Shown piece by piece: positions 1 to 64,000 of a stretch of 64,000 nucleotides of DNA; the first letter of the stretch is position 1, and every line of letters starts with the position of its first letter. The notes under the pieces were generated by a model. It was not told the DNA's origin. It did not search any database and saw only the letters and a program-made list of their open reading frames with translations. The stretch is from an uncultured Desulfatitalea sp. (GTDB lineage: Bacteria > Desulfobacterota > Desulfobacteria > Desulfobacterales > Desulfosarcinaceae): positions 1,128,749 to 1,192,748 of the forward strand of contig CALMNL010000004.1 of the NCBI GenBank assembly GCA_937868765.1, in the 5' to 3' direction. Made by a program: the position numbers and the translations under genes.

Positions 1-265
1 CCGCGAAGTTATAGGCCACGCTGCCGCCCTCGAAGACCACCGGCGCGCCTGCGGCCACCACAGGCCGGGTCGTCCCGTTCCAGTCGCCATAGAGGGCCAC
101 ATGGTGGCGCAGGGTGTTATCGGCCACCCGTCGGGCCGTCGCCAGTTCCACCGGCCCGGCGAAGGCCAGTGAAACCCACATGGCCGCCAAAAAGCAACCG
201 AGCGAAAGGATTCCTGATCTTATGGTTTTGAAATTGCCTTTATTTAAATGAAATTTGCTGCGCAT
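1..265 (-). CDS. Partial secreted protein, possible Spi/C10-peptidase propeptide type
   Basis: The gene runs off the left edge, so only its N-terminal ~88 residues are visible. The ATG at 265-263 is preceded by GGAG at a good distance. Residues 1-36 form a Sec signal peptide (basic start, hydrophobic core, AFA-G cleavage site). The mature part has a helical segment with ATARRVADN and later FEGGSVAYNF, which resembles the propeptide/Spi inhibitor domain of C10 (streptopain-like) peptidases. No catalytic domain is visible, so the family call is a guess from pattern. The start overlaps the end of the upstream exported gene by 26 bases, so the two are probably translated together. Confidence 0.55.
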   Translation of the reverse strand, partial: MRSKFHLNKGNFKTIRSGILSLGCFLAAMWVSLAFAGPVELATARRVADNTLRHHVALYGDWNGTTRPVVAAGAPVVFEGGSVAYNFA

Positions 266-695
266 CGTCGATCTCCACCTTCACGCCGGTCCTGCAGTCG
301 CCGGCCACGGGCATTTTGACGGCCGCCAGGCGGCCCTGCACCACGATCTCGTCCGAAGAACGCCCGGCCAGTTTCTCGAAAATCGGCCGGTTGTCCTTGG
401 CCTGGGCCCAGACCTCCACCGATCGCCCCTGGTCGTCGATCAGGCGGAACTTTTCATACGGCAGCTGGGGATAGTTGGTTTTGTCGAAGAGGTTGTGGGG
501 GTCCAGCCGCCCCTGGAGCGTTACGGCTTTGCCTTCCCAGGAGATCGGCGCTCCGCACGCCAGGGGCAGCCCGCAAAAGGCATAGAGCCCTTCCAGGGAG
601 AGCGGCGCCACCGCGACCTTGTTCGACCCCATGCCCAGCGTGCCTAAGCCGAGCAGGAGGGCCGCACATGAGAACAAGAGTGGTTTTCGAGCCAT
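240..695 (-). CDS. Exported OB-fold-like protein
   Basis: A 151-residue protein. I chose the ATG at 695 because GGAGGAAATTC stands directly before it; a longer reading frame to 818 lacks a ribosome site and reads through basic low-quality sequence. Residues 1-25 are a signal peptide. The mature part reads as repeated beta strands (VTLQGRLD, FRLIDDQGRSVEVWAQ, DEIVVQGRLAAVK), the look of an OB fold as in periplasmic bacterial-OB-fold proteins. Four cysteines are present after the signal sequence region. Function is unknown. It probably forms a two-gene unit with the overlapping downstream secreted protein. Confidence 0.65.
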   Translation of the reverse strand: MARKPLLFSCAALLLGLGTLGMGSNKVAVAPLSLEGLYAFCGLPLACGAPISWEGKAVTLQGRLDPHNLFDKTNYPQLPYEKFRLIDDQGRSVEVWAQAKDNRPIFEKLAGRSSDEIVVQGRLAAVKMPVAGDCRTGVKVEIDDAQQISFK

Positions 696-827
696 GAATT
701 TCCTCCGTCTCCGTGTCACCGGAGCAGCCTGGATATGAATGGTATCGGTCGGGAGGCGCCGGGCTTGAAATAATCGTAGGGGCAGGAGCACAGCAAAACC
801 GAAAAGCGCGTCGGCCACAAAAGGAAC

Positions 828-908
828 GGGGCGGCTGCCGCAGCCGCCCCGCCGGCTAAAGGAAGATATATTGTGAATATATCTTAGAGGCTCCCCCGCG
901 AAGCCTCT
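828..908. repeat. Three tandem perfect hairpins in an intergenic region
   Basis: Three inverted repeats lie side by side: 828-837/841-850 (10-bp GC-rich arms, 3-nt loop), 863-872/876-885 (10-bp AT-rich arms, 3-nt loop) and 886-892/902-908 (7-bp arms, 9-nt loop). They sit between two minus-strand genes. Read on the minus strand, the GC-rich hairpin is followed by GTTCCTTTTG, so it could end transcription of the gene at 979-1305. The other two are not explained by that. Confidence 0.7.
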
Positions 909-978
909 GGCTTATTGTATCGGCCGGCGGGGGCAGAACTTTAGGGCAGTTTTCGGCTTCTTTTGATATGCTATTTAT

Positions 979-1305
979 CTATTTGTTATTGCAGATGATA
1001 CGGATCATCTTGGACGCGACCCGGGTCTCCTCGGGCAGCAGGACGCCGGCGGAGATCCAGCGCTCGATGGCCTCCTTGGGCACGGCCAGGCCGCGCACAT
1101 AGGATTCCAGATCCCCCTGGTGGGAAAAAGCGATCTCCTCGACCCGGGGTTCGGGCACGGGGGCCCTCATTTCGGTTGCGGCCTCCGCCGTCGCGCAGTG
1201 GGTGGTGTCCACAGGGGGCGGCATGACTGTTTCGCGCACATATTCAAAGCGTTGGACCGCTTTGGGGGTTTTGAAAAATTGACGTATGGTTTGAATCATT
1301 TTCAT
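979..1305 (-). CDS. Small hypothetical protein
   Basis: A 108-residue protein starting at ATG 1305, with GGAGG ten bases upstream. It opens with a basic amphipathic stretch (MKMIQTIRQFFKT), continues with a proline- and glutamate-rich linker (residues 28-60) and ends in a compact helical part containing YVRGLAVPKEAIERWISAGVLLPEE, which has the rhythm of a helix-turn-helix or recognition helix pair. No signal peptide and no family recognised. It stands alone between the three-hairpin region and a 166-base spacer before the Memo-family gene. Confidence 0.6.
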   Translation of the reverse strand: MKMIQTIRQFFKTPKAVQRFEYVRETVMPPPVDTTHCATAEAATEMRAPVPEPRVEEIAFSHQGDLESYVRGLAVPKEAIERWISAGVLLPEETRVASKMIRIICNNK

Positions 1306-1471
1306 GGAACATCAACCTCCGGAAAATAGTACCCAGCTCCGACCAACCGGCCTTTCTATAGGATTCCATGATCGTTGGCCATCTCTTTTTTGGGCAGAAT
1401 CCCCAAGCCGGAGCCGGCGGCAACCGCCGCTTTTCCTATCGGCTGTCTTGCGCAAAAGTTGAGCGGCAAAA

Positions 1472-2332
1472 TCATGTTCCCATCACGATGCCCACATACC
1501 CCACGAAGCTGTCCCCCGGGCTTTTTTCGTAACTGGTGGCATAGGCCACTGCTCGGGCCTGGGTGGCGCCCAACTGCCGGGCGGCGGCCACGGCCGTGGC
1601 CGCCGCTCCCGAGCAGCAGGCGTTCTGGTTTTCCAGTCCCTGGCGGATCACGGCTTCAGGGGTCATGGCCAGCATGGCGTCGATGACCTGGCGGTCGTTC
1701 TGGTCGCGCACCCAGGCCACTGCCTGGGGCCCGCGGCCATGGGGGAAGAACCCATAATTGGCGCCGTAATGGGTCAAATCGGTGGAACCGATGATCTTCA
1801 CCCGCTTGCCGTTTTCCCGGGCCCAATCGGCCACGGCCCTTCCGATTTCCAGGGATGGCGGCGCGGGCGGCACGCCCAGCGCCAGGATGGCCGCCGGATC
1901 GAGCAGTTTCTTGATGAAAGGCAACTGCAATTCCACGGTGTTGTCCTGGTTGAAGCGGCGTGGGGTCTCTATCTGGAAATCGAAGCGGTCCCGCAGCGCC
2001 CGGGCCAGCTCCAGGGCCACCGGCAGGTCGCCGAAGGGGGTTTCCCAGGACCCTTCGGCCATCATGTAGTTGGCCGAACCGGGATGCAGATGCATGCCGA
2101 AGACCACCACCAGGTCGATGGGCTCCGGCTCCTTGAGCAGATGGATCACCCGGCAGGCGATGCGACCGCTGTAGTACCAGCCCGCATGGGGCACGATACC
2201 GGCCAGCCAGTGACCTCCCGGCGCTTCGGCGAGGGGCTGCGGCCCCTCCAGGAACCGGCCAATCTCCCTTTCGCATTCGGCGGCACGATCTGGATACCAA
2301 CTGCCGGCAAAAACCGCTTTGCGGCGTTCCAT
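1472..2332 (-). CDS. AmmeMemoRadiSam system protein B (Memo family)
   Basis: A 286-residue Memo-family protein, full length for the family. The N-terminal FAGSWYP and the VPHAGWYYSGRIA motif with its histidine are hallmarks; FGMHLHPGS, HYGANYGFFPHGRG and NACCSGAAATA are the other conserved blocks. The family is related to LigB-type nonheme iron dioxygenases, and bacterial members usually sit beside an AMMECR1 protein and a radical SAM protein (the AmmeMemoRadiSam trio). Neither partner is next to it here. Its biochemical role is not established. AGGGAGGTGCCCC stands before the ATG. It is divergent from nifU. Confidence 0.88.
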   Translation of the reverse strand: MERRKAVFAGSWYPDRAAECEREIGRFLEGPQPLAEAPGGHWLAGIVPHAGWYYSGRIACRVIHLLKEPEPIDLVVVFGMHLHPGSANYMMAEGSWETPFGDLPVALELARALRDRFDFQIETPRRFNQDNTVELQLPFIKKLLDPAAILALGVPPAPPSLEIGRAVADWARENGKRVKIIGSTDLTHYGANYGFFPHGRGPQAVAWVRDQNDRQVIDAMLAMTPEAVIRQGLENQNACCSGAAATAVAAARQLGATQARAVAYATSYEKSPGDSFVGYVGIVMGT

Positions 2333-2513
2333 GGGGCACCTCCCTCCGGTTATGGTGTAAAGGTATTGACGAAGGCCCGACTGTCAAACCAGGGCGCCGG
2401 GGGTTCCGCCGGGCAACGGCACCCAAATGGCATCCCACGACTTTTCATCCGGCAATTCGTGCTTACTATGCCGCTACCTTTATGAAAGCAGCGAAACCGC
2501 CAGGAGGAACACC

Positions 2514-3344
2514 ATGTGGGAATATACGGACAAGGTCAAAGATCACTTCCTCAACCCGCGCAACGTGGGCGAAATCGAAAATCCCGATGGGGTCGGTGAA
2601 GTCGGTTCCATGGCATGCGGCGACGCCCTGAAGCTCACCTTCAAGGTGGGCAATGACGGCCGCATCGTGGATGCCAAGTTCAAAACCTTCGGCTGCGCCA
2701 GCGCCATCGCCTCGGCCTCGGCCCTCACCGAACTGCTCATCGGCAAGACCTTGGAAGAGGCCGAAAAAATCACCAACGATCATATCGCCGAACACCTGGG
2801 AGGCCTGCCCAAGGAGAAGATGCACTGCTCGGTGATGGGCCACGAAGCCCTGGAAAAGGCCATCGCCTGCTACCGCGGGCAGCCCGACAAGGTGCAGGAG
2901 GGCAATCTGGTGTGCGAATGCTTCGGCGTCACCGACGTTCAGATCGAACGCGCCGCCACGGACAACCGCCTCAAGACCATCGAGGAGATCACCAACTACA
3001 TCAAGGCCGGCGGCGGCTGCGGCAAGTGTCACGAGACCATTCAGCAGATTCTGGACCGGGTGAATGGATCGCTGAAAGAACAGCCGGCCAAACCCAAGCC
3101 GCTGACCAATATCCAGAAGATCAAACTCATCGAGGAGACTTTGGATCGTGAAATCAAGCCGGCCCTCATGCAGGACGGCGGCGACATCCAGCTGGTGGAT
3201 GTGGACGGCAACCGGGTGCTGGTCAAGCTCAAGGGGCGCTGCGCGGCCTGCGCCATGAGTCAGGTCACCCTGAAGGATTACGTGGAGTCCAAGCTCAAGG
3301 AGCTGGTGGCCAAGGAGCTGGTGGTGGAGGAGGTGACCGCATGA
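2514..3344 (+). CDS. nifU: Fe-S cluster scaffold protein NifU
   Basis: A 276-residue full NifU with three domains. Residues 1-125 are the IscU-like scaffold with ligand cysteines C35, C61 and C105 and the D37 typical of scaffolds. Residues 130-180 are the [2Fe-2S] domain with CEC (134/136) and CGKC (169/172). Residues 200-276 are the Nfu-type domain with CAAC (243/246). It assembles Fe-S clusters and passes them to apoproteins. The start is ATG 2514 with AGGAGG just upstream. It overlaps nifS by four bases (ATGA), so both are co-translated. No nif structural genes are in view; in anaerobes this pair often serves general Fe-S assembly. Confidence 0.95.
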   Translation: MWEYTDKVKDHFLNPRNVGEIENPDGVGEVGSMACGDALKLTFKVGNDGRIVDAKFKTFGCASAIASASALTELLIGKTLEEAEKITNDHIAEHLGGLPKEKMHCSVMGHEALEKAIACYRGQPDKVQEGNLVCECFGVTDVQIERAATDNRLKTIEEITNYIKAGGGCGKCHETIQQILDRVNGSLKEQPAKPKPLTNIQKIKLIEETLDREIKPALMQDGGDIQLVDVDGNRVLVKLKGRCAACAMSQVTLKDYVESKLKELVAKELVVEEVTA

Positions 3345-4525
3345 AACCGGTGTATCTGGACAACAATGCCACCACCCAGGTCGCGCCCGAAGTGATCGAG
3401 GAGATGTTGCCCTATTTCGGCCAATTCTACGGCAACCCTTCCAGCATGCACACCTTCGGCGGCAACGTGGGCAAGAAGATCCGCGAGGCCCGGGCCAGGC
3501 TGGCCGAGCTGCTGGGCGCCCAGCCCGATGAGATCGTCTTTACCTCGTGCGGCACCGAGAGCGACAGCACCGCCATCTGGGCCACCCTGCGCTCCTATCC
3601 CGAAAAGCGCCACATCATTACTTCCAAGGTGGAACACCCGGCGGTCAAAAACCTGGCCGAATATCTCGGCCGCAACGGCTACCGCGTCACCTTCGTGCCC
3701 GTGGACAAGGCCGGGCGGCTGGACCTCGACTACCTCTACAAAAGCCTCAGCGACGAAACGGCCATCGTGAGCCTCATGTGGGCCAACAACGAGACCGGCG
3801 TGATCTTCCCGGTGGAAGAGATCGCGGCCCAGGTGCGCAAGCGCGGCGCGGTGTTCCACACCGACGCGGTGCAGGCCGTGGGCAAGGTGCCCATCCACAT
3901 GGGCGACAACCAGATCGACCTGCTGTCGCTGTCGGGCCACAAGCTGCACGCCCCCAAAGGGATCGGGGCGCTCTATATCCGCAAGGGCACCAAGTTCGCG
4001 CCCTTTTTGCTGGGCGGGCACCAGGAGCACGGCCGTCGGGGCGGGACCGAAAACGTGGCTGCCATCGTGGGGCTGGGCAAAGCCGCCGAGCTGGCCGCGG
4101 CCCAGATGGACGAAGAGAACACCCGGGTCAAGGCCCTGCGCGACCGGCTGGAGAGCGAGCTGGTCCGGCGCGTTCCCAACGCCATCGTCAACGGCGATCC
4201 GGCCCACCGCCTGCCCAACACCTCCAGCATCGCCTTCGAATTCGTGGAGGGTGAATCGATCCTGCTGATGCTCGACGAATTCAACATCTGCGCCTCGTCC
4301 GGCTCGGCCTGCACCTCCGGTTCGCTGGAGCCTTCGCACGTGCTGCGCGCCATGGACGTGCCCTTCACCGCGGCCCACGGTTCGATCCGCTTCAGCCTGA
4401 GCGTCTACAACACAGCCGAAGAGATCGACCTGGTGATCGACAAGCTGCCGCCGATCATCGACCGGCTGCGCAAGATGTCGCCCTTCTGGGGACAGAAGGA
4501 GAAGGCGTGCCAGATCATCAGCTGA
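3341..4525 (+). CDS. nifS: Cysteine desulfurase NifS
   Basis: A 394-residue PLP-dependent cysteine desulfurase that supplies sulfur to the NifU scaffold. The PLP lysine is K201 in SGHKLHAPKG, and the catalytic cysteine is C324 in SSGSACTSG, the short-loop (group I, NifS/IscS) form. Other blocks are YLDNNATT at the N-terminus, KVEHPAV (PLP-stacking histidine) and GTENVA. Its start lies inside the nifU stop (ATGA). A strong terminator follows 58 bases after the stop, so the operon is probably just nifUS. Confidence 0.95.
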   Translation: MKPVYLDNNATTQVAPEVIEEMLPYFGQFYGNPSSMHTFGGNVGKKIREARARLAELLGAQPDEIVFTSCGTESDSTAIWATLRSYPEKRHIITSKVEHPAVKNLAEYLGRNGYRVTFVPVDKAGRLDLDYLYKSLSDETAIVSLMWANNETGVIFPVEEIAAQVRKRGAVFHTDAVQAVGKVPIHMGDNQIDLLSLSGHKLHAPKGIGALYIRKGTKFAPFLLGGHQEHGRRGGTENVAAIVGLGKAAELAAAQMDEENTRVKALRDRLESELVRRVPNAIVNGDPAHRLPNTSSIAFEFVEGESILLMLDEFNICASSGSACTSGSLEPSHVLRAMDVPFTAAHGSIRFSLSVYNTAEEIDLVIDKLPPIIDRLRKMSPFWGQKEKACQIIS

Positions 4526-4583
4526 GCCATCGGCCTTCCCAACCGCCCGAAACCGCACACCAGGGGAAACGCTTACCGACATC

Positions 4584-4632
4584 GCGCGGGGTTTGGAACG
4601 CTTCAGCGTGAGCGCCAGGCCCCGCGCCTTTT
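4584..4632 (+). terminator. Rho-independent terminator of nifUS
   Basis: An 8-bp perfect stem, GCGCGGGG at 4584-4591 with CCCCGCGC at 4620-4627, encloses a second small hairpin (ACGC/GCGT) and is followed by CTTTTCC. It lies 58 bases after the nifS stop. Confidence 0.8.
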
Positions 4633-4737
4633 CCTGCCCGGCTTTTAGCTAAGAGAGGTCTTCCCAATATCCGCCCGGCGGCCGGATTTGCATCGGCCTG
4701 CCGTTGTGCACGATGCTGTCCGGTTTAAGGGATATGC

Positions 4738-4767
4738 TTGACGTTAATTTGGTTTTTCGAAGATAAT
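4738..4767 (+). promoter_or_regulatory. Candidate sigma-70 promoter
   Basis: TTGACG at 4738-4743 and GATAAT at 4762-4767 are separated by 18 bases, in an AT-rich patch just upstream of the truncated radical SAM gene. Rest of the 4633-4822 spacer shows nothing else. Confidence 0.4.
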
Positions 4768-4822
4768 CGATCGTTGATCAGACAGACCAACGATGCTCCG
4801 AACCTGAACCGAAAGCGGCGAT

Positions 4823-5047
4823 GTGGATGCGTGCCCCGAAATTGCGGGTGCCGATGCCGAAACGGCCGTGATCTTCAATGTCCAGCGTTTTTCACTGCAC
4901 GACGGACCGGGCATCCGCACCACCATCTACTTCAAGGGCTGCCCGTTGCGCTGCGCCTGGTCCCAGAACCCGGAATCCCGCCGGGCAACACCGGAGATGG
5001 CGTTTCATGCGGCCAAATGTCTCCGATGGATTCATGGTGGGGCCTGA
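4823..5047 (+). pseudogene. Remnant of a glycyl-radical-enzyme activating (radical SAM) protein
   Basis: About 75 residues resemble only the N-terminus of a PflA-type activase: FNVQRFSLHDGPGIRTTIYFKGCPLRCAW. Full-length relatives have about 300 residues with two ferredoxin-like clusters, which are absent. The radical SAM triad CxxxCxxC reads C-PLR-C-AW-S, so the third cluster ligand is serine (TCC for TGC) and the enzyme could not bind its cluster. The frame then drifts and stops at 5045-5047. No glycyl radical enzyme lies in the window. I read it as the stump of a deleted gene. Confidence 0.7.
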
Positions 5048-5272
5048 AGGCTGTTTTTTCCCGTACCGAGGCGGTGCTGTGGATGGGGCACATGGATCTT
5101 ACTTTTCGACGGCGCAGCCCTTTGGCTTGAATTGACAAAAGCGAGCGATATTGTCAGCCAGCTGAATGCCGCAATGAAAAGGAGCGAAAAAAGCGCGGCA
5201 AATTTCGAGGGTATTATCGGACGGCCCGCCATCGGGCTGCTGATCGACAGCATTGGCAGAAGAAAGTATTGA
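5048..5272 (+). pseudogene. Detached upstream part of the AAA ATPase gene
   Basis: This stretch is open and in the same frame as the ATPase that starts at 5279. From about 5102 it looks protein-like: LTKASDIVSQLNAAMKRSEK and then GRPAIGLLIDSIGRRKY, followed by TGA at 5270-5272 and, six bases on, ATG TGG TTC ACG. A single nonsense change thus seems to separate it from the ATPase. Left of about 5100 the sequence looks like deletion-junction material joined to the activase stump. A possible separate start is the ATG at the MKRSEK codons. Confidence 0.45.
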
Positions 5273-5278
5273 CACACG

Positions 5279-6475
5279 ATGTGGTTCACGCCTTTTTTAA
5301 AAAGCAAGGCAGCGGGAAAAGCCCTCCCGAAGACCCTGCAGGTCAGCACCCTGCCCAGCCGCTCCGAAACGTTCGGGCAGCTGGACCGTTTTCCGCAGCA
5401 AAGCCGCGGATTGTTAATGCCGACACCTTTGGAGGACGCGTCGCTGCTCATCGGGCGCGAAAGACAGCTCGAAACACTTTCCGAGGCCCTGCAACGTTGG
5501 CGCAAGGGCCTCCCCACCAGCGTTGCGCTGATCGGCCCCCAGGGCAGCGGCAAAACCAGTTTGATCAACTGCCTGGATCAGAAAGCGATAGGGAAGAGCG
5601 AAGTCCTGCGATGCGATATACCGCATAGACTGTCCAGCCAGGATCGGGTGCTTGATTTTTTTCAACGACTTTTTCAACTCGCTGCACCTTGCGAAAGTGT
5701 GGCGCAATTAAGCGAACAGGTGATGAACCTGGCGCCCAAGATCATCATGATGGAAGGGGGACACCAGGTGCTGCTGAGGGTCATCGGCGGCTGCCGGGCG
5801 GCCGAGGCATTTTTTTACATCTTGTTGCGCACCCGGCAAAGACATTTGTGGATGGTGACCTGCCGGCGTTTGCCTTGGGAAAATATAGACCGGATGTTGG
5901 GTGCGTCGCGCTATTTTTCCCACCTGGTCGATGTGGATTGCATCAGCGAGGAGGACATGCGCAAAGCCCTGGCCTTAAGGCTGGAAAAGAGCGGCCTCGA
6001 TGTGACTTATTGCACCGCGGAAGATGATCTCGAGGTCTGCCTTGAAAAAAAGGCGCATCGGGAACAATCCACCAATGACGATTACTACCGCGCGCTGCTG
6101 GCCAACAGCGGCCGGAATTTTCACGCCGCGCTCTATTTTATGCTGCTCGGCAGTCACTACGACGCAGCGTCCGATTCATTGTATCTGCGTCCGCCAGACC
6201 GCCTGGACATGACCTTTGTCAAGACGTTGGATCACCTGCACCTGTTGAGCCTGGCCGAGATCGCCGGCCACGGCACCCTCGGCATCCGTGAACACCAGCA
6301 GGTATTTCGGACAGCCTACGTCCACAGCGGAGCACTCCTGGAATATCTTGTCCAGGTGAAATTGGCGGCAGATGCCTTAAGGCATCCAAACGGCGATGGG
6401 CAGGTGTTCGAGTTGTCGCCCATAACGCATCATGCCGTCACCTCGACATTGGAGCAGTTGAATTTGATTTATTGA
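5279..6475 (+). CDS. AAA/ORC-like P-loop ATPase, N-terminally eroded
   Basis: A 398-residue ATPase. The region GREXQL...SVALIGPQGSGKTSL holds the Walker A motif at about residues 86-95, and KIIMMEGGHQ is the likely Walker B. A helical and beta C-terminal part has no recognised domain. No good ribosome site precedes ATG 5279; the next ATG at 5417 (MPTPLEDA) lies just before the GRERQLE block and could be the real start of what is still made. Upstream in-frame coding sequence ends in a TGA at 5270, so the ancestral protein was longer. It sits seven bases before an MscS gene and is probably co-transcribed with it. Confidence 0.7.
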   Translation: MWFTPFLKSKAAGKALPKTLQVSTLPSRSETFGQLDRFPQQSRGLLMPTPLEDASLLIGRERQLETLSEALQRWRKGLPTSVALIGPQGSGKTSLINCLDQKAIGKSEVLRCDIPHRLSSQDRVLDFFQRLFQLAAPCESVAQLSEQVMNLAPKIIMMEGGHQVLLRVIGGCRAAEAFFYILLRTRQRHLWMVTCRRLPWENIDRMLGASRYFSHLVDVDCISEEDMRKALALRLEKSGLDVTYCTAEDDLEVCLEKKAHREQSTNDDYYRALLANSGRNFHAALYFMLLGSHYDAASDSLYLRPPDRLDMTFVKTLDHLHLLSLAEIAGHGTLGIREHQQVFRTAYVHSGALLEYLVQVKLAADALRHPNGDGQVFELSPITHHAVTSTLEQLNLIY

Positions 6476-6494
6476 ATCCCATTTGAGGTTTTTC

Positions 6495-7301
6495 GTGAAA
6501 GAGGATTTGATTCAGTCGCTCAAAGCGCTGTTTGACCTTCAAGTGATTCTGGAATCATTGGCCATCGTGATCGCCGCATGGTTGCTTCTGGGGGGCATGC
6601 GGCGTCTTTCCAATTTTTTGGCCGACCGGTTTCCGCGCCGGCGGGTGCTGATCACCAATGTGTTTCCATTGTTTCGGCTGATCGCCTGGATCGGCGTCAT
6701 CGGATTCGTCCTTTCCGTGGTGATCCAGCCCGAGCTCAAAACCCTGGTGGCCATCTCGGCCACTGCCGGCGTGGCCCTGGGGCTGGGCGCCCAGGAAGTG
6801 GTCAAGAATATTTTGGCCGGCGTTTTGATTCTGATGGACCGGCCCTTTCGTGTCGGCGACATGATCAAAGTGGACACCTACTATGGCGAAGTGGTTCAGA
6901 TCGGATTGCGCACCAGCCGCATTCAAACCTTCGATGACAGCATTGTTACAATTCCCAACGGAATATTCCTGAGTAAAACGGTTACCAATTCCAATTCAGG
7001 AGAACTCACCGAACAGGTCGTGGTGGAGTTCTGCCTGCCGGGTCATGTAAATGTTAATGATATGAAAAATCTGATGAAGGAAGCCGCCTTGTGCTCTCCT
7101 TACGTCTGCCGGAAAAAGCCGGTGAACGTGCTGGTGGAAGACCGGTATGAATATGGTTTTCTTACCATTTTCAAGGTCAAAGCCTATGTGATGGATGTCC
7201 GCTTTGAACGGCTGATGGCCAGCGACATAACTGAGCGGATCAAGGACGAGATCGCCGCCAGCCTCCTCCATCTTCATTTTGGTGGTCCACGCCCCTCCTG
7301 A
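6495..7301 (+). CDS. MscS-family small-conductance mechanosensitive channel
   Basis: A 268-residue inner-membrane channel that releases solutes on hypo-osmotic shock. Two hydrophobic helices (about residues 13-32 and 55-80) lead into the pore-lining TM3 with the glycine/alanine pattern SATAGVALGLGAQEVVKNILAG, then the beta domain DRPFRVGDMIKV and the C-terminal cytoplasmic domain. The pattern GRRKY-like basic loop between TM1 and TM2 is usual. I chose GTG 6495, which has GAGG six bases ahead, over the TTG at 6483. It follows the ATPase gene closely; coupling of the two is inferred only from position. Confidence 0.9.
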   Translation: MKEDLIQSLKALFDLQVILESLAIVIAAWLLLGGMRRLSNFLADRFPRRRVLITNVFPLFRLIAWIGVIGFVLSVVIQPELKTLVAISATAGVALGLGAQEVVKNILAGVLILMDRPFRVGDMIKVDTYYGEVVQIGLRTSRIQTFDDSIVTIPNGIFLSKTVTNSNSGELTEQVVVEFCLPGHVNVNDMKNLMKEAALCSPYVCRKKPVNVLVEDRYEYGFLTIFKVKAYVMDVRFERLMASDITERIKDEIAASLLHLHFGGPRPS

Positions 7302-7375
7302 CAACCACCAGCAATACCTCGGCAGCGGACCTGGCCGTATCGGGCAATTGAGGCAACACCCGTTTTGCGTGGCGC

Positions 7376-8776
7376 CTATCCCAGGAATCCCGAGCGCAGC
7401 CGATGGTGCGGATCGTAATCACGTTTCAACTGGATCAACCGCGCATAGTTTTCCGGTGGGAAGCCGTCTTTGGCCCGCAGCCGCGCCTCTTGCCCTTCGA
7501 GGAAATTCATGTAAACGCCGCCGGTCAGAAAGGGCCCCAACCGCTCCTTGACCTGTTGGGTGTAGCGTGCCAAGGCCCCATAGGCGTCAGGCGTGGGGGT
7601 CAGCCCCACCATGAACAGCAGCAGCTCGGCCTCCCGGTTTCCGAACGCCCCGGCCTGGGACCGGCCCCTGGCCACCGCCCCGCCGACGTGGCGCACTTCG
7701 GTCATAAGCAACGGCGGCGGGCCGTCACCGGCCGTGCCGTGACGGACGAGTACGTCCACGGCGGTGTCGGGCAGCGCTTTCATCCATGCGCCGGTACTGA
7801 AAACCGGCAATGGGTCCACCGGATCGTTGCTGATGGTGCCCACCTCGCCGAAGGGCATCTCCTTGAAGTCATCGATGAATGGCGCGCGCCAGTCCCGCCA
7901 CGGTTGCAACAGGGCCTGGCCCTCGGCCGAGGGGCCGCAGTGGCAGCCGCGGACCATCACGAAGGATTGCCCCTGGAGCGGTTCCGGGACCAGGGGAATG
8001 GGCGGGAAATTCATCAGCACCACCGAAGAGGTCAATTCGTCTGGCACGGTCGCGATCCACTCCCGATAGCGGGCCATGACTTCACGGGCCGCCTGGATGG
8101 GATAGAAGAGGTTGCCGCCGTACACCGTCGTGATCGGATAGAGGTCGATCACCATCCCGGTCACGATGCCCAGGCTGCCGCCACCACCGCGCAGCCCCCA
8201 AAACAGGTCGCTGTTTTCTTCGGCGCTGGCGCGCAGCGTATGTCCATCGGCCGTCACCAGTTCGAAGAATCGCACGCTGTCGGCGGCCAGCCCGAATTTG
8301 CGTCCCAGCCAGCCATACCCGCCGCCCAGGGTATAGCCGACCACCCCCACGTCGGGAGAGGAACCAAGCAGCGGTGCCAGGCCGACGGGCTGGGTCTGCG
8401 CCAACACTTCACCCCATTTGGCTCCGGCGCCGATCCAGGCGGTCCGGGCGGCCGTGTCCACCCGAATGCTTTTCATCCGTGAGGTGACCACGAGCAGGGT
8501 GCCCTCGGCCGGCTGGGCCAGGCCGTGGCCGGTGGCCTGAACCGAGATGTTCAGCTCGTTCTCAACAGCATATTGCACCGCGGCGGCCACATCCCCGGCT
8601 TCTTCGGCCAATACGATCAATGCCGGATGCTGGTCTACCGATAGGTTCCAGGCCTGGCGCGCTGGATTGTATTCAGGATCCGCAGGGGTGATCACCGCAC
8701 CCTGGATTCGTGATTGCAGTTGAGATCTGGCGCCACCCGAAACAGCCTGGAGGCTCCTTGATAGTGAATTTTTCAT
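7376..8776 (-). CDS. FAD-linked oxidoreductase, berberine-bridge (BBE) type
   Basis: A 466-residue flavoprotein of the PCMH/BBE class. The FAD domain shows VSVQATGHGLAQ-like (QATGHG, whose histidine may carry 8-alpha-linked FAD), GAGAKWGEV and GYTLGGGYGWLGRKFG; the C-terminal BBE motif is NYARLIQLKRDYDPHHRLR. The equivalent of the second covalent cysteine of BBE is not seen. No signal peptide. Substrate unknown; relatives oxidise sugars and alcohols and usually need oxygen, odd for an anaerobe. ATG 8776 is chosen because AGGAG stands 7 bases ahead; upstream codons belong to the structured leader. Confidence 0.85.
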   Translation of the reverse strand: MKNSLSRSLQAVSGGARSQLQSRIQGAVITPADPEYNPARQAWNLSVDQHPALIVLAEEAGDVAAAVQYAVENELNISVQATGHGLAQPAEGTLLVVTSRMKSIRVDTAARTAWIGAGAKWGEVLAQTQPVGLAPLLGSSPDVGVVGYTLGGGYGWLGRKFGLAADSVRFFELVTADGHTLRASAEENSDLFWGLRGGGGSLGIVTGMVIDLYPITTVYGGNLFYPIQAAREVMARYREWIATVPDELTSSVVLMNFPPIPLVPEPLQGQSFVMVRGCHCGPSAEGQALLQPWRDWRAPFIDDFKEMPFGEVGTISNDPVDPLPVFSTGAWMKALPDTAVDVLVRHGTAGDGPPPLLMTEVRHVGGAVARGRSQAGAFGNREAELLLFMVGLTPTPDAYGALARYTQQVKERLGPFLTGGVYMNFLEGQEARLRAKDGFPPENYARLIQLKRDYDPHHRLRSGFLG

Positions 8777-8834
8777 GGAACGTTCTCCTTTTTTTAAAGG
8801 GTCAAATAAGATGAAGATGGCTTGCCGGCACCCC

Positions 8835-8885
8835 AAAAAGACAAGGCCAGCCCCATACATGTGATACGCATCGGTGCTGGCCTTG
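8835..8885 (-). terminator. Terminator or attenuator hairpin in the leader of the flavoprotein gene
   Basis: Perfect 10-bp arms 8842-8851 and 8876-8885 (CAAGGCCAGC/GCTGGCCTTG) with a 24-nt loop. Read on the minus strand the stem runs directly into TCTTTTT. It lies about 65 bases before the flavoprotein start, so it either ends transcripts from the right or attenuates the flavoprotein gene. Confidence 0.6.
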
Positions 8886-8921
8886 GTTGATTCTTTTTCA
8901 GGAAAAAACGGGCGGTGCCGG

Positions 8922-8995
8922 CTCTTTTAGGTAAACCGATTCACCTAAAAGAGGCGGGGCGCCCATACCCCTGAATCAGCGCGACGAGGGGTATG
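8922..8995. repeat. Two further perfect inverted repeats upstream of the flavoprotein
   Basis: CTCTTTTAGGT (8922-8932) pairs with ACCTAAAAGAG (8943-8953), an 11-bp stem with a 10-nt loop. CATACCCCT (8964-8972) pairs with AGGGGTATG (8987-8995), 9 bp with a 14-nt loop. With the terminator-like hairpin they form a row of three in the 465-base spacer 8777-9241. The remaining 8996-9241 holds no gene I can support. Confidence 0.65.
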
Positions 8996-9241
8996 CTGTT
9001 TATGAATGCCCTTTCTTTTCAACGCTACATTTGGCCATGTAACTTCCAACTGGATCTAATGGCCGTAAATCGTATAGGCGAAAGTCTTACGCCCTGCATG
9101 ATAATACCCGAAACCGGGCATGCAAAGGGGCATCCTTGCGGACAAAACGCATTCCGCCATAACTGTTCCCAATTGAAGGATGTCATCTGTCTGCCGGAGC
9201 ACTGATCCGGCCGGCCGGGGCTGCGACCTCTATTCGGCCGG

Positions 9242-10315
9242 CTATTTGTTCATCTCTCTATAGATCTTCGGGTAATGCTGGGCGAGGCACTCGGGGCAGA
9301 TCCCATGGCTGAATTTTGCATCCGAATGTTCATGAATGTATCGCTCGAGTTGATTCCAATAGCCTTTATCATCACGAATTTTCTTGCAATGCATGCATAT
9401 CGGAAGGATACCCTTCAGCGTCTTGATTTCTTCGAGTGCCTGTCTTAGGCTTTCAATCAACTTTTCTTTCTGCCTTTGGGCCTTGATTCGGATATCGATT
9501 TCCTGGCTGAGCTCTTTATTGACCCTGTCGAGATCGCGAAAAATCAGCTCGAAGGGCTTTTCGATTCCCGTTTTTATGATGGCTTCATAGATAAACAGAA
9601 ACGAAAATATCTTGAAATAGTGACCGACCAGGTTGAAGAACCCATAGTTGTTGATATAAAAGGTAAACGCAAGTTCCGATATTATGGTACAAATCATTGA
9701 CCATAGAAGCATTTTAAATACTTTGGGCTCGAACTTTTCCCGGTTTTTCACCAAAAGATAGATCGCCGTTATCAGTATGGTGCATATGATATATTCGCTG
9801 ACGATTTTGAAAGTGGTCAATCCCTTGCCGGCAACAAAACATTCCGGAAATATCTTCCAGTAAAATATGCTCGCGATCAAAAGCCCTGTTACCAACAGAT
9901 AGGCAGCGAATACGGTGTTCACCTTAGGGGATGTGCCGTTGCGCAGGAAGGCGAAGGCCAATAGCAGCGTGATGCTCTCCAAATAGCGGGCCCCGATCCA
10001 CAACTGGTTTGCATAGTAATCGTAATCTGTGAAAATTGGCATCCCCTTATAAGAAAGGGTGTGCAGCAAATCGAGAAGTGAAATGAAGGCATAGGCGATC
10101 CCGATAAACAAGATGTACGGATTGCGGATATACTTTTTCGAGTTCCAGGCAATGACAAAGATGGAAAAACCGACAACGATACTGAAACCTTCTGCCAATG
10201 CGTGGAAAAGCAGATAGTTTTCCCAGGAGGTGAAATACAACCCGATAAAGACGAGAAGCAGTAACGTCAGGTTGACTTCCGGCCGCGCCCGTTCAGTAGT
10301 GTCGTGCTGTAACAT
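9242..10315 (-). CDS. MASE3-domain membrane sensor with C-terminal Cys motif
   Basis: A 357-residue membrane protein. Residues 15-240 carry about eight hydrophobic helices with the MASE3 signature (LLDLLHTLSYKGM, YDYYANQLWIGARYLES). A coiled coil follows (about 255-305, VNKELSQEIDIRIKAQRQKEKL), then a short terminal domain with CMHCKKIRDDKGYWNQLE and SHGICPEC, a two-CxxC module common at the end of sensor kinases and response regulators. There is no kinase, GGDEF or other output domain, so it may signal through a partner or be a truncated sensor. Clearly AT-richer than the surrounding genes, suggesting transfer. Confidence 0.8.
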   Translation of the reverse strand: MLQHDTTERARPEVNLTLLLLVFIGLYFTSWENYLLFHALAEGFSIVVGFSIFVIAWNSKKYIRNPYILFIGIAYAFISLLDLLHTLSYKGMPIFTDYDYYANQLWIGARYLESITLLLAFAFLRNGTSPKVNTVFAAYLLVTGLLIASIFYWKIFPECFVAGKGLTTFKIVSEYIICTILITAIYLLVKNREKFEPKVFKMLLWSMICTIISELAFTFYINNYGFFNLVGHYFKIFSFLFIYEAIIKTGIEKPFELIFRDLDRVNKELSQEIDIRIKAQRQKEKLIESLRQALEEIKTLKGILPICMHCKKIRDDKGYWNQLERYIHEHSDAKFSHGICPECLAQHYPKIYREMNK

Positions 10316-10648
10316 TTCCCGCTTTCTACAGTTATCGGAAATATCGGAACTTGGGAACCAAATCGCACTCTAACGTTGATCTTGGAACCCCCAATCAGGA
10401 CGCATATTACATAGATGGGTGCCTTTTGATTTTAGATCCTTCGGCGAGCAAGCGACTTGAAAGGACCGAGGCGCTTCTGGATATCCTTGGAAAGCTACAC
10501 CATATGGTCGACAGCCTATCATGGGGGGCATGAAAGGCCAATAGCCTTTCAGAAATTATTTTTGCGGGCGATACCGCTATCGGCATCTAAGCTGTTAGCG
10601 ATGCTTTCAGTCATGCAATTGACGCGTCATCGCATCTTCGGATCGGTT
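10316..10648. other. Intergenic stretch, no gene supported
   Basis: This 333-base spacer lies upstream of the MASE3 gene and downstream of the DUF2284 gene, both on the minus strand. Only short frames without ribosome sites occur. I see no clear hairpin or repeat. Confidence 0.5.
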
Positions 10649-11287
10649 TCAAATGATGAGGACCATTCCCGCCACCCATGACGTTGTGTCGGCGTCTGCT
10701 TCACCGTCATGGGGGCGGATATCGGACGGCCATCCGCAACGCTTCATCAGCTCGCAAACATTGATGCCGAAGCCGGACATCGAAGGCCGTGCCTGATCCG
10801 GGTAGCGGCATTCGCCGCTTTGCGAAAGCACAGCGCAGTCCGCCTGGTCATGGCAGAACAGTTTTTTACAGGAACCTCCGGCAAATGCTCTTGACTCGCG
10901 ATAGCCGCCACGGACGGCCGCCTTTTCGATTTTGGCGGCGACCTCCTGCAGTCTTCTCATGAGCGTCGTGCATTCGTCGGAAAAAAGAGTCCTCGCGGAA
11001 GCCGTCATTCTAAAGACAATTGCGTATCCGGCTTTTCTTTGCAGCTCGCGAAACCCGACTGGACCGCTGACATGCGGTGGGCATCCGGGGGACAAGCCGT
11101 AATTCTCGCACCGGCCGTTGGCGCATATATCTGCCAATCGGTCTTCGACCATAATTTCATGCGGTGCAATCATTGCTGCATGGCTTGCACCGAGTGCATA
11201 GGCCAGCTTTAGCAGTCCCTTTACCTGAACAGCCGCCTCATTATCTGCGGGTCCATCGCTGCATTTGCTTTTTGTTCCGAAACCCAT
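10649..11287 (-). CDS. DUF2284 family metal-binding protein
   Basis: A 212-residue protein with the cysteine pattern of DUF2284: CANGRCENYGLSPGCPPH near residue 55-72, GGSCKKLFCHDQADC in the middle, CRYPDQARPSMSGFGINV towards the end. Such proteins probably bind an Fe-S cluster or another metal; the conserved AxxYGxxxxCPP and CRxPxxxRPSMEAxGI blocks are seen repeatedly in anaerobes and archaea. Function is unknown. Start at ATG 11287 is the first available; a weak GGACAAG lies upstream. The usual MEA is MSG here. It belongs to the AT-richer accessory stretch. Confidence 0.78.
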   Translation of the reverse strand: MGFGTKSKCSDGPADNEAAVQVKGLLKLAYALGASHAAMIAPHEIMVEDRLADICANGRCENYGLSPGCPPHVSGPVGFRELQRKAGYAIVFRMTASARTLFSDECTTLMRRLQEVAAKIEKAAVRGGYRESRAFAGGSCKKLFCHDQADCAVLSQSGECRYPDQARPSMSGFGINVCELMKRCGWPSDIRPHDGEADADTTSWVAGMVLII

Positions 11288-11579
11288 ACGCTTGTCCGTT
11301 TGTCCGCCATTCCCAATGGCTTATATTTTAAATCAGCAAAGCGATAGTCAGATGTTTATGTCTGCTTTCGTGGGGCAGCAGCCCGCTCCGTTGAGCATAA
11401 TTGACGTTGGCGCATCCCGTCTATTCTACTCTTCATGGGTGAATTGCCACCATGAGACATGGCAGTTTTTCGAATTTCATGACCTGACCACCATCTTTGT
11501 TCAAATGGCGAGGTGGTTCTGTGAACCGCGAACGATGGCGCAGAAACGGCAGCGGCGCCGAGAAGATCCATCGCTGCCC
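11288..11579. other. Intergenic stretch, no gene supported
   Basis: Short frames on both strands lack ribosome sites and protein-like composition. No clear hairpins were seen. Confidence 0.45.
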
Positions 11580-11810
11580 CTACCGGGCAATAAACTGTTC
11601 ATAAGACAAACCATTTTCCAACGCATTGATTAGCCCTGCCAAGCCGCGGTCGGACATTTGTGCGGCCAATTGGCGCCGTTCGACCATGTCCATATAGCGG
11701 TATAAGCGTTCGATTTCCGCATATTCCATCCGGGTGATTCCAACAATTGAGTTGTATCCATCCAAGATGTCCGAAATGGTATGCTGCCTGTTTGTGTAAG
11801 CGCCGGCCAT
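11580..11810 (-). CDS. Small hypothetical helical protein
   Basis: A 76-residue protein with a strong ribosome site (AGGAGGG six bases before ATG 11810), which is why I accept it. Predicted to be all-helical: residues 25-50 (MEYAEIERLYRYMDMVERRQLAAQ) and 52-74 (DRGLAGLINALENGLSYEQF). No transmembrane segment or cysteine, and no family recognised. It could be a regulatory or toxin-antitoxin type small protein, but nothing adjacent confirms that. Confidence 0.65.
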   Translation of the reverse strand: MAGAYTNRQHTISDILDGYNSIVGITRMEYAEIERLYRYMDMVERRQLAAQMSDRGLAGLINALENGLSYEQFIAR

Positions 11811-11921
11811 CTTAATCCCTCCTATCAGAAGCGCATGTTAAAGATAATGGCTTGGCTTTTTGAATCACTTTCATCAGTCGGGACCACGCTAAATACCTAC
11901 TTCAGCAACGCCCTAATTTGT

Positions 11922-12164
11922 TTAAAAATATTGCCCCCAACCGACTCTCAAAAATCCTAAAGCGGCTGTTCCTATACCGGAAAAAAGTAAAATAACAACC
12001 ATTAGCCAATTAAAAAACTGAATATTCTGAAATGATAGTTATGCGAGAAGCAAATACATAAGAAAAGCTCCCAACTTCAGCAACAGCTGCTTATCAAAGC
12101 TCATATATTCAGAAACATATGATTTGCCTGTGACCAAATGCCAATGTATTCCCATTAAATGCAT
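11922..12164 (-). pseudogene. Possible small membrane-protein gene broken by a stop codon
   Basis: On the minus strand a frame from ATG 12164 reads MHLMGIHWHLVTG, a helical part, then a hydrophobic LKLGAFLMYLLLA, a TAA at 12041-12039, and in the same frame a second membrane-like segment WLMVVILLFSGIGTAALGF before TAA at 11924-11922. Together that is an 80-codon, two-helix protein interrupted once. No ribosome site is visible, and the region (11811-12249) is AT-rich, which makes chance hydrophobic frames likely. Confidence 0.3.
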
Positions 12165-12249
12165 TATCAAAAAAGTGATATTGAAGCTTTTTTGTCTGAG
12201 AGCATGTATAGAATTCTGTTCATATGGTCCTGAAGTTTTAACGCATGCT

Positions 12250-12588
12250 TCACGGGGAGCGGCGCACTTTGCCGCGATCCCGTGAAAGCAGTTGTTGAGG
12301 CTTGGTAATTATTTCGACCCAAATTCGTTCACCTGGATGATGCTCTTCGATTATGGAGACAGCATCGAATACTTTTTCACGATCAAAGGGATCAATTTTA
12401 TAGCTAAAATTTGTAATTTCTATCCCATTAGACCTTAAATTCAGTAATTCCTCTTCTGTGAGCACACCACCTGATACCCAGATAGGTGATTTTGTGGAAT
12501 GGAGCATAGATTCCATTTCTTTAAAAGCGCCCTTAGTTAAAATGAAGAAAATCATATGCCTTAACTTTAATATTATGTGGCCGAACAC
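12250..12588 (-). CDS. Small hypothetical protein
   Basis: A frame of 112 codons from GTG 12588; ATG 12555 (MIFFILTKGAFKEM) is an alternative start, and neither has a convincing ribosome site. The sequence looks like a real alpha/beta protein: IWVSGGVLTEEELLNLRSNG and IEEHHPGERIWVEI. No family recognised. The codon use is AT-rich like the rest of this accessory stretch; the last ten residues are unusually basic and may be extra. Could be an isolated regulatory protein. Confidence 0.5.
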   Translation of the reverse strand: MFGHIILKLRHMIFFILTKGAFKEMESMLHSTKSPIWVSGGVLTEEELLNLRSNGIEITNFSYKIDPFDREKVFDAVSIIEEHHPGERIWVEIITKPQQLLSRDRGKVRRSP

Positions 12589-13067
12589 TTTTTGAGGCGG
12601 TGGCCTGATACCGCCATTCCGTGAACTGTCGCTAGTTGCTTCTAACCGCTTGAATTCATGTAATCATACATTGAAAAGGGTTCTTATGCAGCTAAAAAAT
12701 CGGCCATTGGACTTCAATTCACTGTGTTTTTCTGTATCTTACCGAAAATTTAGAACTAATCATATTTATGCGCAGTTATGATGGGGATTTTGGCGGCCAT
12801 TTTATACCGGTAATTATCAGTATTATGCTGCTGGCGCATAAGTCGGGAAAAAAATATTTAGATTTTTGGTGGGGTTCGGTTGACTGGCGGCTCGGCCCCC
12901 GCTGCCTGCCTCCTTTAGCTCCAGCCTCGAGCATTTCAAAATCGTCCGCGCATTGACAGTGATCCGTTATTCACATATTTACGCAGGGTCCTATTTTTCT
13001 TAGGAGGACAATTCCCCATATTTAGAAACGGTATTCGGCACGCCCCCTGTCATCGAAGGAGACCTCC
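12589..13067. other. Intergenic stretch upstream of the thiolase homologue
   Basis: A 479-base spacer, AT-rich in its middle. It holds a small hairpin GGCGGT/ACCGCC at 12595-12614 and several A/T runs that could hold promoters, but no motif strong enough to call. No coding frame looks real. Confidence 0.5.
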
Positions 13068-14195
13068 ATGAGCAGAGAAGTCGTTGTGATAGGCGCTGGT
13101 TTGCATCGCTATGGTTCTTTCCCGGAGGGGTCCATCCCTGCTATGGGCACCGAGGCGGTTCGCAATGCCCTCAAGGATGCCAACATGCAGTGGGAAGACG
13201 TTCAGGAAGCCTACTGCGGCTCCATGGGCAAAGCGGTCTATTTTCCCGGCCACCAGATCTGCGGGGCCATGGGGCGCACGGGGGTGGCCATCACCAATGT
13301 GGAGAATGCTTCGGCCAGCGGTTCTTCGGCCTTTCGGGAGGCCTACCTGGCCATCGCCTCCGGGTCGTGCGACGTGGCCCTGGCCATGGGGGTGGACAAA
13401 AATGCCCTCACGCCGACCAAGCCCGGCGAAAAAGCGGACGATACGCCGGCAGAGGGCAAGCCGTTGCGCTTTTCGCCGGTGATGCGCTTCGCCCAGATGG
13501 CCAAGAACCACATGCAGACATACGGCACCACCGTGGACCAGCTGGCCAAGGTGTCGGTCAAGAGCCACTTCAACGCCAGCTTCAACCCTTATGCCCAGTA
13601 CCAGAAAGCGGTGACCCTGGAAGAAGTTCACAACGCCCGCATGGTCTCCGATCCGCTCACGGTATTGCACTGCTGCCCCGTGGGCGATGGCGCCGCGGCC
13701 GTAATCTTGTGCGCCAAGGAGGTGGCGCGGAAGTTCACGGAAAAGGCCTGCCCCACCGTCATTGGCTCGATTTTGCGAAGCGTACTGCCCGACGGAGATC
13801 CCACCTTCAGCCTGACCCGACACACAGCCAAACTGCTCTACGAGAAGACCGGCACCGGGCCGGAAGATCTTGATCTGATCGAACTGCACGACGCCTTCAC
13901 CATCGAAGAGATTCTCTACCTCGAAGCGCTCGGGTTGTGTGCGCCGGGGGAGGGCGGCCGCCTGATCGATGAGGGGGTGACCGCCCTCACCGGCAAACAC
14001 CCCATCAACAGCAGCGGCGGTTTGCTCTCCATGGGACACCCCATCGGGCCCACGGGCGTTGGGCAGATCGCCGAGATCCTATGGCAGATGCGCAGGGAGT
14101 GCGGCCGGCGGCAGGTAGTAAAGAAAGTCAACCTGGCCATGGCCCACATGGTGGGCGCCGGCGGGGTGTGTATCCTTCATTTGCTGAAGAAGTAG
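13068..14195 (+). CDS. Thiolase-family protein with Ser in place of catalytic Cys
   Basis: A 375-residue thiolase of the SCP-x/lipid-transfer type. Fold motifs are intact: HDAFTIEEILYLEALGL and MGHPIGPTGVGQ with its histidine, and the terminal GAGGVCILHL. The nucleophile position, usually NxCASGSSA, reads ENASASGSSA; codon 82 is TCG (13311-13313). A serine cannot form the usual acyl-thioester, so classical thiolysis is unlikely. It may be a non-catalytic partner or use altered chemistry. GAAGGAGACCTCC precedes the ATG. It has no partner DUF35 protein beside it and converges on hypB. Confidence 0.85.
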   Translation: MSREVVVIGAGLHRYGSFPEGSIPAMGTEAVRNALKDANMQWEDVQEAYCGSMGKAVYFPGHQICGAMGRTGVAITNVENASASGSSAFREAYLAIASGSCDVALAMGVDKNALTPTKPGEKADDTPAEGKPLRFSPVMRFAQMAKNHMQTYGTTVDQLAKVSVKSHFNASFNPYAQYQKAVTLEEVHNARMVSDPLTVLHCCPVGDGAAAVILCAKEVARKFTEKACPTVIGSILRSVLPDGDPTFSLTRHTAKLLYEKTGTGPEDLDLIELHDAFTIEEILYLEALGLCAPGEGGRLIDEGVTALTGKHPINSSGGLLSMGHPIGPTGVGQIAEILWQMRRECGRRQVVKKVNLAMAHMVGAGGVCILHLLKK

Positions 14196-14206
14196 ATTTT
14201 AAGAAT

Positions 14207-14992
14207 CTATCGTTTCCGTTTAGCATCGACTTCGGCGGCAAGCCATGCCAGCCAGGCCTCGAAGCCTTCACCGGTCTTGGCCGATATCTGGAAGACCGGC
14301 ATGCCCGGATGGATCTGGGCCACGCTGGAAAGGGTGGCCTGGACGTCGTACTCCAGGTGGGGCAGCAGGTCGATCTTGTTGAGCAGCATCGCGTCGCACT
14401 CGCGGAACATGAGCGGGTACTTGGCTGGCTTGTCTTCGCCCTCGGTGACCGAAAGGATCACCACGCGCTTGTCTTCGCCGATGTCGAACTCGGCCGGGCA
14501 AACCAGGTTGCCGATGTTCTCCACGATGAGCACATCGATGGCATCCAAATCGAGGCCGGCCAAGGCGCGCTCGATGACATGCGCCGCCAGGTGGCAATCG
14601 CCGCCGAAGGCGTCGGTGTTGATCTGAACCACCGGCGCGCCCGATTCGGCCAGGCGGTCGGCGTCGATGGTGGTGCAGATGTCGCCCACGATCACCGCGC
14701 AGCGCAGGCCGGGCATCAGGTGGGACAAGGTCTTGCGCAGCGTGGTGGTCTTGCCCGAGCCGGGCGAACTCATCACGTTGAGCACGAAGATCTGCTTGGC
14801 CGCGAACAGCTCGCGGTTCCGGGCGGCCATCATATCGTTGGCATCCAGCACCCGGCGCACCACCTTGATCTCGCGGCTGCCCGAACGCTGCGTATCCACG
14901 CCGCCGCCATGGGGGTGGGGGTGGGGATGGCTGTGGGGCCCCTTGTGCCCTTCGTGGTGACGGTAGATCAAAGTCTTATCGGGGGTCAGCAT
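14207..14992 (-). CDS. hypB: Hydrogenase nickel incorporation GTPase HypB
   Basis: A 261-residue GTPase that, with HypA, delivers nickel to [NiFe]-hydrogenase. The N-terminus is histidine-rich (residues 12-28, HHEGHKGPHSHPHPHPH), a nickel storage/binding stretch. The P-loop SPGSGKT is at 76-82; CHLAAH (dimer-interface metal site), NIGNLVCPAEFDIGE and the guanine-specificity NKIDLL motif follow. ATG 14992 is chosen since it starts the family-typical sequence; it overlaps the end of hypA by 17 bases. The rest of the maturation set is 40 kb away in this window. Confidence 0.94.
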   Translation of the reverse strand: MLTPDKTLIYRHHEGHKGPHSHPHPHPHGGGVDTQRSGSREIKVVRRVLDANDMMAARNRELFAAKQIFVLNVMSSPGSGKTTTLRKTLSHLMPGLRCAVIVGDICTTIDADRLAESGAPVVQINTDAFGGDCHLAAHVIERALAGLDLDAIDVLIVENIGNLVCPAEFDIGEDKRVVILSVTEGEDKPAKYPLMFRECDAMLLNKIDLLPHLEYDVQATLSSVAQIHPGMPVFQISAKTGEGFEAWLAWLAAEVDAKRKR

Positions 14993-15350
14993 GGTCGCCC
15001 TCCTCTTCACTGAGTTCGATGGAGACGATGTCCAGCTCCCGGCCGGACAGCATTTCGATTCTGGCGCCCCGGCACTTGGGGCAGACGAAGACCGCCTCGT
15101 CGATGGTCCAGGCATGGCCGCAGTCGTTGCAGCGGGCCACCACCGGCACCTCTTCCACGGCCAGTTCCGCGCCCTCGGCCGCCGTGTTGGCCGCCACCAC
15201 GTTGAAACAGAAGCGCAGGCTCTCGGGCACAATGGCCGACAGCTTGCCGACCTTCAGATTGACCCGCTGCACCTTGGAACCGGCCATCTCGGCCGGGATG
15301 GACTCCTGCACGATGCGCAGGATATCCATGGCAATCCCCATTTCATGCAT
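14976..15350 (-). CDS. hypA: Hydrogenase nickel metallochaperone HypA
   Basis: A 124-residue nickel chaperone. It starts with the family motif MHEMGIA, whose His2 binds nickel, and has a zinc site made by CNDCGHAW and CPKC. The start at 15350 is fixed by MHEMGIA and by AAGGAAAA seven bases before. It overlaps hypB. The pair follows sucD on the same strand after 241 bases, with a long imperfect hairpin between. Confidence 0.93.
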   Translation of the reverse strand: MHEMGIAMDILRIVQESIPAEMAGSKVQRVNLKVGKLSAIVPESLRFCFNVVAANTAAEGAELAVEEVPVVARCNDCGHAWTIDEAVFVCPKCRGARIEMLSGRELDIVSIELSEEEGDHADPR

Positions 15351-15436
15351 ATCATTTTTCCTTACCAGCACGGAAGCAGGCGTCTGGGGCAGCCGGTCCG
15401 CGACACGTCAGACATCGAATCATTCGGATGCCTTGG

Positions 15437-15525
15437 GGGATGCTTAAGCGCAGCGGAGGAAAAGCGCCCTGGACTGTTTGAGCGCAGCGAGTTTCCAAGG
15501 CGCCCGCAGCGTGCTTTAGCATCCC
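15437..15525. repeat. Long imperfect inverted repeat between sucD and hypA
   Basis: Outer arms 15437-15449 and 15513-15525 match at 12 of 13 positions (GGGATGCTTAAGC against GCTTTAGCATCCC). Inner arms GCGCCCTGG and CCAAGGCGC match at 8 of 9. The ~20-nt loop contains GAGCGCAGCGAG. No U-run follows on the minus strand, so it is not a standard terminator; it may be a REP-like element or an mRNA-stabilising fold. Confidence 0.6.
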
Positions 15526-15591
15526 TTGATCGATGGCGTGTGGCGCGGACCGGTTGCTCCAGACGCCGCTAAGCCAAGATTCTATCTTGTC

Positions 15592-16473
15592 CTAGTACAG
15601 TCCCTTAAATACTTCCTTGCTCAATTCTCCCAATCTGCCCAAATCCTTGCAAACATGAATACCAGCGGCCCCCATGGCATCGATCTTCCCCTGGGCCGTG
15701 CCGCTCTTGCCGCTGATGATGGCGCCGGCATGCCCCATGCGTCGTCCCGGAGGCGCCGTCAATCCGGCGATGAAACCGATCACCGGCTTGGTCACATTCT
15801 TGGCGATATACGCCGCGGCCTCTTCTTCCGCACCGCCGCCGATCTCGCCCACCATGACGATGCCCTTGGTCTGCGGGTCGGCCTGGAAAGCGCTCAGGCA
15901 GTCGATGAAATTGGTGCCGTTGACCGGGTCGCCGCCGATGCCGATGCAGGTCGTCTGGCCGATGTTCTGGCCGGTGAGCTGGTGAACGACCTCATAGGTG
16001 AGCGTTCCCGAGCGCGACACCACGCCGATGGGCCCGCCCGGCTTGTGGATCGGCGCCGGCATGATGCCCACCTTGCACTCGCCCGGGGTGATGATGCCCG
16101 GGCAGTTGGGCCCGATGAGCCGGGTGCGGCTGGACTTGAGGTAGTTCTTGACCTTCATCATGTCCAGCACCGGAATGCCTTCGGTGATGGCCACGATCAG
16201 CTCGATGCCCGCATCCACGGCCTCCATGATGGCGGCGGCCGCAAAGGGCGGCGGCACGAAGATCAGGCTGCAGTCGGCGCCGGTGGCGGACTTGGCTTCG
16301 GCCACGGTGTGAAAGACCGGCACCTCATCCATCTTCTGGCCGCCCTTGCCGGGGGTCACCCCGGCCACGACCTGGGTGCCGTAGGCCACGCACTGGCGCG
16401 TGTGAAACTGGCCTTCCTTGCCGGTGATGCCCTGGACAACGACTTTCGTATCTTTATTGACGAAAATGCTCAT
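15592..16473 (-). CDS. sucD: Succinyl-CoA ligase alpha subunit
   Basis: A 293-residue subunit that forms succinyl phosphate on its active-site histidine and links succinyl-CoA hydrolysis to ATP or GTP. The CoA-binding N-terminus reads [14 protein letters not shown]; the phospho-histidine lies in [25 protein letters not shown] is another signature. ATG 16473 has GGAG seven bases before. It lies 45 bases after sucC in the same operon. In this propionate cluster the enzyme would yield ATP while converting succinyl-CoA to succinate, or run in reverse. Confidence 0.95.
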
Positions 16474-16518
16474 ATGCAAACTCCGTTGGGATAGCGTTAG
16501 TCTTCGAAAGCAAAAGAA

Positions 16519-17682
16519 TCAGGCGCCCACGATCTGGGCCACCTTCTTCGCCGCATCCTTCAGGTCCACGGCGCCGGTCAGGTTCAACCCTGAATCGGCC
16601 AGGATCTTGCGGCCCTGTTCCACGTTGGTGCCTTCCATGCGCACCACCACCGGCACCTTGATGCCGGTCTTCTGGGCTGCCTTGACCACCCCCTCGGCCA
16701 GCACGTCGCAGCGCAGGATGCCGCCGAAGATATTGATCAGGATGCCCTTGACGTTGGGGTCGCTCAGGATGATGCGAAAGCCGTTCTCCACCATTTCGGC
16801 ATTGGCGCCGCCGCCCACGTCCAGGAAGTTGGCCGGCCGCGCGCCGGCCAGCTTGATGATGTCCATGGTGGCCATGGCCAGTCCGGCGCCGTTGACCATG
16901 TTGCCCACGTTGCCGTCCAGGTTGATGTAGTTCAGATTGAACTTGGAGGCTTCGATCTCCAGGGGATCCTCTTCGTCCAGATCGCGGAAATCGGCCAGGT
17001 CCTTGTGCCGGAAGAGCGCGTTGTCGTCGAAGTTGATCTTGGCGTCCAGGGCCAGCAGCGTCTGCTCGGCGGTGAGCACCAGGGGATTGATCTCCACCAG
17101 GGAGGCGTCGTAGCTCACGAAGAGCTTGTAGAGATTGTTGAGCATCTGGGTCATGGGCTTGATGGCGGCATCCGGCAGTTTGAGGCCGTAGGCCGCCTGC
17201 AGGCAGTGGTAGGACTGGATGCCGGTGAGCGGATTGATGTAGACCTTGATGATCTTCTCCGGTGTCTGTTCGGCCACGGCCTCGATGTCCATGCCGCCGG
17301 CCTCGCTGGCCATGATCACGATCTGGGCGCTGGCGCGGTCGGCGATGATGCTCAGGTAGAGCTCCTTGGCGATGTTGAGCCCCTGTTCCACCAATACTTT
17401 CTTGACCAGGCGGCCCTGGGGGCCGGTCTGGTGGGTCACCAGGGTCATGCCCAGAATACGGCCGGCCACCGAGGCCACTTCGTCCATGGAGCGGGCCAGT
17501 TGCACGCCGCCGCCTTTGCCGCGGCCGCCGGCGTGGATCTGGGCCTTGACCACCACGGGAAAACCGCCCAGGGTGGCCGCCACCTTCTGGGCCTCCTCCA
17601 CCGAGAAGGCCACGGCGCCTTTGGGGATCGGAACGCCGAAGCGCTCGAAGAGCGTTTTGGCCTGGTACTCATGAATCTTCAT
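16519..17682 (-). CDS. sucC: Succinyl-CoA ligase (ADP-forming) beta subunit
   Basis: A 387-residue subunit with an ATP-grasp domain. MKIHEYQAKTLFERFGVPIPKG is the standard N-terminus; KAQIHAGGRGKGGGVQ binds nucleotide; FLDVGGGANAEMV and INIFGGILRCDVLAEG contact the alpha subunit. ATG 17682 with AGGAAAA seven bases before. The spacer to the upstream biotin protein is about 150 bases without a terminator, consistent with one transcript from the methylmalonyl-CoA genes through sucCD. Confidence 0.95.
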   Translation of the reverse strand: MKIHEYQAKTLFERFGVPIPKGAVAFSVEEAQKVAATLGGFPVVVKAQIHAGGRGKGGGVQLARSMDEVASVAGRILGMTLVTHQTGPQGRLVKKVLVEQGLNIAKELYLSIIADRASAQIVIMASEAGGMDIEAVAEQTPEKIIKVYINPLTGIQSYHCLQAAYGLKLPDAAIKPMTQMLNNLYKLFVSYDASLVEINPLVLTAEQTLLALDAKINFDDNALFRHKDLADFRDLDEEDPLEIEASKFNLNYINLDGNVGNMVNGAGLAMATMDIIKLAGARPANFLDVGGGANAEMVENGFRIILSDPNVKGILINIFGGILRCDVLAEGVVKAAQKTGIKVPVVVRMEGTNVEQGRKILADSGLNLTGAVDLKDAAKKVAQIVGA

Positions 17683-17833
17683 GTCGTTTTCCTTCCTGAT
17701 ATAATTATGGAATTCCCGAAGCGAAAAGAGCATAGCGGCCGGGGCCCCTATGCTCTCTCGCAATCATTGCCGTGCAGGTGTGGCGATCATTCCCGCCCCC
17801 GGGCGTTGCCGCCGAAAGCCGTCCGTCTGTTTG

Positions 17834-19858
17834 CTACTCGATGGTGCACAGCACGGCGCCCTTGGGCACGGTGTCGCCGCTCTTGAAGTTGATGGCCGTG
17901 ATGGTGCCGCTGGCCGGCGCGGGCAGGGCGTTCTCCATCTTCATGGCCTCGAGCACCACCACGGTCTCACCCTGGGTCACCGTGTCGCCCACCTTCTTGG
18001 CATAGTTGACGATCATGCCGGGCATGGGGGCGTTGAGCGGTTTGCCCTTGCCGGAAGCGGCCGGGGCCGGCTTGGGCGCAGCCGCGGGCGTGGGTTTGGG
18101 CGCAGGGGCTGCTGCCGGGGCCGGGGCGGCCGCCACCGGAGCAGGCGCGGCCGGCGCCATCGGGGCCATGGGCGCGGCCGGCATGGCCAGGGCCGACTGG
18201 GCGATGTTGATCACCGGCGGGCCGCCCTGGGGATCGACGCTGACTTCGAAGAATTCGTTGTCCACGAAGACATTGAAGACCCGGGCATTGTCGCTCTTGG
18301 CCGGGGCTTCCTTCTTCTTCTCCACCAGTTCGCCGGCCAGGGCCTTTTTCACCAAGGCGTCGCGCTTCTTGACCTTCTCCAAAGTGATGGGCTGCACGCT
18401 GGCGGGTGGCTCTTCCTGACCGTACTTCCACTGCAGGAACTTCTTACCGGTCACCGGGTAGATGGCGTAGATCAGCAGGTCATCCATGTCCACGGCCAGG
18501 TCGCCGATCTCCTTCTTGGCTTTTTCCAGCTCGGGCGCGATGACCTCGGCCGGGCGGCAGGTGATCGGCTGCTCGCCGCGGGAATACCCCTTCAAGGCCT
18601 TCTTCTGCACTTGGGGGTCGATGGGCACGGCGGTCTTGCCGTAGAGGCCGTAGCACAGATCCTTGACCTGGTCGGTGATCATCTTGTAGCGCTCGTTCTT
18701 GTCGTCGAAAAGCACATTGTTGACGGTCTGGATGCCCACGATCTGGCTGGTGGGCGTGACCAGCGGGATCTGGCCCAGCTCCTTGCGCACCCGGGGCAGC
18801 TCCTTGTACACTTCGGTGATCTTGTCCAGGGCGTCCATCTCACGCAGCTGGTTGACCAGGTTGGAGAGCATGCCGCCCGGCGTCTGGTGCAGCAGTACAT
18901 TGATGTCGATGATGGACGTCTTGGAGTCGTCCAGCAGGTGCTTGTACTTGGGCATTACCTCTTTTTCCAGCTTCTCGTTGATCTTGGCCAGCAGCTGGAT
19001 GTCGAACCCGGTGTCGCGGCTGGTGCCCAGCAGGGTCATCACCAGGGGCTCGATGGCCGCGTGGGAGGTGCGGTAGGCGTAGGGGGTCATACACGTGTCG
19101 ATGATGTCCACGCCCGCCTCGATGGCCTTGAGGTGGCTCATGGGCGACATGCCCGAAGTAAAATGGCTGTGCAGGTGGATGGGCGGTTTGACGGCCGCCT
19201 TGAGGGCCTTGACCAGGTTGTAGGCGTCGTAGGGGGCGATCAGGCCGGCCATGTCCTTGATGCAGATCGAGTCGGCGCCCATGCTCTCCAGGTCTTTGGC
19301 CTTCTTGACGAAGTAATCGATGTTGTACACCTCGCCGCCCATGCGCGGTTCGGTCATGGTGTAGCAGATGCAGCCCTGGAAGTGCTTGCCGGCGGCCTTG
19401 ATCCCTTTGACCACCGTCTCGAAGTTGCGGTAGTCGTTGAGGGCATCGAACGTTCGGAAGATATCCATGCCGTTGGCCGCCGCCCGATCCACGAAGGCGG
19501 TCGCCGTGTCGTCGGCGTAGTTGCGGTAGCCCACCAGGTTCTGGGCGCGCAGCAGCATGGAGAAGGGGGTCTTTTTGATGTAGCGCTTGAGGGTGCGGAT
19601 GCGCTCCCAGGGATCTTCGTTGAGGAAGCGGTGCATGGTGTCGAAGGTGGCGCCGCCCCAGGTCTCGATGGCCCAGAAGCCCACTTCGTCCATCATCTCG
19701 GCCACGGGGATCATATCTTCCGTCCGGCCGCGCGTGGCGAACAGGGACTGGTGGCCGTCGCGCAACGACAAGTCTTCGATCTTGACCGGGTTGGGCGCTT
19801 TGGGCCGGTTCTTATCGTAATTCATGGGGACCATTTTAACTTGATCGTGATCGCTCAT
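17834..19858 (-). CDS. Pyruvate/oxaloacetate carboxyltransferase fused to a biotin carrier
   Basis: A 674-residue protein like oxaloacetate decarboxylase alpha, pyruvate carboxylase subunit B or the 5S plus 1.3S parts of transcarboxylase. Residues 25-300 are the HMGL-like barrel (SLRDGHQSLFATR, metal-binding HLHSHFTSGM); 320-500 the conserved carboxylase domain; residues 540-600 a long Ala/Pro linker; the C-terminus a biotinyl domain with EAMKMEN, K about 640. It moves carboxylate between biotin and pyruvate/oxaloacetate. No biotin carboxylase or membrane beta subunit is nearby, favouring a transcarboxylase role with the acyl-CoA carboxyltransferase upstream. GAGGAG precedes ATG 19858. Confidence 0.9.
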   Translation of the reverse strand: MSDHDQVKMVPMNYDKNRPKAPNPVKIEDLSLRDGHQSLFATRGRTEDMIPVAEMMDEVGFWAIETWGGATFDTMHRFLNEDPWERIRTLKRYIKKTPFSMLLRAQNLVGYRNYADDTATAFVDRAAANGMDIFRTFDALNDYRNFETVVKGIKAAGKHFQGCICYTMTEPRMGGEVYNIDYFVKKAKDLESMGADSICIKDMAGLIAPYDAYNLVKALKAAVKPPIHLHSHFTSGMSPMSHLKAIEAGVDIIDTCMTPYAYRTSHAAIEPLVMTLLGTSRDTGFDIQLLAKINEKLEKEVMPKYKHLLDDSKTSIIDINVLLHQTPGGMLSNLVNQLREMDALDKITEVYKELPRVRKELGQIPLVTPTSQIVGIQTVNNVLFDDKNERYKMITDQVKDLCYGLYGKTAVPIDPQVQKKALKGYSRGEQPITCRPAEVIAPELEKAKKEIGDLAVDMDDLLIYAIYPVTGKKFLQWKYGQEEPPASVQPITLEKVKKRDALVKKALAGELVEKKKEAPAKSDNARVFNVFVDNEFFEVSVDPQGGPPVINIAQSALAMPAAPMAPMAPAAPAPVAAAPAPAAAPAPKPTPAAAPKPAPAASGKGKPLNAPMPGMIVNYAKKVGDTVTQGETVVVLEAMKMENALPAPASGTITAINFKSGDTVPKGAVLCTIE

Positions 19859-19904
19859 CTTATACGTCTCCTCTAAATGCCTTCTGATACGTTAAACTTG
19901 CCGA

Positions 19905-20123
19905 CTATGCGAGGCGGTGGAATGTTTTGATCTGCATCAAATTGCGCAATTGCATCATGCTCTGGCGGCCGCTCTGGCCCCACAGGTTCGCCGCGGGCTG
20001 AAACGGCGGCGGGGGCGGCGCCATGGCGGCGGCCATCTGCTGCTGGAACGCCTCTTCTTCCTGTTGCATGAACGCTGAAACGGCGGCCAGTGCGGCGGCC
20101 ATTTGTTTCTCTTTTTCGGTCAT
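19905..20123 (-). CDS. Small linker subunit of the biotin-dependent carboxyltransferase
   Basis: About 72 residues between the two carboxyltransferase genes. The helical N-terminus (TEKEKQMAAALAAVSAFMQQEEE) is followed by a proline-rich hinge and a terminal NLWGQSGRQSMMQLR, which resembles the W-x-x-x-GR-x-x-x-M-x-x-R motif at the end of small delta/gamma-like subunits of acyl-CoA carboxylases and decarboxylases. I infer it helps hold the complex together. An ATG at 20159 is also possible; neither start has a clear ribosome site. Confidence 0.6.
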   Translation of the reverse strand: MTEKEKQMAAALAAVSAFMQQEEEAFQQQMAAAMAPPPPPFQPAANLWGQSGRQSMMQLRNLMQIKTFHRLA

Positions 20124-20196
20124 GGGTTCGCTCGCTTCCCTGAATCGGTAGAATGCCATTGCTTAAGACTTAACACATTAAAACTGAAACCCTTCC

Positions 20197-21750
20197 CTAA
20201 ACGGGTATATTCCCGTGCTTCTTGGGCGGCCGCATTTCGCGCTTGGTGCACATCACTTCCAGGGCGTCGATCAGCCGGGGCCGCGTTTCGCTGGGCCGGA
20301 TAACGGCATCCACGTAGCCGCGGCCGGCCGCCTGGTAGGGATTGGCGAACAGATCGCGGTACTCGGCGATCTTCTCCTGGCGCTTGGCCTTGGCATCGGC
20401 GGCTTCCTTGATCTCCTTGCGGTGGATGATGTTGGCCGCCCCTTCGGCGCCCATGACGGCGATTTCGGCCGTGGGCCAGGCAAAGACCATGTCGGCCCCC
20501 AGGTGGCGCGACGACATGGCGATGTAGGCGCCGCCGTAGTCCTTGCGGGTGATCAGCAGCAGCTTGGGCACCGTGGCCTCGCTGTAGCACCAGAGCAGTT
20601 TGGCGCCGTGGCGGATGATGCCGCCCCACTCCTGGTGGCTGCCGGGCAGGTAGCCGGGCACGTCGGCGATGGTCAGCAGCGGAATGTTGAAGGCATCACA
20701 GAAGCGGATGAAGCGCGTGGCCTTGTCCGAGGCGTCGATGTCCAGGGCGCCGGCCATGAAAGCCGGCTGGTTGGCGATGATGCCGATGGTGCGCCCGTTG
20801 AGCCGGGCGAAGCACACCACGATGTTCTTGGCGAAGTATTCGTGGGGTTCCAGGATCACGCCCTTGTCCACGATCGACCGGATCACGGCCTTCATGTCGT
20901 AGCCCGCGTTGGGGTTTTCGGGGATGATCTTGTCCAGGGCCGGATCGGTGCGCCGCGGGTCGTCCTCGGCGGTGATCCGCGGCGGATCTTCCATGTTGTT
21001 GCTCGGCAGGTAGGAGAGCAGCTCGCGGATGCGTGCAAGGGTCCCGGCGTCATCTTCGCAGGCGAACTGGGCCACGCCGCTCTTTTCGTTGTGGGCCATG
21101 GCGCCGCCCAGATCCTCGAAGGAGATTTCTTCGCCGGTGACCGCCTTGATCACCTCCGGGCCGGTGATGAACATGTAGCTAGAGTTCTTCACCATGAAGA
21201 CGTAGTCGGTCATGGCCGGCGAATAGACCGCGCCGCCGGCGGTGGGGCCCATGATGGCCGAGATCTGGGGGATCACGCCCGAGGCCAGGGAGTTGCGGTA
21301 GAAGATATTGCCGTAGCCGCACAGGGCGTCCACGCCCTCCTGGATGCGGGCACCGCCCGAGTCGTTGAGGCCCACCAGGGGCGCGCCGGCCTTGAGGGCC
21401 AGATCCATCACCTTGCAGATCTTCTGCGCGTGCATCTCGCCCAGGCTGCCGGCCCGGGACGTGAAATCCTGGGCGAAGGCGAAGACCGGCCGGCCGTCCA
21501 CCAGGCCATGGCCGGTGATGACGCCGTCGGAGGGGATCTCCTCTTTTTGCATGTCGAAATTGACGCAGCGGTGCTGGACGAACATGTCCAGCTCCCGGAA
21601 ACTGCCCTTGTCGAACAGTGCATTGAGCCGCTCCCGGGCGGTCAGGCGGCCTTTGTCTTTTTGCTTGGCCACCATTTTGGCGCCGCCCATTTCAAGGGTT
21701 TTGGCTTCACGTGCCTTGAGCGCCTTGATTTTATCTTCCACACTGCCCAT
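20197..21750 (-). CDS. Acyl-CoA (propionyl/methylmalonyl-CoA) carboxyltransferase
   Basis: A 517-residue crotonase-fold carboxyltransferase, the size of propionyl-CoA carboxylase beta, methylmalonyl-CoA decarboxylase alpha or the 12S subunit of transcarboxylase. Seen: KGRLTARERL, FAQDFTSRAGSLGEMHAQKICKV, the CoA/oxyanion block NDSGGARIQEGVDAL and GPTAGGAVYSPAMTDY, and AYIAMSSRHLGADM. Together with the biotin-carrier gene downstream it would move a carboxylate between oxaloacetate and propionyl-CoA. ATG 21750 is chosen for AAAGGA eight bases before; upstream codons are not protein-like. Confidence 0.92.
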   Translation of the reverse strand: MGSVEDKIKALKAREAKTLEMGGAKMVAKQKDKGRLTARERLNALFDKGSFRELDMFVQHRCVNFDMQKEEIPSDGVITGHGLVDGRPVFAFAQDFTSRAGSLGEMHAQKICKVMDLALKAGAPLVGLNDSGGARIQEGVDALCGYGNIFYRNSLASGVIPQISAIMGPTAGGAVYSPAMTDYVFMVKNSSYMFITGPEVIKAVTGEEISFEDLGGAMAHNEKSGVAQFACEDDAGTLARIRELLSYLPSNNMEDPPRITAEDDPRRTDPALDKIIPENPNAGYDMKAVIRSIVDKGVILEPHEYFAKNIVVCFARLNGRTIGIIANQPAFMAGALDIDASDKATRFIRFCDAFNIPLLTIADVPGYLPGSHQEWGGIIRHGAKLLWCYSEATVPKLLLITRKDYGGAYIAMSSRHLGADMVFAWPTAEIAVMGAEGAANIIHRKEIKEAADAKAKRQEKIAEYRDLFANPYQAAGRGYVDAVIRPSETRPRLIDALEVMCTKREMRPPKKHGNIPV

Positions 21751-21897
21751 ACCGATATCCTTTCCCTTAAAGTGAACAGGCCGATGATTGGAAATGACAA
21801 TGAAACGGCCGATACCGACCCGGAACAAAGATGGCCATGCCGGGCCTCGCAGGTTCTGACTCCACACGCCGAGAAACGTTGTTACGCTTTTTGGAGT

Positions 21898-22902
21898 TCA
21901 CACTTCTTTCTTATGTAAGCCTTCGTTGTCAAGCAAAAAAAGCAGGGTTCGCGCCGCTCCGGTGGGCGTCAGGCGCCCCTGGCGCACCCGGTCCAGCGTA
22001 TCCGGCAGCCGTGCCCGGACCCGGGGATCCTGATGGAACCGCTCCTGGAGTCCTTCGCGGATCAGGGACCACATCCACTCCAGGTCCTGCTCTCTGCGCC
22101 GGGCCTGCAGCTCGCCGCTGTTCCCCAGGCGCCGGCGGTGCTCGCTGACCAACCCCCAGATGTTCTCCAGGCCGGCCATGCTCCTGGCGCTGCAGGTGAC
22201 CACCGGTACCGTCCAGCCGGCCGAGGTGGGCAGCATCAGGTGCAGGGCATTTTCCAGCTCCTTGCGCGTGCGCTCGGCCAGGGGCAGGTTGTCGCCATCG
22301 GCCTTGTTGATGGCCACGGCATGGGCCAGCTCCAGGATGCCCTTCTTGATGCCCTGCAGGGCATCCCCGGCGCCGGTGATCATCAGGAGCAGGAAAAAAT
22401 CGACCATGCTGGCCACGGCGGCCTCGTTCTGACCCACCCCCACGGTTTCGACGATCACCACATCGAAGCCGGCCGCCTCGCACAAAAGCATGGTTTCGCG
22501 GGTCATGCGCGCCACGCCCCCCAGGGTGCCGCCCGAAGGCGACGGCCGGATGAAGGCGGCCGGCGACGCGGACAAGCGCTCCATGCGGGTCTTGTCGGCC
22601 AGGATGCTGCCTCCCGAGCGTTGGGAGCTGGGGTCCACGGCCAGCACCGCCACCCGGTGCCCCTTTTCCACCAGCAGCGTGCCGAAGCTTTCGATGAAGG
22701 TGCTCTTGCCCACCCCGGGCACGCCGGAGATTCCCAGGCGCACGCCCTTGCCGGTGGCGGGCAGCAGGGCCTCCACCAGGTGCTGGGCCATCTCGCGATG
22801 GGCCGGCAGCCGGCTCTCCACCAGGGTGATGGCCTTGGAGAGAATCCGCCGGTCGCCGGTGAGCACCCCTTTGATATAGTAGCTCGCTGGCAGCGGGGTC
22901 AT
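21898..22902 (-). CDS. meaB: Methylmalonyl-CoA mutase-associated GTPase MeaB
   Basis: A 334-residue G3E P-loop GTPase that protects and gates cobalamin loading of methylmalonyl-CoA mutase. Walker A GVPGVGKS at 60-67, AVDPSSQRSGGSILADKTRM (switch region), ETVGVGQNE, and NKADGDN as the guanine-specificity motif. The C-terminal dimerisation arm is present. Its start lies ten bases after the mutase stop. Confidence 0.95.
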   Translation of the reverse strand: MTPLPASYYIKGVLTGDRRILSKAITLVESRLPAHREMAQHLVEALLPATGKGVRLGISGVPGVGKSTFIESFGTLLVEKGHRVAVLAVDPSSQRSGGSILADKTRMERLSASPAAFIRPSPSGGTLGGVARMTRETMLLCEAAGFDVVIVETVGVGQNEAAVASMVDFFLLLMITGAGDALQGIKKGILELAHAVAINKADGDNLPLAERTRKELENALHLMLPTSAGWTVPVVTCSARSMAGLENIWGLVSEHRRRLGNSGELQARRREQDLEWMWSLIREGLQERFHQDPRVRARLPDTLDRVRQGRLTPTGAARTLLFLLDNEGLHKKEV

Positions 22903-22912
22903 GTCGACCTGC

Positions 22913-25039
<2,127 letters not shown>

Positions 25040-25063
25040 GGAGTTCTCCTTTATGGTTTGGCT

Positions 25064-25753
25064 TTACTTTTCGATGGTCATGCCCCGCCACACCAGCTCG
25101 AACAGAACATTGGCCTGGGCGGCCAGACCTTCTCTGCGACCGCGCTGAAACCACATGAAGACGGTGCGCTGGACCAGACCGAGCATGAAATCGAGGAGCA
25201 CGCCGGCCCGAACGTTGGGGTTGAGGATGCCCTGGGCCTGCCCCTTTTTCAGCACATCCAGATACAGGTGGATCATCTTCTTCTGCTCGAAGGTTTCGTC
25301 GGCCATCCAGGTGGCCATGGGCAGCGTCAGAAACAGCATGCGGCCCAGATGGGGATGGCGTTCGTAGTAGTCGAGCTGCAGCCAGAGCACCTTGCGCAGC
25401 TTCTCCTTCAAGTCCTCGATGCCCTGCAGGTGGTCGACGATGCGCTCGGTGAGCTTGCCCAGCCACACGTCCACGAAGGCGAAGACCAGGCGCTCCTTGC
25501 TGCCGTAGTGCTTGTAAATGGTACTGAAACTGACCCCGGCTCGTTTGGCCACATCGCGCAGGGTGGCCTGGTGAAAGTCGGCGTTGGAAAAAATGTCGAG
25601 CACCGCCTGTTCCAGCCGGGCCTCGACTTCGGGCCGCAGGGTCGGTAACGATGTTACTGTTTTTTTGTTATCCCCGGTGTTCCGAGATGCGGAAGCCTTG
25701 CGGAGAGATCGGCTGGGAGGAGGCGTTGGGAGCGTTGCAGGCTTCATTTGCAT
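25064..25753 (-). CDS. TetR-family transcriptional regulator
   Basis: A 229-residue regulator. The DNA-binding helix-turn-helix covers about residues 45-90 (EQAVLDIFSNADFHQATLRDVAKRAGVSFSTIYKHYGSKERL); the rest is an all-helical ligand-binding domain. The first 40 residues are unusual for the family and lack a ribosome site, so the true start is uncertain. Two palindromes of the form GTAAC-N3-GTTAC lie within 160 bases of the start, likely operators. Being the first gene of the run into mcm-meaB, it probably represses its own operon and senses an acyl-CoA or fatty acid. Confidence 0.85.
   Translation of the reverse strand: MQMKPATLPTPPPSRSLRKASASRNTGDNKKTVTSLPTLRPEVEARLEQAVLDIFSNADFHQATLRDVAKRAGVSFSTIYKHYGSKERLVFAFVDVWLGKLTERIVDHLQGIEDLKEKLRKVLWLQLDYYERHPHLGRMLFLTLPMATWMADETFEQKKMIHLYLDVLKKGQAQGILNPNVRAGVLLDFMLGLVQRTVFMWFQRGRREGLAAQANVLFELVWRGMTIEK
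25644..25658. promoter_or_regulatory. Candidate TetR operator, proximal copy
   Basis: GGTAACGATGTTACT is a near-perfect palindrome with 5-bp GTAAC/GTTAC arms around a 3-base centre. It falls within the 5' part of the tetR frame as drawn, which adds doubt about that start. Confidence 0.5.
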
Positions 25754-25809
25754 CGGCTTTCGAGGGGACCCGGCATCCTGGGCGGAGGGCGCCGGGCCGT
25801 TCCAAAAAA

Positions 25810-25824
25810 AGTAACATTGTTACT
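25810..25824. promoter_or_regulatory. Candidate TetR operator, distal copy
   Basis: AGTAACATTGTTACT is a perfect 6-bp-arm palindrome with centre ATT, 56 bases upstream of the tetR ATG, between tetR and mce. Its half-sites match the proximal copy. Confidence 0.6.
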
Positions 25825-25890
25825 GTGGATGGAACTATACCCTTCGAAAAAAGCCGCTGTCAAGGCGAAATTTCGGACCCGGGAAATCCC

Positions 25891-26298
25891 TTAATGGTCC
25901 CGCTGGCACAGCTCCACCAGCACCCCGCCTGTCTCTTTGGGATGGAGGAAGGCGATCTTGGCGCCGCCGGCCCCGATGCGGGGCTTTTCGTCGATGAGGC
26001 GGATCCCTTTGGCTTTCAGCTCGGCCAGGGCCGCTTCGATGTCGTCCACGCGAAAGGCGATGTGCTGAATGCCTTCGCCCCGCTTTTCGATATACTTGGC
26101 CACCGGACCGTCGGGGGCCGTGGATTCGAGCAGCTCCACTTCGCTCTCGCCCACGGGGAAAAAGGCGGTGGTCACCTTTTGCTCGGCCACGGTTTCGCTG
26201 CCTTCGAAGGGCAGGCCCAGAACCTTGGTCCAGAACGTGCTGGCATTGTCGATGCTGTTGACCGCGATACCCAAGTGATCGATCTTGAGAATTTTCAT
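25891..26298 (-). CDS. mce: Methylmalonyl-CoA epimerase
   Basis: A 135-residue vicinal-oxygen-chelate (glyoxalase fold) enzyme that interconverts (S)- and (R)-methylmalonyl-CoA. It has the two beta-alpha-beta-beta-beta modules and metal ligands in IDHLGIAV (His8), GIQHIAFRV (His) and VLVELCQ (Glu). Length is typical. ATG 26298 has GGAGAG ahead. It stands alone upstream of tetR but on the same strand as the pathway genes. Confidence 0.93.
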   Translation of the reverse strand: MKILKIDHLGIAVNSIDNASTFWTKVLGLPFEGSETVAEQKVTTAFFPVGESEVELLESTAPDGPVAKYIEKRGEGIQHIAFRVDDIEAALAELKAKGIRLIDEKPRIGAGGAKIAFLHPKETGGVLVELCQRDH

Positions 26299-26390
26299 GG
26301 GGCTCTCCATTGGTGGGGGGTTGATTGAGCGCCACCCGGGAAGGCGCTGTTCACCGGCAAACCGATCGCACCTCCCTGAATGGACACCGA

Positions 26391-27572
26391 TTAGCGATAT
26401 TTGGCCATCACCCGCTTGAAGCCCGGCAGGGCATTGAGGATGGTCTGATCGTCCACGCAGAAAGCGATGCGAAAATGGCCGGGACCGGCGAAACCGCTGC
26501 CCGGCACGGTCAAAATCAGTTCTTGCTGGAGCTCGCGTACGAAGGCCACGTCGTCGGCCACGGGGGTCTTGGGGAAGAGGTAGAAGGCGCCCGGCGGCGT
26601 GACGAAGGAATAGCCGGCATCGGCCAGTCCATCGCACAGCAGATCCCGCTTGCGCTTGTACTGGCCCATGTCCACGCTGGCGCCCTGGAGGCAGGCCACT
26701 ACGCGCTGCATCAGGGCCGGGGCGTTGACGAAACCCAGGATGCGGTTGGTGAGGGTCAGGGCCGCCCGGATGTCCGCTTTATAGGTGGCCGCCGGGTGGA
26801 CCGCCGCGAAACCGATGCGCTCGCCGGGGATGGAGAGATCCTTGGAGTAGGAGGTGGCGATCAGGCTTTCGGGATAGGCCGCAAAGATACTGGGCACCGG
26901 CCGGCCGTCGAAAACGATCTTGCGGTAGGGCTCGTCGGAGACCAGATAGATGGTGCGCTTTAATTCCTGCCCCTTGCGGGTGAGCAGGTCGCCCAGGTGC
27001 GCCAGGCTTTCGGCCGAATAGATCTGGCCGGTGGGGTTGTTGGGCGAATTGATCAGCACCACCTTGGTCTTGGCGTTGATGGCGTCTTCGATGGCCCCAA
27101 GGTCCAGGGTGAAATCGGGCCGGGTGGGCACCATGCGAACGGTCCCGCCGTGGTTGTCCACATAGAAGCGGTATTCCACGAAACAAGGGGTGGGCACGAT
27201 GACCTCGTCGCCCGGATCGAGCAGGGCCTTGAAGATCACGTTGAGCGCCCCGGCCGCGCCGCAGGTCATGATGATATCGGCCGCCGCCAGGGTCACCCCC
27301 TGCTCGCCGGCCAGGTAGTCGGCCACGGCCACGCACACCTGGGGGTAGCCCGACTGGGGCATGTAGCAGTGGTCGCCCAGACCGCAGGCGCTCACCGTAT
27401 CGCGCAGGGTGTCGTGAAACTGCGGGGGCGGGGGCAGGTTGGGATTGCCCAAACTGAAATCGAACACTTTATCGGCGCCGTGCAGCGCCTTGAGCCGGGC
27501 GCCCTCCTCGAACATCTTGCGAATCCAGGAGGACTGGGTCATGGCGGCACTGATCTTCTGGGCTACGGACAT
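26391..27572 (-). CDS. PLP-dependent aminotransferase, class I/II
   Basis: A 393-residue fold-type I aminotransferase. Signatures: SLGNPNLPPP, GAAGALNVIFKALLDPGDEV, NSPNNPTG, SDEPYRKIVFDG, and the PLP lysine in SYSKDLSIPGERIGF; the final RIAFCVDD block carries the substrate-carboxylate arginine. Pyridoxal aminotransferases with this DLS-IPGERIG form are often annotated as aspartate or alanine aminotransferase; the exact substrate cannot be read here. It lies between mce and a small Nfu gene on the same strand. Confidence 0.88.
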   Translation of the reverse strand: MSVAQKISAAMTQSSWIRKMFEEGARLKALHGADKVFDFSLGNPNLPPPPQFHDTLRDTVSACGLGDHCYMPQSGYPQVCVAVADYLAGEQGVTLAAADIIMTCGAAGALNVIFKALLDPGDEVIVPTPCFVEYRFYVDNHGGTVRMVPTRPDFTLDLGAIEDAINAKTKVVLINSPNNPTGQIYSAESLAHLGDLLTRKGQELKRTIYLVSDEPYRKIVFDGRPVPSIFAAYPESLIATSYSKDLSIPGERIGFAAVHPAATYKADIRAALTLTNRILGFVNAPALMQRVVACLQGASVDMGQYKRKRDLLCDGLADAGYSFVTPPGAFYLFPKTPVADDVAFVRELQQELILTVPGSGFAGPGHFRIAFCVDDQTILNALPGFKRVMAKYR

Positions 27573-27626
27573 GATTCAACTCCAGCCGGTTTGGCGATTC
27601 GGGTTGATTTTTCTCTTCAGCCGGTC

Positions 27627-27851
27627 CTACTTCACCGCTTCCACCGTCTTTACTTCCGGCACCGCTTGCTTGATGATGCGCTCAATGCCGTTTTTCAAGG
27701 TCATCTGGGACATGGGACATCCGGAGCAGGCCCCCTGCAGCCGAACCTTCACCACCCCGTCGTCGCTGACGCTCACCAGCTCCACGTTGCCGCCGTCGGC
27801 CTGGAGCATCGGCCGGATCTTCTTGATCGCTTCTTCGACTTTTTCTTTCAT
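27627..27851 (-). CDS. NifU C-terminal (Nfu) domain protein
   Basis: A 74-residue stand-alone Nfu domain, like the C-terminus of NifU. The [4Fe-4S]-binding CSGCP motif is in GACSGCPMSQMTLKNGIERI, preceded by the hallmark QADGGNVELV. Such proteins carry clusters to target enzymes. ATG 27851 is preferred because AAAGGA lies eight bases before it; ATG 27857 is too near that site. Confidence 0.93.
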   Translation of the reverse strand: MKEKVEEAIKKIRPMLQADGGNVELVSVSDDGVVKVRLQGACSGCPMSQMTLKNGIERIIKQAVPEVKTVEAVK

Positions 27852-27942
27852 GGCCATTTCCTTTCAAGAGAAGAATTTTGGAATCTTCGAACAGGTCGGA
27901 ACGTATCGCATCAAAAGGGGGAACGGTCCAATTTTCCGGTTC

Positions 27943-29082
<1,140 letters not shown>

Positions 29083-29153
29083 TCATGGCCCCAAAAATGG
29101 CACAATAGAGGCGTATGCCACGGAGTTGCCGCCGGATACGCCGTCGAGATCTC

Positions 29154-30188
29154 TCAAACAATCAGCATCGCATCCCCATAACTATAAAATCGATACCCTT
29201 CGCGCACCGCCTCCGCGTAGGCCGACAGAATGTTCTCTCTGCCCGCAAACGCCGACACCAGCATCAGCAGTGTCGATTTGGGCAGGTGGAAATTGGTGAT
29301 CATGGCGTCGACCGCTTTGAAGGTGTAACCGGGGTAGATGAACAGGTCGCACTCACCACTGCGCTCGGCAAGCCGCCCCTGGTCATCGGCGCAAAATTCC
29401 AGCGTGCGCACACAGGTGGTGCCCACGGCCACCACCCGGGTGCCTCGTTGCCTGGCCGCATTCACCGCCTCGGCCGTGGCCGCCGGCAGGCTGAACCACT
29501 CGGCATGCATGCGGTGGTCGCGGATATCCTCGGCCTCCACCGGCAGGAAGGTGCCGTAGCCCACATGCAACGTCACGTCGGCCACGACCACCCCTGTGGC
29601 CTGCAGGCGGGCCAGCAGTTCGGGCGTAAAATGCAAGCCGGCCGTGGGCGCGGCGATGGCCCCCCTGCGGCTGGCATAGACCGTCTGATAAGTGCGCTGA
29701 TCGGTGGGGGTGTCCCCCCGGCGGATGTAAGGCGGCAGGGGCACGTGGCCGATGCGCTCCAGCACCTGCTCGAACGCCTCGGCGCTCTCGAAGGCCAGGG
29801 AACAGGTGCGCTCCTGGAGCGCCACCACGGTGGCGCTCAGCCCCCCATCGAAGATCAGGCGGGTGCCGGGCCTGGGCCGCTTGGAAGCCTTCACCAGGCA
29901 GGTGAAGACCTTGCGGGCCGCGCCCTGGGCATAGTCCAGGATCAGGGCCTCCACCCGGCCGCCGCTCTCCTTGCGTCCCAGCAGCCGGCCGGGAATCACC
30001 CGGGTGTTGTTGCGCACCAGCACATCGCCGGCAGCGAGCAGTTCCGGCAGATCGTCGAACCGCCGGTGGGCCGGCCGACCGGTGGCCCGCCCCAGGTGCA
30101 GCAGGCGGGAACGGTCGCGCTGGACCATGGGCGCCTGGGCGATCAAGGATTCCGGCAAATGATAGTCATAGTCACTCAAATTGAACAT
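29154..30188 (-). CDS. queA: S-adenosylmethionine:tRNA ribosyltransferase-isomerase
   Basis: A 344-residue enzyme that moves the ribosyl group of SAM onto preQ1-tRNA to give epoxyqueuosine. Signatures: DYDYHLPESLIAQ at the start, DDLPELLAAGDVLVRNNTRVIPGRL, AAPTAGLHFTPELL, HVGYGTFLPVEAEDI and FHLPKSTLLMLVSAF. It is complete and precedes tgt in the same operon. Confidence 0.95.
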   Translation of the reverse strand: MFNLSDYDYHLPESLIAQAPMVQRDRSRLLHLGRATGRPAHRRFDDLPELLAAGDVLVRNNTRVIPGRLLGRKESGGRVEALILDYAQGAARKVFTCLVKASKRPRPGTRLIFDGGLSATVVALQERTCSLAFESAEAFEQVLERIGHVPLPPYIRRGDTPTDQRTYQTVYASRRGAIAAPTAGLHFTPELLARLQATGVVVADVTLHVGYGTFLPVEAEDIRDHRMHAEWFSLPAATAEAVNAARQRGTRVVAVGTTCVRTLEFCADDQGRLAERSGECDLFIYPGYTFKAVDAMITNFHLPKSTLLMLVSAFAGRENILSAYAEAVREGYRFYSYGDAMLIV

Positions 30189-30218
30189 TTCGACAGCCGT
30201 CCAAAATCCCGGGCCGCC

Positions 30219-30404
30219 TCAATTTCGGCCCCAATAGACCAATAACAACCCCACCACCATCAAGCCGAACCCCATGCGCCGCAGCGAGCGATCCGGCACT
30301 GCCATGAGCTTCTGGAGCCAGGGCTTCATCTTGTCCGGAAAGGCGAAGTAAGGCAGCCCCTCCACGATCATCACCATGCCGATCACGCACAAGAAATAGC
30401 GCAT
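30219..30404 (-). CDS. DUF2065 (YjeT-like) small membrane protein
   Basis: A 61-residue protein with two hydrophobic helices (about 3-21 and 45-58) and the family pattern GxxxxxEGLPYFAFPDKMK...RxxGxxxxxxGLLLVY. Function unknown; family members are widespread in proteobacteria. It is the first gene before queA-tgt, 30 bases upstream. Confidence 0.82.
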   Translation of the reverse strand: MRYFLCVIGMVMIVEGLPYFAFPDKMKPWLQKLMAVPDRSLRRMGFGLMVVGLLLVYWGRN

Positions 30405-30477
30405 TTTCGCCGTCCCCCACCCCGATTGCCAATGGCCCCGTTACCTGGTAAAAAGCTTACCGCCAGGCCGGATTAGG

Positions 30478-30506
30478 CTACTATCCATTCATTCCGCCCT
30501 TGTCAA
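30478..30506 (-). promoter_or_regulatory. Candidate promoter for the DUF2065-queA-tgt operon
   Basis: On the minus strand TTGACA (30506-30501) is followed after 17 bases by TAGTAG (30483-30478), about 75 bases before the DUF2065 start. The -35 is perfect but the -10 is weak. Confidence 0.35.
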
Positions 30507-30606
30507 AGCATAAATCCCTTGACTTGGCCGGGTGGATTGGCCAGAGTCACCGGGTTTGGGCCGGTTCCAGAGGCCCAGCCGCCATACAACGAAGGATCTG
30601 CCGACC

Positions 30607-32043
30607 ATGACGACATTCGAACCGGTCATCGGGCTGGAAGTCCACGCCCAACTCAAAACCGAGACCAAAATCTTCTGCGGATGCTCCACCCGTTTCGGCG
30701 GCCCGCCCAACGCGCACACCTGTCCGGTCTGCCTGGGCATGCCTGGGGTCCTGCCGGTGCTCAACAAGCAGGTGGTCGAATTCACCCTGCGCATGGCCCT
30801 GGCCACCCACTGCGCGGTCCAGGAAGTGAGCCGTTTCGCCCGCAAGAACTACTTCTACCCGGACCTGCCCAAAGGGTACCAGATCTCCCAGTACGAACTG
30901 CCCATCGCCCTCGACGGCCACGTGGAGATCCAGCTGGACGGACAGACCCGGCGCATCGGCTTGACCCGCATCCACATGGAAGAGGACGCCGGCAAGCTGC
31001 TCCACGACCCCACGCGGCCGGTCAGCCGGGTGGACCTGAACCGCACCGGCGTGCCGCTCATGGAGATCGTCAGCGAGCCGGACCTGCGCTCGCCCGAAGA
31101 GGCCGGCGCCTACCTGCGCACCCTGCGCGCCATCATCCGCTGGATCGACATCGGCGACGGCAACATGGAGGAGGGCAGCTTCCGCTGCGATGCCAACGTC
31201 TCCCTGCGCCCCACCGGGACGACCCCTTTCGGCACCCGCGCCGAGATCAAGAACCTCAACTCCTTCAAGCACGTGGAAAAGGCCCTGCGCTACGAAATCG
31301 CCCGCCAGACGGAAATCCTCATGGACGGCGGCGCGGTGGTGCAGGAGACCCGCCTGTGGGACCCGGACAAGGGGGTGACCCTCTCCATGCGCGGCAAGGA
31401 AGATGCCCACGACTACCGCTACTTCCCGGACCCCGACCTGCCGCCCGTGGTGGTGGACCCGGCCTGGGTGCAATCGGTCAGCGACAGCCTGCCCGAGCTG
31501 CCCGATCAGCGCCGGGCGCGTTTCGTCCGGGAGTTCCAGCTGCCCGCGTACGATGCCGCCATCCTCACCGGCTCCCGGGAGCTGGCCGACTACTTCGAAG
31601 CCTGCCTCGCGCGGTTCGACCAGCCCAAGAGCGTCAGCAACTGGATCATGGGCCCCTTGCTGGGGCTGCTCAACAGCCAGGAAAAAACCATCGAGCAATC
31701 GCCCATCAGCGCCGCCGACCTGGCCGCCCTGCTCCAGACCATCGATAAAGGCACCATCAGCGCCAAGATCGCCAAGACCGTCTTCGACGAAATGGCCGCC
31801 ACGGGTCAATCGGCCGACGCCATCATCCAGGCCAAGGGCCTGGTCCAGGTCTCGGACACCAGCGCCATCGAACAGGCCGTCGACGCCGTGTTGGCCCGGG
31901 CCGCCGACGAGGTGGCGCGCTACAAAGCCGGCCAGACCAAGTTGATGGGCTTCTTCGTGGGCCAGGTGATGAAGGCGACCCAGGGAAAGGCGAACCCGAA
32001 GATCGTCAACGAACTGCTGTCTAAAAAACTGAATCAAGCATGA
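30607..32043 (+). CDS. gatB: Asp-tRNA(Asn)/Glu-tRNA(Gln) amidotransferase subunit B
   Basis: A 478-residue GatB, which activates the side chain of misacylated Glu-tRNA(Gln) or Asp-tRNA(Asn) within GatCAB. Signatures: [18 protein letters not shown], zinc-type CSTRF...[51 protein letters not shown]; a C-terminal YqeY-like tail. Start at ATG 30607, with AAGGATC upstream. gatA and gatC lie 6-10 kb away on the other strand. Confidence 0.95.
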
Positions 32044-32047
32044 ACAA

Positions 32048-32127
32048 GGGTTTCAGGTTTCAATTGTCGGGTTTTAGGTGAAGGCATACTGTCGTTTGGA
32101 CCGAGGTGTCTTCGGCTTAAAACTACC
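32048..32127 (+). repeat. Dispersed intergenic repeat, copy A
   Basis: It begins five bases after the gatB stop. Its core at 32070-32097 matches copy B (55437-55464, opposite strand) at 25 of 28 bases; shared blocks are GGTTTTAGGTG and CTGTCGTTT. The left flank carries GTTTCAGGTTTC as in copies B and C, and the right flank ends with GGCTTAAAACTACC. Confidence 0.6.
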
Positions 32128-32149
32128 GTAGGACTAAAAGGAGTCTGCA

Positions 32150-33892
32150 TTGAAAATTTTTAACCGCACGCGCTTGGTTTCGGCCATTGTGTTCAGTCTG
32201 GTCTTTCTGCCGGCCATGGCAGCCGCCGCGCCGGCCAAGGTGGCGATTCTGCCGTTTGCCATTCACAGCGACAAGGACTACGGCTTTCTGCAGAAAGGCA
32301 TCGTGGAGATGCTGACTTCGCGGCTGTCGGCCCCGGGCAAGGTAGAAGTGATCGACCCGGTCGTCACTGAAAAGGCCCTGGCCGAAGCCAAGGGCCTGAC
32401 CGGTGACAAGCTGGCCCAGGCCGTGGCCGGCAAGCTGGGCGCCGATGTGGCCATCCATGGCAGCCTGACGGTGCTGGGCGACAGCGTCAGCATCGATGCC
32501 AAGGCCCTGGATCTCACCGGCGGTCATGGGCCGCTGACCTTCTTCAAACAGACCCAAACCCTGGGCGAAGTGATCCCCCAGATCAACCTCATGGCCGGCG
32601 AGATCGACCGCCAGCTGTTCGGCGTCACCCCTCCCGCGGCCACCGCCGCGGCGGCACCCGCCACAGCCGCCGCCACGGCGGCCACAGCCGCAGCAGCAGC
32701 ACCCGCCCAACCCGACATCCACATGCACCCCGAAAAGCTATTGCAAAATGGTCAACCGATCTCGCCCGAAAGTCTGCCACCCAGCCCCTTGGCAGCGTCT
32801 GCACCGGCCGCTGTGCAGAGCGGCAACACACTTAACCCCGCATTTGTAGCCGCTCCGGGAGCAGGGACCACAGACAATCCCGGTTTTTGGAAAAGCCGCA
32901 ATTACGCATACCTGATCAACGGCATCGATGTGGGGGATTTGGACAAAGACGGCCAACAGGAGACCGTGGTGGCCACCCCGGATAAGATCTTCATCTACCG
33001 CTTCATCCAGGGCAAGCAGCAGACCGTGGCGGAAATTCAAGGCGGGCAGGGGCGTTTTATCAGCGTCAGCATCGGCGACATCAATAAAAACGGCACCCCC
33101 GAAATTTTCGTCACCGGCTTCTCTTCGACCCTCAATACCCTGGAGTCTTATGTGTACGAATTCGACGGCCGGACCTTCGCTCCCATCGTCCAGAAGAGCC
33201 GCTACTACTATTCCGTGGTGCGCCACCCCGCCCTCGGCCCAGTTCTGCTCGGCCAGAAGCAGACCAGCGACGAGAGCATTTATGCCGACCCCATCTTCGA
33301 AATGGCCTGGAAAGGCGGTGAATATGTGCCCGAACGCCAGGTGCTCAAGGCAAACAAGGGCAACCTGCTGGGCTTTGCCTACGGCGATATCATGCAAAAC
33401 AATGGCGAGAGCATGGTGGTTCTGGATGGGGACGATAACTTGCGGCTGCTGACCCCGGACGGCAAGAAGCAATGGATGAGCGAGGACAAATACGGCGGCA
33501 CCATGCTCTATTATCTTCCGCCCTCTAAAATGCTGGGTGACATCAACGCCAAGGCCTATTTGCCCGTACGCATCCGCACCGCCGACCTTGATAACAACGG
33601 CAAGCTCGAAGTGCTCGTGATTCAGAATCAAGATCGGGCCAGGCGGATCATGGCCCAGCAGCGCGTCTTCAGCTCGGGCCGGATCGAAGCCCTGGCCTGG
33701 GATACCCTGGGCCTGGCGCCGGCCTGGACCACCCGCCAGCTCGCCGGCCGCATCCAGGATTTTGCCATCGGCGATTTCGACAACGACGGCACCAACGAAC
33801 TGCTGATCGCCGTGGTCACCAAGGAAGGGGCCATCATCTTCACCGATGCCGAGAGCAGCCTGGTGGCTTTTGATTTGAAACAGCCCCGGTAA
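32150..33892 (+). CDS. Secreted FG-GAP/VCBS-repeat protein with FlgO-like N-terminus
   Basis: A 580-residue exported protein starting at TTG 32150 with AAAGGAG ahead. Residues 1-27 are a signal peptide (AMAAAA-P). Residues 28-165 (KVAILPFAIHSD, GFLQKGIVEMLTSRLS, LGADVAIHGSLTVLGDSVSI) resemble the FlgO/TolB-like domain of secreted regulators. An Ala/Thr/Pro low-complexity linker covers about 165-190. Residues 255-575 hold calcium-type FG-GAP repeats: GDLDKDGQQE, GDINKNGTPE, ADLDNNGKLE, GDFDNDGTNE, giving a beta-propeller. Likely periplasmic or surface; function unknown. Confidence 0.8.
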   Translation: MKIFNRTRLVSAIVFSLVFLPAMAAAAPAKVAILPFAIHSDKDYGFLQKGIVEMLTSRLSAPGKVEVIDPVVTEKALAEAKGLTGDKLAQAVAGKLGADVAIHGSLTVLGDSVSIDAKALDLTGGHGPLTFFKQTQTLGEVIPQINLMAGEIDRQLFGVTPPAATAAAAPATAAATAATAAAAAPAQPDIHMHPEKLLQNGQPISPESLPPSPLAASAPAAVQSGNTLNPAFVAAPGAGTTDNPGFWKSRNYAYLINGIDVGDLDKDGQQETVVATPDKIFIYRFIQGKQQTVAEIQGGQGRFISVSIGDINKNGTPEIFVTGFSSTLNTLESYVYEFDGRTFAPIVQKSRYYYSVVRHPALGPVLLGQKQTSDESIYADPIFEMAWKGGEYVPERQVLKANKGNLLGFAYGDIMQNNGESMVVLDGDDNLRLLTPDGKKQWMSEDKYGGTMLYYLPPSKMLGDINAKAYLPVRIRTADLDNNGKLEVLVIQNQDRARRIMAQQRVFSSGRIEALAWDTLGLAPAWTTRQLAGRIQDFAIGDFDNDGTNELLIAVVTKEGAIIFTDAESSLVAFDLKQPR

Positions 33893-33938
33893 GCCTTACA
33901 CGATCGTTTTTCGATGCAAACCCAGCGAATTCTATCGG

Positions 33939-33971
33939 GAACCAGGCTGTCAGACCGGAACAGCCTGGTTC
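33939..33971. terminator. Hairpin downstream of the FG-GAP gene
   Basis: A perfect 12-bp stem, GAACCAGGCTGT (33939-33950) with ACAGCCTGGTTC (33960-33971) and a 9-nt loop, lies 46 bases after the stop. No U-run follows, so it may only stabilise the mRNA end. The remainder of the 33893-34369 spacer holds no gene. Confidence 0.45.
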
Positions 33972-34303
33972 TAAAAGTGCGCGAAATGTGCCGAGTACCA
34001 TGGTTTCGCGAAGTGCTCGCAAAGCGTCTGATGAGCAGGGCGATTTCTCTTTCACCCCCGATTAAAAGCATTCGTACCCTTTAGCAAGCACCAGGCCCTA
34101 ACCGGCGGTGCCATACCGTTGGAAACCCCCGGTGTTTGCAACCCGTGATAAAAAAGATAGCCTGCTTTGGTACCGCAAAATGTTGCCCCAACTGGGTCAA
34201 TAGGCTCGAAATGCCGGTGCGGCGGAAACGGATCGGAAGAAGCGGAAGCTAAGGCAAAAAGGGCGGGCGCTGGAGATCTGAAGACAGAAGCTGTATTCAC
34301 GAG

Positions 34304-34332
34304 AAAAGCCGGAGCCAATGGCTCCGGCTTTT
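34304..34332. terminator. Bidirectional rho-independent terminator
   Basis: A perfect 13-bp stem AAAAGCCGGAGCC / GGCTCCGGCTTTT with an AAT loop; the arms supply U-runs in both directions. It lies 38 bases after the stop of the outer-membrane protein gene and also faces the convergent FG-GAP gene. Confidence 0.88.
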
Positions 34333-34369
34333 GGTTTTACACTTTTACACAGATATTGACTTCAGGTGC

Positions 34370-35536
34370 TTAGAAATCGATCCTGAAGCTGACCACGCCA
34401 TAAGTCATGGTGCCCTGATCTGCATCCTCTTGGGTATCGATTTTTAAGTCCCCGCGATCCACCATGCCGATTTCCGGGGTCACGGTGACGCCCGGAGCCA
34501 GGCCGATGCCCACCTGGGCATAGTACAGGTAGCCGGTCTGATCGCTGCTAAGATCAGCACCATTAGGAGCGACATCCCTTTGAATGTAATTGTAAGTGCC
34601 GCCGGCCTCAACCCGCAAGGTAGGGCTGAATTTGAAGCCCAGGGCCAGGGTGGCCTGGGTCAGTTCGGAATCTTCGACGTCGTCGTCGAGGATAGCCGCG
34701 TTCATCAGACCGGTGGTAGTCCCCACAACGAGGTTGGTTTCGCCGTAGTTGCCCGGGTTGACCATGTAGGAACCGGTCGCATTGGCGTAGAAGCCGCCGA
34801 GGCGCAGCATTGCACCCAAGCCAAAATGGTAGCTGTCGATGCTCTTGTCGGTTTCGTCAGCGCCGCGGTTGACCACGTCATAAGTCTGGTAACCGACCAC
34901 GGGCCGAACACTGATCATGGGGGTGTTGAGCTGGTAGGCCAGTTCAACGCGCGGGATGTAGAAATCCTTGTCATCGGCATATCCCGTAAGCGTAGCGGCG
35001 TTTCCGTTGGGCTCGATCAAAGCCACCTGGAAACCACCGACGGTCAGCTTGATCTGGGGCTGACGGCCGATGTAGGGCAGGCCGGCCACCAGGAAGATCG
35101 CTTCGCCCATGTCACCAATGTCGGCGACCATGTTGGAATAGCCCAGAAAGGTGGCCGGGGTGTAGTCTTTACCAAGGGTGAGGCTGCCGGCGCCGAAGTT
35201 CCAGGTACCATAGGCCAAACGCAGGTAGGTCTGGGTGAGATCCGAATTTGTACGGTCGGATTCCCTGAGCCCTAGCTCGAAGACGGCGTTGAGGGTGTCG
35301 GAAGCCTTGATCTTGGCGCCGAAGCGGCTCTGGCCGCTGAAGGACAGCATGGTGCCCTGATCGTCGAAACCGCCGCCCGCGCCGATGGTGCCGTCCATGT
35401 ACGGTCCGCCAAGAAAATCCTCGCTTACGTCATAGTACCCCAAATGGGTACGGAAACTGCCGTAGAGTGCCGTCTCTGCGGCCATGGCCGGGGCTGCCAA
35501 CCCCAGTACTAAAAGAACTACCAATAGTTTCTTCAT
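34370..35536 (-). CDS. Outer-membrane beta-barrel (porin-like) protein
   Basis: A 388-residue protein with a cleaved signal peptide (residues 1-19, PAMA-A), then alternating aromatic/polar strands typical of a 14-18-strand barrel (ALYGSFRTHLGYYDV, LRLAYGTWNFGAGSLTLGKDY) and a C-terminal strand ending in phenylalanine (VVSFRIDF), the BamA recognition signature. AAGGAGG before the ATG, a promoter with a perfect -35 and a strong terminator suggest high expression. Probably a porin for small solutes; specificity cannot be read. Confidence 0.85.
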   Translation of the reverse strand: MKKLLVVLLVLGLAAPAMAAETALYGSFRTHLGYYDVSEDFLGGPYMDGTIGAGGGFDDQGTMLSFSGQSRFGAKIKASDTLNAVFELGLRESDRTNSDLTQTYLRLAYGTWNFGAGSLTLGKDYTPATFLGYSNMVADIGDMGEAIFLVAGLPYIGRQPQIKLTVGGFQVALIEPNGNAATLTGYADDKDFYIPRVELAYQLNTPMISVRPVVGYQTYDVVNRGADETDKSIDSYHFGLGAMLRLGGFYANATGSYMVNPGNYGETNLVVGTTTGLMNAAILDDDVEDSELTQATLALGFKFSPTLRVEAGGTYNYIQRDVAPNGADLSSDQTGYLYYAQVGIGLAPGVTVTPEIGMVDRGDLKIDTQEDADQGTMTYGVVSFRIDF

Positions 35537-35747
35537 CTGTTGTCCTCCTTCAAAGACAATGGGTTAATAGAAAGCCAAACCAACAAAAAAAAACGGCCAA
35601 AGCATCGGCCGCCGCCAAACTCCTGGCTTCAGGCATTTCCTTTCGAGACGGACTGCATCGCGGGTTGCATTCGTTTCAATTGGATATTTGGCCCAATTCA
35701 GTTAATGGCGGTGGTTCAATACATTTGGCCACCTACAACTTGCGGCC

Positions 35748-35776
35748 AACCTAACAGCACCTAAAAATTATGTCAA
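35748..35776 (-). promoter_or_regulatory. Candidate sigma-70 promoter of the porin-like gene
   Basis: On the minus strand TTGACA (35776-35771) and TAGGTT (35753-35748) are 17 bases apart, about 212 bases before the start codon, leaving a long leader. Nothing else is recognisable in the 35537-36045 spacer, which has no credible coding frame. Confidence 0.5.
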
Positions 35777-36045
35777 GGACTTTTCTTTACCCGTTTACCC
35801 AGCAGCCGTGCCACATTTCGGTTCGGCATCGCCGGCCCTGCTTATCACTCCTGGATTCTGTAACATGACGGCACGCGAAATAGCACCGGCGGCGGGTTTG
35901 TCTCGTTGGCGGGGATTGGCGCCCTTACTATCTATGCCCCCTTGGCTGTCTCCCAATACAATATGTTGTGCAGTCAACGGTTTTTCATCGTTGCTTCAGG
36001 TCATCGAAAAGCGGAAAGGGTCGAGCCGCCTCAAACGACCCACTT

Positions 36046-37818
36046 TTAACTTCCGGTCGACGCGCCCGTGCGACCGAACACTTTCTCCAACTCCCGCAGG
36101 GTCCAGCGAATCCAGGTGGGCCGGCCATGGGGGCAGTGGGAGGCGTTGGGGCACTGGTCCATCTGCTCGAGCAGGCTTTTAATCTGGGTCTCGTTGAGAC
36201 GCTGATTGGCCCGCACGGCCCGGTGGCAGGCCATCACCCGGCGGCACTCGTCCAGCAACCTGTCGACCCCGGCGGCGAGACCCGTTTCCAGGCTGTGCTC
36301 CACCAGGGCGCGCACCAGGGACGCGGCGGCTTGTTCCCCCAGCAGGGAGGGCAGGCTCTTGACGGCGAAGGTGTTGCCGCCGAAGGGTTCGATCTCCAGC
36401 CCCAGGGCGGCCAGTCCCGGAATGAGCCGGGTCAGCATTTCGGCTTCGCCGAAGCCCAGTTCCACCGTTTCGGGCAGCAGCAGGTGCTGGGCTTCCACCC
36501 GGCCGGCGTTTCGCCCCAGGGCCTCATAGACGATGCGCTCGTGGGCCGCGTGCTGGTCGATCAGGATCAGATCGTCGCCATCCTGGCAGATGAGATAGGT
36601 GCCGCGGAACTGGCCGATGACGGTGAGGTCGGCGAACCGGCGGCCGGCCCAGAGGGGTTGCTGGGCCGGTGCGGCGGCCACGGCCGGCGTCCCGGTGGCC
36701 GCGGGCGGAACCGGTGGCCGGACCGCTTCGCTTTCTGGAAAAGCCGGGGCGTAGGCCGGCATCGGTTCGGCCACCTGCCGGACCGGTTCCAGGCCCTGTG
36801 CCCGGGACGGGGGCGCGGCCCACAGGCGCTTTTCGGCAGCTGTCAGGGCCCGGGTCACGGCGGCCGCCACCAGGCCGTGCACCCGGCGGCTGTCGGCAAA
36901 ACGAATCTCGTGTTTGGTGGGGTGCACGTTCACGTCCACCTGGTCGCAGGGCAGGGCCAGCTGGAGCACGGCCAGGGGGAACTGGCCGCTCATGATGCGG
37001 CCGCGGAACCCTTCGATCAGGGCGTGCTGCATCACCCGATCGCGCACCCGCCGGCCGTTGACGAACAGGTAAATGGAGCGCGCGGTGGCCCGGGTCTGCC
37101 GGGCGGGCGCCACAACTCCCTGCAGAGCATAATCACGGTCGAGGGCCGCGACGGCAAGCAGGTCGGCCGGCGCCGGGCCGAGCACATCGGCGGCGCGCAG
37201 GGTCGGGTCGCCTACCTTGGGCCATTGTTTGACCACCTTGGCGTTGTGCAGCAGCTTGAAGTGGACCTGGGGGTAGCCGAGGGCCATGCCGGCCACGGTG
37301 TCGGCGACATGGGCCGTTTCGGTGGCGATGCTCTTGAGGAATTTGCGCCGGGCCGGGGTGTTGAAGAAAAGCTGGCCCACCTGGATCAGGGTGCCGGGCG
37401 CGGCGCCGGCCTCGGTCACTTCGAGGATCTTGCCGCCCGCCACGCGCACCTGGGTGCCGCTGTCGGCGCCGGGCTCGCGGGTGGTGAGGGTCAGCCTGGA
37501 AATCGCCGCGATGCTGGGCAGGGCCTCGCCCCGGAACCCCAGGGTGCGGATGGCGGCCAGATCCTCCTCCGCGCGCAGCTTGCTGGTGGCGAAGCGCTCC
37601 AGGGCCAGCAGGGCGTCGTCCCGGCCCATGCCGGCACCGTTGTCCGCCACCTGGATCAGGGCACGGCCGCCCTCTTCGATCTCGATCACGATGCGGTCGG
37701 CACCGGCGTCCAGGGCGTTTTCCACCAACTCCTTGACCACCGAGGCGGGCCGTTCCACCACCTCCCCGGCCGCGATCTTGTTGGCCAGGATGTCGGGCAG
37801 GATGCGGATGCGCGCCAT
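36046..37818 (-). CDS. mutL: DNA mismatch repair protein MutL
   Basis: A 590-residue MutL. The GHKL ATPase N-terminus has KELVENALDAGA, ADNGAGM and TLGFRGEAL; a proline-rich linker spans about 335-385. The C-terminal domain carries the endonuclease metal motif DQHAAHERIVYE and the terminal CPHGRPT, so this MutL is probably a nicking enzyme of the type found in bacteria without MutH. It comes last in a minus-strand run with gatC and gatA. Confidence 0.95.
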   Translation of the reverse strand: MARIRILPDILANKIAAGEVVERPASVVKELVENALDAGADRIVIEIEEGGRALIQVADNGAGMGRDDALLALERFATSKLRAEEDLAAIRTLGFRGEALPSIAAISRLTLTTREPGADSGTQVRVAGGKILEVTEAGAAPGTLIQVGQLFFNTPARRKFLKSIATETAHVADTVAGMALGYPQVHFKLLHNAKVVKQWPKVGDPTLRAADVLGPAPADLLAVAALDRDYALQGVVAPARQTRATARSIYLFVNGRRVRDRVMQHALIEGFRGRIMSGQFPLAVLQLALPCDQVDVNVHPTKHEIRFADSRRVHGLVAAAVTRALTAAEKRLWAAPPSRAQGLEPVRQVAEPMPAYAPAFPESEAVRPPVPPAATGTPAVAAAPAQQPLWAGRRFADLTVIGQFRGTYLICQDGDDLILIDQHAAHERIVYEALGRNAGRVEAQHLLLPETVELGFGEAEMLTRLIPGLAALGLEIEPFGGNTFAVKSLPSLLGEQAAASLVRALVEHSLETGLAAGVDRLLDECRRVMACHRAVRANQRLNETQIKSLLEQMDQCPNASHCPHGRPTWIRWTLRELEKVFGRTGASTGS

Positions 37819-37831
37819 CGGTCAGGGCCGC

Positions 37832-38029
37832 CTAATCGCCGGCGGCCGCATCGGGATCGTCGCCCCGCAACAACTCTTCCAGGGCGGCGGCCTCGGCCGG
37901 CGTAAGGTTGAAGGTCAGGCAGGCCCGGTCGATGAGGGCGTTGACCGACACCTCCGGGTCGTCCCGGCGCTGGTCGCTGATCCATTTGACCGCTCTGCGC
38001 AGATTCTCTCCCTGGGGTTGGATGCTCAT
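37832..38029 (-). CDS. Small hypothetical protein between gatA and mutL
   Basis: A 65-residue protein, MSIQPQGENLRRAVKWISDQRRDDPEVSVNALIDRAC..., probably helical. The pattern of an N-terminal helix with RRAVKWISDQ and a later LIDRACLTFNLTPAEAAALEELL is a family I have seen in related delta-proteobacterial operons without a known role. I prefer ATG 38029 to ATG 38041 because the AAAAGG lies too near the latter. It ends 13 bases before mutL. Confidence 0.65.
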   Translation of the reverse strand: MSIQPQGENLRRAVKWISDQRRDDPEVSVNALIDRACLTFNLTPAEAAALEELLRGDDPDAAAGD

Positions 38030-38117
38030 GGCCGTTTCCATCCTTTTATGGTTCCGGGCGCGAAAGTGTTCCCGTACCCGACCTATACCGCATTCGAGAA
38101 CGAAATGAAAAGGTCGC

Positions 38118-39587
38118 TCAAAGGCTCAAGACCGGTTTCTTCCGGTGATATTCGGTGGCCTGCTCGAACGCATGGGCCGCCGCCAGCAGGCGTTCCTCCT
38201 GGAAATGGCTGCCGAGCAGCTGCAATCCGATGGGCAGCCCGTCGGCCGAAAAGCCGCAGGGCACCGAAATCCCTGGAATGCCGGCCAGGTTGGCGCTCAG
38301 GGTGTACATGTCCGAAAGATACATGGCCAGGGGGTCGTCGGCATGGGCCCCGATGGGCGTGGCCGGAGTGGGGGTCACCGGCGAGGCGATCAGATCGCAT
38401 TTTTCGAAGGCCGCCGCGAAATCGCGCATGATCAGCGTTCGCACCTGGGAGGCCTTGCGGTAGTAGGCATCGTAATAACCGGCGGAAAGGGCATAGGTGC
38501 CGAGCAGGACGCGGCGCTGCACCTCGGCGCCGAACCCGCGGGAGCGCGTGGCGCGGTACATCTCCAGCAGCTCTTCGGAACCGCCGTCGCGCAGGCCGTA
38601 TTTGACCCCGTCGTAGCGGGCCAGGTTGGAGCTGGCCTCGCAGGGGGCGATGACGTAGTAGGCGGCCACACCGTAGTCGGTATGCGGCAGGGCCACCTCC
38701 ACGGTGACGGCGCCCAACGCCTCCAGGGTGGCGACGGCGCGGCGCACCGTGTCGGCCACCTGGGGATCGAGGCCCGGGCTTTCGAAATGGCTGCGGGGAA
38801 TGCCGATGCGCAGGCCGTGCACCCCCCGGGTCAGCGCCGCCCGATAGTCGGGCACGGGCTGGGGGGCGCTGGTGGCATCGGCCGGATCATGGCCGGCAAT
38901 GGCCTGCAGCATCTCGGCGCAATCGGCCACCGTCTTGCCCAGCGGCCCGATCTGGTCCAGCGAAGAGGCGAAAGCCACCAGGCCGAACCGCGACACCCGG
39001 CCGTAGGTGGGCTTGAGGCCGACCACGCCGCAATGGGAAGCGGGCTGGCGGATGGAGCCGCCGGTATCCGACCCCAGACTGGCCAGGCACATGTCGGCGG
39101 CCACGGCCGCGGCCGAACCGCCGCTGGAACCGCCGGGGATGCAGGCCGTGTTCCAGGGGTTGCGGGTCACCTGGAAAGCGGAGTGCTCGGTGGTCGAACC
39201 CATGGCGAACTCGTCCATGTTGAGCTTGCCCACCATCACCGCCTGCTGATCCTTGAGCCGCCGGGTGACGAAGGCATCGTAGGGCGGAATGAAATTTTCC
39301 AGGATGCGCGACCCGCAGGTGGTGCGCACCCCCTGGGTGCAGATCACATCCTTGAGGGCGACGGGGATGCCGGTGAGCGATGCCGTGCGCCCCTGGGCGA
39401 TGGCCGCGTCGGCCTGACGCGCCTCCGCCAGCGCGGCTTCGGCGGTGACGGTGAGAAAGGCCTGAACCGTCGGGTCCAGGGCGGCGATACGGTCCAGCAC
39501 CGCCTGGGTCAGCGCCACCGAGGAGATCTCCTTGCGCTGCAGCAGGTCGCGGGCCTGGGCTATGGTCAGTTCGTATAAATGGGTCAT
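38118..39587 (-). CDS. gatA: Asp-tRNA(Asn)/Glu-tRNA(Gln) amidotransferase subunit A
   Basis: A 489-residue amidase that frees ammonia from glutamine for GatB. The Ser-cisSer-Lys triad is visible: VALKDVICT (Lys near residue 78), [13 protein letters not shown] (cis-Ser) and [12 protein letters not shown] (nucleophile Ser near 177). Complete length. It lies four bases after the small cysteine-rich gene and in the same direction as gatC. Confidence 0.95.
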
Positions 39588-39591
39588 CGCT

Positions 39592-39975
39592 TCAACCTTT
39601 TTTCAGCTTCCCGGCAGCGGTGGTATCGGCTGTCGGGGAAGATTTGGGCCAGGTCTTGATCAACTGCAGGATGTGGCGCACGTAGGCGCATTCGCAGCGG
39701 GCCGGGCAAGGCCCCAGATCGTTCTGGTGCAGGCAGTGGCCGCCGCATTCGCTGCTGCCCGTGGCGCGTTCGACGAACACCGGGCCGTCGTAAAGGTCCC
39801 TGAAATCTTCGGCCATGAGCGCCAGGGTGGTCTTGCACCCATGGTTGAACAGCAGGATGCCCGCCTCGACGGCCCTGAAGTTGGCCTGATACCCCACCAG
39901 AACCAGTTCAGGATCGATCAGCCAATCGTCGCGCGTGCGCCATTCGAACCCGCACTTGGGGCAAACCTTGAACAT
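39592..39975 (-). CDS. Cysteine-rich hypothetical protein between gatC and gatA
   Basis: A 127-residue protein. Residues 1-12 form a rubredoxin-like or zinc-ribbon knuckle ([11 protein letters not shown]); the centre is a small alpha/beta region ([17 protein letters not shown]); the C-terminal part has C-GG-HC, C-PARCEC spaced as a second metal site ([24 protein letters not shown] region). It is cytoplasmic by sequence. An upstream GTG overlaps the gatC stop. No family recognised, though the genomic position inside gatCA suggests co-expression with tRNA amidation. Confidence 0.7.
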
Positions 39976-39980
39976 GGCGG

Positions 39981-40268
39981 TCACCCGACGACCTTGGGCA
40001 CCAGGAAGAAATCCTCTTCCCGGGCCGGCGCGTTGGCCAGGGCCAGATCCGTTGTCAGGTGGGACTGAAGCCGGTCCTCGCGGAAGGCGTTGGTCACGCC
40101 GATGGCGTGGGCCGTGGGCGGCACCCCCTCGGTGTCCACCCGGGCCAGAGTGTCCACGTAGGCCAGGATGGCGCCCACCTGGCTGGCCAGTTTTTCCACG
40201 GCCGCAGGATCGATGCGCAGGCGTGCCAGCTTGGCCACGTGAAGCAGTTCTTCGGTGCTGATTTTCAT
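39981..40268 (-). CDS. gatC: Asp-tRNA(Asn)/Glu-tRNA(Gln) amidotransferase subunit C
   Basis: A 95-residue GatC, the belt subunit that wraps GatA and GatB. MKISTEELLHVAKLARLRI at the start, the FxxILxYVDxLxxVDTEGVPPTAHA block and EDFFLVPKVVG at the end are typical. It leads the gatC-CxxC-gatA-small-mutL run. Confidence 0.93.
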   Translation of the reverse strand: MKISTEELLHVAKLARLRIDPAAVEKLASQVGAILAYVDTLARVDTEGVPPTAHAIGVTNAFREDRLQSHLTTDLALANAPAREEDFFLVPKVVG

Positions 40269-40327
40269 GGGCTTGGCCTCTGTTCGGTAGAATTATCCAA
40301 CTCTTTTCTTGCGACTATCGTCCGCCC

Positions 40328-41047
40328 TCAATCGGTCCCTACCACCACCGCCTTGTATTTCTCCCCCTGGAGCTTCTTGAGCATGGCGTCAGCCGCCGGG
40401 CGCCCCTCGAATGCGCCCACCCGCACCCGGAACCAGGCATCCTTGCCGGACTTGAGCTGATAGGCCGGATAGCCCTTGGTGCGCAGGGCGTCCACCAGCT
40501 TGCCGGCGCTTTCCTGGTCCTTGAAGGCCGCCACCTGCACCGTGAACCGCGACTCGCCGGAGGCCGGCGCCGCGGCGGCCGGCCGGGCTTCGGGGGTGGG
40601 CGTGGCGGTGGGCGCGACCTTTTGTGCCGGTTTGGGCTCGGGGGCGGCGGCCTCCCCGGGCTTGGCCGCAGCTTGGGAGAGCGGCGTGGCCTTCGGCTTG
40701 ATCGGTGTGGCTTTGGGCTTTACCGGCGTGGGCGTCGGCTGGGTTCTGACCGGCGAATTGGCAGGCGACTTCTCCTTGAGCTTCCAGATGCCCAACCTGC
40801 TGATTTCTTCCTGGCTCTCTTTGGCCTGGGCCGCCATCTCTGCGCGCTCTTCGGCCAGGGCTTTCTCTTTCTGCTCGGCCAGCTGGTTGTTCAGGACCTG
40901 GGTTTTGCGCGGCACCGCCACGGTCCCACGGCCGACCAGAAGGCCCAGCACGAACATCCAGGACAGGAGAAAAAGGGCCAGCACACCCCCGCCGATCAGC
41001 CTTTTGGGCGTCAGCCGAAAGGTGTATTTGCTTTGCGCCTGCGTCAA
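40328..41047 (-). CDS. SPOR-domain membrane protein
   Basis: A 239-residue protein with a single N-terminal transmembrane helix (about 18-40, LIGGGVLALFLLSWMFVLGLLVG), a coiled coil (48-90), a long Pro/Lys/Ala linker with tandem KPKATPIKPKATPL, and a C-terminal SPOR domain (165-239, FTVQVAAFKDQESAGKLVDALRTKGYPAY). SPOR domains bind denuded peptidoglycan at division sites, so it is probably a cell-envelope or division protein. It starts ten bases after the end of argS. Confidence 0.88.
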   Translation of the reverse strand: MTQAQSKYTFRLTPKRLIGGGVLALFLLSWMFVLGLLVGRGTVAVPRKTQVLNNQLAEQKEKALAEERAEMAAQAKESQEEISRLGIWKLKEKSPANSPVRTQPTPTPVKPKATPIKPKATPLSQAAAKPGEAAAPEPKPAQKVAPTATPTPEARPAAAAPASGESRFTVQVAAFKDQESAGKLVDALRTKGYPAYQLKSGKDAWFRVRVGAFEGRPAADAMLKKLQGEKYKAVVVGTD

Positions 41048-41057
41048 ACCATCCGCC

Positions 41058-42722
41058 TCACATCTGCTCGGGAGCGGTAACGCCCAAAAGGCTCAATCCG
41101 TTGCGAATCGTCTTCTGTACGGCCAGCACCAGGCAGAGCCGGGCCAGGGTCAGGTCGCCGTCTTCGGTGAGCACCCGGTGCTTGTTGTAATAGGCGTGGA
41201 ACAGAGCCGCCAGCTGCATGAGGAAAAAGGTGATGCGGTGGGGCGCCAGCGCCTGGGCGGCGGCGGCCACCACTTCGGGGTATCGTGCCAGGGCTTTGAT
41301 CAACTGGATCTCTTCGGCTTCCACCAGACGGCGGCCGGCCGGCTCGCGCCAGGCGACCTCGGCCACTCCCTGCTCCCGGGCCTTGCGCAGGATGCTGGCG
41401 ATGCGGGCATGCACGTACTGCACATAGTAGACCGGGTTGTCGTTGGACTTCTGCTTGGCCACCTCCAGATCGAAATCCAGGGGGGTGACGTAGTCCCGGG
41501 TCAGGAAAATAAACCGCGCCGCGTCCCGGCCCACTTCGTCCAATACTTCGCGCAGGGTGACGAAATCGCCCGAGCGCTTGCCCATGGCCACGGGCTGGCC
41601 ATCGCGCAGCAGGCTGACCAGCTGCACCAGCAGCACCTGGAACTGCTCCCGGCGGCCGCCGCTGGCTTCCACGGCGGCGGTCATGCGCGGAATGTAGCCG
41701 TGGTGGTCGGCCCCCCAGACATCGATGATGCGGTCGAAGCCCCGTTGCAGCTTGTTGCGGTGGTAGGCGATGTCCGAAGCAAAGTAGGTGGTCTGGCCGT
41801 TCTGGCGCACCACCACCCGATCCTTTTCATCGCCGAAATCGGTGGTCTTGAACCACCAGGCCCCTTCCTGGAGATAGACGACGCCGCGCGCCTTGAGTTC
41901 TTCCAGGGAGCGGGTCACCTCGTCGCTGTCGAAAAGGCTCTGCTCGCTGAACCAGCGGTCGAAGCCGATGCCGAACAGGGCAAGGTCCCGGCGGATGCCG
42001 GCGATGATCTGCCCGGCCGCCACACGCGCGCAGTAGAGCACGGCCGCGTCGTCGGCCCCGCGGATGAAGTCCGCCCCCTTTTCGTCGAGCACGCCCCGGG
42101 CGATATCGCGAACATAGTCGCCGGGATAGCAATCTTCGGGAAAGTCGATCTCTTCGCCCAGCAACTGCCGGGCCCGCAGAATCACCGAGCGGCCCAGGGT
42201 CTGGATCTGGCGGCCCGAGTCGTTGATGTAGTATTCACGCTGGACGTCATACCCGCACAGGGAGAGAATACGGGCCACGCTGTCGCCTACTGCGGCCCCG
42301 CGGCCATGGCCCACATGCAGGGGGCCGGTGGGGTTGGCGCTGACGAACTCCACCTGGATGCGCTGGCCCCGGCCGATGTCCGTGGCGCCGTAGCCCTGAT
42401 CCTGCGCCAGGACCTGGGCCACCACCGGCGGCCAGGCCCACGGCTGAAGGTAGAAATTGATGAAGCCCGGGCCGGCGATCTCCACCCGGGCCAGGCGTCC
42501 GTCCGGGTCCGACAGGTGGTCCACCAGGGCCTGGGCAATCTTGCGCGGTGCCAGCTTCTGGCTCTTGGCCGCCAGCATGGCGAAGTTGGTGGCGAAGTCA
42601 CCGTGGGCGTCGCTCTTGGGTTCGTCCACTTCCACCGCCGGAAAGAGATCCGACGGCAGTGCCCCGGCGGCGTGGGCCGCAAGGGCGGCGTTGCGTATCC
42701 ACTGCTGAATGGCGCTTTTCAT
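41058..42722 (-). CDS. argS: Arginyl-tRNA synthetase
   Basis: A 554-residue class I synthetase. N-terminal Add-1 domain, then the HIGH-type motif in [20 protein letters not shown] and a degenerate KMSKS loop ([13 protein letters not shown]); the anticodon-binding domain ends with [14 protein letters not shown] 42722 starts the family-typical sequence; codons further upstream are not homologous. A copy of the dispersed repeat lies in the 181-base spacer before it. Confidence 0.95.
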
Positions 42723-42860
42723 CGTACTGCTCTTTCGTCCAACCAATTCAAATCCCTGCGCACAGATGCAGCTTGAGTCGCACAAATGGGTGCCAAAGGC
42801 AAGCCCCCCGCACTCGCGGAGGTGTGGGGCACGGCCGTTGCAGCCCCTGGAGGCTCAGAT

Positions 42861-42900
42861 CGACAAAATACCACCACCTGAAACCTGAAACTTAAAACCA
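42861..42900 (-). repeat. Dispersed intergenic repeat, copy C (partial)
   Basis: On the minus strand it begins three bases after the stop of the LPP20-like lipoprotein gene and reads GGTTTTAAGTTTCAGG, then a core with GGTTTCAGGTGG and TTGTCG, about 20 of 28 matching copy B. Only the left half is kept. Confidence 0.5.
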
Positions 42901-42903
42901 TTT

Positions 42904-43473
42904 TTACTTTCCGGCCAGTTCGGCGTGCACCCGGTCGGCCTCGGCCAGCATGCGCTTGCGCAGGGCCGGGTCCAGTTCGCCCTCGGCGGCCAGGATCTGT
43001 TTGAAGGCGGAGAGTTCCAGGCGACACAGGGCCAGCATGCCGCCCTGGCTCTGGCGGTGATCCACGATCCGCGCCTTCTGCAGCGCCGACTTGACCAGCA
43101 GGTACAGCGGCGCGCCTTCGGCATCGGGACCGGCGGCCTGGGCCAGGTCGCGCACATAGCGGGTGAGGATCCTGGACATCTCTTCCTGGGCCTGGTTGTC
43201 GGCCGTGGCCCGCAGCAGGGTCAGGTTGTGCATGCCCCCGGCATTGCCGATGGCGTAGAATACCCGGCCCCGGTCGCCGGTATAGGCGCCGGTGGCGGCC
43301 ATGGTCCAATCGGAGGGCGCCGCGGGCGACGGCGAGGTGGCTGCGGGGGCCGTGCCGGACCACGATCCGCTGGAGGCGGTCGTGGCGCGGGTCTGCAAGG
43401 CGGTACATCCCGTCCCGAATCCCGCTACCGCGACGATCGCCATCCACACCAGGGTCGACCCTGCAGCTCTCAT
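42904..43473 (-). CDS. LPP20-like lipoprotein
   Basis: A 189-residue lipoprotein. ATG 43473 is preceded by AAGGAGG. The signal peptide ends in the lipobox GTGC (Cys about 23), followed by a Ser/Thr/Ala-rich spacer. The core (about 75-130) contains FYAIGNAGGMHNLTLLRATADNQAQEEMSRIL, the ALGxA...LxLxxAxAxAxAxxxLA pattern of LPP20-family proteins, which are periplasmic or surface lipoproteins without a settled role. It sits between tRNA-Val and argS. Confidence 0.78.
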   Translation of the reverse strand: MRAAGSTLVWMAIVAVAGFGTGCTALQTRATTASSGSWSGTAPAATSPSPAAPSDWTMAATGAYTGDRGRVFYAIGNAGGMHNLTLLRATADNQAQEEMSRILTRYVRDLAQAAGPDAEGAPLYLLVKSALQKARIVDHRQSQGGMLALCRLELSAFKQILAAEGELDPALRKRMLAEADRVHAELAGK

Positions 43474-43561
43474 AATGCCTCCTTGAGACCAGGCCCTCTT
43501 TCCCGAGCGCCGCCAAAGCAAAAAGGGTTACGAGTGTCCGTCGCAACCCTTTCCTTCCAGA

Positions 43562-43636
43562 TGGTAGGCACGATGAGATTTGAACTCATGACCCCTACCG
43601 TGTCAGGGTAGTGCTCTCCCCCTGAGCTACGTGCCT
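43562..43636 (-). tRNA. tRNA-Val (anticodon GAC)
   Basis: A 75-nt cloverleaf with encoded CCA. Acceptor AGGCACG/CGTGCCT, D arm GCTC/GAGC, anticodon stem CTACC/GGTAG around CTGACAC (anticodon GAC), T arm ATGAG/CTCAT with the TTCAAAT loop. It reads GUC/GUU valine codons. Confidence 0.97.
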
Positions 43637-43828
43637 AAAAGTATGGCCTTGTTAGCATCGGTCGGGGGGAGTGTCAAGGCCAAATCAGGCTGCTTGGCGT
43701 GCGTCACGGCTGTTGCATGCGGCAAGATTTCTATTCCCTGCCTTGGGGCGAAGTGGTCGGGGGGCGCCGGATTGACCCGTGGGAATGGCGCCTTATGTTT
43801 TTCGAACCGCTTTAAGGAGTATCCGCCC

Positions 43829-44938
43829 ATGCATCGCAGAATCTTTCTTCAAAAAATGATCACGGGCCTGCAAGCCATGGCCCTCTATCATATGATCGCG
43901 CCGGCGACCGCACGCGCGGCCCTCGATCCATCTTCGCCGCAGCCCGCGCGGCCCCACTATCAGCCCCTGAACGGAGCCAGCCTGCGCGAACTGGCGGCGG
44001 CCAAGACCCATCACGGCAGGGACGGCGTGTTTCTCAACCCCCTGGGGTTCGGCGGCCGGCAGCGTAAACTGGGCCGGCTGCTGCGCTGGAAGCTCTTCAG
44101 CGAAAACGCGTTCAAGGCCCACCTGGACGAACAGCCGGTCACCCCGGTACAGGTGGACTGGGACAAGGTGTACGGTCATGACGGCGTCTCGGTGACCTTC
44201 ATCAAGCATGCCAGCGTGTTGATCAAGGACGGGCCCCACTCCCTGATCGTCGATCCGGTCTTCGACGACATCTTCTGGTTCATCGAAGATTTCACGCCCC
44301 TGGCCTTCGACCGGGACCGCCTGCCGAAGGTGGATCACGTGCTGCTCACCCATGGCCACTACGATCACTTGAACACCGGCACCCTTGCCGGCTTCGGCCC
44401 GGATACCCACGTGCTCACACCCCTGGGATACGACGATGTGTTTTACGACCTGGGCATGCAGCGGCGCACCCAACTGGACTGGTTCGATGTCTACAGCGAC
44501 GACCGCTGGGAAATCACCCTGCTGCCGTGCAACCACTGGACCATGCGCAATCCCATCGCCGGACCCAACCGGTCGCTGTGGGGCTCTTACCTGATCCGCA
44601 CCGCCGGCGGAAAAACGATCTATGTATCGGGCGACACCGCCTGGTTCGACGGCTTCGACCAGCTCGGCCGGGGGTACGCCATCGACCTGGCCATCATCAA
44701 CCTGGGCGCCTACGAACCGCGCTGGTTCATGGCCCCCAGCCACATGAACCCCGCAGAGACGGTGGCCGCCTTCCGGCAGCTCGGTGCCAAACAGCTGATG
44801 GTGGTGCACTGGGGCACCTTCCGCCTGGGGGACGAACCGGTCCACTTTCCGCCCCTGGATCTGTCCCGGGCCATGGAGGCGCAGGGGCTGCGCGATCGCT
44901 GGGTCGATCTAAAGCACGGCGAGACGTTGTTCCTATAA
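43829..44938 (+). CDS. Tat-exported metallo-beta-lactamase-fold hydrolase
   Basis: A 369-residue protein of the UlaG/NAPE-PLD-like metallo-beta-lactamase group. The N-terminus HRRIFLQKMI followed by a hydrophobic stretch and ARA looks like a twin-arginine signal. The metal motif is LLTHGHYDHLNT, followed by the later ligand sites PCNHWTMRN, GDTAWFDGF and VVHWGTFRL. The family includes N-acyl-phosphatidylethanolamine phospholipase D-like enzymes and lactonases; the substrate here is unknown. ATG 43829 has TTAAGGAG ten bases before. It converges on pgsA with only 13 bases between. Confidence 0.85.
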   Translation: MHRRIFLQKMITGLQAMALYHMIAPATARAALDPSSPQPARPHYQPLNGASLRELAAAKTHHGRDGVFLNPLGFGGRQRKLGRLLRWKLFSENAFKAHLDEQPVTPVQVDWDKVYGHDGVSVTFIKHASVLIKDGPHSLIVDPVFDDIFWFIEDFTPLAFDRDRLPKVDHVLLTHGHYDHLNTGTLAGFGPDTHVLTPLGYDDVFYDLGMQRRTQLDWFDVYSDDRWEITLLPCNHWTMRNPIAGPNRSLWGSYLIRTAGGKTIYVSGDTAWFDGFDQLGRGYAIDLAIINLGAYEPRWFMAPSHMNPAETVAAFRQLGAKQLMVVHWGTFRLGDEPVHFPPLDLSRAMEAQGLRDRWVDLKHGETLFL

Positions 44939-44951
44939 GCCCATGGGGATG

Positions 44952-45518
44952 TCATCCCACCTTTTCGTTGGTTTCCTGAAGGATGTTCATGCCGAGGTAG
45001 ACGTAGTGCAGACCGGACAGGGTGGTCAGCACGGCCGTGATCCAGGCCAGCGGCGTGTGTAGGGCCGTCAGTTTGGCCGCGTGCGGGTCGAAAAGGCAGA
45101 GCAATACCAGCAGAATCTGGGCCACGGTGGTGGCCTTGCTCACCAGGCTGGGCTTCACTTCGTAGGTCTTGGCGGTCAGGGTGATGATGGCGACGCCCAG
45201 CACGATGATCACATCCCGGGCGATGACGATCACCGCGATCCAGTCCGGCGTGACATTCAACATGCCCAGCAGGACATAGGCCGAAACCAGCAGCAGTTTG
45301 TCGGCCACGGGATCCAGATAGGCGCCCAGCACGGTGCGCTGGTTGAAATAGCGGGCGATGAAGCCGTCCAGGCCGTCGCTCAGTCCGGCGAAGGCAAATA
45401 CCAGCAGCGCCTGGGGATAGAGCCGTTGCAGGAGCATGATCACGAAGACCGGGGTCAGCAGGATGCGCACCACGGTCAGGATGTTGGGAATGCTGATGGT
45501 GGCGGTGGATCGTTTCAC
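44952..45518 (-). CDS. pgsA: CDP-diacylglycerol–glycerol-3-phosphate 3-phosphatidyltransferase
   Basis: A 188-residue inner-membrane enzyme for the first committed step to phosphatidylglycerol. The CDP-alcohol phosphotransferase motif DG-x2-AR-x8-G-x3-D-x3-D is complete (DGLDGFIARYFNQRTVLGAYLDPVAD). Several transmembrane helices follow. IPNILTVVRILLTPVFV at the N-terminus is typical. Confidence 0.93.
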   Translation of the reverse strand: MKRSTATISIPNILTVVRILLTPVFVIMLLQRLYPQALLVFAFAGLSDGLDGFIARYFNQRTVLGAYLDPVADKLLLVSAYVLLGMLNVTPDWIAVIVIARDVIIVLGVAIITLTAKTYEVKPSLVSKATTVAQILLVLLCLFDPHAAKLTALHTPLAWITAVLTTLSGLHYVYLGMNILQETNEKVG

Positions 45519-45542
45519 GGCGAAATCCTGTATAGCCCCCTC

Positions 45543-46700
45543 TTAATGCGGCACGATGGTGACCTGAATGGTTTCAGGCGAAACCCCGTCCACCGTGACG
45601 CTGAATCCTTCAAAGGCGTGCGACAGGATGGCGTCGGCCAGCGAGCGGGAGGTGCCCTGGTAATTGAGGGTCAGAATGGCCTGATCGGGCATCATGGTCT
45701 TGAGCAGCACGTTGTCCACTCCGGAAAGCCCGCTCAGGACGCCGCGGAACTTGACGAAATTGGCGATCTTGCCGCCCACGCCCTTGACCGCCACCTCCAG
45801 GCGGCTGCCGGCCGAGGCCTGCTTGAACCAGGCCTCGGCCATCTGGGTGGCCAGCCCCTGGCCGGCCTGGGCGGCCGCGGCCCGCAGCAGTTCCGCTTCG
45901 CCGCCGGGCCCGTCGATGGTGACCTCTTTCTGGGCGATGATCTGGCCGTCGGCCACCCGCAGGGCCTGTACCCGCACCGTGGCCTTAAAGGGGCCTGCGG
46001 CCCCGCCCGGGGTGGATTCGATGGCATCCACGGCGGCCATGCCGGTGACCACCACTTCGGCCTGAAACTGGCTGCCCAATGCCGCGGCCTCGGCGGTGTT
46101 CAATTCCGGCGGGTAAGTGCCCGCCGCCACGGCGGATGTTTCGGCCAGCGGGAATCCAGCCTCGGAGAGGGCCTGGGAAACCACTGTCTGGGATATGTTT
46201 TCAATCACTTCGGTGCGGCCGCGCCACCAGTAAACCGGCGCAACGGCGCCGCCGCGGCGCTCGGCCACACATACCAGCACCCGCGGATAGGCGGCCCGAC
46301 CCAGGCGCACGCCGCTGCGCTTCAAGCTCTCTTTGAGCCGGCCCACCAGCACGGTGGCCTGCACCACCACCCGGTAGGTGTCTCCCGCGGTGGCGTCGGT
46401 GAGCACCTTGTAATCCCGCACGAATTGATCCGGGTGGCTCAATATCGTTTGATTAATCTCCTGAAACTGGCCCGCCATGGTCTCGGGCGAAACCAGATCG
46501 GTCAGCGCCCGGGCCACGGCCATGTTCAGGGCCGCCTGCAGGGCCGCTTCGCGGCCGGCGGTCATGTCCGCGGCCTGCACTTTGCTGGTGCCGACCCCCA
46601 GAACCGCCTGGTCGCCGGTGTCGGATTGGGCGTGGGCCAGGGCGACCGCGCCGAGCAGCAGGGCCGGGACAATGAAAAGCAAGGGGGCGCGCAGTTTCAT
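45543..46700 (-). CDS. Secreted protein of unknown function (FlgT/LPP20-like N-terminus)
   Basis: A 385-residue exported protein with a signal peptide (residues 1-24, AHA-Q) and AAAGGAG before ATG 46700. The N-terminal part (GVGTSKVQAADMTAGREAALQAALNMAVARALTDLV) resembles the domain shared by LPP20 and FlgT-like proteins; the central region has TolB/GNA-type strands (YPRVLVCVAERRGG, FQAEVVVTGMAAV). A third repeat-like domain near 300-385 ends with SFVTVDG-type strands. Function unknown; possibly an envelope or surface-assembly factor. It lies 20 bases downstream of ispB. Confidence 0.65.
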   Translation of the reverse strand: MKLRAPLLFIVPALLLGAVALAHAQSDTGDQAVLGVGTSKVQAADMTAGREAALQAALNMAVARALTDLVSPETMAGQFQEINQTILSHPDQFVRDYKVLTDATAGDTYRVVVQATVLVGRLKESLKRSGVRLGRAAYPRVLVCVAERRGGAVAPVYWWRGRTEVIENISQTVVSQALSEAGFPLAETSAVAAGTYPPELNTAEAAALGSQFQAEVVVTGMAAVDAIESTPGGAAGPFKATVRVQALRVADGQIIAQKEVTIDGPGGEAELLRAAAAQAGQGLATQMAEAWFKQASAGSRLEVAVKGVGGKIANFVKFRGVLSGLSGVDNVLLKTMMPDQAILTLNYQGTSRSLADAILSHAFEGFSVTVDGVSPETIQVTIVPH

Positions 46701-46720
46701 GTTCGATCTCCTTTATGGCT

Positions 46721-47704
46721 TCAAGAAGCCCGGGACCAGGCGTAATCGGCGATATCGCGCAACGGCGCCACCGACGCGGCGCCACCGAAGATTTCCAGGG
46801 AAGTTTTGGCCTTGCGCACGTGTTCCGACGCCCGTTGCCGGGTATAGTCGATGCCGCCGTAGCGGGCCATGAGCGCCACCAGGGCGCCGAACTCGTCGGC
46901 GGAAAAATCGCCGCGCCGGATCAGGGCCGTCATCCATTGCTTATCCGGCCCCTCGGCCTTTTGCAAGGCGCGGATCACCGGCAGGGTCAGCTTGCCTTCG
47001 CGCAAGTCGGCGCCGGCCGCCTTGCCCAGCACCGCGCTCTCCTGGGTGTAGTCCAACAAGTCGTCGGCCATCTGGAAGGCCATGCCCAGGTGGTAACCGT
47101 AGCTGTCCAGGGCCTCCTGGTGCGTTTTGGTCGCGCCGGCGATCAGCGCGCCCACGCGGCAGGCGCCCTGGAAGAGCACGGCCGTCTTGCAGCGGATCAC
47201 CTCCAGATAGCGCGCCTCGGTGAGGGTCAGGTCCCCCTTGTGAGTCAACTGCCGGATCTCGCCCTGGGACATCTGTTCGGTAATACCGGCGATGACCCCC
47301 ATGACCTCGGTCAGTCCGGTGCGTACCGCCAGTGAAAGGGAACGGGCCAGCAGGAAATCGCCGGTGAGCACCGCCGTGGGCGGATCCCACACATGGTGGG
47401 CCGCTTGCCGGCCGCGGCGCAGGGCGGCGCCGTCCACCACGTCGTCGTGGATCAGGGTGGCGGCGTGCAGGTATTCGAAGATCACGGCATAATCGGCGGC
47501 GCGGGATTCGCCGTCATAACCGCACAGCCGGGCCGACAGCAGCATGAGCAGTGGACGCAGCCGCTTGCCGCCGGCAAACAGCAGATGCCCGGCCACCTGG
47601 CGCACCAGGTCGAACTGGGGGTGCAGGTTCTCCACCAGCGCCGCTTCGATGAGGGTCAGGTCATCCCGGACGGCAGATAGAATCTTGTGTTTCAGGTCGG
47701 TCAT
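46721..47704 (-). CDS. ispB: Polyprenyl diphosphate synthase
   Basis: A 327-residue trans-prenyltransferase that makes the side chain of menaquinone/ubiquinone. The two aspartate-rich motifs are HDDVVDGAALRRGR (FARM region) and QMADDLLDYT (SARM); GGKRLRP at residues 46-52 binds IPP. The length suggests octaprenyl or similar, but chain length cannot be read. Its start overlaps the rimO stop by four bases. Confidence 0.9.
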   Translation of the reverse strand: MTDLKHKILSAVRDDLTLIEAALVENLHPQFDLVRQVAGHLLFAGGKRLRPLLMLLSARLCGYDGESRAADYAVIFEYLHAATLIHDDVVDGAALRRGRQAAHHVWDPPTAVLTGDFLLARSLSLAVRTGLTEVMGVIAGITEQMSQGEIRQLTHKGDLTLTEARYLEVIRCKTAVLFQGACRVGALIAGATKTHQEALDSYGYHLGMAFQMADDLLDYTQESAVLGKAAGADLREGKLTLPVIRALQKAEGPDKQWMTALIRRGDFSADEFGALVALMARYGGIDYTRQRASEHVRKAKTSLEIFGGAASVAPLRDIADYAWSRAS

Positions 47705-49023
47705 ACGGCCTCGGCAGTCAGATCGTAATCCATACTCTCCACCACCCGCACCGGCACCCGGGCGCCCACGGCCAGGGAGCGTTCAGCCGACGGCCGGATG
47801 AAAGTCACGCCGTCCACCTCGGGCCCCTGGTAGATGCTGCGGCCCATCCAGAAGCCATCCTCCTGGCGCTCTTCCACCAGCACCTCCAGGGTCCGGCCCA
47901 GATGGCGCGCCAGGTTCTCGGCGGAAATATCGCGCTGCACGGCCATCAGTTCGTCCACCCGCGCCTGGGCCAGCTTGGCCGGCACATGACCCGCCAGGCG
48001 GTGGGAAGGCAGGTCGTCGGCGTCCGAATAGGCGAACACCCCCAGGTGGTCGAAGCGCACCTTGGCGATGAAGGCCTTGAGATGCTCGAAGTCGGCCTCG
48101 CTCTCGCCGGGGAACCCCACCAGCACCGTGGTGCGCAGGGCGATGCCCGGCACCTTGGCCCGCAGTGTCTCGAAGAGCCGCAGCAGGGTCTGATCATTAT
48201 ACCGACGGCCCATGCGCCGCAAGACCGATTCGCTGGCGTGCTGGATCGGCAGATCCAGGTAAGGGCAGAGGTTGGCGTGCGCCGCCAGGGCCTGAATCGT
48301 CTCCGGCGCGAGGCTCTCGGGGTGGCCGTACATCACCCGGATCCACACCCCCGGATCGATGCCGGCCAGGGCCGTGAGCAACCCGGCCAGGTTCCCCGGG
48401 GGGGTCAGGTCATGACCGTAGGCCGTGGTCTCCTGGGCCACCAGGGTCAGTTCGCGGGCACCGGCGTCGATCAGCGCCCGCGCCTCGGTCAGGAGCGTCT
48501 CCATGGGCCGGCTCTTCTGCCGGCCGCGCAGCTTGGGGATGATGCAATAAGTGCAGTGCCGGCTGCACCCTTCGGCGATCTTCAGATAGGCGGCGTGAGG
48601 CGTCAAGGGCCGGCGCGACACCGGATGGACGGTGTCGATGGCGTCGGGGTCGGGCAGCAGGCAGGCCCCCGAGGCCAAGCCGCCGCGCACGGCGGCCACC
48701 ACCCGGTCATAGGCGCCGGTACCCAGGAATGCATCCACTTCGGGCAGGGAGGCCACGATCTCCTCGCGGTAGCGCTCGGGCAGGCAGCCGGTGACGATCA
48801 GCCGCCGGCAGCGCCCTTCCTGCTTGTACTGCGCCAGGGTCAGGATGGCGTCGATGGATTCATCGGCCGCGGCCTCGATGAAGCTGCAGGTGTTGACCAC
48901 GATGGCATCGGCCAAGGAGGGATCGCCGGTGACGACCATCCCGGCCGACCTGAGCTGGGCCAGCATGGTTTCGCTGTCCACCTGATTGCGGGCACAGCCC
49001 AGGCTTTCGAGATAGATTTGCAT
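47701..49023 (-). CDS. rimO: Ribosomal protein S12 methylthiotransferase
   Basis: A 440-residue radical SAM methylthiotransferase that adds a methylthio group to the conserved aspartate of S12. The N-terminal UPF0004 cluster domain (YLESLGCARNQVDSE, CSFIEAA, GCLPERY) and the radical SAM triad CSRHCTYC in EGCSRHCTYCIIPKLRG are intact; a TRAM domain follows at the C-terminus. It shares one base with the etfA stop (TAATG) and overlaps ispB, so it is translationally linked to both. Confidence 0.94.
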   Translation of the reverse strand: MQIYLESLGCARNQVDSETMLAQLRSAGMVVTGDPSLADAIVVNTCSFIEAAADESIDAILTLAQYKQEGRCRRLIVTGCLPERYREEIVASLPEVDAFLGTGAYDRVVAAVRGGLASGACLLPDPDAIDTVHPVSRRPLTPHAAYLKIAEGCSRHCTYCIIPKLRGRQKSRPMETLLTEARALIDAGARELTLVAQETTAYGHDLTPPGNLAGLLTALAGIDPGVWIRVMYGHPESLAPETIQALAAHANLCPYLDLPIQHASESVLRRMGRRYNDQTLLRLFETLRAKVPGIALRTTVLVGFPGESEADFEHLKAFIAKVRFDHLGVFAYSDADDLPSHRLAGHVPAKLAQARVDELMAVQRDISAENLARHLGRTLEVLVEERQEDGFWMGRSIYQGPEVDGVTFIRPSAERSLAVGARVPVRVVESMDYDLTAEAV

Positions 49024-49988
49024 TAACCCTTGATCTTCTTGATCTCCGCGGTGAGGACCGGCAGCACCTCGAACAGGTCGCCCACGATGGCGTAATCGGC
49101 CTTGGCCATGATGGGGGCTTCGGGGTCCTTGTTGATGGCCACGATCACCTTGGACGAGGACATGCCGGCCAGGTGCTGGATGGCACCCGACACGCCGCAG
49201 GCCACATAGAGGTTGGGCGAGACGGTCTTGCCGGTCTGGCCCACCTGGTCCGAGGCCGGCCGCCAGCCTTCGTCCACGGCCGAGCGCGAGGCGCCCACGG
49301 CGCCGCCCAGGGCCGCGGCCAGCGCCTCCACCGCGGAATAGTCCGGGCAGCCCATGCCGCGGCCGCCGGTGACGATCACATCGGCCTCGGTGAGATCCAC
49401 CTTGCCCGCATCCAACTGCTGGGCCACCACTTTGGTGGCCACATCGCCCACCTGCACGGCCACCTTCTCCACGGCGCCGGCGCCCGCCGCCTGGCTGGCG
49501 GTCTGGGTGTTGGGCCGGATGGAAACGATCACCGGGCTTCCGGACAGCGTCACCTCGGCCAGAATCTTGCCGCCGTACATGGGGCGGGTGGCCGTCACCT
49601 GGCCGCCCTCGGCCTTGACGGCCACGCAGTCGCCGGCCAGGGCCGCGTCCAGACGGGCCGACAGGCGGGCTGCCAGATCCTTGCCCTGGGTGGTGGCACC
49701 CAGCAGCACCACTGCCGGCTTGGCCGCTTCGATCACCTGGGCCAGCACCCGCGTATAGGCTTCGGTGGCCGCATCGGCCAAAGCCCCGTCGTCGGCCACA
49801 TAGATTTTCGCGGCGCCGTAAGCCGCCAGCTGGGCGGCCGAAGCCTCGACCCCGCTGCCCATCACCACGGCCTCCACCGCGCCGCCCAGGGCGCCGGCCA
49901 ACTGCCGTCCGGCGCTCAACGCCTCGAAGGTCACCTTGCGAAAGGCACTCTGCGCCTGCTCGGCAACCACCAGTATATTCTGCGTCAT
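49023..49988 (-). CDS. etfA: Electron transfer flavoprotein alpha subunit
   Basis: A 321-residue subunit that binds FAD and carries electrons from acyl-CoA dehydrogenases to the quinone or ferredoxin side. The C-terminal FAD domain has [19 protein letters not shown] and [27 protein letters not shown], ending in the usual [11 protein letters not shown]. No N-terminal ferredoxin domain, so not a bifurcating fusion by length. It follows etfB with 87 bases between. Confidence 0.95.
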
Positions 49989-50075
49989 GATCCGCTCCTT
50001 GATTTTTTTTGATCGCTATGACTCATGGGCGGGGATGGTCCGGCCACTCCCGCCGCCGGCAACTATCGCCTTGAC

Positions 50076-50858
50076 TTAGATGACTTTGGCTTCCTCGTGC
50101 AGGGCCTTGGCCAGGGCCGCTGCCTTGGCCTGGACCGAATCTCCCGCGATCACCCGGCCGCCTTTGCGTTCGGCCGGCGTCTTGAGCGCCTTGATCCTGA
50201 CCTTGGGTTGCAGATCGGCCGCATTGAGCCCCAGGTCGGCGACCTTTTTGGTCTCCAGGGGCTTCTTCTTGGCTTTCATGATACCCGGCAAGCTGGCGTA
50301 GCGCGGATTGTTGAGCCCGCGCTGGGCGGCGATAAGGGCCGGCAACGGCGCCTCCACTTCCCGGGTGCCGCCCTCCACCGTGCACACGCAACGGATCTTG
50401 CCGCCGGCGATGGTCTGTTTGACCACCATGGAGATGTTGGGAATGCCCAGCAGTTCGGCCACGGCCGTGGCCACCTGGAAGTTGTCGTCATCCACGGCCC
50501 GGTGGCCGGCGACGATGAGGTCGTGGGGCATGGCCTTGAGGGCCGCCGCCAGCAGCTTGGCGGTGTTCAAGCCGTCCAGCGCCAGGTCGCCCGGATCGAT
50601 CAGCACCCCCTTGTCCGCGCCCATGGCCAGGCCGGTGCGAATGGCTTCGGCCGCCTTGGCCGGACCCACCGAAACAATGGTCACGGTGCCGCCCTGGGCC
50701 TCGCGGATCACCAGGGCCTCTTCCACGGCCAGTTCGTCATAGGGATTGATCACATATTTGAGTCCATCGCTCTTGATGGACACGCCGTCGCCGGCCACCG
50801 CGATCATCGACTCGGTGGCAGGCACCTGTTTCAGCAATACGACTATTTCCACGGCCAC
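50076..50858 (-). CDS. etfB: Electron transfer flavoprotein beta subunit
   Basis: A 260-residue partner of EtfA. IVVLLKQVPATES at the start, the AMP/FAD-binding block AVEEALVIREAQGGTVTIVSVGPAKAAEAIRTGLAMGADKGVLI and the recognition-loop region GNPRYASLPGIMKAKKKPLE (the docking loop to acyl-CoA dehydrogenases) are all present. GTG 50858 and GTG 50852 are both possible starts; AAAGGAAAGGAG lies in front. EtfAB would take electrons from dehydrogenases such as the one at 61294-62457. Confidence 0.94.
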   Translation of the reverse strand: MAVEIVVLLKQVPATESMIAVAGDGVSIKSDGLKYVINPYDELAVEEALVIREAQGGTVTIVSVGPAKAAEAIRTGLAMGADKGVLIDPGDLALDGLNTAKLLAAALKAMPHDLIVAGHRAVDDDNFQVATAVAELLGIPNISMVVKQTIAGGKIRCVCTVEGGTREVEAPLPALIAAQRGLNNPRYASLPGIMKAKKKPLETKKVADLGLNAADLQPKVRIKALKTPAERKGGRVIAGDSVQAKAAALAKALHEEAKVI

Positions 50859-51015
50859 TCCTTTCCTTTGTACTAGGCCTTTTCCTCACAAAAGGCCCAT
50901 TAACCGCATAAGTACCTTAATTCATTGGGCTAGAAAATTACTCCCGGATTGTTTATAGGACAAGCCATTCAATGTCAACCGTTATCGCCGCCGGGCGGGA
51001 GGATCCAAGGCGCGG

Positions 51016-52053
51016 TTACTCGGTCATCAATGCCGCCATGCCTTTGGATAGATGGTCTTCCAGGGTGCCGTCGGGCCGGCGGGTGACGATCAGCCCCTCC
51101 ACGCCGTCCAGTCGGTCCAGCAAGGCGACGCCCTGCGCCGGGCCCATGACCATCAGGCCGGTGGCCAGGCCGTCGGCCAGGGTGCAGTCGCCGGCCACCA
51201 CCGAGGCGCTGACCACATGGTTGACGATGGGAGAGCCGGTTCGCGGGTCGATGATGTGCGAATAACTCTTTCCTTCCACTTGGTAGAAATTGCGGTAGTC
51301 ACCGCTGGTGGCCAGGGCGCGGTTGTGCAGCGGCACCACCTTGTAGACCGCATCGGCCGCCGCCGCGGCTTCGGGCCGGTTGATGCCCACCCGCCAGGGC
51401 TTGCCGTCCGGCCGCTGGCCGGCAGCATACACCTCGCCGCCGATCTCGACCAGGTAATCTTTAAACCCCAGGCCGGCGATCACGGCCGCCACCTGGTCCA
51501 CGCCGTACCCCTTGGCGATGGAAGCCAGGTCGAGGGTCACGCCGGGCCGCTTTTTGGACAGACGGCCGTCCGCTTCGATGGCAATCAGGTCGAACCCCAC
51601 CGCCTGCCGAGCCCGCTCGACCGCCGCAGCGGCGGGCACCTGGCGCAGGGGGCCGTCCTTGCCGAAGCCCCAAATCTTCACCAGGGGCGCCACGGTGCCG
51701 TCCCAGGCCCCGTCGGTGAGGTGATAAATCCTTTGGGCGGTCTGCATCACCCGTAAAAAATCGTTGGATATGGCCAGGGGCGTGTCGGCTGTTGCCAGGG
51801 CGTTGAAGCGGCTGATCTCGCTGTCGGGCCGGAAGGTGGACATGCTCTGGTTGACCCGTTCCAGGCAGACCGCCACCGCGGCCTGCGCCGCGGCCGGGTC
51901 GAAGCTGCGGCCGGCCACCACCTTGATGTGGTAGGTGGTGCCCATGGTCTTGCCTTCAAGCAGGTATTCCTGTCTGCCGCCGCAGGCCGCGACGAACGCC
52001 ATCACAACAATGGCGAGCAATACACCCGGCGATCCTAAGTGTCTTATTTTCAT
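51016..52053 (-). CDS. apbE: FAD:protein FMN transferase (ApbE)
   Basis: A 345-residue lipoprotein that attaches FMN covalently to Thr/Ser of target proteins such as RNF/NQR subunits. The signal peptide ends in the lipobox FVAAC (Cys 24). Catalytic core: GKTMGTTYHIKV, ASIAKGYGVDQVAAVIAGLGFKDYLVEIGGE, and the metal-binding DPRTGSPI with a final ATGLMVMG block. The proteins it flavinylates are not in view. It follows hypE by 27 bases. Confidence 0.93.
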   Translation of the reverse strand: MKIRHLGSPGVLLAIVVMAFVAACGGRQEYLLEGKTMGTTYHIKVVAGRSFDPAAAQAAVAVCLERVNQSMSTFRPDSEISRFNALATADTPLAISNDFLRVMQTAQRIYHLTDGAWDGTVAPLVKIWGFGKDGPLRQVPAAAAVERARQAVGFDLIAIEADGRLSKKRPGVTLDLASIAKGYGVDQVAAVIAGLGFKDYLVEIGGEVYAAGQRPDGKPWRVGINRPEAAAAADAVYKVVPLHNRALATSGDYRNFYQVEGKSYSHIIDPRTGSPIVNHVVSASVVAGDCTLADGLATGLMVMGPAQGVALLDRLDGVEGLIVTRRPDGTLEDHLSKGMAALMTE

Positions 52054-52080
52054 CTAAATCCCTGGTAAAAATCCCCTCTG

Positions 52081-53091
52081 TCAACAGATGCGGGGCAGTT
52101 GTTCTCCCGAAAGCATATCGACGATGCGCCGGCCGCCGATGCACGTGCGCATCACCACCCGGCCGGGATGTTCGGCCACGACTTGCCCGATAACCACCGC
52201 CTCGCGGCCGTAAGGCTCCCGGCGCATGGCGGCCAGGGCCGCTGCGGCCTGGTCGGCGGGCACGCAGCAGAGCAGCTTGCCTTCGTTGGCCAGGTAGAGC
52301 GGATCGAAGCCCAGCAGGTCGCAGATGCCGGCCACGGCCGGACGCACGGGCAGCAGCGCCTCGTCGATGACCACCCCTACCTTGGATTGCAGGGCGATCT
52401 CGTTGAGCACGGTGCCCACGCCGCCCCGGGTGGGATCGCGCAGCACCCGCACGCCGGGGGCCGCGGCCAGAATTGCCTGGACCATGGCGGCCAGAGGCGC
52501 GGTGTCGCTCACCACCTCGGACTGGAAACGCAGCCCCTCGCGCTGGGTGAGCACCGCGATGCCATGGTCGGCCATGGTGCCCGAGAGCAGGATGCAGTCT
52601 CCGGGCCGGGCGCCGTCGCCGCCGATGACCACCCCCGGCGGCACCAGCCCGATACCGGCGGTGTTGATGAAAAGCTTGTCCGCCGCCCCCCGTTGCACCA
52701 CCTTGGTGTCGCCGGTGATCAATTGCACCCCGGCCCGGTCCAGGGCGTTCCGGATGCTGGCGAGGATGCGCTTGAGGTCGGCCACGGGCAACCCCTCTTC
52801 CAGGATCAGCGCCAGGCTCAGATAGCGCGGCACGGCCCCGCACATGGCCAGATCGTTGACCGTGCCGTTGACCGCCAGGTCGCCGATGTCGCCGCCGGGA
52901 AAGAAGATGGGGTCCACTACGAAGCTGTCGGTGGAAAAGGCCAGGCGTCCGCCAGCCACGTCGAAGACCGCGCCGTCATGCAGGGGCGCCAGCAGCGGAT
53001 TGTTGAACAGCGGCAGCAGCAGGTCGGTGGTCAGCTGGTGGGCCAGCTTGCCGCCGCTGCCGTGATCGAGAAGGATTTTTTCGATTTTCAT
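52081..53091 (-). CDS. hypE: Hydrogenase maturation protein HypE
   Basis: A 336-residue ATPase that dehydrates the HypF-carbamoylated cysteine to thiocyanate, supplying the CN ligands of [NiFe]-hydrogenase. The terminal sequence PRIC carries that cysteine at the last residue. Other marks: LLDHGSGGK at the start, FSTDSFVV, GDIGDLAVNGTVNDLAMCGA, RDPTRGGVGTVLNEIA. Complete length. Confidence 0.95.
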   Translation of the reverse strand: MKIEKILLDHGSGGKLAHQLTTDLLLPLFNNPLLAPLHDGAVFDVAGGRLAFSTDSFVVDPIFFPGGDIGDLAVNGTVNDLAMCGAVPRYLSLALILEEGLPVADLKRILASIRNALDRAGVQLITGDTKVVQRGAADKLFINTAGIGLVPPGVVIGGDGARPGDCILLSGTMADHGIAVLTQREGLRFQSEVVSDTAPLAAMVQAILAAAPGVRVLRDPTRGGVGTVLNEIALQSKVGVVIDEALLPVRPAVAGICDLLGFDPLYLANEGKLLCCVPADQAAAALAAMRREPYGREAVVIGQVVAEHPGRVVMRTCIGGRRIVDMLSGEQLPRIC

Positions 53092-53116
53092 GGGCTTCGC
53101 TCGATTCGCGGCGCCG

Positions 53117-54145
53117 TCAGGCGCCTTTGTAGAGCCCCCAGCCCACCCGCCGGATCAATCCTTTGCGCAGGGCCGTGTAGACGGCGGCTCGGATCACCGC
53201 CACGGAAAGGCCGGTGCGGCGTTGAAGGGTTGCGGTATCGATCCCCTGGGCCGAGCGCTGGATGAGGGCCACGACCTTTTCGGTGGGGGAAGGCGGACCT
53301 TTCGGGGTTTCGGCGGCCGGCCGGCGCTTTTTGGCTTGGGTGGCTTCGACCGCTGCCGCCGGCTGGGGCGCGGGAGGCACCACGATCCGTCGGCGGCGCA
53401 GCGGTGCAGCCTCGGACGTACCCGCCGCCTTGACCGGACGCCGCCTGCGGGCCGCGCCGGCTCTGAAGGCCGGAGCCGTCTCCGCAACCGCCTCCCCAGG
53501 CGCTTGCTCCGGGGCGTCCGCGGCTGATTGCACCAGTTCCAGCGGATCCACCTGGCGCAGGAGGAAAAGCAGCTCCGGCGATTCGTCCAGTCGGGCGCCC
53601 ACGCCATAGAGCACGGCCAACAGGTGTTTGCACAGCCCCTCGCCCTCCGGACAGGTGCATTCGAAATGGATCTCATCGGCCAGCGGAAAGAGCCCCTGAC
53701 CCTGGCGCTGGAAAAGATCGGTCAGGGGCTTCGGCAATTCGCCGGCTAGCAAGGATTCCAGCGAATCGAGCCGGCCCCGGCACCCTTGGCGCAGCAGGCG
53801 CCAATCGGCGGGAGCCATGCGGTCGACGTGGATCTGAATTTTGTAGGGCCGTTCCCGGGACCCCTGCACCACGGCCGTAATCAGGCCGCGGGCGATCTGC
53901 AGGTCCAATACGGCGCCGTACCGCACATAGCTGCGGCCCTGTTCGATATGCGGCATGAAATCCGCATACCGCTCCAGGTTCTGGCACCAGGCCTGGCCCC
54001 ACCACCCGTGGGCGATGACCCTGCCCTTGAGGATCACCGGGCGGATGTTGGGATATTTCTTTTGCAGTTTTTTACGGGCACTTTCGGCCTTAGCCTCCCT
54101 GAGGGCCACGGACTCGTAGGGCCCGACACGATGCCAAGAAGCCAT
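53117..54145 (-). CDS. SWIM zinc-finger protein with C-terminal winged helix
   Basis: A 342-residue protein. The N-terminal half resembles SWIM proteins linked to SNF2-type helicases (GWWGQAWCQNLERYADF, GRSYVRYGAVLDLQI, VVQGSRERPYKIQI). The zinc motif is CTCPEGEGLCKHL (CxC-x7-CxH). A basic, proline-rich linker (about 225-275) leads to a helix-turn-helix (TEKVVALIQRSAQGIDTATLQRRTGL...RKGLIRRVG). The usual partner helicase is absent; it lies oddly between hypD and hypE. ATG 54145 has GGAG seven bases before. Confidence 0.82.
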   Translation of the reverse strand: MASWHRVGPYESVALREAKAESARKKLQKKYPNIRPVILKGRVIAHGWWGQAWCQNLERYADFMPHIEQGRSYVRYGAVLDLQIARGLITAVVQGSRERPYKIQIHVDRMAPADWRLLRQGCRGRLDSLESLLAGELPKPLTDLFQRQGQGLFPLADEIHFECTCPEGEGLCKHLLAVLYGVGARLDESPELLFLLRQVDPLELVQSAADAPEQAPGEAVAETAPAFRAGAARRRRPVKAAGTSEAAPLRRRRIVVPPAPQPAAAVEATQAKKRRPAAETPKGPPSPTEKVVALIQRSAQGIDTATLQRRTGLSVAVIRAAVYTALRKGLIRRVGWGLYKGA

Positions 54146-54252
54146 ACAGGCGCTCCTCCACAACGGCTCGGGGTTCAGCAGCAGATCCGACAAGGCGCTA
54201 AATCACATTCAGAATCATTGGTTCCCGCGATTACAGCGAACCAGGGAAAAGG

Positions 54253-55365
54253 TCAACCGGTTCCGTTGGCGTCATGATAGCGGTAGTAGGCCGCGCAGGT
54301 GCCTTCGCTCGAAACCATGCACGGGCCCACGGGATCCATGGGCGTGCAGCGCTTGCGGAACAGGGGGCATTGCGGCGGCGTCCGGGCGCCGATGAGGATC
54401 TCGCCGCAGGCGCACCCCTTGGGCGGCGGCATTTCCACCACGGCGATCTGGAAGCGCTGCGCGGCATCGTAACGGGCCAGCTCCGGCCGGATGGCCAGAC
54501 CGCTGCCGGGGATGGGCCCCAGACCGCGCCAGCGGGCGTCGCAGGCGGTGAACACCTGGGCCAAAACCGCCCGGGCCCTCTGGTTGCCATCCGCGGTCAC
54601 CGCCCGGGGGTAGCCATTGGCCAGGGCGGGGGTCCCGGCATCGATCTGCGCCACCAGGAGGTCCACGGCCTGCAGGATATCCAATGGTTCGAAGCCGCCC
54701 ACCACGCAGGGAATGCCATGGGCCTGGAAAAAGTCGCGGTAGGCGTTCAAGCCGATGATCACCGACACATGCCCGGGAAGCAGGAAGCCATCGATTTTTA
54801 CCGCCGGATTGGCCATGAGGGCCGAAAGCGCCGCAGGTACGGTTTTATGCGCCGAATAGACGCAGAAATTCGCCAGCCCCATCTCCCGGGCCGCCAGGAC
54901 GGCCGCAGCGATGGTGGGCGCCGTGGTTTCGAACCCCACGCCCAGGAAGACCACGGTCTTATCCGGTCGCTCCCGGGCCAGTTGGACGGCATCCATGGCC
55001 GAATAGACCACACGCACATCGGCCCCCTCGGCCGACTCTTTCTGCAGGGAAGTATAGCTGCCCGGCACGCGGATCAAATCGCCGAAGGTGGCCACGATGA
55101 CATCTTCGCGCTGGGACAGGGCGATGAAGGCGTCGATCTCCTGGGTGTCGGTGACGCACACCGGGCAGCCCGGTCCCGAGAGCAGGGTCAGGTTCGACGG
55201 CAGCAGCGCCCGGATGCCGTGACGGAAGATCGCCATGGTGTGGGTGCCGCACACCTCCATCAGCCGCATGGGCCGGGTGGCCCGGCGCTCGATGCTGCGC
55301 AGCAGGCATTGGGCCAGGGCCGGATCGCGGAACGCCTCGGCAAATAATCGGCTGCTCTCGTTCAT
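54253..55365 (-). CDS. hypD: Hydrogenase maturation protein HypD
   Basis: A 370-residue Fe-S protein that, with HypC, holds the Fe(CN)2CO unit. Conserved cysteine motifs: MEVCGTHTMAI, GPGCPVCVT, and the four-cysteine cluster region GCACGEILIGARTPPQCPLFRKRCTP and GTCAAYYRY near the C-terminus. Complete length. It is separated from the SWIM gene by 107 bases. Confidence 0.95.
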   Translation of the reverse strand: MNESSRLFAEAFRDPALAQCLLRSIERRATRPMRLMEVCGTHTMAIFRHGIRALLPSNLTLLSGPGCPVCVTDTQEIDAFIALSQREDVIVATFGDLIRVPGSYTSLQKESAEGADVRVVYSAMDAVQLARERPDKTVVFLGVGFETTAPTIAAAVLAAREMGLANFCVYSAHKTVPAALSALMANPAVKIDGFLLPGHVSVIIGLNAYRDFFQAHGIPCVVGGFEPLDILQAVDLLVAQIDAGTPALANGYPRAVTADGNQRARAVLAQVFTACDARWRGLGPIPGSGLAIRPELARYDAAQRFQIAVVEMPPPKGCACGEILIGARTPPQCPLFRKRCTPMDPVGPCMVSSEGTCAAYYRYHDANGTG

Positions 55366-55384
55366 CGGTAACCTTTTTTAATCC

Positions 55385-55487
55385 GGTTTTAAGTTTTAGG
55401 TTTTAAGTCAAGGCATGAGGTCTATTTTATATAATCAAACGACAGCATTCCTCCACCTAAAACCTGAAACTTAAGACCTAAAACCAT
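55385..55487 (-). repeat. Dispersed intergenic repeat, copy B, with internal inverted repeat
   Basis: The fullest copy. Arms 55389-55408 and 55455-55474 are complementary at 18 of 20 positions with a 46-nt loop. Read on the minus strand it starts inside the last codons of hypF and provides its stop codon; the core is at 55437-55464. The element fills nearly the whole hypF-hypD gap. Confidence 0.65.
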
Positions 55488-57783
55488 TCTTAATCCTATT
55501 CCCCGCCACCACCGCCTGCCCCAATGAAATCCCGCCGTCGTTCGTCGGTACGCTCTGATGGCTGTACACCGCAAATCCCCGGTCTCTCAGGGTGGCGCCG
55601 AGCCCTTCGAGCAGCAGGGTGTTCTGGAAGCAGCCGCCGCTGAGCACCACCCGTTCCAGGCCGGTTTCCTCGCGCAGCGCCGCACACAGGGCGGCCCAGC
55701 CGTCGATGAGGGTGTCGTGGAAGCGCCGGGAGACGATGAAGGCCGGTGTGCCTTGCAGAATGTCTTCGACCAGGGCGCGCAGGATGGCGCCGGCGTCTAC
55801 CTGCTTGACCGCACCCGCGCCCCACGGAAAAGAATATCCGCCCTGGGCGCGGCCATCGGCGATCATCTCCAGCTCCATGGCGGCCTGGCCTTCGAAGGCC
55901 ACGGCCCGGCGCAAACCGATGATGGCGGCCGCGGCATCGAAGAGCCGGCCCAGGCTGGAAGTCAGCGGCGCGTTCACCCGGCGCCGGATCATCTGCACCA
56001 GGATCTCGCCTTTTTCCCGGGGGGTCTGCCGGACCAGGGGCAGATCCAGGTGCCACAGGTCGTCGCCGTAACAGTGGTGCAGCCAGGCCAGCGCCATGCG
56101 CCAGGGTTCCTTGATGGCGGCCGCGCCGCCGGGCATGGGCGCGCAGGCCAGGTGGGCCAGGCGTTGGAAACCGGTTTCGTCGGCGGCCAGCACTTCGCCG
56201 CCCCACACCGTGCCGTCCGGGCCGTAGCCCGTGCCGTCGAACGAGAGGCCCAGGACCCGGCCCGTCAACTGGTGCTCGGCCATGCAGGCGGCCACATGGG
56301 CGTGGTGGTGCTGCACCTGGATCACCGGCAGATCGGACCGGGAGAGGGCCCAGCGGGTGCTGAGATAGTCCGGGTGCAGATCGCAGGCCACGGCCTGGGG
56401 CGCGATGTCCAGGATGCGCTGGAGATGGGCGATGGTCTGGGCGAAGAAATCTTCGGTGGCCTGATTTTCCAGGTCGCCGATGTGCTGACTGACGAAGGCC
56501 TGGTTGCCGCGGTTCAGACAGACGGTGCTCTTGAGCTCGCCGCCGCAGGCCAGCACCATGGGCAGATCGTCTTTGAGAAAGATCGGCAGCGGCACGAAAC
56601 CCCGGGAGCGGCGCAACAGCCGGGTCTGGCCGTCGGCCCGGCGGGCCACGCTGTCATCGGTGCGCAGACGGATGGGCCGATCGTGGAGCAGGAAGTAATC
56701 GGCGATGGCGCCCAGGCGCGCCAAGGCCTCGTCGTTGTCGATGGCGATGGGCTCTTCGCTCAGGTTGCCGCTGGTCATCACCAGGGCGGTGAACCCTTGG
56801 GCCAAGAGCAGATAGTGCAAGGGCGTATAGGGCAGCATCACGCCGTAATAGTGGTTGCGGGGGGCCACCGAATAGGCCAGCCGCTCGGGCAGGCGCTTGG
56901 GCAGGAGCACGATGGGCCGCTGGATGGCGCCGAGCAGCGCCTGCTCGTCCCGGCCCAGCTGGGCGAACCCGGCGATGGTCGCCAGATCGGGCGCCATCAC
57001 CGCCAGGGGCTTTTCCTCGCGGTGCTTGCGCGCCCGCAGCCGTTCCACGGCCGGGTCGTTGAGGGCGTCGACCGTCAGGTGGAAGCCGCCCAGTCCCTTG
57101 AGCGCCACGATGTGCCCCTCTTTGAGCAGCTGCGCAGCCCGGGCGATGGGATCGTCGCCGGACAGCGCCTCCCCGTGGGCGTCGGTCAGCCAGACCCGGG
57201 GGCCGCACACGGCGCAGGCATTGGGCTGGGCATGGTAGCGCCGGTCGGCCGGGTCGTCGTACTCGGCCTGGCAGCGGGCGCACATGGCAAAGCCGCGCAT
57301 GGCGGTGTTGGGGCGGTCGTAGGGTACATCGTCGATGATGGTGTAGCGCGGCCCGCAGTTGGTGCAGTTGATGAAGGGGTAGCCGCAGCGCCGGTCGCCG
57401 GGATCGAAGAGTTCCCGGAGGCAGTCGTCGCAGACAGCCACATCCGGTGAGATGAGGGCCGTGCGGGCGGCATCGGCCTGGCTGGGACGAATGGTAAAAT
57501 CGGCATACCCCGTCACTGGCCGGTCCAGGATCTCCACGGCCACGATGTGGGCCAGGGGCGGTTTCTCCCTGGGCAGCGCCGCCAGAAACGCCGCCAGCGC
57601 CCCGGCGGCGGCCTCCACCTGGAGGGTCACGCCGGCGCTGGTGTTGATCACCTCGCCGCGCACCCCGTGGCTGCGGGCCAAACGATGTACATAGGGCCGG
57701 AAACCGACCCCCTGAACGACCCCGCGAACGTGAACCTGCTTGGCCGCAATGGGGTTATGGTCGGATGCTTGAATCTGCGCCAT
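55471..57783 (-). CDS. hypF: Carbamoyltransferase HypF
   Basis: A 770-residue enzyme that makes the carbamoyl group later turned into CN. Domains in order: acylphosphatase (residues 15-100, RGVVQGVGFRPYVHRLA), two zinc fingers (CDDCLRELF..., CTNCGPRYT, CARCQAEYD, CAVCGPRVW, about 115-205), YrdC-like (215-400), and the Kae1-like C-terminus with VQVQHHHAHVAACMAEH and LSFDGTGYGPDGTVWGGE. The last residues and stop are provided by the dispersed repeat, so the C-terminal tail may be recently changed. Confidence 0.95.
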   Translation of the reverse strand: MAQIQASDHNPIAAKQVHVRGVVQGVGFRPYVHRLARSHGVRGEVINTSAGVTLQVEAAAGALAAFLAALPREKPPLAHIVAVEILDRPVTGYADFTIRPSQADAARTALISPDVAVCDDCLRELFDPGDRRCGYPFINCTNCGPRYTIIDDVPYDRPNTAMRGFAMCARCQAEYDDPADRRYHAQPNACAVCGPRVWLTDAHGEALSGDDPIARAAQLLKEGHIVALKGLGGFHLTVDALNDPAVERLRARKHREEKPLAVMAPDLATIAGFAQLGRDEQALLGAIQRPIVLLPKRLPERLAYSVAPRNHYYGVMLPYTPLHYLLLAQGFTALVMTSGNLSEEPIAIDNDEALARLGAIADYFLLHDRPIRLRTDDSVARRADGQTRLLRRSRGFVPLPIFLKDDLPMVLACGGELKSTVCLNRGNQAFVSQHIGDLENQATEDFFAQTIAHLQRILDIAPQAVACDLHPDYLSTRWALSRSDLPVIQVQHHHAHVAACMAEHQLTGRVLGLSFDGTGYGPDGTVWGGEVLAADETGFQRLAHLACAPMPGGAAAIKEPWRMALAWLHHCYGDDLWHLDLPLVRQTPREKGEILVQMIRRRVNAPLTSSLGRLFDAAAAIIGLRRAVAFEGQAAMELEMIADGRAQGGYSFPWGAGAVKQVDAGAILRALVEDILQGTPAFIVSRRFHDTLIDGWAALCAALREETGLERVVLSGGCFQNTLLLEGLGATLRDRGFAVYSHQSVPTNDGGISLGQAVVAGNRIKNGFRS

Positions 57784-57794
57784 GACTCACGGTG

Positions 57795-58031
57795 TTACGA
57801 CGGAACATCTTTGTCGGCCGCGGCGGCCGCCTCGCGCAACAGGGCCAGGGTCTCCAGGGCGGCCTGGGCGTCGAGTTTCTGGATGGCAAAACCGGCATGC
57901 ACGATGACATAATCGCCCACCTGGGCATCTTCCAGGAGCATCAGGCTGGTCCGGCGCTGGACGCCGGCCACGTCGATGGTGGCATCGCTGCCTTCGATTT
58001 GAACGATCCGGGAGGGAATGGCAAGGCACAT
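57795..58031 (-). CDS. hypC: Hydrogenase maturation chaperone HypC
   Basis: A 78-residue chaperone that carries the Fe(CN)2CO unit and docks on the hydrogenase large subunit. It begins with the essential MCLAIPS; GDYVIVHAGFAIQKLD is the other signature. It heads the hypC-hypF-hypD-(SWIM)-hypE-apbE run, 11 bases before hypF. Confidence 0.94.
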   Translation of the reverse strand: MCLAIPSRIVQIEGSDATIDVAGVQRRTSLMLLEDAQVGDYVIVHAGFAIQKLDAQAALETLALLREAAAAADKDVPS

Positions 58032-58303
58032 AGCGTTTCTCCGGTGGGACTTGCGCTCCAGTAAGCAAATAGATTTCGAAATCTGTTAGCACCAATCCCG
58101 TAATGAAGCAAGGAGACGATAACCTTCCGCAATCCTCGGTGAACCGTCACGGTGCGTTCGGGTCATGGGCTGCAAATCAACGCTTTTCAGCGAGAAGGCC
58201 GCCCAACCTTTTCGCTTGCCAATATCGGTCCGAAGTTTATGATAGCTGCCGATACCAGCCCCCGACGGGGTCTGGCCACCCCAACCAAAGGCAGGCACCC
58301 CCC

Positions 58304-58795
58304 GTGAAGCATCTTTACCTTAAACTTCGATACGCGCCGGCGGTCCTATTGATCACGCTCCTGGTCGCGTGCAGTCCACCACCGCCCACTACCAATCCGG
58401 TCCGCTCCCTGGATGCGGAACAGTTTCATCAAATCATCACAGATAAAGCGTTCAGCGGGCTGGTGGCGGTCTTCGCCTCCTGGTGCCCCCCCTGCCGGGA
58501 GGAGCTGCCGGAACTGGCCAGGCTTTATCGCGAGCAAAAGCCGGAAGGTGCCCAGATCATCGCGGCAAGCATGGAAAAGGGCGATGTGAAGGAGGTGCAG
58601 CGCGTGGTAAACGAGCTGGGCTTGCCCTTTCCGGTCTATTATGTGGGCGAGACCCTGGGCCTGAAGTATAGAATCATCGGTGTGCCGACCCTCATGGTGG
58701 TCCGGCAAGGTAAGATCGTGGAAATGATCCCCGGCCAGCAAAGCCCGCGTGAACTGGCCGCCAAGCTCAAGGCCACGGCGTCCGGCGGATCCTGA
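58304..58795 (+). CDS. TlpA-like thioredoxin-fold lipoprotein
   Basis: A 163-residue protein from GTG 58304. The signal peptide ends in the lipobox LVAC-S (Cys 23), so it is anchored in the periplasm. A thioredoxin fold follows with the redox motif SWCPPCREELPEL and the cis-proline block IIGVPTLMVV. Members of this group reduce cytochrome c apoproteins or other periplasmic disulfides. It is divergent from hypC, with a 272-base gap between that contains no clear motif. Confidence 0.88.
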   Translation: MKHLYLKLRYAPAVLLITLLVACSPPPPTTNPVRSLDAEQFHQIITDKAFSGLVAVFASWCPPCREELPELARLYREQKPEGAQIIAASMEKGDVKEVQRVVNELGLPFPVYYVGETLGLKYRIIGVPTLMVVRQGKIVEMIPGQQSPRELAAKLKATASGGS

Positions 58796-58807
58796 TGACC
58801 GATGCAG

Positions 58808-58839
58808 AAAAAAAAGCGCCCATCCAATCGGATGGGCGC
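58808..58839 (-). terminator. Rho-independent terminator of the acidic protein gene
   Basis: Perfect 10-bp stem GCGCCCATCC (58816-58825) / GGATGGGCGC (58830-58839) with a 4-nt loop; on the minus strand eight U residues follow. It lies 87 bases after the stop at 58927 and just beyond the convergent TlpA-like gene. Confidence 0.88.
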
Positions 58840-58926
58840 GTGAGCGTTCCAGGCATAGCGGGGCCTTGCTGTTGAATCGATCCGATCCTCCTCCAAGCCA
58901 ACCTTTCTCGGCCCCGAAAGCCCCGG

Positions 58927-59409
58927 TCAGACGACATCATCGATATCAGGGGCATCGTCATCCGCCACCTGAATCGAAGACTTGAGCTCCTTGAGCACCT
59001 TGTCATCTTCGAAATCGTCTTCCATGGCCTCGTCCAGCAGTTCATCCACATCCACTTCCTCATCGACGTCCACCTCTTCCTCGAGCTCTTCGGAAGGCAG
59101 GCTGACCTCCTGGTTGAAGAGATCCCGGTCATCGAAAAAGAGTTCGGCGGATTGGTTGCCGCCTTCGGTGAGCAGGCCGGTGATGGCCTGGGCAATGGCC
59201 TGGGCGAACAGAGTGGGCGGGTACATGTTGTTGGTCCGGATGGCGTTGATCACGGACTGGGGCCCCTCTTTGAGGGCGGTGTTGATCTTGTCCTGGGTGT
59301 AGGTCTCTTCGCACAGCAGGGACATCATTTCCTTGTCCAGCTCTGCATATTCGCGAATGACCAGGGTTTTCTGGTCATCATCACGGATGATGGCGTACTT
59401 TTGCTTCAT
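58927..59409 (-). CDS. Acidic hypothetical protein
   Basis: A 160-residue protein with AAGGAGAT before ATG 59409. Residues 1-95 look like a small globular domain (KQKYAIIRDDDQKTLVIREYAELDKEMMSLLCEETY). The C-terminal 50 residues are extremely acidic (EELEEEVDVDEEVDVDELLDEAMEDDFEDD), as in chaperone-like or metal-buffering tails. No family recognised. It is followed by a strong terminator, so it is a single-gene unit. Confidence 0.7.
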   Translation of the reverse strand: MKQKYAIIRDDDQKTLVIREYAELDKEMMSLLCEETYTQDKINTALKEGPQSVINAIRTNNMYPPTLFAQAIAQAITGLLTEGGNQSAELFFDDRDLFNQEVSLPSEELEEEVDVDEEVDVDELLDEAMEDDFEDDKVLKELKSSIQVADDDAPDIDDVV

Positions 59410-59994
59410 GAGGATCTCCTTAAATACCTTTGGCTTGGATCGATGATTGATCGGACAACTAATCATCAAAGGCCCGGGTTGTCAACTCCCAAATGGGACG
59501 GCGAATCGGCGCCGGCGGCCCTGAAAGGCGGTTGAGCACCGGGTTCACGCGGAGGGCGCGCTGATTGCGATCAAAGACTTGTCTCCTGCAGGGATGTGAG
59601 TGTAAGGTCTTAGGAAGTGCGATCCGGGCGAAGGGCAGCGGGCACTCGGAAAATCGCAACGCGGGACCGCCCATGGGGTGCGGCACAATGCCTGCGATGT
59701 CGAAATGTTTTACAAACTGTCTTTTTGTAACCACATCAAAAGATGCCTATGGCAGCCCTGTCCTGAAACAGAAAGCCTATTAGCCCAGTATTGACACCCT
59801 ATAGGGATGTTGTTATGTGGTGCCGCTTGGTCCCAGATGCCAAACCGCTTGCCCCGCCTGCCTCGCAGAAACCCCGCGCCACCCCGGCGGGCAGGCGGAA
59901 TGTTGCGGAACGCGTCGCATTTGCAGCCTTTGCGGTCCAGGGGACCGTCGGGCGCCGTTCGACTTTATAAAATCTAACGTACAAAGGAACCGTT
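59410..59994. other. Long intergenic region upstream of the thiolase operon
   Basis: About 585 bases without a credible gene; short frames lack ribosome sites and have shadow-like composition. Its right part holds the candidate promoter at 59791-59819. Confidence 0.55.
59791..59819 (+). promoter_or_regulatory. Candidate promoter with a palindrome in its spacer
   Basis: TTGACA (59791-59796) and TATGTG (59814-59819) are 17 bases apart. The perfect palindrome CCCTATAGGG occupies 59797-59806 within the spacer, a position suited to a repressor or activator site. It lies 175 bases before the thiolase start. Confidence 0.45.
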
Positions 59995-61236
59995 ATGAAA
60001 GAAGTGGTCATTATCAGTGGGGTACGAACGCCGGTGGGCAGCTATATGGGCGCCCTGAAAGGCATCGAGGCCTACGACCTGGCGGCCCTCGTGATGAACG
60101 CCGCCATCCAGAAGGCGGGCATCGCGGCCACCGATGTGGACGAGGTGGTCTTTGGCCAGGCCTATCAGAACGGCGAGTATGTCAACATCGCCCGCATGGG
60201 GCTGCTCACGGCCGGCTGGCCGGATTCGATCCCCGGCGTCACCATCGACCGGCGCTGCTGCACCGGTCTGGACGTGGTGCGTTTCGCCTCGGCCCTGATC
60301 CAGGCGGGCCAGGCCGAGATCGTGGTGGCCGGCGGCGTGGAGAGCATGAGCAACGCCGAGTTCTATCTGCCCGGCAGCATCAAGTGGGGCGTGGGCGGCA
60401 CCGGCGGCATGCCCCGGGGGCATGGCGACCTGGCCATCTGGGGGCTGCGCTTCTACGACCGTATTCAGCGCGCCCGGGTCATGTCCCAGCCGGAAAAGCG
60501 CTTCGGCATCCTGCCCTCCATGATGGCGTGGGCCGAAACCGCGGCCAAGGTGGAAAACATCACCCGCGAGGCGTGCGACCAGTGGGCGCTGGAAAGCCAT
60601 CGCAAGGCGTGCGCAGCCATGGCGGCCGGCAAGTTCAACGACGAGATCGTGCCGGTGCCCGTGCCCCAGCGCAAGGGCGACCCGCTGATGGTCGCCCAGG
60701 ATGAAAACCCGCGCAGCGACACCGCCATCGAAAAACTGGCCAAGCTCAAACCCGTCTTGGGCGGCGTGTGCACGGCCGGCAACTCCTCCACCGAGAACGA
60801 CGGCGCGGCCGCCGTGGTGGTCACCACCCGGGAAAAGGCCGAGGCCCTGGGCATCGCCCCGATGGCGACCTTCAAGGTGTGCGCCGTGGCCGGCGACGAC
60901 CCGCGCCACGCCTACCGCACGGTGCCGGTGGCGGTCAACAAGGCCCTCTCCATGTCCGGCCACAAGATCGGCGAGATGGAGCTGATCGAGGTGCAGGAGG
61001 CCTTCGCGGCCCAGGTACTGGCCGATCTGAAAGAGATGGGCGTGGGGCCGGACGATTATGCCAAAGTCAATGTCAACGGCTCGGGCATCTCCCTGGGCCA
61101 CCCCATTGCCGCCACGGGCACGCGCGTGCTGGTATCACTGCTGCATGAGATGAAGCGGCGCAATGCGCGTCTGGCCCTGGAGTGCATCTGCGGCGGCGGC
61201 GGCCTGGGCATCGCCGCGGTGCTGGAACGCAAATAG
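59995..61236 (+). CDS. Acetyl-CoA C-acyltransferase (thiolase)
   Basis: A 413-residue biosynthetic/degradative thiolase that joins or cleaves acyl-CoA units. All catalytic parts are present: nucleophile in TIDRRCCTGLDVVRFA (about Cys 90), GHPIAATGTR with the histidine, and CICGGGGLG with the second cysteine. AAAGGAA stands before ATG 59995. It is 57 bases upstream of the acyl-CoA dehydrogenase, so both likely serve one beta-oxidation-like pathway. Unlike the serine-bearing homologue at 13 kb, this one should be active. Confidence 0.93.
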   Translation: MKEVVIISGVRTPVGSYMGALKGIEAYDLAALVMNAAIQKAGIAATDVDEVVFGQAYQNGEYVNIARMGLLTAGWPDSIPGVTIDRRCCTGLDVVRFASALIQAGQAEIVVAGGVESMSNAEFYLPGSIKWGVGGTGGMPRGHGDLAIWGLRFYDRIQRARVMSQPEKRFGILPSMMAWAETAAKVENITREACDQWALESHRKACAAMAAGKFNDEIVPVPVPQRKGDPLMVAQDENPRSDTAIEKLAKLKPVLGGVCTAGNSSTENDGAAAVVVTTREKAEALGIAPMATFKVCAVAGDDPRHAYRTVPVAVNKALSMSGHKIGEMELIEVQEAFAAQVLADLKEMGVGPDDYAKVNVNGSGISLGHPIAATGTRVLVSLLHEMKRRNARLALECICGGGGLGIAAVLERK

Positions 61237-61293
61237 CGACGCCCCGGCGGGCGTCTGAATCTTCATTATTCTACTCATGGGAGGGTAGCCAAC

Positions 61294-62457
61294 ATGGATT
61301 TCAAATTGTCAAAAGAACACGAGATGCTGCGCAAGGCCGTCCAGGACTTCGCCAAGAAAAAGATCGCCCCCTTCGTGGACGAATGGGACCGCAACCACTA
61401 CCTGCCGATCAAGGAAGTGATCAAGCCCATGGGCGAACTGGGATTCTTCGGTGCCGTGATTCCCGAAGCGTACGGCGGCGAGAACATGGGCTGGCTGGCC
61501 ACCTCCATCATCACCGAAGAGATTGCCCGCGTGTCCAGCTCCCTGCGGGTACAGTACAACCTGTCGGCCATCGGTTGCGCTTTTCCGATTTACCGCTACG
61601 GCACCGAGGCGGCCAAGCAGAAGTATGTGCGCAAGCTGGCCGAGGGCGACTACCTGGGCAGTTTCGCCATCACCGAGCCCAACGCCGGGTCGGATATCAT
61701 GTCCATCGAGACCCTGGCCGAGGACAAGGGCGACCACTTCGTGCTCAACGGCTCCAAGACCTGGATCTCCAACGCCAACCAGGCCGACGTGACCATCGTC
61801 TATGCCTTCACCGACAAGTCCAAGGGCGGCAAGGGGCTTTCGGCCTTCATCGTCGAACTGCGCAACTTCAACGGCATCAAGACCACCGACCTGGACAAGA
61901 TGGGCTCCTACAGCTCGCCCACCGGCGAGATCTTCTTCGACAACACCCGTGTGCCCAAGGAGAATCTGCTGGGCCAAGTGGGCGACGGCGCCAAGATCGT
62001 CTTCGGCTCGTTGAACAATACGCGCCTCTCGGCCGCGGCCGGCGCCGTGGGCTGCGCCCAGGCCTGCCTGGACATCGCCACCAAGTACTGCAACGAGCGC
62101 AAGCAGTTCGGCCAGCCCATCGGCAAGTTCCAGATGAACCAGGACCTCATCGCCCAGATGGTGTGCGACGTGGAAGCCGCCCGCCTGCTGGTTTACAAGG
62201 CCTCGCTGCAGAAGGACGACGGCAACCTGGGCAACGGCATGGAGGTGGCCCAGGCCAAGTACTTCGCCGGCGAGACCGCCATGAAGTGCGCCAACTACGC
62301 CCTGCGCATCATGGGCGCCTACGGCTACTCCACCGAGTACCCGGTGGCCCGCTACTACCGCGACATCCCCACCTACGTCATGGTGGAAGGCTCGGCCAAC
62401 ATCTGCAAGACCATCATCGCCCAGGATCAGCTCGGCTACCGCAAGGCCAATCGGTAA
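61294..62457 (+). CDS. Acyl-CoA dehydrogenase, glutaryl-CoA-dehydrogenase-like
   Basis: A 387-residue FAD enzyme. FAITEPNAGSDIMSIETLAEDKGDHFVLNGSKTWISNA and the C-terminal YYRDIPTYVMVEGSANICK carry the FAD-binding and catalytic glutamate regions. As I recall, the sequence is near the non-decarboxylating glutaryl-CoA dehydrogenase of Desulfococcus multivorans, especially in the N-terminus and the EGSANICKxIIAxDQLG-x-RKANR ending. That would give glutaconyl-CoA from glutaryl-CoA, with electrons to EtfAB. Whether it decarboxylates cannot be read here. GGGAGGG precedes the ATG; it follows the thiolase. Confidence 0.9.
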   Translation: MDFKLSKEHEMLRKAVQDFAKKKIAPFVDEWDRNHYLPIKEVIKPMGELGFFGAVIPEAYGGENMGWLATSIITEEIARVSSSLRVQYNLSAIGCAFPIYRYGTEAAKQKYVRKLAEGDYLGSFAITEPNAGSDIMSIETLAEDKGDHFVLNGSKTWISNANQADVTIVYAFTDKSKGGKGLSAFIVELRNFNGIKTTDLDKMGSYSSPTGEIFFDNTRVPKENLLGQVGDGAKIVFGSLNNTRLSAAAGAVGCAQACLDIATKYCNERKQFGQPIGKFQMNQDLIAQMVCDVEAARLLVYKASLQKDDGNLGNGMEVAQAKYFAGETAMKCANYALRIMGAYGYSTEYPVARYYRDIPTYVMVEGSANICKTIIAQDQLGYRKANR

Positions 62458-62520
62458 GATTCGAGTCCGGGCGTCAGGATCTCCGACGCCTGGACTCGGT
62501 TTTAAGTGTAAGGGGCACGT

Positions 62521-63138
62521 ATGCCATCGGTTTTAGAAGTCTTCTCCGACTACATCTGACCCTGGTGCTACTTCGTTACCGGGCGTATCGAACGAGCACA
62601 GCAGGAGTTGGATCTGACGGTTCGCTGGACGGCCTTTCCGCTGCACCCCGAAACACCGGACGGGGGGCGCAGCCTGGAAGAGCTCTTCGCCGGTCGCGGG
62701 GTGGATATTCCCGCGGTCCTGGCCCGCCTGAAAAGCACGGCCGCCGATCTGGGGCTGCCCTTCACCGCGCGATCCATGACCTACAACAGCCGCCGGGCCC
62801 AGGAGCTGGGCAAATGGGCCGAGGCCGAAGGCCGGGGCGAGCGCTTCCACCATCTGGTTTTCGAGGCCTACTTCGCCCACGGCCGCAACATCGCCCAGCT
62901 GCAGGTGCTGGCCGAGCTGGTCGCGGCCGCGGGCCTGGACCCCGCGGCGGCCCAAAGGGTACTGGACGAGGGCCGCTACCAGGCCGCGGTGGACGCGGAT
63001 TGGCGCCGCAGCCGGGAATTGGGCATCACGGCCGTACCCACCTTTCAAATCCAGGGCCGCCGCCTGGTGGGCGCCCACCCGTACGAGGCCATCCGGGATC
63101 TGGCCCTGCTCGCCGGCGCCGCGGCCAAAAAATCCTGA
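62521..63138 (+). CDS. FrnE/DsbA-family oxidoreductase, predicted selenoprotein (UPWC)
   Basis: A 205-residue thioredoxin-fold protein of the DsbA/FrnE (2-hydroxychromene-2-carboxylate isomerase-like) family. From ATG 62521, with AAGGGG ahead, it reads MPSVLEVFSDYI, then TGA (62557-62559), then PWCYF. Relatives have S-D-Y/F-x-C-P-W-C-Y here, so TGA stands at the first active-site cysteine: Sec13-Pro-Trp-Cys16. The remainder is intact: helical insert with SRRAQELGKWAEAEGRG and FHHLVFEAYFAHGRNI, the cis-proline VPTFQIQGRRLVGAHPYEAI. A SECIS-like hairpin follows the TGA. Without recoding only a fragment from 62608 would be called. Confidence 0.87.
62565..62599 (+). promoter_or_regulatory. Candidate bacterial SECIS element
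   Basis: Starting five bases after the TGA: GTGCT (62565-62569) pairs with AGCAC (62595-62599); after an AC/CG internal loop TTCG (62572-62575) pairs with CGAA (62589-62592); a T/T mismatch and a TA/TA pair carry the apical loop CCGGGCG (62579-62585). The loop begins 20 bases after the TGA and contains GG, as bacterial SECIS loops do for SelB binding. Confidence 0.7.
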
Positions 63139-63177
63139 AGGCCGGCAACGCGTTCCGCCGTCTTAGGTGGCCTTTTT
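63138..63177 (+). terminator. Rho-independent terminator after the selenoprotein gene
   Basis: AAGGCC (63138-63143) pairs with GGCCTT (63169-63174), enclosing a 25-nt loop, and runs into TTTTT. It ends the thiolase-dehydrogenase-selenoprotein run. Confidence 0.6.
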
Positions 63178-63421
63178 CCGCAACCCAAGGGTAGCGCGCT
63201 ACCCAACCATTTACTTTCTTTCATACGCCGGGGGCCGGCAGGGACGGGTCGGCCGGTGGCCGGATCAAACCCTCCAAACGGGCAACCTATCTGAATCAAA
63301 TGAGAATCAGGGGTTGCTCGGGAGGAAGGCATATCTTTGCGCCCAGGATGGGCATGAAAAATGCTTCAAGTTTCGAGGCGTTTGCGAACCACACTTTTTG
63401 CGTCACAAGGAGGCTGTTCCC

Positions 63422-63973
63422 ATGCCCATGCCTTTAGGACATACCGCCATCGGTCTCGTCGCTTTCGAGACCGCCCGAACCCCCCAGCGCTCGGGTAACC
63501 GCCTGGCCCTGTGCGCCTATATCACTGTTTTGGCCAACCTGCCCGACCTGGACATCCTCTTCGGGCTGCTCGTCACCGGAAACGGTTCGGCCTTTCACCG
63601 CGGCCCGACCCACAGCCTGCTCTTCGCCCTGGGGGCCGGCTATCTGGCGTCCCGGCTCATGCGCCGGTGGCCCAACGGCCCCCAGCTGGGGTTCGCCACG
63701 AGCGCCCTGCTGATCTTCTCCCATGTGGCCGCCGACATGCTCCTGACCAGCTCGCCGGTCTCCCTTTTCTGGCCCCTGGAACTGAACTGGTCCATGGGGT
63801 ACAGCGATTGGGGCAACGTGATTCGCCTGGCTCTCTTCCAGAGTCTTCAGGATTTCGTGATCGCGTGCCTGGCCGGCATCTATCTCTTCATCGTACGAAA
63901 GGTACGCGGCACTACCGTGGTTCACGAAGCGCTCCTGGCACTGTTCGGTGACCGGGCCAAATCGGCCCGCTGA
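63422..63973 (+). CDS. DUF457/YdjM-like inner-membrane metal-dependent hydrolase
   Basis: A 183-residue membrane protein. MPLGHTAIGLVAFE with its histidine, NLPDLDIL (acidic residues) and FHRGPTHSLLFAL (HRGxTHS) form the metal site of the YdjM/DUF457 family; four hydrophobic helices are seen. VAADMLLTSSPVSLFWPL is the third conserved block. ATG 63422 has AAGGAGG nine bases before. Substrate unknown; E. coli YdjM is an SOS-induced relative. The window ends 27 bases after its stop. Confidence 0.85.
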   Translation: MPMPLGHTAIGLVAFETARTPQRSGNRLALCAYITVLANLPDLDILFGLLVTGNGSAFHRGPTHSLLFALGAGYLASRLMRRWPNGPQLGFATSALLIFSHVAADMLLTSSPVSLFWPLELNWSMGYSDWGNVIRLALFQSLQDFVIACLAGIYLFIVRKVRGTTVVHEALLALFGDRAKSAR

Positions 63974-64000
63974 CGTTCCATCAGGCATCGGCCCGCCGGG

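Follow-up and report, generated by a model that had tools for sequence, protein, structure and literature searches.

DsbA-like proteins with selenocysteine (Sec) in a UxxC active site have been predicted before, and the gene described here joins them. In the accessible portions of the sources, the 2005 Sargasso Sea study (PMC1088965) reports nine predicted DsbA-like Sec sequences of COG2761 with a UXXC motif, the 2008 GOS study (PMC2398784) lists DsbA 1, 2 and 3, a 2022 review lists a DsbA-like selenoprotein as predicted, and a 2026 review (PMC13188914) does the same for 'DsbA-like protein form 1'. Sec-containing DsbA-like proteins are also given, in the accessible part of a 2006 paper (PMC1794560), for the anaerobes Desulfovibrio desulfuricans, Anaeromyxobacter and Desulfotomaculum reducens. 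FrnE of Deinococcus radiodurans (drFrnE) is described in the accessible part of PMC8945050 as a predicted cytoplasmic oxidoreductase of the DsbA family with a CP(W/F)C motif; FrnE reduced insulin and DTNB and isomerised disulfides in vitro, and the mutant was sensitive to cadmium and diamide.

The gene lies at 62521-63138 (+) of the window, i.e. the whole 64,000-nucleotide stretch of DNA that was analysed. Judged from its sequence, it is highly probable that it encodes a bacterial selenoprotein, a single-domain, FrnE-type protein of DsbA fold with a U-P-W-C active site. The accessible portions of the literature on selenoproteins or selenocysteine combined with FrnE, DsbA-like or COG2761 yielded no functional study of the clade to which it belongs.

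Reading frame, domain and conservation of the TGA

The frame comprises 205 codons, from an ATG at 62521 to a TGA stop at 63136-63138, and is free of stops except at codon 13 (TGA, 62557-62559). With this TGA read as Sec, the translation is MPSVLEVFSDYI-U-PWCYFVTGR... (205 residues); the stretch before the active site ends in SDYI (...SDYI-U-PWC...), and the whole protein has one Sec, at position 13, and one cysteine, Cys16 (TGC, 62566-62568). A probable ribosome-binding site (AAGGGG, 62510-62515 (+)) was seen by eye 5 nt upstream of the ATG, in agreement with the preliminary description. The read-through protein matched the profile PF01323 (DSBA) at 3.2e-36 over residues 5-193; both flanks of the TGA thus fall in one domain, and the frame is protein-like on either side, as had been claimed. 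The closest solved relative was drFrnE (1.8e-20), with U13 and C16 aligned with its Cys22 and Cys25. The TGA therefore stands at the position of the first cysteine of the active-site motif, again as first described. When UxxC and CxxU read-through frames were scanned over the whole window, 13 candidates arose, of which, by eye, this gene was the sole convincing one. At 15592-17763 (-), two genes in the same frame are split by a TGA; by eye they resemble succinyl-CoA ligase subunits with an ordinary gene border between them, and the place was not counted as a Sec site.

The codon at the site could be located in 177 loci (a count that includes duplicates of the same genomes): TGA in 153, TGC or TGT in 20, TGG in one and other codons in three. 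Duplicates were removed before the tree was built, together with a stray sequence (L139), a locus with its frame broken in the assembly (L158) and one with an N at the site (L159). The 148 non-redundant relatives comprised 127 with TGA (Sec members hereafter), 19 with Cys, one with Trp and one, distant, with Ser; apart from these last two, the aligned homologues thus carry Cys or Sec at the site, as the preliminary description supposed. The motif reads UPWC in 110 Sec members, UPFC in 15 and UPYC in two, the U-x-x-C centre being kept in all 127.

A different reading is that the TGA is a true stop, produced by a base error, left in a pseudogene or separating two products, the second with a downstream start. 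Standard gene finding does deliver such a product: the longest in-frame open reading frame under table 11 starts at a TTG (62608) and encodes 176 amino acids. That start, however, would lose the active site and the first strand, and 127 of the 148 non-redundant relatives carry this TGA too, between conserved flanking residues. This recurrence excludes a TGC-to-TGA base error and argues, as the preliminary description did, against a pseudogene or a chance frame. Together with the codon constraint and co-varying pairs found 3′ of the TGA (see below), it makes a true stop very improbable. The prediction that Sec is inserted at codon 13 is almost certain to hold, and standard annotation would, as foreseen, shorten the gene and drop its active site.

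In the tree, the window's clade (support 100/99) held 107 Sec, four Cys and one Trp among 112 rows; farther off, a second clade comprised 17 Sec rows and 11 Cys rows, largely with the motif UPFC, and a third clade had four rows, three with Sec and one with Cys. At least nine changes between Sec and Cys were counted over the whole tree. The Cys rows of the window's clade nest among Sec rows at three places (L038; L136; L140 with L141), which suggests roughly three Sec-to-Cys changes, the local support being moderate (98/73, 100/85 and 97/72) and the bootstrap unsettled. The scan of named genomes was not biased toward TGA, since one of its six search patterns demanded a Cys codon at the site, and it found TGA in all of the best 80 of 203 relatives. 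With these best 80 of 203 included, TGA occupied the site in 97 of 98 loci, the exception being L038 (TGC). In the window's family, 30 genomes were searched whole and 17 had a match, with an in-frame TGA in 17 of 18 matches; matches (E 1e-12 or better) occurred in 171 of 389 genomes of the class and in 89 of 395 of the phylum, for which the number of stops per match is given without their position.

Some individual loci are worth recording. In L135 (G274:C333:2443-3033) a TGG (Trp) replaces the Sec TGA and the hairpin described below is mostly kept; either a base error or a single-nucleotide change that cost the active site may account for this. Genome G129 carries both a Cys copy (L136) and a Sec copy (L137), which sit near each other in the tree. 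A genome of the window's family contains a second, distant Sec paralogue (L039, G028:C56:47783-48352), 33% identical and with the motif UPFC. Cultured relatives in which the TGA form occurs include Desulfosarcina widdelii PP31 (L058) and D. alkanivorans PL12 (L064).

A hairpin 3′ of the TGA

A predicted SECIS-type hairpin with a G in its small apical loop follows the UGA within the coding sequence (62572-62592 (+)). Numbered from the T of the TGA, its stem is formed by nt 16-19 with 33-36 and nt 21-23 with 29-31, and it starts 12 nt past the UGA; the apical loop (nt 24-28, CGGGC, 62580-62584) lies 20 nt past it, and 105 of the 107 Sec members of the window's clade have a G at loop nt 25. Since the hairpin is itself coding DNA, synonymous codon choice was tested in these 107 genes. 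The seven hairpin codons ranked 1, 2, 4, 5, 8, 9 and 10 for synonymous constraint among 124 testable columns. Arg22 was encoded by CGT in 85 of 90 cases, compared with 10% of Arg codons elsewhere in the genes, Gly21 by GGG in 78 of 87 (27% elsewhere) and Phe18 by TTC in 98 of 99 (42% elsewhere); at Tyr17, just ahead of the hairpin, codon choice was free.

Pairs 17-35, 18-34, 19-33, 21-31, 22-30 and 23-29 were formed in 103-107 of the 107 Sec members, in 16-19 of 20 distant Sec members and in 5-15 of 19 Cys members, a group that is small, comes mostly from other clades and is only a rough control. Pair 19-33 was A-T in 84, G-C in 14 and T-A in four of the 107, and pair 21-31 was T-A in 81, C-G in 22 and A-T in one; the distant Sec members kept these pairs as G-C and C-G, respectively (18 of 20 in each case), and Cys members formed them in 6 and 10 of 19. 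Of the 19 Cys rows, 15 also formed pair 17-35; among the 107 Sec rows, just 84 formed pair 16-36. Covariation, counted on 36 of the 107 Sec members (35 distinct), scored 0.196, compared with 0.104 (sd 0.012) in shuffles, none of 500 of which scored as high; four pairs had changed on both sides, and the +3 slide control scored 0.145. In the same 36 members the count of further pair types was no higher than in shuffles (247/500).

Folding energy gave a weak signal and was not used as proof of the hairpin. Compared with synonymous recodings, the Sec genes had a mean z of -0.73 (46 of 127 below -1), two control windows in the same genes giving -0.37 and -0.16; the window's own gene had a z of -0.77, 21.6% of its recodings being at least as stable. 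Against dinucleotide shuffles, stretches of 49 and 65 nt from the window had z values of -1.62 and -2.99, respectively.

Selenocysteine machinery and gene neighbourhood

The genes selA, selB, selC and selD, whose absence would have told against the preliminary description, were sought in the window's genome and all found, with scores of 614.5 bits for selA, 360.6 for selB, 386.1 for selD and 72.4 for selC (cut-off 47; anticodon tca). Weaker tRNA-Sec matches there carry no meaning, likewise occurring in all 14 control genomes. The selD gene (L018, G000:C6:34195-35121) has an in-frame TGA of its own, so the selenophosphate synthetase of this genome is, by its sequence, probably a selenoprotein too. 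These genes bear on another reading of codon 13, in which the TGA is translated as a different amino acid, for instance Trp, through a code change or near-cognate read-through. One relative (L135) does have a Trp codon at the site. The gene's own stop is nevertheless TGA, the 148 relatives have Cys at the site 19 times and Trp once, and the genome has all of the machinery, including a tRNA (anticodon tca) whose score identifies it as tRNA-Sec, which leaves this reading a minute chance.

Across the phylum, selB was found in 353 of 395 genomes, and comparison by hand placed 7 of the 89 genomes with a protein match outside that set. Four of these have the TGA form (G397, G498, G708 and G580). In the first three, which are 76-85% complete, selA and a tRNA-Sec over the cut-off are present, and the lack of selB probably reflects a gap in the assembly. 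The remaining genome, G580, is 100% complete; its copy (L180, G580:C37:25700-27000) has the TGA and an unbroken hairpin, and selA, selB and tRNA-Sec were all absent above the cut-off, which counts against the selenoprotein reading. In GC and tetranucleotide composition the contig resembles the remainder of that genome. Candidate explanations are that the machinery was lost recently, that it falls in an assembly gap or that the system is divergent. The three selB-less genomes with the Cys form (G422, G602 and G643) also lack selA; G602 has a pair of tRNA-Sec matches that barely pass the cut-off (50.1 and 48.3 bits) and were taken as other long-armed tRNAs. In the window's family selB was present in 30 of 30 genomes and so separates nothing there.

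Upstream of the selenoprotein gene lie a thiolase gene (59995-61236) and an acyl-CoA dehydrogenase gene (61294-62457), and downstream a gene for a YdjM-like membrane protein. The preliminary description saw a link to a thiolase/acyl-CoA dehydrogenase operon, which found no support. Between the dehydrogenase and selenoprotein genes is a terminator-like hairpin (62455-62504 (+); -33.3 kcal/mol, z -5.3, a stability reached by none of 200 shuffles) with four T after it, missed by a terminator scan limited to loops of 3-8, and this argues against a single operon. A weak terminator-like site also lies 3′ of the gene (63155-63171 (+)), in a scan that gave four sites in the region compared with 2.3 expected in shuffles. 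Among the named loci (best 80 of 203, some shortened by contig ends), the thiolase and dehydrogenase genes were near the gene in two (L040 and L042, both close relatives) and a YdjM-like gene in three; the commonest neighbour cluster, a response-regulator-like mixture, reached 11 of the 80, and 47 of 75 had their nearest upstream gene in the same orientation. In L041, 82% identical and with a full 3 kb upstream, both the thiolase and the dehydrogenase were absent. A functional operon was therefore rejected, and it was concluded that this is a stand-alone redox gene. Elsewhere in the window (51016-58031 (-)), genes for the hydrogenase maturation proteins HypC, HypF and HypD and for an AIRS protein, which looks like HypE by position, adjoin an ApbE-family gene.

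The neighbours also bear on the possibility that the protein, though a selenoprotein, acts mainly as an oxidase or isomerase, or as a glutathione-linked enzyme of the HCCA isomerase type, linked, like the adjoining thiolase and acyl-CoA dehydrogenase, to the catabolism of aromatic or acyl-CoA compounds. In its favour are a weaker hit on 2-hydroxychromene-2-carboxylate isomerase (3.9e-5) and the adjacency itself. HCCA isomerase (GST kappa-like) is not known to have a CxxC centre and carries Ser at the catalytic place, whereas UxxC is present in all 127 Sec members and Ser occurs only in L156, a distant row. With the intervening hairpin, the rarity of the neighbours among the best 80 of 203 (no neighbour family in more than 11 of the 80) and their absence from L041, this role is improbable, and a redox enzyme using its U/C pair is very likely, as far as sequence can tell.

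Proposed function and relation to known proteins

In the proposed mechanism, SelB and Sec-tRNA(Sec) would decode the UGA at codon 13 as Sec, guided by the hairpin in the coding sequence. By analogy with FrnE, Sec13 would be the selenolate that attacks a disulfide, and Cys16, beside the proline loop V172-P173, would be the resolving thiol that clears the mixed selenide-sulfide. The loop motif was found in all 127 Sec members, P173 being invariant in 34 of 34; the cis form of this loop, which faces the active site, is a trait of the DsbA family. Re-reduction would fall to a thioredoxin-like or low-molecular-weight thiol partner with no part for a C-terminal CXXXXC tail, and Sec may ease regeneration by such an outside reductant. 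No signal-like sequence was recognised by eye at the N-terminus, and this, in an anaerobe, makes a cytoplasmic disulfide reductase or oxidoreductase the most likely role; the same analogy leans somewhat toward reductase as the direction, rather than oxidase or isomerase.

It is possible, though put forward tentatively, that Sec is the ancestral and nearly fixed state (107 of 112) of a housekeeping cytoplasmic FrnE in this Desulfobacterota clade, that the Cys forms are later reversions without the hairpin, and that selenium replaces the missing C-terminal tail, giving a disulfide reductase that works with a single Sec and a single Cys and is adapted to anaerobes. If true, this would be a counter-case to the view that in such families Sec is mostly a late and sporadic replacement of Cys. 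The clade offers natural Sec/Cys pairs, among them L137 and L136 in G129, for asking why selenium persists in a simple disulfide enzyme. Among the selenoproteins of sulfate reducers and related bacteria this protein is seemingly one of the more frequent, and it is probably mis-annotated in many genomes, because standard annotation cuts the gene and no NCBIfam model matches the protein at its cut-off. The sole NCBIfam match was to NF041057 (44.5 bits; cut-off 190), the Rcas_1661 family thioredoxin-like (seleno)lipoprotein, a DsbG-like Sec family; it covered the C-terminal part only, and membership was rejected.

COG2761, to which DsbA-like selenoproteins have been assigned, is presumably the FrnE group. 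As described in the accessible portions of the sources, those proteins share with the window protein the domain PF01323, Sec as the first residue of UxxC and a hairpin past the UGA; compared by description only, they likely belong to the same clade, and their entries (PMC1088965, 'DsbA 1' in PMC2398784, PMC13188914) are, in those portions, listings without a function. The proteins in the accessible part of PMC1794560 are likewise Sec-containing and DsbA-like, a likeness of description in a text that leaves unstated whether they are FrnE or another DsbA type. For the best solved relative (DR_0659; PDB 5cnw and 5cp1), whose Cys22 corresponds to Sec13, the accessible part of PMC8945050 describes a C-terminal CXXXXC thought to regenerate the active site, and notes that FrnE of D. 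maricopensis and Streptomyces lacks it. The earlier assignment to a DsbA/FrnE-type protein with Sec at the first active-site position is thus strongly supported, but the likeness to Deinococcus FrnE does not extend to this tail, found in none of the 127 Sec members. What the analysis adds to the known predictions is a protein without the FrnE-type CXXXXC in which Sec is near-fixed across an extensive clade of Desulfobacterota and has been exchanged for Cys in about three nested places.
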